From Candidatus Solibacter sp. (GTDB lineage: Bacteria > Acidobacteriota > Terriglobia > Bryobacterales > Bryobacteraceae), in NCBI GenBank assembly GCA_025463045.1, contig JAOAPT010000854.1:1-32998 (forward strand): DNA of 32,998 nt, in the 5' to 3' direction. Below the pieces are notes generated by a model that worked only from the letters and a program-made list of their open reading frames with translations, was not told the DNA's origin and ran no database searches. The number at the start of each line of letters is the position of its first letter. Position 1 is the stretch's first letter. This document shows, one piece after another, positions 1 to 32,998 of this stretch. A program made the translations under genes and the position numbers.

Positions 1-312
1 ACGTATTGGGCGACCGACGATGGTGTGACGAGCGCGGACGTGACATTCGACCTGGGGCATGCGGTGAAATTTCAGGTGATCCGATTGCGCGAGGAGATTC
101 GTTTCGGGCAGCGCGTGGACGCGTTCACGATCGAACGCTGGCAATCGGATTCGTGGGAGGCGATCGCGTCCGCGACGAGTATCGGGCCCCGGCGGCTGAT
201 CCGGCTGGATTCGCCGATTATCGCGACGCGGCTGCGGCTGCGGATCACGCAGGCGTCCGCGAGCCCGGTGCTGCGCGAGTTCGCGGTGTTTGCCGAGGCA
301 AGTCCGGGCTGA
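1..312 (+). CDS. C-terminal fragment of a secreted glycosidase-like protein (discoidin/F5-8C-like tail, alpha-L-fucosidase-like); 5' end outside window
   Basis: Frame 1 is open from base 1 (TYWATDDGVTSADVTFDLG...RLRITQASASPVLREFAVFAEASPG*). The TYWAT.D and F.V..L.E.I..GQRV patterns resemble the beta-sandwich tail of GH29-type fucosidases. Confidence 0.6.
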   Translation, partial: TYWATDDGVTSADVTFDLGHAVKFQVIRLREEIRFGQRVDAFTIERWQSDSWEAIASATSIGPRRLIRLDSPIIATRLRLRITQASASPVLREFAVFAEASPG

Positions 313-1460
313 TGGCCGTGTCTTCGGCGGTCGCGTACTGGTTCTTCGTTGGTCCATCCCTGCTGCTGGCGCTGCTCTCGCTGCGCGGCGAGCGCAAGCG
401 CGCCGCGTACGTGGCGGAGCGGCTGGCGACCCCGGCGAAGCGCTTGCCGGCGGCGACGGTGATCGTCCCGGTGAAGGGCGAAGAAGAGGGGCTGCGCGAG
501 AATCTCGCCGCGCTCGGCGCGCTGGATTATCCGGATTACGAGCTCATCATCACGGCGCAGTGCGCGTCCGACATTCCGCGCGGCGTGCTGCCGGAGCGGG
601 CGCGAATCGTGCTCGCAAACGGGGGCGATCCGCGGGCGTCGGAGAAGATTCAGAATCTGATCGCGGCGGTGCGGGCGGTGCGCAAGCGGAGCGAGGTGCT
701 CGCGTTCGCAGACTCCGACGGGCGACCGACGAAGGGCTGGCTGCGTGCGCTGGTCGCGCCGCTGGCGGAGGAGGGCGTGGGCGCGTCGACGGGGTATCGC
801 TGGTTCATCCCCGACCCGCCGGATTTCTGGTCGCTGATGCGAGGCGTGTGGGATGCGGTGGCGGCGGGAACGCTCGGCGCAGGTAACAATCGGTTCGCAT
901 GGGGCGGCGCAATGGCGATCCGCAAGGAGCTCTTCGTCGAAGCGGGCGTGGCCGATCGCTGGTGCGGCGAACTGAGCGACGACTACGCGCTGAGCGAGGC
1001 GGTGCATGCGGCGGGGCTCGGGATCGCGTATGCTCCGGGCGCGCTCACGCCGAATGTCGAGCACACTTCGGGGCTGCGATTTCTTGGCTGGATCCGGCGG
1101 CAGATGGCGATCACGCGGATTTATGCGCCGCGGCTGTGGTGGCCCGGGCTGATCGCGCATGTGTTTTATTGCGGCGGAATGGCGGCGAGCGTGATCGCGT
1201 CGATCCAGGGGAACCGGCTGGCGGAGTGGGCGCTGATCGCGCAGCTTTCGCCGGGGATGCTGAAGGGGTTGAATCGCGCGACACTGGCAAAGGCGGCGCT
1301 ACCGGAATACGAAGGCTGGTTCAAGCGGCACTCGTGGGTGCATGCGATCTGGGTGCCGCTGGCGACGTGGGTGTGGTTGTATGCGCTGGCTTCCTCGGCA
1401 ATCGGCGACTCGATACTGTGGCGAGGGAGGAGGTATCCGTTGAAGCGTCCGAAGCGTTAG
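312..1460 (+). CDS. Glycosyltransferase family 2 (ceramide glucosyltransferase-like) membrane protein
   Basis: ATG at 312 overlaps the upstream TGA (ATGA). GT2 motifs: TVIVPVKGEEEGLRENL, AFADSDGRP, ELSDDYALSEAV, RRQMAITRIY; hydrophobic N- and C-termini. The longer ORF from position 6 is an upstream artefact. Confidence 0.85.
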   Translation: MAVSSAVAYWFFVGPSLLLALLSLRGERKRAAYVAERLATPAKRLPAATVIVPVKGEEEGLRENLAALGALDYPDYELIITAQCASDIPRGVLPERARIVLANGGDPRASEKIQNLIAAVRAVRKRSEVLAFADSDGRPTKGWLRALVAPLAEEGVGASTGYRWFIPDPPDFWSLMRGVWDAVAAGTLGAGNNRFAWGGAMAIRKELFVEAGVADRWCGELSDDYALSEAVHAAGLGIAYAPGALTPNVEHTSGLRFLGWIRRQMAITRIYAPRLWWPGLIAHVFYCGGMAASVIASIQGNRLAEWALIAQLSPGMLKGLNRATLAKAALPEYEGWFKRHSWVHAIWVPLATWVWLYALASSAIGDSILWRGRRYPLKRPKR

Positions 1461-1477
1461 TCCGGACGTTATCCGGT

Positions 1478-1483
1478 TATAAT
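1478..1483 (+). promoter_or_regulatory. Candidate -10 box (TATAAT) upstream of the lysine-rich micro-ORF
   Basis: Perfect TATAAT in a high-GC context, about 25 bp upstream of the ATG at 1508; no convincing -35. Confidence 0.45.
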
Positions 1484-1507
1484 CCATGTGTAAGGGAGGA
1501 TCACACT

Positions 1508-3035
<1,528 letters not shown>

Positions 3036-3142
3036 CGAAACTCCTTACGTGTGAAGGCGAGTAAAAGCGCGCTCCCGCACGGTCGCGGCTCTGAAGGTTA
3101 GTGGTCGTGAAATTGCAGACTTTCATAGTAGGAGGATTCGCT

Positions 3143-3730
3143 ATGAAATGTTTGTCAATTCACTTGGGCACACTCGCGCTTGCCCTGGCCGTGGCCACGA
3201 CGCCCGGCATGGCGCAAAAAGACCAAAAAGACCAGGACAAGAACCGCGCCGATCGCATGGCCAACTCGGGCGGTACGGCCGGGCAGAATCGGCTGGTGCG
3301 TGAGGTCCGTCACGAGCTGGTGATGCTGCCCTACTATGGAGTTTTCGATAACCTCCTGTTCCGGGTCGATGGCAGCACGGTCACACTGATGGGGCAGGTG
3401 ACGCGACCCACGCTGAAGAGCGATGCGGAGAATGCCGTGAAGGGCATTGAAGGTGTGACCCGCGTCGACAATCAGATCCAGGTGCTGCCGCTCTCGTCGA
3501 TGGACGATGGCATTCGGATGGCGACTTATCGCGCGATCTTCAGCAAACCGGGGCTCGACCGGTACGCGATGCAGGCCGTTCCTCCGATCCATATCATCGT
3601 GGATAACGGCAAGGTCACGCTGGAAGGCGTGGTCGCGACCGAAGCGGATAAGAATCAGGCCGGACTGTATGCCAACGGCGTCAACGGAGTTTTCTCCGTT
3701 ACGAACAACCTCCACGTCGAAGGCAAGTAG
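3143..3730 (+). CDS. Secreted protein with two BON domains
   Basis: AGGAGG SD and ATG at 3143, signal peptide (MKCLSIHLGTLALALAVATTPGMAQ). Two BON-like units: VREVRHELVMLPYYGVFDNLLFRVDGSTVTLMGQV and TYRAIFSKPGLDRYAMQAVPPIHIIVDNGKVTLEGVV. Confidence 0.8.
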   Translation: MKCLSIHLGTLALALAVATTPGMAQKDQKDQDKNRADRMANSGGTAGQNRLVREVRHELVMLPYYGVFDNLLFRVDGSTVTLMGQVTRPTLKSDAENAVKGIEGVTRVDNQIQVLPLSSMDDGIRMATYRAIFSKPGLDRYAMQAVPPIHIIVDNGKVTLEGVVATEADKNQAGLYANGVNGVFSVTNNLHVEGK

Positions 3731-3734
3731 TCCA

Positions 3735-5726
3735 TCACGGGCGACTCAGGCTCACGCCGGGTCGCCCGTCGTATCTTTTCTTCCATAAGATCCAACGTGA
3801 ATTGACCCGTCGGGCGGCTGAATACTCCGCGTCGATCGTGGCGCCTATTGGGAGGTAGGGGTTCGGAAGCGGGGGATCGCGGAGAGGCGGAAGCCATGGG
3901 AACTGGAGAACCCATTTCAGCGAACTGGCGGAAGATTCGTCGCGAACCTGGTGCGAATCCGGCGGTTTTGCGATGGAGTCGAGCGCGGCGGGCTTAGTCC
4001 TATCAGAGTTACTCTCAGCGGAGTTACTCTCGGCGGAGTTACCATCCTCCGTCTCGACGCCGAGCAAAACATAAGTGCAGGTGCGAAGATCCGCAAGCTT
4101 GCGTTGCACGTGTTCCGGGGTGAACACGTTGCTGAACAAGTAATAGTATTCGGGCTGAAGCAGGCCGCGCTGGGCAAGGGTCATATAGGCCTCATTGCCT
4201 CCAAACGGGAGGCAAATGGATCCGACGCCAGCCAATCGATCGGCGCTGCTGTCCAATCTGGATTGTTGAACACGGCGAAGACGAGTCAGCAATTCGTTCC
4301 ACCGACGCTCTCCCATGACCGATTGTCCGCTACCGATTAGTCTGGAACTTCCGTGCTGATCGACCCAGTGCAGGAATGCCTGGCCGGCATCCGACCGGTA
4401 AGCGGGAAAGAGAAAGTGGAATGTAACGACCAGGCCGAGCACCTGGAATTGGGCGATCAGGGCGAGCGAATAGGCGTTACGCCATTTACCTGACGGCCAG
4501 GTGCTGAGGGTAGCCAGCAGAAACGCTCCCACGCCATAGAAGTAAACGTGCCCCACGTCGGCCCGGGCCAGCGCACCGGGAACCATGCAGATCGTGTGGA
4601 CGGCCATGGCGATGGTCAAGGCTGCTCCGAATGGCCAATTCGCAAAGGCCTGTCCGCCGCGGACGCAACGAAATCCGTCGGCGAGTAATCGGGGGACGAT
4701 CGTCAGCAGGGATCCCAGGTAAAGCAACACATATGCGGAGGGTAGAATCGGAAAGGCATTTCCACCGGCAGCGAAGCTTCGAAGGACCAGGAACAACTCG
4801 CCGGGCAGAAGTCCTAGAGTGCAGATCATGAGCGCTGCATAGACGCCGATTGTCAGCAATGACTCGCGGCGAATTTCGAGATCTAAGATGAGGTAGGTCA
4901 GGAGTGCCGGGATGAACGCGCAGCCGATCTCCGGTGAAATCGATAACACGAGCAGGGTCAGGCAAAGATAGACCGGGGGGAGCAGGTACCACCGGCGCCG
5001 GAGAGCGCGGGTGACTGCGGCGGCGAGGACGAGCGCGCCGAAGCCGGCAACAAAGCGCATCGGCAGATACTGCAGCGCCATGCCGATGGGGAGCCAGGAC
5101 GTGAGAATCACAAACGCTGCGAGCTTTGCAGTGCGTGCGGCCCGCGCCTCTCGAATCAAGATCCACAAGAGCACGGTGCCCGCGACGCAGAATACCCAAA
5201 ACCAGCATGCGTAGCCCGATTCGATCGATAGGCCGAATGCACGCGCGAGCCAGTTGGGCGGGTAGATCATCGCGGGACCGTACGCAAATTCGAACTGCCG
5301 GTAGGGCGTGAGGCCGCGGCCCAGGAAGTACAGTCTCGGCAGGAAGTACGCACTTTCGCCCGAGGGCGGACTGCCGTACATGATCCAATGCATCACTCCA
5401 ATCGCGACAGTCTGCAGTGCGCAGGCCACGGCAAGGGGACGCACACCGAGTTGCGCGCGATCTTCTGGGGCGGGATCCTGGCGGGCCGGGCGGGGCGCTA
5501 GGAGTGAGAGGATGGTCGCGGCGCCGATGCCTGCGAATACCACGGCCAGTGCGACGCGATTGTTGAAGCCTACCTGTGCCGAATCCGAACGATCAGCGGA
5601 CGATACCCGCACATGGTAGGGGAGCCAAAACACACCGAGTGCGACGACCGAGTAGAGCAGTATCGAAGCCGCTCGCGGGTAACGATAAGTTTGAGTTAGG
5701 CGATCGTCGGCAATCCTGGATAGCAT
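3735..5726 (-). CDS. Polytopic membrane protein, GT-C/PMT-like, unknown function
   Basis: 663 aa with many hydrophobic segments and a soluble C-terminal part; contains the short repeat NSAESNSAESNS. Confidence 0.7.
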   Translation of the reverse strand: MLSRIADDRLTQTYRYPRAASILLYSVVALGVFWLPYHVRVSSADRSDSAQVGFNNRVALAVVFAGIGAATILSLLAPRPARQDPAPEDRAQLGVRPLAVACALQTVAIGVMHWIMYGSPPSGESAYFLPRLYFLGRGLTPYRQFEFAYGPAMIYPPNWLARAFGLSIESGYACWFWVFCVAGTVLLWILIREARAARTAKLAAFVILTSWLPIGMALQYLPMRFVAGFGALVLAAAVTRALRRRWYLLPPVYLCLTLLVLSISPEIGCAFIPALLTYLILDLEIRRESLLTIGVYAALMICTLGLLPGELFLVLRSFAAGGNAFPILPSAYVLLYLGSLLTIVPRLLADGFRCVRGGQAFANWPFGAALTIAMAVHTICMVPGALARADVGHVYFYGVGAFLLATLSTWPSGKWRNAYSLALIAQFQVLGLVVTFHFLFPAYRSDAGQAFLHWVDQHGSSRLIGSGQSVMGERRWNELLTRLRRVQQSRLDSSADRLAGVGSICLPFGGNEAYMTLAQRGLLQPEYYYLFSNVFTPEHVQRKLADLRTCTYVLLGVETEDGNSAESNSAESNSDRTKPAALDSIAKPPDSHQVRDESSASSLKWVLQFPWLPPLRDPPLPNPYLPIGATIDAEYSAARRVNSRWILWKKRYDGRPGVSLSRP
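3737..3780 (+). terminator. Intrinsic terminator downstream of the BON gene, overlapping the 3' end of the convergent ORF
   Basis: Perfect 9-bp arms ACGGGCGAC (3737-3745) / GTCGCCCGT (3761-3769) followed by cgtatcttttc. Confidence 0.55.
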
Positions 5727-5776
5727 TCGGATCGCTGGAGTATATCATGACCGATGCCGCCGACACGTCTTATAGC

Positions 5777-6868
5777 TTACTGTTTCGTCCCTAACCAGTA
5801 ACCGGGGCGAGTCTGTGTCTTATAACCGCCGACAGTTACCGTGATCGTGTGGAATCCGCCCTCGTCTTTGTTATTCGGCGTGTAAGCCACAAAGTATTGC
5901 GAGTGCAGTTCCGCGCCGATTTTCTGGATCGCGTCCTCGAGTCCGCGTTGTTTGTAGAAGGAGTACTCGGTGCCGCCGGTGCCCTTGGTGAACGCCTCGA
6001 CCGGATTGTCCTTGAAGATTGCCTTGACGTCTTTGAATAACTCCACCATCAGCGGAATGAACTCGGCGCGATTGCCGCCGCTGATCCCGTATACCTGCTG
6101 AACGGTGTTCGGCGTCGATGGCACGCCCGCGGGCAGCGGATGCATGGCCGGGGGCAGCGTGTTCTGACGGCCGGGATCGGGCTTTGCGGTCAGGGTGGAG
6201 AACAGCCGCGACATGTCGACGGGGTAGAACAGGACGTTGGCGTATTGGAGGTCCATCAGCGCTTCGCGGAGGCGGGTTTCGCTCGCGATATCGCGCGTCT
6301 CACCGATATACAGGATGACGCGGCGCCGGTTGCTCGGACGTTTCCTGAGCATCGCGGTCGCTTCGGACACGGCGTCGATCATGCGGCTCGAGCTGCTACC
6401 CGCGTAGAGATCCTTGACGGCCTTGGTGATCTTGTCGGGGTCGGAGGTGAAATCCTGAAGCTTGCGGATGCGCGAATCGAAGGCCAGCACGGCAGCTTCG
6501 CCCTGCTCGCCGATCAGCAGCGGCGCCACAAGGCCGCCAATTTTCTTCACCTGCGGCAGAATGCCTTCGACCTGCGCGTTCGCCTGAATGCAGATGACCA
6601 TCGAGATCGGCTGGTAGGCCACGTCGACGTTGATGTTCTGTTCTTTGTCATTGTCGTAGAGGTGGAATTGGGCCGGTTGCAGGCCGTTGACGTAGTTGCT
6701 GTCGCGATCGAAGACCAGCACGGGCGCCTGCACCACTTCGACGCCGCCACGGAAGATCGTGGGCATCATCGACTGCTCCTGCGTGGAAGGCGGAGTTTGC
6801 GAAGGCGGTTGCTGCTGCTGCGCGGTCATCGCTGCGCAGAGAAAAATCACTAAAAACAGTCGGGACAT
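5777..6868 (-). CDS. VWFA-related protein of the Acidobacterial TIGR03436 type
   Basis: Start at 6868 with SD (AGGAGAT); signal peptide; FRGGVEVVQAPVLVFDRDSNYVNGLQPAQFHLYDNDKEQNINVD; C-terminal YFVAYTPNNKDEGGFHTITVTV. Confidence 0.8.
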   Translation of the reverse strand: MSRLFLVIFLCAAMTAQQQQPPSQTPPSTQEQSMMPTIFRGGVEVVQAPVLVFDRDSNYVNGLQPAQFHLYDNDKEQNINVDVAYQPISMVICIQANAQVEGILPQVKKIGGLVAPLLIGEQGEAAVLAFDSRIRKLQDFTSDPDKITKAVKDLYAGSSSSRMIDAVSEATAMLRKRPSNRRRVILYIGETRDIASETRLREALMDLQYANVLFYPVDMSRLFSTLTAKPDPGRQNTLPPAMHPLPAGVPSTPNTVQQVYGISGGNRAEFIPLMVELFKDVKAIFKDNPVEAFTKGTGGTEYSFYKQRGLEDAIQKIGAELHSQYFVAYTPNNKDEGGFHTITVTVGGYKTQTRPGYWLGTKQ

Positions 6869-6875
6869 AGATCTC

Positions 6876-7358
6876 CTATACGTGCTCAGTACGCCCTCTG
6901 AGCAATTCAAGCACGTGTGGTACCAATTCCACGATAGCATCGAGGGATTCGACCGCCCCCTTGGGAGAGCCGGGCAAATTGACGATCAGCACCTTACCGC
7001 GGGTGCCCGCGAGCGAGCGGGAAAGTACGGAGAGCGGTGTGGCTTCGCAGCCTTTGAGGCGCATTAATTCGCCAAATCCGGGGATTTCGCGGTCCAAAAT
7101 CGCACGCGTCGCTTCCGGCGTCACATCGCGTGGAGCGACGCCGGTTCCGCCCGTGGTAAAGATCGCCGAGACCTGACCGCCATCGGCAAGTGTCGACAGG
7201 CGGTCACCGATTTCCGAGATCACGTCGGGAATCACTTCCATCACTGCCACGCTCCAGCCCAGTCGTTCCAGGCGTTCACGCACGGCGGGACCGGAGCGGT
7301 CCACGCGCGTACCGGCGCTTACCGAGTCGCTGATCGTCAATACGGCCGCGTTCGTCAT
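6876..7358 (-). CDS. mogA: Molybdopterin adenylyltransferase, MogA/MoaB family
   Basis: [57 protein letters not shown]. Confidence 0.88.
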
Positions 7359-7825
7359 TTGGCCCCTTTCTTGAAATCACCGCTTTTGCCGCCGGTCTTC
7401 TCCAGCAGATACAGATCCTGAATTTCGATCGCCTTATCGAGCGCTTTTGTCATGTCGTAGACGGTGAGCGCGGCGACGCCGGCGGCGGTCAGCGCCTCCA
7501 TTTCCACGCCCGTCGGTCCGGTGGTGGCGGCGGTGGCAATGATGCGAACGCCCTTTTTTTCGATCGTCACTTCGACATCGGCGTGCGTGAGCATCAGAGG
7601 ATGACAGAGGGGGATCAGGTCGCTGGTGCGCTTCGCCGCCGAGATCCCGGCAATGCGGGCGATGTCGAGCGGATTGCCCTTCGGGTTGTCGGGAAGCTTG
7701 CGCAGGACGGCGGGCGAAAGGCGTACGAAGGCGTGCGCGCGCGCTGTGCGGCGCGTCTCCTGCTTGGCGGAAACGTCGACCATGCGCGGCGTGCCGGTGG
7801 AATCGAAGTGCGAGAGTTTTTTCAT
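7355..7825 (-). CDS. moaC: Cyclic pyranopterin monophosphate synthase MoaC
   Basis: [70 protein letters not shown] overlaps with both moeA and mogA. Confidence 0.93.
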
Positions 7826-9012
7826 TTGCAGAGTATCCGGATGAGATCGCCCTCGGCGTATTCGGGGCGGTTGGGATCGGCCACCAGATACGCGTTGGCG
7901 CGGGTCAATGCCGGAATGTCGCCCGACCCGTGCCATTCGACGGGCGTCACTTCGGCGGCATCGGCGCTGAGGCGGGCGGGGAGGAAGCGGGTCAGTCCGG
8001 CGCGATGGCGGAAGTTGCGGGTCAGGCGGGCCAGGGGGAGGAATAGCGGCGTTTCGTCCTGTCCGGCGAGGAGTTCGAGGGCGGCGCGCGCGAAGATTTC
8101 GAAGGTCACCATGGTCGACGAGGGGTTTCCGGGCAGGCCGAAGAAGAATTTGTCGCGCGCGCGGCCGAAAACGAGGGGCTGACCGGGCTGGATCAGGACG
8201 CGGTCGAAATAGAATTCGGCGCCGAATTCCGCGAGGACTTCTTCGACGACATCGTATTTCCCGGCGGAAACTCCGCCGGAAAGCAGCAAAAGATCTGCCT
8301 CGAGGCCCCGTCGGACCATCTGGCGGGTGTGCGCGGCGGTGTCGCGAGCGACGGGGAGGATATCAGGCACTCCCCCCGCACGCGTCACTTGCGCGGCGAG
8401 AGAGTAGGCGTTCGAATTGCGTATCTGGAATTCCGCGGGGGAGTCGGCGATTTCGACGATTTCGTCACCAGTGGCGATGATGGCGACTGTCGGGCGGCGA
8501 AATACCTGCACTTGGGGGCGGCCGAAAGCGGCGAGGATAGCGATATCGGTGTAGTCGAGGCGCTTTCCGGGGCGGAGGACGGTTTCGCCGGCGGCGGCCT
8601 CGCAGCCTTGGGGATTGATGAACTGCGCGGGTTCAGCGGCACGGCCGATGATCACGCGGCTTCCTTCGCGCTGGGTGTGTTCGACCATGACGACGGCGTC
8701 GGCTCCGGCCGGGATGGGGGCTCCGGTCATGATCTCGATCGCCTCGCCCGGTTCGACGGTGCCGTGGAAACGCTCGCCGGCGCGGACTTCGCCGGTGACT
8801 TCGAGGGTGCCCGGAAGGTCGATCGAGCGGACGGCGAAGCCGTCGCGCACTGAGCGCGCGAGGGCAGGGGAGTCGCGATCGGCGGTTATTTCCTCGGCGA
8901 GTACCCGGCCGGCGGCATCGGTGAGGGGCAGGGTTTCGGTCGGCGGTGTTCCGCGGAGGGCGCGCACCTGGCGGAGAACTGTTTCGCGGGCTTCGTCGAA
9001 TGTCAGGGCCAC
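7822..9012 (-). CDS. moeA: Molybdopterin molybdenumtransferase MoeA
   Basis: [94 protein letters not shown] start. Confidence 0.93.
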
Positions 9013-9133
9013 GCTTTTATTATCGCGTGAATGAAAAGCGGAATAACGGGGGGCGGATCGCCGTGAAAGAACTCAAAAGTTTTAGCGTCGATAAAAGCTG
9101 AGCCTGCAAGACTTGAACTGTCGTTGACGGAAT

Positions 9134-9164
9134 AAAAAAGGGGCGACCCGGTGGGGCGCCCCTT
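9134..9164 (-). terminator. Intrinsic terminator for the minus-strand response regulator gene
   Basis: aaggggcg (9138-9145) / cgcccctt (9157-9164) stem; on the minus strand the stem runs into TTTTTT (complement of 9134-9139). Confidence 0.7.
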
Positions 9165-9269
9165 CTGTACCTCCGATTATGTCTCCCAAAAGCAAGTTCC
9201 CGGTGCATCGGAAAGCCGGTTGCTCACGCGCGCGGCTGCGACAGGGCCCGGATCGCCAGGGAGTGAATT

Positions 9270-10022
9270 CTAGTAGCGGCTCACGACCGGACGCAGTCCG
9301 CCGCCGAACCTGGTGGGTTCCTGCTGAACGCGCTGTTCCGAGGGCCGTTCCAACACGAGGGAGCGCAGTCCGGGCATGGCGCTGGCACCCGTCCGCTGTC
9401 CCTTTTCGCCGACGGGGAGTTGGCCGGTGGTCAGATTCTTGAGGCCGAAAAGGGCCAGTTCGAAGCGGTCTTTCACGCCCACCTTCTGGAATAGACGGGA
9501 AAGGTAAACCTTAACCGTACCTTCGGAAATCATCAGGGTGGTCGCGATTTCCTTATTCTTCAGTCCCTGCGAGAGGAGGCTGACGAGCTGGCCTTCGCGC
9601 TGGGTGAGGGCCACGCGGCGGGCGCAGAGGAAGCTGTCGGTCAAGGCTTTTTCGAACCAGAGTTCGCCGGCCTGCACTTTTTGGAGGCACTTCACCTGGA
9701 GTTCGGTGGGCAGCGTCTTGCGGAGAATGCCGCGGACGCCCAGGCCCATCGCCTGGAAGGCCAGTTCGGTCGAGATTGAGTTCACCCAAAGGACGATTCG
9801 GGAGTTGTTCATCGCGTGCTTCATTTCGCTGAGCACGGCGAAGGTGACTTCCGGCGTGAGATCCATAAGGACCAAATCCGGCGTCCCTAGCGTGATCTGC
9901 TCCATGAGAGCGGCGAGGGTGTTGCACGTGGGCAACAGGTCGAAGCCTTCCACCTGGCGGAGTACGGATTCCAGACCCTTGGCCAGAATGGGTTCATCAC
10001 TATATAGAAGAATTCGCGTCAT
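9270..10022 (-). CDS. LuxR/NarL-family response regulator
   Basis: Receiver-like N-terminus (TRILLYSDEPILAKGLESVL, DLVLMDLTP) and LuxR HTH (LTQREGQLVSLLSQGLKNKEIATTLMISEGTVKVYLSRLFQKVGVKDRFELALFG). Confidence 0.88.
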   Translation of the reverse strand: MTRILLYSDEPILAKGLESVLRQVEGFDLLPTCNTLAALMEQITLGTPDLVLMDLTPEVTFAVLSEMKHAMNNSRIVLWVNSISTELAFQAMGLGVRGILRKTLPTELQVKCLQKVQAGELWFEKALTDSFLCARRVALTQREGQLVSLLSQGLKNKEIATTLMISEGTVKVYLSRLFQKVGVKDRFELALFGLKNLTTGQLPVGEKGQRTGASAMPGLRSLVLERPSEQRVQQEPTRFGGGLRPVVSRY

Positions 10023-10230
10023 GTTCTCCACCTTCCAAAAGCAGATCTGGTTTAACGGCTAGGCCTCCCTCTATATTGGGGTAATCGGCGCTTATTCGGA
10101 TCAGGCTTTTCTTTGAAGATTGTGCTCCTATTTACTTCGGATGTCAATAACATTTTGGCATAAAATACCTAAAATTATCATTGATATTCCGTATCACTGT
10201 TGGGTGGTGTTGCAGATTTTATCCTATTGC

Positions 10231-10260
10231 TAATGTTTACTAAGTTAATGTTTACAAAGG
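10231..10260. repeat. Two tandem 15-bp direct repeats (taatgtttac[t/a]aag[t/g])
   Basis: taatgtttactaagt (10231-10245) and taatgtttacaaagg (10246-10260), in the AT-rich divergent intergenic region. Confidence 0.6.
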
Positions 10261-10396
10261 CTTTACATCTTTGCCCGGTTGGTGGGGCAGGATGCCGCGA
10301 AATACACCGAAAAATACACGATAATATACGGCTATTAACCTTCCTGGTGTATCCCTGAATTAGCCCTGGTACCCTGCTAGGGGATAAGCCTGGGGT

Positions 10397-10417
10397 TGGT
10401 TTGTAACGCGCAAACCA
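10397..10417 (+). promoter_or_regulatory. Inverted repeat upstream of the PilZ gene
   Basis: TGGTTTG (10397-10403) and CAAACCA (10411-10417), 7-bp perfect arms separated by 7 nt (taacgcg). Confidence 0.4.
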
Positions 10418-10538
10418 GGACCGTACGGGCGGGGTATGGTCGCTTGCTAACCTTGGGAAGTATAAGGATATGACCTATTTACGATATTGATGCAGGTGCG
10501 TATAGAGAGCTAAATTCGGCAGTGTCGAAGCCACGGAA

Positions 10539-10925
10539 ATGAGAAACATTAATCGGCGCGAGAGTCCGCGAATTGAAATCAAGCTTCGGTGCCACGTCAC
10601 CTCACCTGCGCTCTGGATGAAAAGCGCTATGTATACGGAAAATATAAGCCGTAGCGGAATTCTCGTGGCGTGGAAGGGCGCGGAAGCTACCCTGCCAATA
10701 CCGGCAATGGGCCAAATCATTACGGTAGAGATAGAATTACCCGCGCATCACGGCTTCGGTCAGAAATGTATTCACTGCCAGGGAACGGTGATGCGAATGA
10801 CCAATTCCGAGCAGGGTTTTCCATTGATCGCGCTGCGCGTGAATTATATGGATTTCCGGTCGTTTCATGACCGGATTCGCGCATTTGAAGCGATGCAACC
10901 GGTCGCCAGTTCCTGGATGGCATAA
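10539..10925 (+). CDS. PilZ-domain protein
   Basis: RRESPRIEIKLRCHV (RxxxR region) and ENISRSGILV ([D/N]xSxxG motif). Confidence 0.82.
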   Translation: MRNINRRESPRIEIKLRCHVTSPALWMKSAMYTENISRSGILVAWKGAEATLPIPAMGQIITVEIELPAHHGFGQKCIHCQGTVMRMTNSEQGFPLIALRVNYMDFRSFHDRIRAFEAMQPVASSWMA

Positions 10926-10936
10926 GTAATAAAAAC

Positions 10937-12607
10937 ATGGAAGCGCGTCCCCATTTCGCGGTCAAGCTGTTACCGTCGTTGGCCGACTTCGCCTTCCTCA
11001 TGCCCATCGTCTTTCTATTCGGACGCATGGATGGAGTGAAGACGCTGCTCAGCGACTGCGATACCGGCTGGCACATTCGCACCGGCGAGTGGATCATCGC
11101 TAACGGCTGGGTTCCGACGCGCGACATGTTCTCATTTTCCAAGCCCGGCGCTCCCTGGTACGCGTGGGAATGGCTGAGCGACGTTCTCTTCGCGAAGCTC
11201 AACGCGCTTGCCGGCCTGCAGGCCGTGGTGATGTTTACCATCCTGCTGCTCTCGATCACTTTTGCCGGACTCTTCCTGCTGGTTCGCCGCAAGTCCAACC
11301 CGATCGTCGCGATCGCGGTGACGATGCTGGCGGCAGCGGCGTCCTCGATTCACTGGCTGGCGCGCCCGCATCTGTTCACGCTGTTCTTTCTGGTCCTCTT
11401 TTATGCCGCGCTCGAGCAGGTTCGCGAAGGGCGCTCGCGAGTTTGGGGCGTGCCGGTGCTGGCCGCGCTTCCCGCGATCACGGTTCTGTGGACGAACCTC
11501 CACGGCGGTTTCTTCGTCGGCGCGCTGATGATCATGGCGTACGGCGGCGGTGAACTTCTGGCGGGGCTCTTCTCCGCATCGTCCGAAGGTCCCCGGCCGG
11601 CCCTGCTGCGGGCGCGTCCATATTTCCTGAGCGCCCTGGCCTGCGTGGCCGCGAGCCTGATCAACCCGTACACGTACCACCTGCACGTACACATGGCACA
11701 GTATCTCCGCGATCCCTGGAATTCGCAGCACATCATGGAATTCCTATCGCCCAGTTTTCATCACCCCACCGCCATCTTCTTCGAGGTCATGCTGGTCATG
11801 GCCGTTGTCGCCTCCGTGTGGAACGTGAGCCGCGGCAACTTCACCGAGTCCCTGCTGATGCTGGTGTGGGCGCATGGCGGCCTGCTGGCGGCGCGTAATA
11901 TTCCCATCTTCATGATCGCCGCTGCTCCTCCCGTGGCTGCCTGTATCCAGCAATGGCTGCTCCGCCTGCCCGAGTCGAGCGTCGCCAGCTGGCTGCGTTC
12001 GTCCGCCGACCGCTTCAACCGTGTGGCGGAAGAGACCGGACAAACCGATTCCCTGGCACGACTACACCTGGTGAGCGCGCTCGGCCTGGCGCTGGTGGCC
12101 GCGGTGATTTTCGCGCCGCATCCGCCAAAGAAATTCCGCGCGGAGTTCGACCCGAAGAGCTATCCCGCCGCCGCGCTCGCTACGCTGCGCAGCGACCCTT
12201 CGGCGCGCGTCTTCACTCACGATGAGTGGGGCGACTATCTGATTTACAGCCTCTCGAAGACTCACAAGGTTTTCGTCGATGGCCGTAGCGATTTCTACGG
12301 CGACGACTTCGAGGAAAAATACGTGGACGTCCTGAACGTGAAGTACGGCTGGCAGAAGACGCTGGCCAAGTTCGGAGTCGACACCATTCTTATGCCCCCG
12401 AGCGCGCCGCTAACCGGCGCGCTCAAAGAGTCCAGCAACTGGCGCGTGGTTTACGACGACGGCGTCTCGCTGGTATTCCGGTCGCAGTCTAAGACCGTGG
12501 GCACACAGGTTTCCGTTGCCACTGGTGGCGGAGAAGGCCGTGATCGCAAGGTCACGAAAACTGAGGCAAGTGATCACGCGATCACAGAAACCAAACCCAA
12601 AACTTAG
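10937..12607 (+). CDS. Polytopic membrane protein, GT-C glycosyltransferase-like
   Basis: Multiple TM segments, N-terminal loop motif DCDTGWHIRTGEWIIANGWVPTRD, soluble C-terminal domain (THDEWGDYLIYSLSKTHKVFVDGRSDFYGDDFEEKY). 10 nt upstream of flp. Confidence 0.7.
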   Translation: MEARPHFAVKLLPSLADFAFLMPIVFLFGRMDGVKTLLSDCDTGWHIRTGEWIIANGWVPTRDMFSFSKPGAPWYAWEWLSDVLFAKLNALAGLQAVVMFTILLLSITFAGLFLLVRRKSNPIVAIAVTMLAAAASSIHWLARPHLFTLFFLVLFYAALEQVREGRSRVWGVPVLAALPAITVLWTNLHGGFFVGALMIMAYGGGELLAGLFSASSEGPRPALLRARPYFLSALACVAASLINPYTYHLHVHMAQYLRDPWNSQHIMEFLSPSFHHPTAIFFEVMLVMAVVASVWNVSRGNFTESLLMLVWAHGGLLAARNIPIFMIAAAPPVAACIQQWLLRLPESSVASWLRSSADRFNRVAEETGQTDSLARLHLVSALGLALVAAVIFAPHPPKKFRAEFDPKSYPAAALATLRSDPSARVFTHDEWGDYLIYSLSKTHKVFVDGRSDFYGDDFEEKYVDVLNVKYGWQKTLAKFGVDTILMPPSAPLTGALKESSNWRVVYDDGVSLVFRSQSKTVGTQVSVATGGGEGRDRKVTKTEASDHAITETKPKT

Positions 12608-12617
12608 GAGCGACACA

Positions 12618-12797
12618 ATGACGTTTTTGCGCAATCTCTGGAATGAAGAACAGGGCCAGGATCTTATCGAGTACACCCTGCTGATGGCGTTCGTGGCGTT
12701 GGCTTCGGCGGCCCTTTTCTTGGGCGCCGGCGGCAGCATCAAGGGCATCTGGTCGACCACCAACTCCCAGCTCGCTGCAGCGAATTCCGCGAGCTAG
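12618..12797 (+). CDS. flp: Flp-family type IVb pilin
   Basis: MTFLRNLWNEEQGQDLIEYTLLMAFVALASAALFLGAGGSIKGIW; prepilin motif G/QDLIEY; SD aggag. Confidence 0.92.
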   Translation: MTFLRNLWNEEQGQDLIEYTLLMAFVALASAALFLGAGGSIKGIWSTTNSQLAAANSAS

Positions 12798-12808
12798 TGA
12801 ACCCTACG

Positions 12809-12850
12809 AGGGCATGCCGAACTTCTTCGCGGTCGTTACCGGCATGCCCT
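12809..12850 (+). promoter_or_regulatory. Long perfect stem-loop immediately downstream of flp
   Basis: agggcatgccg (12809-12819) / cggcatgccct (12840-12850): 11-bp perfect arms, 20-nt loop, no T-tract. Confidence 0.7.
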
Positions 12851-13013
12851 CCCAAGGGCCATTTGTTGTAAGCGGCCCAAACCGCAGCGCGTGAAGCAAG
12901 GCCGATAGAGTCGGAGGACGCGTTGCGGCAAAGTCGCGATTTAGAAACGGCCGCGGTAGATCGTTCCCGGCAACCGGCGCCGGTGGTGTAAGTCGGACGG
13001 AACGGGGCACCAG

Positions 13014-13919
13014 ATGAATAAAAGATTTGTTGGGGTTTTAACATTCGCATTTCTCGTCGCGGCAGGCGCCAGCCTGGTGCTGTATCGCGTCCTGATCAAT
13101 CGGGGACCCGACACAAAGGCGCAGACCAAGATGGTTCAGGTCGCGCTGGCGACGCGTAACCTCGAGGTCGGCAGCGTGCTCAAGGCGGACGACGTAGCGT
13201 TGTCGGAATGGCCGGGCGCAGTACCCATCGGCGCAACTGTCGAGGTGAAGGACGTTCTGGGCCGCGGTGTCACCACCGCGATCTACGCGAAGGAGCCGAT
13301 CATCGAATCGCGCCTCGCGCCCAAGGGCGCCGGCGGCGGACTGGCTGCGATGATCCCATCCGGAATGCGCGCCGTCGCGGTCCGAGTCAACGAGGTAGTC
13401 GGCGTCGCCGGCTTCGTCGTACCGGGCATGCACGTGGACATTCTGATTTCCGGCAACACTCCCGGAGGCGATGGCAACCTCGGCACGCTGACTAAGACAC
13501 TGTTGCAGAACATCGAAGTGCTTTCGGCCGGACAAGATTTCAAGAAGGACAACGAGGGCAAGCCGATCACGGTGCAGGTGGTCAACCTGCTGGTCACGCC
13601 CGAACAGGCAGAGCAACTCAGCCTGGCGTCGAACCAGACGACGATTCAGTTGATTCTTCGCAATCCCCTCGATCACGAAATATCCAAGACCACGGGTACG
13701 GCGCTGCGCAATCTGTTTACCGGCGGCCGGCCTCAACTCACCGATCGTGCGTCTTCGTCCGAAACCCCGCGTCCGCGCCCCGTGCAGCGGCCGGTTCCGG
13801 TTCGCGAAGTCGTGGTGGCGCCGCCGCCTCCGCCTAAGGAAGTGCCTTTCACCATGGAGATTATCTCCGGAAACAACAAGAGCGAGAAGAAATTCAACGG
13901 CTCTAAGGAGGGCAAGTAA
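13014..13919 (+). CDS. cpaB: Flp pilus assembly protein CpaB (RcpC, SAF domain)
   Basis: VQVALATRNLEVGSVLKADDVALSEWP, PSGMRAVAVRVNEVVGVAGFVVPGMHVDILIS. Confidence 0.92.
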   Translation: MNKRFVGVLTFAFLVAAGASLVLYRVLINRGPDTKAQTKMVQVALATRNLEVGSVLKADDVALSEWPGAVPIGATVEVKDVLGRGVTTAIYAKEPIIESRLAPKGAGGGLAAMIPSGMRAVAVRVNEVVGVAGFVVPGMHVDILISGNTPGGDGNLGTLTKTLLQNIEVLSAGQDFKKDNEGKPITVQVVNLLVTPEQAEQLSLASNQTTIQLILRNPLDHEISKTTGTALRNLFTGGRPQLTDRASSSETPRPRPVQRPVPVREVVVAPPPPPKEVPFTMEIISGNNKSEKKFNGSKEGK

Positions 13920-15506
13920 GTGTACCGGCTTCGCCTAGCAGCCATACCCGCCGCAGCTCTTTTGCTGTGGATTCCGGCCCGTTCCGTCGGCGAGCAGACG
14001 GCAGCGCCCCCACAGGATCCGGCACCCGCCGCCGTGCGCACCGAATCAGACCCGGCGGCCGCGAGCGCTCCGCAGGATGCGGCGCCCGGCGCCGGCAAAC
14101 TTACCGTAACGGTCGGTAAGAGCCTGATCATCGACAGTCCGATGAACATTCAGCGGATCTCGGTCGCCAACGGCGACCTGGTCGAAGCGGTCGCGATCAA
14201 TCCAAAGGAAGTCCTGATCAACGGAAAAGCTCCCGGTGAAACGTCCCTCATCGTGTGGCAGCAGGGTGGCAACCGCATTCTGTACGATCTGACGGTACGG
14301 GTCAGCCCCGCGCGTCTCGACATCGTGCGGCAGCAGCTCGCCCGTGACTTTCCGGACGACGAAATCAACGTCACGTACGACAACGAAATGGCGTTCGTGC
14401 GCGGCCGTGTGAAAGATCTCAACGCGAGCGATCGCGTTATGTCGATCGCGAGCAGCCTCGGCAAGGTGATCAACCTACTGCGCGTGGATGTTCCGCCGGT
14501 AGAAACGCAGATTCTGCTGCGCGTGCGGTTCGCGAATGTCGATCGCGGCGTCAGCCAGGATCTCGGCCTGGGGCTCGCCACGGGAGCGTTCAACCAGTCC
14601 ACGTCGATCAGCACCGGGCAGTTCTCTCCGCCCGCGGTTTCGACCGGTGGGACTGTGACTCTCTCGGACGCGCTCAACATCCTGCTGTTCCGCAAGGACA
14701 TCAACCTGGGCGTAACCATCAAGGCGCTGGAAAGCAAGCGCATGCTGGAGACTCTGGCCGAACCGAACGTGATGGCGATCAATGGAAAGCCGGCCAGCTT
14801 CATCGCGGGCGGCGAATTCCCGGTGCCGATGGTTCAGGGCGGCGGTGCGGTAGGCGCGGTCAGCATCTCGTTCCGCGAATTCGGTATCCGGATCAACTTC
14901 CTCCCGAAGGTCACGCCGCGGGGAACGATTCAGCTCCAGGTGGCGCCGGAAGTCAGCTCGCTCGACTACTCCAATGCGGTCACCTTCCAGGGCTACACGA
15001 TCCCGGCGCTGTCGACCCGGCGCATCCAGACCGAAGTGGAACTGGAATCCGGACAGAGCTTCGTGATCGCCGGATTGCTCGACAACCGGACGACGGAGAC
15101 GCTGAACAAGATCCCAGGCCTCGCAAACATTCCGCTGTTGGGCAAACTGTTTCAGAGCCGCGCAATCTCGAAGAACAATTCGGAGCTGATGGTGATCGTG
15201 ACGCCGGAAATCGTGCGCCCGATCCCCGCCGGACAGCCGATCCCGAGCTTGAATATGCCGGTGCCGTTCATGACCAAGAACACCGAAACCGAATTCCGCA
15301 CACCCGGAATCGACAAGACCGGGCCCGTGCCGGTGAAGCCCACGCAGGAAACGATGCCGGTGGAACTGCTGCAGCAGCAGCGCAAGGAAGGCCAGGCCGC
15401 GCCGCTTCCGATTCAGACTCTGCAATTGGTGGCGCCGACGCAGCCGCCGCCCCCTTCGTTGAATCCCGGACTTACGCCGGGAAACACCGGAGGAACAGGC
15501 AAATAG
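13920..15506 (+). CDS. cpaC: Tad secretin CpaC/RcpA
   Basis: GTG start directly after the cpaB stop. BON/N-terminal secretin region, ...LESGQSFVIAGLLDNRTTETLNKIPGLANIPLLGKLFQSRAISKNNSELMVIVTPEIV. Confidence 0.93.
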   Translation: MYRLRLAAIPAAALLLWIPARSVGEQTAAPPQDPAPAAVRTESDPAAASAPQDAAPGAGKLTVTVGKSLIIDSPMNIQRISVANGDLVEAVAINPKEVLINGKAPGETSLIVWQQGGNRILYDLTVRVSPARLDIVRQQLARDFPDDEINVTYDNEMAFVRGRVKDLNASDRVMSIASSLGKVINLLRVDVPPVETQILLRVRFANVDRGVSQDLGLGLATGAFNQSTSISTGQFSPPAVSTGGTVTLSDALNILLFRKDINLGVTIKALESKRMLETLAEPNVMAINGKPASFIAGGEFPVPMVQGGGAVGAVSISFREFGIRINFLPKVTPRGTIQLQVAPEVSSLDYSNAVTFQGYTIPALSTRRIQTEVELESGQSFVIAGLLDNRTTETLNKIPGLANIPLLGKLFQSRAISKNNSELMVIVTPEIVRPIPAGQPIPSLNMPVPFMTKNTETEFRTPGIDKTGPVPVKPTQETMPVELLQQQRKEGQAAPLPIQTLQLVAPTQPPPPSLNPGLTPGNTGGTGK

Positions 15507-15521
15507 CCTGGAGACCCCCTC

Positions 15522-16688
15522 ATGTATCCGTTGACCATTGGGCTGGCGATCGAAAACCGGGAGCTTTGGGATCAGGCGCAGGCGACGCTTGGCGAACTTC
15601 CCTTCCGCATTATTGTGGAGCACCAGGATATCGGCGACGTCAGCAACTTCCTGGACCGGCTGGAGAGGATGCGACCGGACGTCGTTCTGGTCGACATCAG
15701 CAACTGGAGAGAGCCGCTCGAGGGACTGGTGGCGTCGATCAAGGCCGCTGCCGGCGACCCGATGATCATCGCGCTCAATACGACGGCGGATGCGGACGCG
15801 ATCTTGTCCTCGCTGCGCGCCGGAATCAACGAATACCTTTATCCTCCGTTGCAGGATTCGCTGCGGCGTTCGCTGGAACGGCGCAGTCTGGAACGAAGCC
15901 GGCGGCGCGAAGGCGCTAAGGGAAACGGCAAGTCGCTCGGGTTTCTCTCGGCGAAAGGCGGCTGCGGTTCCACGACCCTGGTCTGCCATGTCGCCGCCGA
16001 ACTCGGCCGTTTGAATCAGCGGGTGCTGCTGGCGGATCTCGATCTCGACGCAGGCATGGTCGCGTTCATCACGAAGACGAAGTCCGTCTACTCGATTCTG
16101 GACGCGGTCAACAACCTGCACCGCCTCGACATTCACTACTGGCGCGCGCTGGTGTCGAACGGCATTCCGGGAGTGGAGATCGTCTCTTCGCCGGTCGCCC
16201 TCGCCACCAAGCAACAACCTAAGGACGACCAGATACGGCAGGTGATTTCATTCGCGCGGCCGCACTACGACTGGACGCTGGTCGATCTCGGCCGGAGCCT
16301 CAGCCGCCTGGGCATGGCGGCGCTCGAAGAAATCGACGAAGCCTGCCTGGTGACGACGCTGGAAGTGCCGGCGCTCCACCAGTCCAAGCAGATCATTCAG
16401 ACCCTCATCGATAGCGGTTACGGCAAGCATCGCATCAAGCTGATTCTCAACCGCGCGCCCAAACGGCTCGACATTACGCCCGGCGAACTCGAAAAGATGC
16501 TCGGCACGGCCATCTTCGCGATGGTGCCCAACGATTATCCCGAGTTGTACGAAACATACGCGGAAGGCCGCATGTTGAACCGCACCTCGGAACTGGGAAA
16601 GCAGATTGCCAAGCTCGCCGTGAAGTTGGCGAATCTTGAAGAAGAAAAAGCCGTGAACGGCAAGAAACGCTTCGCACTTTTCGGATAA
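15522..16688 (+). CDS. cpaE: Tad localisation ATPase CpaE/TadZ (receiver-like domain plus MinD-like domain)
   Basis: N-terminal receiver-like domain; GFLSAKGGCGSTTLVCHVAAEL deviant Walker A; LLADLDLDAGMV. Confidence 0.9.
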   Translation: MYPLTIGLAIENRELWDQAQATLGELPFRIIVEHQDIGDVSNFLDRLERMRPDVVLVDISNWREPLEGLVASIKAAAGDPMIIALNTTADADAILSSLRAGINEYLYPPLQDSLRRSLERRSLERSRRREGAKGNGKSLGFLSAKGGCGSTTLVCHVAAELGRLNQRVLLADLDLDAGMVAFITKTKSVYSILDAVNNLHRLDIHYWRALVSNGIPGVEIVSSPVALATKQQPKDDQIRQVISFARPHYDWTLVDLGRSLSRLGMAALEEIDEACLVTTLEVPALHQSKQIIQTLIDSGYGKHRIKLILNRAPKRLDITPGELEKMLGTAIFAMVPNDYPELYETYAEGRMLNRTSELGKQIAKLAVKLANLEEEKAVNGKKRFALFG

Positions 16689-16702
16689 GGGGTTAAACCA
16701 CG

Positions 16703-18061
16703 ATGGCGCCAGTATTAGATTCCGTACAACGAACCGACTCGCGGGAGACCGGCTGGGTAAACCGCCTGTTCACCCGTGAGGGCTCCACTCCCGAGTACCA
16801 GGAGCTGAAGTTCACGCTGCACCGCAAGCTGCTGGACCGGATCAACCTGGAGGCGCTCTCGTCGATGGCCGGGGAACGGGTGCGCGCCGAAATCCGCGCT
16901 GCCGTCGCCAAGCTTGTCGAGGAAGAGAAGACTCCCCTCAGCCTGGTAGAGAAAGACCGCGTCATCGAAGAAATTCTCGATGAGGTCTTTGGCCTTGGTC
17001 CGCTGGAGCCGCTGCTTCAAGATCCCACGGTGAGCGACATTCTGGTCACCACGCCGCATCTGGTCTACGTGGAAAAGGCGGGCAAACTTTATCGTACGCC
17101 GGTCGAATTCAAGGACGACGCGCACCTGTTGCGGATCATCGAAAAGATCGTGTCGCGCGTCGGACGCCGCGTCGACGAATCGTCGCCGCTGGTGGATGCG
17201 CGCCTGCCCGATGGCTCGCGCGTCAACGTGGCGATTCCGCCGGTCGCGGTGGATGGCCCGCTGCTCTCAATCCGCCGTTTCGGACGGCACGCGCTCAAGG
17301 GTGAGGATCTGGTCGCAAAACTGGCGATGACGGACGGCATGCTGGAACTGTTGAAAGGCTGCGTGAAGGCGCGGCTCAACATTCTGATCTGCGGCGGTAC
17401 CGGTTCCGGTAAGACGACGCTGCTGAATGCGCTCTCCTCTTATATTCCGGAAGACGAACGCATCGTGACGATTGAAGACGCGGCCGAACTTCGGCTGCAG
17501 CAGACCCACGTGGCCCGCATGGAAACCCGGCCGGCGAACGTGGAAGGTACGGGCGCCATTCACATCCGGCAGCTGGTAATCAATGCCCTCCGTATGCGTC
17601 CCGACCGCATCATCGTTGGCGAAGTCCGATCGGAAGAAGCGCTGGACATGTTGCAGGCGATGAACACGGGTCACGACGGATCGCTCACCACGATCCACGC
17701 GAATACGCCGCGCGATGGACTGGGCCGCTTGGAAGTGATGGTCGGCATGGCGAACGCGAACATGGGAATCCGTTCGGTGCGCGCGCAGATTTCGAGCGCG
17801 GTTAATCTCTTCGTGCAGACTTCGCGTTTCAGCGATGGCGTCCGCCGCATCACGCACATCACGGAAGTGGTCGGCATGGAGCAGGACATCATCACTCTGC
17901 AGGATATCTTCCTGTTCGAAAAGACCGGCATCACGGAGAGCGGCAAAGTCGTCGGCCGTTTCCGCGCCACCGGTATCCGTCCCAAGTTCTATGACCGCCT
18001 GAAACAGAGCGGCATCGTTCTGCCCACGCAGATGTTCCAAACGGTCGTGGAGATTAACTGA
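16703..18061 (+). CDS. cpaF: Secretion ATPase CpaF/TadA
   Basis: [79 protein letters not shown]. Confidence 0.96.
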
Positions 18062-19032
18062 TGCCCTTGACACTAATTGTTTCTTTCGTCGTGGTGTTCG
18101 CGCTCATGCTGATGGCGGTGAGCCTCGGACTGAAATATTTCGACGCGCGCCGGAAGAAACAAGTGGTGGACATGCTGCACACGGCCTCCGGGGAACCGGT
18201 GGTCAGCGTCAGCAACCTGCTGAAGGAAATCGAAGGCGACAAGCCGACCGGCCTCAAGCGGCTGCTTTCCTCGCTGGAGTTTTCGCGGCACGCCGCGGAG
18301 CAGATTCAGCAGGCGGGACTGAACTGGTCCGCCCAACGCCTGATGCTGGCGATGGCGTTGATGATGATTCCGGGATTCGGGCTCGGGTTGATGGTGCCGT
18401 TTCTGTTCAACGCGGCCACGACCGCGGTGGTGCTCGCGCTGATCTTCGGCTCGCTGCCGTATGTAGTGGTGCGGCAGAAGCGCAGCAAGCGCCTGAATAC
18501 ACTCGAAGAGCAGTTCCCCGAGTCGCTCGATTTCCTGGCGAGATCGATGCGCGCCGGGCACGCCTTTTCGATCAGCCTGGAAATGCTGGGCGAGGAAATG
18601 GCGGATCCGCTGGGGCAGGAGTTCCGCGCGCTGTTCAATGAGCAGAACCTGGGCGCGCCGCTGGATACCGCGCTACACAACTTCACGACGCGCGTTCCGC
18701 TGCTCGACGTCCGGTTTTTCACTTCGTCGGTGCTGCTGCAGAAGCAGACCGGCGGCAATCTCAGCGAAATCCTGGCCCGCCTGGCCTACGTGATTCGCGA
18801 GCGCTTCCGTTTGAAGGGCCAGGTCAAAGCGGCCTCCGCACACGGACGGCTGACGGCAACGATTTTGACGCTCCTTCCGGTGGGCACTATGCTCGCGCTG
18901 CTGGTGGTGGCCCCGGGCTACCTGCAAGGGATGGCTGAGGACCCCGACGGGAAATTTCTGATCGGCGGCGCGATTGTGGCCCAGATCCTGGGAAATTTTT
19001 TCATCAAGAAGATCATCAACATTAAGGTCTGA
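18061..19032 (+). CDS. tadB: Tad inner membrane protein TadB (GspF-type)
   Basis: FPESLDFLARSMRAGHAFSISLEMLGEEMADPLGQEFR plus C-terminal TMs; overlaps the cpaF stop (TGATG). Confidence 0.9.
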   Translation: MPLTLIVSFVVVFALMLMAVSLGLKYFDARRKKQVVDMLHTASGEPVVSVSNLLKEIEGDKPTGLKRLLSSLEFSRHAAEQIQQAGLNWSAQRLMLAMALMMIPGFGLGLMVPFLFNAATTAVVLALIFGSLPYVVVRQKRSKRLNTLEEQFPESLDFLARSMRAGHAFSISLEMLGEEMADPLGQEFRALFNEQNLGAPLDTALHNFTTRVPLLDVRFFTSSVLLQKQTGGNLSEILARLAYVIRERFRLKGQVKAASAHGRLTATILTLLPVGTMLALLVVAPGYLQGMAEDPDGKFLIGGAIVAQILGNFFIKKIINIKV

Positions 19033-19051
19033 GCATCGTTAGGAATTAAAT

Positions 19052-19999
19052 ATGCATCATCCGATACTCTTTTCGATTTGCGCGTTCCTGATGCTGATGG
19101 TGATCCTGAGCTGGGTCGGGTACCGTCTCATCTACAAGCCCGGCAAGTTTTTGCGTCAGCTAGGCAACCCGGTCATCACCAACGACTCCAAGCAGCGCAT
19201 TATCGACGAGGGCGGAGAGCCCGAGGCGAGCGCGCTGGTAACGGTGCTGCACCAGATCGGCTCGCGCGTTCCGTCGTCGGCCACCGAAGTCGCCAACTTG
19301 AAGGGCGACCTGATCCGCGCCGGATACCGTGGGGAGAACGCACTTGCCGTGTTTTACGGAGTGCGCATCCTGACCACGCTCGGAATGCTGCTGCTTTGCG
19401 TGATGATGGAAGCCCGGATGCCGCCGAACCCGGTGATGAAACTGGGCCTGATGGCTTCGGGCGTCGGCGCGGGCTGGATTCTGCCGCGATTCTTCCTGGA
19501 AAAGAAAGTCTCCAAGCGGAAAGAGACGCTGCGTCTGTCGCTGCCGGACGCCCTGGATTTGCTGGTGGTATCGATCGAAGCCGGCCTCGGCCTCGACCAG
19601 GCGATCCAACACGTGGCGCGCGAGCTCTATGGGAGCCATCCGCAATTGAGCGATGAAATGCAGTTGGTGACGCTCGAAATGCGCGCCGGTAAACGGCGCA
19701 GCGAGGCGCTGAGGAATTTTGCGGAACGGACCGGCGAGGCCGAGTTCCGTAAGCTGGTCGCGATTCTGATTCAGAACGACCGTTTCGGCACCAGCATGGG
19801 CGAAAGCCTGCGTACGCACTCCGACTTTCTGCGCACGCGCCGCCGGCAGGAAGCCGAAGAGCGCGCCGGCAAAGTCGGCGTCAAGCTGGTCTTTCCGATT
19901 TTCTTTTTTATTTTGCCGTCCATGCTGGTGGTGGCGGCAGGACCGGGCATTCTACAGATCTTCAAATATCTGTTCCCGATGATGAAGACCATAGGATGA
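19052..19999 (+). CDS. tadC: Tad inner membrane protein TadC (GspF-type)
   Basis: LPDALDLLVVSIEAGLGLDQAIQHVARELYGSHPQLSDEMQLVTLEMRAGKRRSEALRNFAERTG. Confidence 0.9.
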   Translation: MHHPILFSICAFLMLMVILSWVGYRLIYKPGKFLRQLGNPVITNDSKQRIIDEGGEPEASALVTVLHQIGSRVPSSATEVANLKGDLIRAGYRGENALAVFYGVRILTTLGMLLLCVMMEARMPPNPVMKLGLMASGVGAGWILPRFFLEKKVSKRKETLRLSLPDALDLLVVSIEAGLGLDQAIQHVARELYGSHPQLSDEMQLVTLEMRAGKRRSEALRNFAERTGEAEFRKLVAILIQNDRFGTSMGESLRTHSDFLRTRRRQEAEERAGKVGVKLVFPIFFFILPSMLVVAAGPGILQIFKYLFPMMKTIG

Positions 20000-20021
20000 G
20001 AGAACAAGGAGCGCAAAAACG

Positions 20022-20120
20022 ATGAACGAAACAATCATGCAAGCGGGGATTTGGATTGCAGCGGGGGGCATCATGATGATCTTCCTCAAAAGGCGGCGGT
20101 CTCGCAAGACCACTCGCTAA
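20022..20120 (+). CDS. 32-aa single-TM microprotein with polybasic C-tail (MNETIMQAGIWIAAGGIMMIFLKRRRSRKTTR)
   Basis: AAGGAG SD about 10 nt upstream of the ATG; hydrophobic core then KRRRSRKTTR; similar to the adjacent 31-aa ORF. Not in the ORF track because of size. Confidence 0.65.
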   Translation: MNETIMQAGIWIAAGGIMMIFLKRRRSRKTTR

Positions 20121-20159
20121 CCCTGGGAATCCGGACTGAAATCAGGAAAGGAGACCAGA

Positions 20160-20255
20160 ATGGAGATGGCAATTCAAGGGGCAATCTGGCTAGGCGCGGG
20201 CGTCTCACTGGTAGTGCTGCTTTCACGGCGCCGCCGCCGCCGGGTAGTCCGTTGA
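20160..20255 (+). CDS. 31-aa single-TM microprotein with polyarginine C-tail (MEMAIQGAIWLGAGVSLVVLLSRRRRRRVVR)
   Basis: AAAGGAG SD 6 nt before the ATG; aligns with the preceding microprotein (IMQAGIWIAAGGIMMIFLKRRR / AIQGAIWLGAGVSLVVLLSRRR). Confidence 0.68.
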   Translation: MEMAIQGAIWLGAGVSLVVLLSRRRRRRVVR

Positions 20256-20324
20256 TGTCGTTGGAGTAGTGGCTGGCGCAGGGTCCCACCGCTTCCGGCG
20301 GGAAGCTTCGCCAGCCAGGAAATC

Positions 20325-21179
20325 ATGTCGATCGAATCCCTGGTGTCCAGACAGAATCGAGATGGCGGGTGGGCCTACGTGCGCGGAGCATCGTGGACGG
20401 AGCCGACCGTGTACGCCGTCCTGGCTCTCTTGGCCGCCGGCGAAACCGAAGCGGTGCGCAGGGGCCTGACGTGGCTGCGCGCACAACAGCTGCCCGACGG
20501 GGGATGGCCTCCGCAGACCGGCTTCGATGAAAGCACCTGGGTTACCGCGGTGGCCGCCCTGGTCCCTCGCGAACATCTCGGAACTCAGTCCCACGGACGG
20601 GCGATTGAATGGGTCATGAAAACCTGCGGAGAGGAATCCACTCACACATTCCGATTACGCCAATGGCTGCTCGGCTACTCGCCCGCGCGGTCTGAACCCG
20701 TGGCATGGCCCTGGGTGCCGGGTACGGCGTCATGGGTGGGACCGACCTCGATCTCGGTAATCGCTCTGGACAAAGAAAATGCGACCCGGCGGAGTCCGGC
20801 GATCGCGCGCCGGATCGCGGAGGGGCGGCGCTTCCTGATGGAGCGCGGCTGCCCTGGCGGCGGCTGGAATCACGGGTCGGTGCGGGTCTACGGAAAGGAC
20901 GGGCTGCCCTATCCGGAGACGACGGGAATCGCGCTGGCCGCGCTGCGCGGAGTGCGCTCGACGCAGACCGAAAAGGCAATTGCGGTGGCGCAAGAATTTC
21001 TCGTTGAATCGCGCTCGGCGGACGCGTTGAACTGGCTGCGGCTGGGCCTGCTCGCGCACGATCATCTGCCCGCCAACTACAGTGTGCCGGCCAACGTGAC
21101 GTGCCGAACCTTGATCGAAACGTCTTTGAATATGCTGGTGGCCGAAACACGCGGCGCCCGCGAGTTGTTTTGGGGCTGA
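20325..21179 (+). CDS. Prenyltransferase/squalene-cyclase repeat (alpha/alpha-toroid) protein, probably not a canonical cyclase
   Basis: QW-like repeats: RQNRDGGWAY, QQLPDGGWPP, GCPGGGWNHG; no DxDD class-II cyclase motif. Confidence 0.75.
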   Translation: MSIESLVSRQNRDGGWAYVRGASWTEPTVYAVLALLAAGETEAVRRGLTWLRAQQLPDGGWPPQTGFDESTWVTAVAALVPREHLGTQSHGRAIEWVMKTCGEESTHTFRLRQWLLGYSPARSEPVAWPWVPGTASWVGPTSISVIALDKENATRRSPAIARRIAEGRRFLMERGCPGGGWNHGSVRVYGKDGLPYPETTGIALAALRGVRSTQTEKAIAVAQEFLVESRSADALNWLRLGLLAHDHLPANYSVPANVTCRTLIETSLNMLVAETRGARELFWG

Positions 21180-21182
21180 TGG

Positions 21183-22154
21183 ATGGCGACTCAACTGACA
21201 AGGCGTGAGGTATTGGCGGTCGCGGGCGGCGTCGTGCTGGCCGGCTGCGGGGTGGAGCAGCGCCGCTTCGAGCCTTCGAAAGTCTCGATCGTGAGGGCGG
21301 CGGTGTACGACCAGAGCATCTACGATACGATGCGCCGCATGCTGCAGTTGCATCTCGGCGATTTGACAGGGCGGCACGTCCTGCTGAAGCCCAACCTGGT
21401 GGAGTTCGAGCCCGGCACGTGCATCAACACGCACCCCATGGTGGTCCACGCCGCGCTCGAGGCATTTCACGCGCTCGGCGCCGCGACGGTCCGGATCGCC
21501 GAGGGTCCGGGACACCGGCGCAATACGCTGGACCTGGCGGACTCGGCCGGCTATTTCCAGACCGTACCCAATTTCGAGGAACACTTCACCGATCTCAACC
21601 TGGACGAGGTTACGCGGGTGCAGCCGGCGGAGCAATTCTCGCGCATCAAGAAACTCTATCTTCCGAACAGCGCGCTGCGCGCCGATCTGCTGGTCTCGAT
21701 GGCCAAGATGAAGACGCATCACTGGGTGGGCGCGACGCTATCCATGAAGAACCTTTTCGGCACGGTGCCGGGCGGAATCTACGGCTGGCCGAAAAATGTG
21801 CTGCACTGGGCGGGGATCGAGGAATCGATCGCCGACTTGCATAACGCGTATTCCAACCACTTCGCGATTGTCGATGGGATCGTGGGGATGGAAGGTAACG
21901 GTCCGATTCAAGGAACGCCGAAGGCCGTGGGTGTTCTGGTGGCGGGGAAGGACCCGGTGGCGGTCGATGCCACCTGCTGCCGCATTATGAAGATCGACCC
22001 GATGCGGATTCGCTATATGCAACTGGCGACCGATGGCTCGGGTGCGGCGATTATCGAGGACAGTATCACGCAAATCGGAGAGAGCATTCAAAGTGTTGCC
22101 ACACCGTTCGAACTGATTCCTGAGTTCCAGCGGCTACGCCTGGAGAATAGCTAG
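21183..22154 (+). CDS. DUF362-domain protein with Tat/lipoprotein-like N-terminus
   Basis: MATQLTRREVLAVAGGVVLAGCG (RR motif plus lipobox), LKPNLVEFEPGTCINTHPMVVHAALEAF, SMAKMKTHHWVGATLSMKNLFGTVPGGIYGWPKNVLHWAGI, GNGPIQGTPKAVGVLVAGKDPVAVDATCCRIM. Confidence 0.85.
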   Translation: MATQLTRREVLAVAGGVVLAGCGVEQRRFEPSKVSIVRAAVYDQSIYDTMRRMLQLHLGDLTGRHVLLKPNLVEFEPGTCINTHPMVVHAALEAFHALGAATVRIAEGPGHRRNTLDLADSAGYFQTVPNFEEHFTDLNLDEVTRVQPAEQFSRIKKLYLPNSALRADLLVSMAKMKTHHWVGATLSMKNLFGTVPGGIYGWPKNVLHWAGIEESIADLHNAYSNHFAIVDGIVGMEGNGPIQGTPKAVGVLVAGKDPVAVDATCCRIMKIDPMRIRYMQLATDGSGAAIIEDSITQIGESIQSVATPFELIPEFQRLRLENS

Positions 22155-23627
22155 ATGCAAGAAGATAACCCTGGTTCCGCGACTGGTATCGCGCGAAGGC
22201 GTGGATGGGGCTGGTACGTCCTGGCGTCGATTGTCTTGTTGATGCCGGTGTACTGGCAGCCCCGCGTCCAGGCCGGAGATCTTTCAAGCCACATCTACAA
22301 TGCGTGGCTCACGGAGCTGATCGAAACCGGGCAAACGCAAGGGCTGGTGGTGGTCCGGCAGACCACGAACATCCTGTTCGACCTGATGTTGGGAAGTCTG
22401 TTCCGGCTGGCCGGCGCCGAGTTCGCGCAGCGCATCTCGGTGTCGATCGCGGTGCTGATTTTCGTGTGGGGCGCATTCCGCTTCGTCACCGTAGTGGGCG
22501 GGCGCCGAGCGTGGCATTTGCTGCCATGCATTGCCATGCTCGCCTATGGCTGGGTCTTCCACATGGGTTTTTTCAATTTCTATCTGAGCATGGGGCTGTG
22601 TTTCTGGGCGCTCGCCGCCACATGGGAATGGACGCCGCGCGGCATGGCGTTCGCGCTGCCGGTCCTTCTGTTGGCGTATCTGGCGCACGCGCTCCCGGTG
22701 GTCTGGACGATCGGGCTGCTGTCTTATCAGTGGCTGGCGACGAAGATCGGTGCGCGGAGGCGGGTCTATGTGACCGCGGTGTGGCTGCTGGCAATGGTGG
22801 TAACCCAGATCGTGGTTGGGCGGAATACGTTTTCCGTCTGGTCTTTGCAGCAGATCAAGATGAGTACGGGCGCCGACCAGGTGTGGGTGTTCGATGGCAA
22901 ATACTACGTGGTGCTGGCGGCACTGCTGATCCTTTGGGGCATGCTGTTTCTCGATTTGCTGAAGAGCTCTGGTGCGCGGCGGGTGGTTTCGAGCGTGCCG
23001 TTTCAACTGTGCGTGATCAGCGCGGCGGCGGTGGTGATTCTGCCGACGACGATCATGCTGCCCGGGTTCAGCCACGCGCTGGTTTACATCGCCGAGCGGA
23101 TGTCGCTCGGAGTGGGGATCTGTGTGTGCGCGCTGCTCGGCACGGCGATTCCGCGGCAGTTCGAGCGGTACGCGATGCTCGGGATCGCGGTCGTATTCTT
23201 CGGGTTCCTTTACCGCGACGAAAAAGTGCTGAATCTGCTGGAAGACCGGATGGACGGCGTGATTGCCGGGCTGCCGCCGGGACAGCGCGTGGTCAGCGGA
23301 ATCGACGACCCCGAACTGCACGTCTTCGCGGTGACTCACATGATCGATCGCGCGTGCCTGGGGCGCTGCTTCAGCTACGCGAATTACGAGCCTTCGACCG
23401 CGCAGTTCCGGGTGCGCGCGGTTGAGGCCAACCCATATGTGATGGCGAATTACAAAGAATCCTGGAAAATGCAGAACGGCGTGTACGTCGTGCAGGATCG
23501 CGATCTGCCGTTATTGCAGTTGACGCTGGATGGAGAAGGAAAGATGGCCTTACGGCCCTTGAAAGCAGGTACACCATGTGGAAGCACATCGCTCAAGGCA
23601 TTGCCGGCTCTGTTCCCGTTGAGTTGA
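22155..23627 (+). CDS. Polytopic membrane protein, GT-C-like, unknown function
   Basis: Starts 1 nt after the DUF362 stop; about 10 hydrophobic segments; SSHIYNAWLTELIETGQTQGLVVVRQTTNILFDLMLG. Confidence 0.75.
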   Translation: MQEDNPGSATGIARRRGWGWYVLASIVLLMPVYWQPRVQAGDLSSHIYNAWLTELIETGQTQGLVVVRQTTNILFDLMLGSLFRLAGAEFAQRISVSIAVLIFVWGAFRFVTVVGGRRAWHLLPCIAMLAYGWVFHMGFFNFYLSMGLCFWALAATWEWTPRGMAFALPVLLLAYLAHALPVVWTIGLLSYQWLATKIGARRRVYVTAVWLLAMVVTQIVVGRNTFSVWSLQQIKMSTGADQVWVFDGKYYVVLAALLILWGMLFLDLLKSSGARRVVSSVPFQLCVISAAAVVILPTTIMLPGFSHALVYIAERMSLGVGICVCALLGTAIPRQFERYAMLGIAVVFFGFLYRDEKVLNLLEDRMDGVIAGLPPGQRVVSGIDDPELHVFAVTHMIDRACLGRCFSYANYEPSTAQFRVRAVEANPYVMANYKESWKMQNGVYVVQDRDLPLLQLTLDGEGKMALRPLKAGTPCGSTSLKALPALFPLS

Positions 23628-23725
23628 ACATTCCGCGGGTCCAGGATTGGCCGTGGCGAAAGATTCTGGCGGATGCCGGGTTGGTGGCGGCGTTCGCGCT
23701 GACATCCTCGTGGCTGATGCGCTAG
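23576..23725 (+). CDS. 49-aa small protein overlapping the 3' end of the GT-C-like gene
   Basis: MWKHIAQGIAGSVPVELNIPRVQDWPWRKILADAGLVAAFALTSSWLMR*; weak SD agcagg; C-terminal hydrophobic segment. Confidence 0.42.
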   Translation: MWKHIAQGIAGSVPVELNIPRVQDWPWRKILADAGLVAAFALTSSWLMR

Positions 23726-23728
23726 CCG

Positions 23729-24010
23729 CTAGCTTCCCAGCGGACCGGCGAGCATCACCATCAAATTCCAGATCACGATTCCGCCGTACCAGTAAGAGAT
23801 CCAGCGGATCACGTGCTCTTTGTGCAGGTACACGCAGAGGCCGCCGATCCCGAGCGCGAGCACTTTAGACAGAATCACACCTGTGGTGGGTCCGGCGTGC
23901 ATCAGCACGCGGATGAACGGGCTGGCTTCGGCAGCTCCAACGCGGAATCCAACGAGAGTCGTCAGCAGGTCCAGTAATTGCAGGTAAACGAAAATTTGAT
24001 AAACACCCAT
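23729..24010 (-). CDS. Small membrane protein, DUF5658-like
   Basis: 93 aa; LQLLDLLTTLVGFRVGAAEASPFIRVLM followed by TM helices. Confidence 0.65.
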   Translation of the reverse strand: MGVYQIFVYLQLLDLLTTLVGFRVGAAEASPFIRVLMHAGPTTGVILSKVLALGIGGLCVYLHKEHVIRWISYWYGGIVIWNLMVMLAGPLGS

Positions 24011-24123
24011 ATTGTTGTCGGTCCTGCTGGAACTATCGGCCTTTCTCTGAAAACAGTTTAGCCTCTGTCCCTCACAATAAACCTACAAATTTTGTACCGT
24101 CTGTACTGGGGGGAACCTCTTTT

Positions 24124-24162
24124 ACTAGTACAAAACACAAGGCTTAGGACTTTTGTTCTAGT
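24124..24162. repeat. Imperfect inverted repeat in intergenic region
   Basis: actagtacaaaac (24124-24136) versus cttttgttctagt (24150-24162): 11 of 13 positions complementary. Confidence 0.5.
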
Positions 24163-24213
24163 CCGAACATGCACATTCCAGATGGGCGTCAAAAAAAGAA
24201 CGTCGCTGAGGGT

Positions 24214-26094
24214 TCATTGCACGTTGATGGTCACGACGTTCGAAGTCTGCCCATCCATCGTGAGGAACACCCTGCTCTCGCCGCTGCCGCGCAAGGTGAG
24301 CGGCAGGGCGACGTTTACCTGGTCCAGCCCGGCGTAATCGGGAGAGGGTCCCGCGTAGAGGACCGGTAGACTCGTACCGTTGACGGTGACGGTCACATTC
24401 TCGGGCGCACTCCGATTGCGGATCCCCGTGCCATAGAAGCTCACGTAGACAGGGCGATCGGCGGTCAGAGAGATCGGGACGCTGGTACATGATGTCCCGG
24501 CGCATTGGAAGACCGGCACCGGAGATTGCACCTGCGGATTTGCGGCCTGAACGGCGACAGCCAGCGCCGCTGCCACGCCGGCGCCGGTTCCGCTCATGCT
24601 GAACAGCGTGGGCGCGATGGGGAGCACGTCCGCGGTGAAGTTGAGCGGGGCGGCGCCTCCTGAGACGGTGAGGGTCGCGGCGCCGGCGGCCACATTGTCG
24701 GGTACCAGGAAGTTGATCTGAGTCTGAGAAACGTAGAGCAGCCGGGCGCTCTGCGAAACTCCGGCGGAGTCCTTCACGGTAAGGGTGATGCCGCCCAGGG
24801 AAACCGGGAGCGGCTGAGCGGCGGCCTGGGCGGTCGCCGGGGCGAGGCTCTGGCCGAAGAGCGACGCGAGCGAAGCGGGCGCGATGGCGGCGCTCGGCGC
24901 GGCGGCCGAGTGGACGTCGCTGTCGATCACGCCGTAATATCGCGCCATCCAATACGGCAGAATGTAATCGACGCCGGCGTTTTCGATGATTCCGGAGCCG
25001 CCGCCCTTCAATTGAAAGGGGTCGACCTCCCAAAGAAAGGTCGCCGGCGGCCGCATTGCAACCGGCACGGGCTGGCAGGCAGCGCTGCCGCAGACCGCGA
25101 CCTTCGCCGAGACATCGACGGTGAAATCGCGTTTGGGGCGCTGGAGCCACTGATCCAATAGCTCGCGAGTTTCGGCGTCGCGCACGGGGTCCGGCCCGCG
25201 AAGTGCGCGGTCGACCATGTTGAACAACGCGTTCTGGTGAGACGTCGTGTAGTTGCGCAGCGTGCCATAAGCGCCGCGATTGTCGCCGTTATCCTGTAAC
25301 CGCACCAGGTGATAGAAGGTCAGGTAATCCAGATTGAACTTGAAATACGAACTGTTACTCTGCACATCGAACAGAACGCCGGTGGAGACTGGAAGTACGA
25401 TAAACGGACCGCTGACGGTGTTGGACGGATTGGCGTGGCGCGCCACCTGGAGGAGCATCTGGAGTTCCTCCGGCCGGAGTTCAAAGGTGGAACTCAGATC
25501 GTCATTCGGCGACCACTGGTGGCGCGAGATAAAACCGATGAGGCGTGTGAGAAGATCGCTGGCGCCGGCTTTGACGTCGGGATCGTCCACCAGGTCGAAG
25601 GCAACGCCGAGGCCGAAGAATACGCCGACCACCTGGTCGCGCGAGGTGTTGTCGATCCAGATCCACGGCGGGTTCTGGTGAATGCTGTTGTTCGCTTCCT
25701 CGTTGGAGATGCCGGCGGCGTACGGGGACGAGGCAGGCACCATGCAGCGGGCGAGACGGTTGTCGCCGGTGACGTCGGCCAGACCCTTGAGTCCGGCAAG
25801 GGCGGTCTTGACCTTCTGCAGGGCATCGGCGGATTGCGTGACTTTGTAGCGAAAGGATTCGGCCGCGAGCCAGACGCCGGTCCACAGGGCGGAATCGCCG
25901 CACCGGGTGTACCCGACTATGCGATCGCTCGAGGAGGATTCATCGAGCGGATCAAGAAGGGTCGTGAAGGGCAGGTGCCTGGCCTGTATGTTGGCGGAGA
26001 TGGCGAGGGCGTCCAATACGGAGGCGCGGCCCGCGGAAACTCCGAGCAGAATCGCGAGGCTGCAACTGATCGTGGCATTCATCCCTGCCTTCAT
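24214..26094 (-). CDS. Secreted protein with C-terminal TIGR03437 (Soli_Cterm) domain
   Basis: Signal peptide; APASLASLFGQSLAP...LPVSLGGITLTVKDSAGVSQSARLLYVSQTQINFLVPDNVAAGAATLTVSGG...PVYVSFYGTGIRNRSAPENVTVTVNG...GLDQVNVALPLTLRGSGE. Confidence 0.88.
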   Translation of the reverse strand: MKAGMNATISCSLAILLGVSAGRASVLDALAISANIQARHLPFTTLLDPLDESSSSDRIVGYTRCGDSALWTGVWLAAESFRYKVTQSADALQKVKTALAGLKGLADVTGDNRLARCMVPASSPYAAGISNEEANNSIHQNPPWIWIDNTSRDQVVGVFFGLGVAFDLVDDPDVKAGASDLLTRLIGFISRHQWSPNDDLSSTFELRPEELQMLLQVARHANPSNTVSGPFIVLPVSTGVLFDVQSNSSYFKFNLDYLTFYHLVRLQDNGDNRGAYGTLRNYTTSHQNALFNMVDRALRGPDPVRDAETRELLDQWLQRPKRDFTVDVSAKVAVCGSAACQPVPVAMRPPATFLWEVDPFQLKGGGSGIIENAGVDYILPYWMARYYGVIDSDVHSAAAPSAAIAPASLASLFGQSLAPATAQAAAQPLPVSLGGITLTVKDSAGVSQSARLLYVSQTQINFLVPDNVAAGAATLTVSGGAAPLNFTADVLPIAPTLFSMSGTGAGVAAALAVAVQAANPQVQSPVPVFQCAGTSCTSVPISLTADRPVYVSFYGTGIRNRSAPENVTVTVNGTSLPVLYAGPSPDYAGLDQVNVALPLTLRGSGESRVFLTMDGQTSNVVTINVQ

Positions 26095-26149
26095 CCCTGA
26101 TTTGACGTTTGCGATACGTCCAGGTTGCCGCTATTCGGGCGCGCATGGG

Positions 26150-26772
26150 TCATTGAGCACGATAACAGCGGACCAAGAGCCCCAGCGCTCCGGCGAGCAG
26201 TGGGAGGAACGTGCCGGGCTCGGGAATAGGCGCGCCGTCGACCTCGAAGACGTCGGCGACTCCGATTCCGGCGACTGCCCACGAACCGCCGGTCAGGCGT
26301 GTCGAGCGGGAAACGAAGAGGGGATCCGACCATTGCCAGCCCCAGAAATCCTTCAGCGGATCGACGGCGCCGAGCGATAACCAGTAGGTGGTTCCCGGAA
26401 GTAGGATCGGGTGGGAGAGGGACGGGATGACGGCGGTTCCGGGAAGCGTACCTGGCAAATCGAAGATGAGGCCGGACTCGATCCAGGTGTCAGGGGAGGT
26501 TGCGCCCGACCAGATTGAGAGACCGCCTTGGGTGCCTTCGAAGATATTATTGACGGCACCTGGTACTGGGCCACCGGTGAGGGCAGGGAGAAGGTGAAGG
26601 GATCGGCAAACTCCCGGCCGGCGTTGTGGAAAGCAGATCCGGCGCCGATGATGTCGGAATTCGGGCGATACGCCCCGGCAGGGAATGTCGAATAGAGGAC
26701 TCCCGCGGCGGCGGGACGCAGCGAGGACAGGCAGAGGATCGCCAAGGCGAATGCGGAGTAAGTGGGTTTCAT
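26150..26772 (-). pseudogene. PEP-CTERM protein gene interrupted by a frameshift
   Basis: Signal peptide MKPTYSAFALAILCLSSLRPAAAG...FADPFTFSL in one frame; ALTGGPVPGAVNNIFEGTQGGLSIWSG...PIPEPGTFLPLLAGALGLLVRCYRAQ* in another. The frames join with a 1-nt change near 26583-26590. Confidence 0.75.
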
Positions 26773-26855
26773 AGGTCGCGGTCAGAATCGCGGATTCGCC
26801 TTGACCTGGACATCCCCCGGCCGCATAATTAGCCGACTTAGAGGAGGCAGGTATC

Positions 26856-27533
26856 GTGTCATCGATTATGTAGGTGCCTGTTCGGCGGAAGGAATATCCT
26901 TCGCGCGATTGCGTTCATCGCCTTCCTGTCGGCGGCCGCAAACGTCTGCAGCGCCGGCCTGATTGCCACCGGCCTGACTTGTCCGACGCCGAAGCCCACC
27001 GATCAGGACGCCGGCGATGCCGATGGCCCCGATCAGTGCATGACCTTCTCGTTCGTCGTACCCGAGGTGCCTGCGATTCAAAAGAAGCAAGGGTCCGGTG
27101 GCTGGGGCTGGCTTGTCTTGACCTTCGACGAGCCGATCGACGGCGGATCCTTCATCTTCAATCCGGATTGCCCCACTGCGATCGATGGCGTACTGAATGC
27201 CGGGGATGGCAATCAGACGATTCGGTTGGGTCCGGGGAACTACGGCCTCGGAGCGACGGGTGCGGATGCGATCGTAGGTCCCGCAAGAATCAGGAATTTC
27301 AGGTGACGATCATGTACGACTCGGGTACCTTTACTCCCAATCTCACCTTCGGATATTGGAAGTCCAAGACCGCCGATTTCATTTACCGGCCGGAAGGCAC
27401 GATCGTTTCGGGACAGCCAATCAGGAATTTCGACATAGAGTTGCTGCCGGAGCCTTCTTACCAGTTCCCGCTGGTGGTAGCGGCTGGGCTACTCCTGTAT
27501 CTTCGCAAGGGACTGCGCGCGCGATCGATGTGA
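26856..27533 (+). pseudogene. PEP-CTERM-like secreted protein gene, frame-disrupted
   Basis: Frame A: RNILRAIAFIAFLSAAANVCSAGLIATGLTCPTP...GWGWLVLTFDEPIDGGSFIFNPDCP...ARIRNFR*; frame B continues FQVTIMYDSGTFTPNLTFGYWKSKTADFIYRPEGTIVSGQPIRNFDIELLPEPSYQFPLVVAAGLLLYLRKGLRARSM*. Switch near 27290-27303. The SD plus GTG at 26856 is also out of frame with the signal peptide. Confidence 0.72.
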
Positions 27534-27590
27534 AATCGCATTAGATCGTAAGAACGAGAAAGCAGGTGGGGTCTGCTAAATTGGTGACTA

Positions 27591-28541
27591 GTGACCCCTC
27601 CGGCTTTTAACCCGTTCCTGATGGTCGAGTCCAGCGGACGTCGATTTCCGCTCGGCGAAGGACAATCGTGGGCGATCGGTCGTGGAGACGGGTGTGCCGT
27701 GATGCTCGATAGCCGCTCGGTTTCCCGGTTGCACGCGCTGATTCAGCGGCGGGATACCGGCGACCTCGCGCTGGTCGACTTGGGTAGCCGCAACGGATCC
27801 TTCGTCAACGGACGGCGGGTCAGTTTCCCGGTGGTGCTGAACGATAGCGACAAGCTGGTGTTCGGCGACCAGGACCTGGTCTTCCGCAATCCGGCGCGCT
27901 CGGAATCCGTGCTGGCGAACAGCGGTGTGGACCTGCGCAACGAACCGACCACGGCGCTGCACACCAACAGCCTGACGACGATCATGGTGGTGGACATCCG
28001 CGACTTCACTCCGCTGGCGCGATCGCTGCCGGAAGCGCTGCTCTCGCAGACGATCGGTACCTGGTTCCTGCGCAGCGGGCAGATCGTGCAGCGGTTGGGG
28101 AGTTGGGCGCAGAAGTATATCGGGGACGCGGTGATGGCCGTGTGGGTTCACGATCAGCGCGAGCAGTTGGGAGCGGACCTGGTGAAGGTGCTGCGCGCGG
28201 TGACGGAGATCAGTGCGGCGACGGCGGAGATCAGTCGCGCGCTCGAGCTGCCGGTGCCGCTGCGGATCGGTGCGGGTGTGAATACGGGGCCGGCGATTCT
28301 GGGCGGCACGGATTATACGGTGCTCGGCGACACGGTGAATGCGGCGTTCCGGCTGGAATCGGCGACGAAGTCGATCGGCCTCGGAGTGGCGATCGGCGGT
28401 CCGGTGTATCAGGGGCTCTCGGAGAGCGCTCGGCTTGGGTTCGTGCGGCGCGAAGTGGAGTTGAAGGGGTACGAAGGCTCGAGCATCGCGTGGGCGATCT
28501 CGTTCGAGGATCTGAAGGACTCGCTGCGGAAGAACGGGTAA
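27591..28541 (+). CDS. FHA domain plus class III adenylate/guanylate cyclase
   Basis: FHA: WAIGRGDGCAVMLDSRSVSRLHALIQRR...LVDLGSRNGSFVNGRRV. Cyclase: TIMVVDIRDFTPLARSL, GSWAQKYIGDAVMAVW, DYTVLGDTVNAAFRLESATK. GTG start. Confidence 0.9.
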   Translation: MTPPAFNPFLMVESSGRRFPLGEGQSWAIGRGDGCAVMLDSRSVSRLHALIQRRDTGDLALVDLGSRNGSFVNGRRVSFPVVLNDSDKLVFGDQDLVFRNPARSESVLANSGVDLRNEPTTALHTNSLTTIMVVDIRDFTPLARSLPEALLSQTIGTWFLRSGQIVQRLGSWAQKYIGDAVMAVWVHDQREQLGADLVKVLRAVTEISAATAEISRALELPVPLRIGAGVNTGPAILGGTDYTVLGDTVNAAFRLESATKSIGLGVAIGGPVYQGLSESARLGFVRREVELKGYEGSSIAWAISFEDLKDSLRKNG

Positions 28542-28552
28542 GCGGAATGACT

Positions 28553-29074
28553 TCAGTCGCGACAGAGCAGCGGTAGCACCTTCGCCCATTTTTGTAGGAA
28601 TCGCATCCCAGGGTTTGTGTGCGGTTGCGGCGTGGCACTCGCTGCCGACCTGCCCACGAACACGACTGCCCTCATTTCGGGAGTAAGGTATGAGGTCCTG
28701 CAGGCTCTCGACACCCTCACCCAATCCTGGCGCAGTCATCTTTCGGTGCCGTTCCACCAGGGGACTACATTCCAGATGATTGTCAGCTTGCGCGGTACGC
28801 CCGACTTACGCATGAAGTCGGATGGCCTCCGCGGTGCCGTCGTCATTGTCGCGGCTGATGAAGCCAGATCCGGCGCGCTTGCCGTCCTCTGCCGCCATTG
28901 GTCCCGGCTTCTCCAAAAGAAACAGCACTTGGGCATTGACGCCGCCATCGAGCGGATCGAAATCCGGCACCTCTGTTAAGTCGCGATAGCCCCTCGGCGA
29001 ATTCGGCCAGCTTGAGGATTGTGGGCCTCGATGAGTATCTCTTTGCGGCGCGATCGAACGTCGGCGTGGCGCAT
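28553..29074 (-). pseudogene. Uracil-DNA glycosylase superfamily gene, multiply frameshifted
   Basis: Reconstructed over several minus frames: MRHADVRSRRKEILIEAH / LKLAEFAEGLS / RDLTEVPDFDPLDGGVNAQVLFLLEKPGPMAAEDGKRAGSGFISRDNDDGTAEAIR / FMRKSGVPRKLTIIWNVVPWWNGTE / MTAPGLGEGVESLQDLIP / LTPEMRAVVFVGRSAASATPQPHTNPGMRF. Confidence 0.72.
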
Positions 29075-29140
29075 TGACCTGATTCCGCGCCGCAGTCAAC
29101 CGCGCTGTAGCGGCTGACCTGCGGCTGGAGGTAGAGGAAC

Positions 29141-30304
29141 TTATAAGAGCGCGATCACCGCAGTCGCGGCCGAGAGCCCGAACTTCTGAGCGGCCGACTT
29201 CAGCGCCTCGCCGAGCAGGCCTTTCAACCCGGCGGTCAGAGTGTCGGTTCCCGCCAATTGCGCGACCAGGGTAGCTCCGCGGAGGCGCTCGAACTCGGTT
29301 TTGAGTGCGGGGTTCGCTCCGGATGCGGTGTGATCGTCATCTCGCTTCGGTTTGCCGAAGGGCAGACCCGCTACTGTGCCTTCGACGCTGCCCTGGCTTC
29401 CGAACGTGAAGGCCACGCCTGACGGGGTCATCAGGACCGCGCCCAACGTGTAATCGATGTTGTCGAAGCCGCTATCGTGCGCGTGGCTGGAGAAACTGAA
29501 CGCACCACTCTCGGTGACCACCAGATGCGCGGAACCGCCGAGCGGTAGGCCGCTCTTCAACTGCGTGGTTCCATCGCCGTCGATGGCATCGAAGGAGAGA
29601 ACGTCCGAGGGATTCAACTGGAAGATCGGGCCGATATTGCGGCCGGCGATATCGGCGCCGAACGCGTCGCCGTTCCTTGTGGTGACGATCATAGTGTTGC
29701 CGTTGGTCACAACGAACCGGTCCTGCGGGTTGAATGCCATGCGCGATCCACCGAACTTGAAGATTGGTCCGATGCCGTGGCCCGAGACGTCGGCGCCGAA
29801 TACGTCGCCATTCTGGGTGGTGACGATCAGGGTGTTGCCGGCGGTCACCACGAAGCGGTCCTGCGGATTAAACGCCATCCGGGAGCCTGTGAACTTGAAC
29901 GGCGGACCGATGTCGCGCCCGGTGATCTCGTGGCCGAAGACATCGCCATTCTGAGTGGTGACGATCAGCTTATTGCCGATCGTGGTGACGAAGCGATCCT
30001 GCGGATTGAATGCCGCCCGGGCGCCGGTGAACTGGAAGGGCTGGCCGATCTCGATGCCCGTCACATCGTGCCCGAATACGGCTCCATTTTGAGTGGTCAC
30101 CATGAGCCGGTTGCCCATGGTCACCACGAAACGGTCCTGGGGATTGAAAGCGGCCCTTGAGCCGCTGAATTGAAACGCATCGCCGGCGTGATGACCGGAG
30201 AGGTCGTGGCCGAAGACACTGCCGTCCTGAGTGGTAACGACGATTCGTCCGCCGAGGGTAACGACGAAGCGATCCTGTGGGTTAAACGCAATTTTGTTGG
30301 ACAT
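29141..30304 (-). CDS. Repeat protein with five ~46-aa propeller-like repeats and an unassigned C-terminal domain
   Basis: Start 30304 with SD AAAGGTGA. Five copies of AFNPQDRFVVTxGNxLIVTTQNGDVFGxDVxGxxIGPxFKFxGSRM. Confidence 0.85.
   Translation of the reverse strand: MSNKIAFNPQDRFVVTLGGRIVVTTQDGSVFGHDLSGHHAGDAFQFSGSRAAFNPQDRFVVTMGNRLMVTTQNGAVFGHDVTGIEIGQPFQFTGARAAFNPQDRFVTTIGNKLIVTTQNGDVFGHEITGRDIGPPFKFTGSRMAFNPQDRFVVTAGNTLIVTTQNGDVFGADVSGHGIGPIFKFGGSRMAFNPQDRFVVTNGNTMIVTTRNGDAFGADIAGRNIGPIFQLNPSDVLSFDAIDGDGTTQLKSGLPLGGSAHLVVTESGAFSFSSHAHDSGFDNIDYTLGAVLMTPSGVAFTFGSQGSVEGTVAGLPFGKPKRDDDHTASGANPALKTEFERLRGATLVAQLAGTDTLTAGLKGLLGEALKSAAQKFGLSAATAVIALL
29600..30289 (-). repeat. Five tandem ~138-bp coding repeats
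   Basis: The conserved motif FNPQDRFV recurs every 46 codons, five times, in the minus-strand ORF. Confidence 0.85.
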
Positions 30305-30373
30305 AAGAATTTCACCTTTCATCCGTAAAGCTCCGGGAAACGGAAAACCCCGCCACCTGACGCGGAGAAAGTT

Positions 30374-30690
30374 GTGGAGAATAGTCCAATGTGGCTCGAT
30401 GTCTCTGCAATGGCCGTGCTGCTCACGCTGGGGAACTTGAAATTCCGGCACTTCGAGCCGCAAATGCCGCTGTGGCGTCGCGTGCTGAAGGTCGTCCTCT
30501 TACTCGGCCTGACTGCGATCGTTTCGTTTACTTCGGCCGAACGGGTGTCCTCATCGTATTCGGTCTGGCGCTGCTGCCCGTGATCTACATCCAAGCGATT
30601 TGGCTGCCGCGCCACGGCGTGAACGGCTGGACGGGCGAACCCCGCGAGAAGTATTACGCGCTGCGGGGGTGGCCTTACTCTTCTTTGAAC
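30374..30690 (+). pseudogene. Small membrane protein gene split by a frameshift
   Basis: MENSPMWLDVSAMAVLLTLGNLKFRHFEPQMPLWRRVLKVVLLLGLTAIVSF (frame of 30374) continues as YFGRTGVLIVFGLALLPVIYIQAIWLPRHGVNGWTGEPREKYYALRGW (frame of 30391); switch near 30525-30540. Confidence 0.65.
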
Positions 30691-32998
30691 AGTGGACGGC
30701 CTCCGAGGGACGTCTTGAAGCCGTAGATCGCCATCAGGCTGACGACCAGGATCGGCAGGAAGGCGACTCCGGCGTACCAGGCGGAAAAGTCGAGCGCTGC
30801 GCCGGCGGCAAGCGCCTGGCCGGTGGCGGAGGCCACCATGGCGGCGAGCAGGCCGAAGCGCAGCAGGGCGAAACCGAAGACGGCGAAAGCGACGGCGTTG
30901 AGCGGATAGTCCACCCATGGGGTCGTGGTGCCGGTGGTCAGCGCGAAGGTGATGATCAGGACGAAGACGGCGGCGGCGATCCATTCTTTGCGGAGGATCA
31001 CGCGCAGAATGAAAATCATGAAAAAGAAAAGCAGTGCGGTAAAGATGGCGGCGGGGATCGCCATCAACAGCGTTGCCAGCTCCATCCGGATACCAACCAG
31101 GGGAGCGAGCGGCGGGAAGAGCGGCTGCCGATTATTGCCATGAAGCGCGACGGAGAGAAACGTGGTGAGCTGTAGCACGAGGCCGAGCACGACGCCGTAG
31201 AGCAGGTCGCGGCCGACCAGCGGATCGCCCGGACCGCGCGAAGTGTAGCGGGTCCAGGAAATGATGGTCGTGGGCCAGCGGCGGCGCACCCACGGTTCGA
31301 GTGCGACGTACAGGCCCCAGCAGAGCAGGGCATTGAGCAGCGCGCCGGAGACGGCCAGCCAGAAGAGGGAGATTTCGCCGAGGGTGGCGGTGTGGTGCAT
31401 AGCGAACATCGAGGCTGCGGCCATGCACAGGAAATAGATCGCGGCGAGGCGGAACGCGCTGCGCATGTCGCCTTTGCCGCCTTTCATGTTGCGCCATGCC
31501 AGGATGCCGGATGCCACGATGACGGTGTAGACGATGACCAGGATCGGCATCTGGTTGCCGCTCGACGGCGCGGGCATACGACCGGGGACGGTCCACGGTC
31601 CGACGATGCGGAAGGAGACGGGGCGTCCGCGCCAGGCGGTCGCCTCGACGCGGAGTTTCGCGCCGCTGGCTGTGTCGACGCCGGTCCAGGCGGCGCGCGC
31701 GTCCCAGTTGGCGAGCGGGGTCCACGCGGGTTCGGTTGGCTGAAAGCTTGCCATTTCGAGCCCGGCGGCTTGGAAGAGACGATTCCAATCGAACGGTGCG
31801 GCGGGCGGAGCGGGTTTTTCAACCTGCGGAGGCACCACGTCCAGGGCCAGCAGTTTGCCGTCCGGATTCGTCTCCAGGCGGATCATGCCGGATTGTTCCA
31901 TGGGCGGATCGTTGTAATCCACGCTCACGTTGAAGCGGCGCGTGGCGGTCAGCGGCTGCGGGCTTTCGCGATACCAGAACTTGACGATGGGGGGCTGTCC
32001 AGCGGCGGGATTCTTCCAGCGGGCATCGGCCTCTTTGAAGTGGAGGCTGGCGTACTTCTGGTAGTTGTCGTCGTAGCCCAGGCCCCACACGGCGTCGGCG
32101 GGTTTCGTGGTGTAGCCGAAGTCCCGCAGGATGGTACGTGCGTCGCGGGTGAGCGCGTCGGGCGAGTTTTCCAGGTTGAGCTTCGAGAGGATGCACTGGG
32201 AGGGTCCGATGACGATCGCGGCCCCGAGCAGCACGACGGCCGTTGCGAGCCAGGCGATGGCGACCTTGGGTTCGAGGCCTTCGGTATCGCCGGCGGCGGC
32301 GACGAGTTCGGGCGAGGGCGTCTCGCCGGCGGCCAGCGCGGCGGCCAGCGGATCGCCGCCGGGAAGTCCGGCAGCGACGGTGAGTGCCGATCCGGGGCGC
32401 TGACGGGGATCGGGCTGAAGACAGCGCAGAATGACGCGCTCCACGGTCGGGTCGAGATCGCGCACCATGGAGGTGATGCTGAGCGGCGATGCCTTTTCCT
32501 GCATCTGCATGAGCTCGATCATCGACGAGGCTTCGAATGCGCGGCGTCCGGTGAAAATTTCGTAGAGCAGGAGTCCGAGCGCGTAGATATCGCTCTTGAT
32601 GGTGACTTCGGTGCCGGCCAGTTGCTCTGGCGACATATAGGCGGGCGTGCCGCTGCGCACGTCGCCCTGGAGCTGCTCGGCGAGTCCGGCGAGTCCGAAA
32701 TCCATGATGATGACCTGTCCGCGGCCATCGATCATCACGTTGGCGGGCTTGAGGTCGCGGTGGAGGACGCCCTTGTCATGGGCGGCGGCAAGTCCGGCGC
32801 AGAGTTTGCGCGCGGTCTCGACGCCCTTGTCGACGGGCAGGCGGCCGATGCGGCGGAGCAGAGAACCGAGATCCTCGCCATCGACGAACTCCATCGAGAT
32901 GTAGTGGAGCCCTTCGGCGACGCCGACGTCGTAGACGCGGCAGATGTTGGGATGCGTGACCTGGCGCGCGACGCGTACTTCGTTGTAGAAGCGGGCAA
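30675..32998 (-). CDS. Serine/threonine protein kinase with large polytopic membrane C-terminal region; 5' end outside window
   Basis: Frame open to window edge (ARFYNEVRVARQVTHPNICRVYDVGVAEGLHYISMEFVDGEDL). HRDLKPANVMID, DFGLAG, GTPAYMSPEQL, SDIYALGLLLYEIFTGRRAF; many TM segments after about residue 210. Confidence 0.93.
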   Translation of the reverse strand, partial: ARFYNEVRVARQVTHPNICRVYDVGVAEGLHYISMEFVDGEDLGSLLRRIGRLPVDKGVETARKLCAGLAAAHDKGVLHRDLKPANVMIDGRGQVIIMDFGLAGLAEQLQGDVRSGTPAYMSPEQLAGTEVTIKSDIYALGLLLYEIFTGRRAFEASSMIELMQMQEKASPLSITSMVRDLDPTVERVILRCLQPDPRQRPGSALTVAAGLPGGDPLAAALAAGETPSPELVAAAGDTEGLEPKVAIAWLATAVVLLGAAIVIGPSQCILSKLNLENSPDALTRDARTILRDFGYTTKPADAVWGLGYDDNYQKYASLHFKEADARWKNPAAGQPPIVKFWYRESPQPLTATRRFNVSVDYNDPPMEQSGMIRLETNPDGKLLALDVVPPQVEKPAPPAAPFDWNRLFQAAGLEMASFQPTEPAWTPLANWDARAAWTGVDTASGAKLRVEATAWRGRPVSFRIVGPWTVPGRMPAPSSGNQMPILVIVYTVIVASGILAWRNMKGGKGDMRSAFRLAAIYFLCMAAASMFAMHHTATLGEISLFWLAVSGALLNALLCWGLYVALEPWVRRRWPTTIISWTRYTSRGPGDPLVGRDLLYGVVLGLVLQLTTFLSVALHGNNRQPLFPPLAPLVGIRMELATLLMAIPAAIFTALLFFFMIFILRVILRKEWIAAAVFVLIITFALTTGTTTPWVDYPLNAVAFAVFGFALLRFGLLAAMVASATGQALAAGAALDFSAWYAGVAFLPILVVSLMAIYGFKTSLGGRPLFKEE

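Follow-up and report, generated by a model that had tools for sequence, protein, structure and literature searches.

Organization of the tad locus

The window, by which we mean the whole stretch of 32,998 nucleotides analysed here, contains a compact tad operon that runs from a probable Flp prepilin through rcpC, rcpA, a tadZ-like gene, tadA and tadB to tadC and is followed by two tiny ORFs (Table 1). A Pfam search of the probable prepilin gave no match. Both ORFs possess a Shine-Dalgarno sequence and share the same architecture, as an earlier note on this DNA had described; its size of about 31 aa is right for copy 2, while copy 1 is one residue longer. The spacing of the copy 1 Shine-Dalgarno sequence is unchanged in relatives, and the AAAGGAG of copy 2 is kept in them. 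The note had also placed the pair between tadC and a toroid/DUF362 module in a single orientation, and the coordinates bear this out.

Table 1. Genes and sequence features of the window.
Feature	Positions	Strand	Length or spacing	Sequence or evidence
Probable Flp-type prepilin	12618..12797	+	59 aa	..EEQGQDLIEYTLL..; G-x4-E-Y motif by eye
rcpC/cpaB	13014..13919	+		NCBIfam TIGR03177, 3.2e-63; Pfam RcpC, 2.3e-28
rcpA secretin	13920..15506	+		Pfam Secretin, 7.6e-45
tadZ/cpaE-like ParA/MinD ATPase	15522..16688	+		Pfam AAA_31, 6.7e-11
tadA/cpaF motor ATPase	16703..18061	+		Pfam T2SSE, 1.9e-60
tadB, Tad platform protein (T2SSF)	18061..19032	+		Pfam PF00482, 8e-16
tadC, Tad platform protein (T2SSF)	19052..19999	+		Pfam PF00482, 6.8e-21
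Shine-Dalgarno core GGAG, copy 1 (AAGGAG)	20008..20011	+	10 nt 5' of ATG
Microprotein copy 1	20022..20120	+	32 aa	MNETIMQAGIWIAAGGIMMIFLKRRRSRKTTR; tail KRRRSRKTTR; predicted N-out/C-in single TM helix
Shine-Dalgarno core GGAG, copy 2 (AAAGGAG)	20150..20153	+	6 nt 5' of ATG
Microprotein copy 2	20160..20255	+	31 aa	MEMAIQGAIWLGAGVSLVVLLSRRRRRRVVR; architecture as copy 1, tail SRRRRRRVVR
Conserved hairpin	approx. 20272..20319			TGGCTGGCG..CGCCAGCCA
Squalene-cyclase-like toroid gene	start 20325	+
DUF362 gene	start 21183	+
Protein with FHA and adenylate/guanylate cyclase domain	27591..28541

No model of Pfam, NCBIfam, PHROGs or the PDB passes its cut-off for the microproteins. The literature searched, largely openly available papers, contains no small Tad transmembrane (TM) protein, and large small-protein catalogues may hold the bare sequences.

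The microprotein ORFs are under purifying selection

Across eight genus loci copy 1 has a dN/dS ratio of 0.13 and copy 2 one of 0.17-0.18; tadC, counted in seven of the same eight loci, has 0.136. A neutral ratio among homologues was sought and purifying selection was found instead: the other two reading frames give ratios above 2, with no sign of constraint, and none of 300 neutral simulations reached values as low as those observed. Most changes fall on codon position 3 (402 of 633 and 407 of 575 in the two copies, genus loci). In 119 of 153 loci, some of them duplicates, the 350 nt that follow tadC contain an ORF with a Shine-Dalgarno sequence, a TM segment and a basic tail; such an ORF occurs in 10 of 3584 control windows drawn from the same loci. 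Purifying selection confined to the proper frame, together with the excess over control windows, indicates that the ORFs are more than chance, and the possibility of a chance ORF was excluded on these grounds. Judging from the sequences, the ORFs are real protein-coding genes.

Distribution of the family and its linkage to tadC

When the sequence downstream of tadC was inspected in 61 relatives retrieved by a TadC search, a 30-33 aa single-TM, RRR-tailed ORF was found behind nearly all tadC genes, and a copy 1 orthologue follows tadC in every readable locus of the genus. A profile built from 39 members and searched without reference to tadC matches 110 of 120 genomes of the family and 62 of 64 genera (E<=0.001), so a conserved ORF, whose presence in related genomes the earlier note had left to be checked, does occur in them. 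The connection with Tad that the note had suggested is seen in the 69 loci that were fetched (29 of the best matches and 40 chosen as tandem, single or weaker cases, hence not a random sample, and a few cover one place twice): without exception the microprotein shares the strand of tadC and begins 12-357 nt behind it. Two seemingly unlinked rows among the fetched loci are pieces of long frames. In a phylum-wide profile search, 13 non-self loci from other families among the 30 best matches again lie next to tadC. With duplicates removed and the profile search added, at least one microprotein accompanies 137 of 173 distinct tadC genes. L124, positive by the Shine-Dalgarno/TM/tail pattern only, is doubtful. 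In outline, members of the family consist of a short N-terminus, a single TM helix and an RRRK tail. MAGs of Ca. Solibacter, Paludibaculum and Granulicella are among the carriers that have a name. The microprotein is thus, in the genomic sense, a consistent same-strand component of tad loci, with one exception (G204) treated below.

The remaining 36 of the 173 tadC genes, mostly from other TadC clades, have no microprotein, which means that it is not universal to Tad; three of the loci without it (L022, L125 and L137) sit within the Arg-type TadC clade described in the next section. Six plasmid-borne tadC loci from Pseudomonadota and Actinomycetota have no microprotein, a tblastn search of plasmids with a hand-typed family-like consensus peptide, an approximate query, gave no match, and viral contigs scanned for TadC yielded no relative. 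A fusion of microprotein and TadC was also considered and rejected: no C-terminal extension of a TadC protein from the fetched loci contains the microprotein. One locus (L111), from a record titled Bordetella parapertussis, matches a Bryobacterales-type genome and probably belongs to a mislabelled MAG. The microprotein is missing from several other TadC clades, and behind some of the tadC genes without it (L122, L136 and L142) comes a DUF192-like ORF.

Subtypes and duplication

There are two main types of microprotein, the Trp-type (..Q..IWxxAG..L..RRRKRK) and the Arg-type (..IRIVCAVLAVxxLGxIVLRRRK). Both are present in the source genome, which bears the pair in the window and, in a further tad locus on another contig (C511), a single copy of the Arg-type. 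The subtype tracks the TadC tree, a FastTree tree in which near-copies help clustering, with 16 changes compared with a shuffled mean of 85.6; the tree labels come from the Shine-Dalgarno/TM/tail pattern and mark L072, L090 and L162 as lacking a microprotein that the profile search does find there. The two types are alike in place, length and layout, their cross-HMM matches are weak (E 0.005-0.01), and hhalign gives a probability of 95.5% over 31 columns, a score of the kind that TM composition inflates. A shared ancestry of the Trp-type and the Arg-type is likely from these comparisons.

The earlier note had read the tandem ORFs as paralogues that arose by duplication and were both retained. 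The copies are 42% identical, and in one TadC clade none of the 20 rows has lost either copy of the window-type pair, from which it follows that the duplication is older than the clade and that both copies were retained. Further tandem copies occur elsewhere on the TadC tree, for example three in L039 and two each in L156, L073, L231, L232 and L238, and these other TadC clades duplicated the microprotein separately. The note had covered the pair only; a single copy after tadC is the commoner state, spans the order and reaches other families of Acidobacteriota, and it is probably ancestral.

Predicted topology and conserved helix face

In a set of 154 peptides the N-side averages a charge of -0.7 and the C-tail one of +4.8, which by the positive-inside rule predicts an N-out, C-in orientation. 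All types share an invariant RR pair and a strongly basic C-tail. A single-sequence AlphaFold2 model of copy 1 consists of one helix, residues 2-26, with a mean pLDDT of 84. The Q, W, A, G, L and L that are conserved in the Trp-type share one helix face, the best period being 100 degrees. Tested at 100 degrees after neutralising the Trp column, the Trp-type conservation moment has p=0.015 in a second attempt that used a Trp-anchored alignment, an earlier anchor-shifted alignment having given p=0.12. The Trp-type and Arg-type combined give p=0.007, and the Arg-type alone has no significant helix face (p=0.20). Such one-sided conservation points to packing with a protein partner.

Proposed role in the Tad motor

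Because a similar tiny gene follows tadC in nearly all related soil bacteria checked, the unlisted gene described here is very probably an overlooked part of a surface-pilus machine. We consider it probable that the two ORFs belong, as paralogues, to a conserved family of microproteins built into the Tad (tight adherence, Flp) pilus systems that many Acidobacteriota possess, with an Nout-Cin helix that packs against TadB/TadC and tunes TadABC. In the arrangement that we infer for the cell, the microprotein would cross the inner membrane once, by a helix of 17-20 residues, with an acidic or neutral N-terminus on the periplasmic side and an RRRKR-type tail on the cytoplasmic side. The conserved face of the helix (a polar residue, Trp or a small residue, Ala and Leu) most likely packs on the TadB/TadC platform, which would be made just before the microprotein. 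The polybasic tail would then lie next to the TadA ring at the surface of the membrane, where it may touch TadA, cytoplasmic domains of the platform or anionic lipids. Stabilisation or tuning of the TadABC motor, such as CydX and AcrZ provide for their machines, is the most likely effect, and in the clade of the window the duplication has led to two differentiated copies.

Gene order alone fits TadC, TadB, TadA or a lipid as partner. Gene order, the co-tracking of subtype and TadC, and published platform models, in which TadB/TadC heterodimers are placed on a TadA hexamer (PMC11300603), together make TadC or TadB the natural candidate. Of the targets that the earlier note had offered for the polybasic tail, a putative interaction with the Tad machinery is better supported than one with lipid or nucleic acid. 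More tentatively, a core subunit of the Tad motor may have been overlooked in Acidobacteriota: the microprotein, present singly or as two differentiated copies, could be a 30-residue helix of Nout-Cin topology that is indispensable to the TadABC engine, completes the membrane platform of TadB/TadC and gates the transfer of force from TadA.

The CydX gene comes immediately after those for the large subunits of its machine, as the microprotein genes follow tadC, and AcrZ is encoded outside the acrAB operon. CydX is a 37 aa accessory subunit of cytochrome bd oxidase and, like the microproteins, a tiny single-helix membrane protein whose size makes annotation hard (PMC4325964, PMC6005532). The machines differ, the polybasic C-tail is peculiar to the microprotein, and the likeness is one of build, with no sequence relation claimed. 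AcrZ is a small AcrB-bound protein with a single helix, which docks on the TM region of its large machine and alters the activity of that machine (PMC7267776); this likeness too is one of build only. What the microprotein has of such a build is a predicted single helix and the one-sided conservation of the Trp-type, direct contact being putative. Among Tad/Flp (type IVc) systems, the machines of P. aeruginosa and C. crescentus have TadA, TadB, TadC, RcpA, RcpC, TadD and TadZ as named parts, and the sections of the published accounts available mention no 30-aa TM subunit (PMC12307814, PMC11300603), whereas the microproteins share their operon with the probable Flp prepilin, rcpC, rcpA, tadZ, tadA, tadB and tadC. 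For the membrane part of that motor there are models and no solved structure, and how TadA drives TadB/TadC both ways is described as open (PMC11300603, PMC12307814). If the proposal is true, a conserved and unannotated subunit would change the parts list for models of the Tad motor, and the microprotein would be required in any reconstitution of an acidobacterial Tad machine. The family also offers a clean case of a widely conserved gene under the usual annotation size limit, with a testable duplication history.

Alternative explanations and loci that do not fit

The invariant RR pair and the strongly basic C-tail of all types would suit a helix that is a mere anchor, its tail binding anionic lipid such as cardiolipin and so placing or recruiting the Tad machine with no specific contact to TadB/TadC. 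Since any hydrophobic residue would do for an anchor, the one-sided conservation of the Trp-type, which includes the inner-helix Q, W, A, G and L, counts against this reading, as does the tracking of TadC by subtype, and we regard it as unlikely. The tail might instead dock on TadA or TadZ and switch extension or retraction, so that the microprotein would inhibit or gate the motor and have no structural part in it. The predicted cytoplasmic location of the basic tail is compatible with such a role, and so is one Tad-like locus (L035) where a microprotein occurs with cpaF, with no adjacent tadC, in the company of ORFs that were named DUF192-like, FHA-like and Ser/Thr-kinase-like by reading their sequences. 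In nearly all loci, however, the microprotein follows tadC and not tadA, and a microprotein that acts mainly on the cytoplasmic motor seems to us quite unlikely.

The exception mentioned above is a genome from another acidobacterial family (G204, locus L187), which has two clear family members (E 1e-13 and 4.5e-10) and no TadB or TadC, only PilC/GspF-like proteins. Its microproteins have longer C-tails and lie near PilZ-like genes. They show that the microprotein can exist without Tad, and they could be relicts of a lost tad locus or have a second role. They are also what favours a small membrane protein of Tad-independent function, in stress, lipid or PilZ-related processes, that rides in the tad operon; the position behind tadC in all 69 fetched loci of the family and in 13 loci across the phylum, the persistence of tandem copies there, and a link to tadC that stays constant while the downstream genes vary by subtype leave this explanation with a small probability.

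A TM helix followed by Arg/Lys is also the layout of CTERM and LPXTG sorting signals, and it accounts for weak sub-threshold matches to LPXTG, MYXO-CTERM and similar models (the best being 15.0 against a cut-off of 15.9 and 16.6 against 23.5). The microprotein differs in being a free-standing gene with its own start and Shine-Dalgarno sequence; no sorting motif is present, no secreted protein is attached and all matches are under cut-off, on which grounds a sorting signal was rejected. A Flp or type IV prepilin was likewise rejected, as the 39-member alignment has no G-x4-E site and the basic cluster comes after the TM segment, a charge order opposite to that of a prepilin. We therefore see hardly any chance that the microprotein is a prepilin, a minor pilin or a free sorting-signal peptide. 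A type I toxin-like peptide or a leader peptide, suggested by size and hydrophobicity only, is just as remote, given an amino-acid-level constraint as strong as that of tadC and a fixed operon position in front of differing downstream genes.

Neighbouring genes

A conserved hairpin was noticed between copy 2 and the toroid gene. In 10 relatives 90% of its cells are paired compared with 23-58% in slid controls, and its covariation in these relatives is no higher than in shuffles. A further observation concerns positions 20325-22154: the squalene-cyclase-like toroid gene adjoins Trp-type tad loci in several genera and is accompanied by DUF362 where the flank reaches, and a beta-propeller-like ORF comes next at Arg-type tad loci. 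Elsewhere in the window lies a gene for a protein combining an FHA and an adenylate/guanylate cyclase domain.
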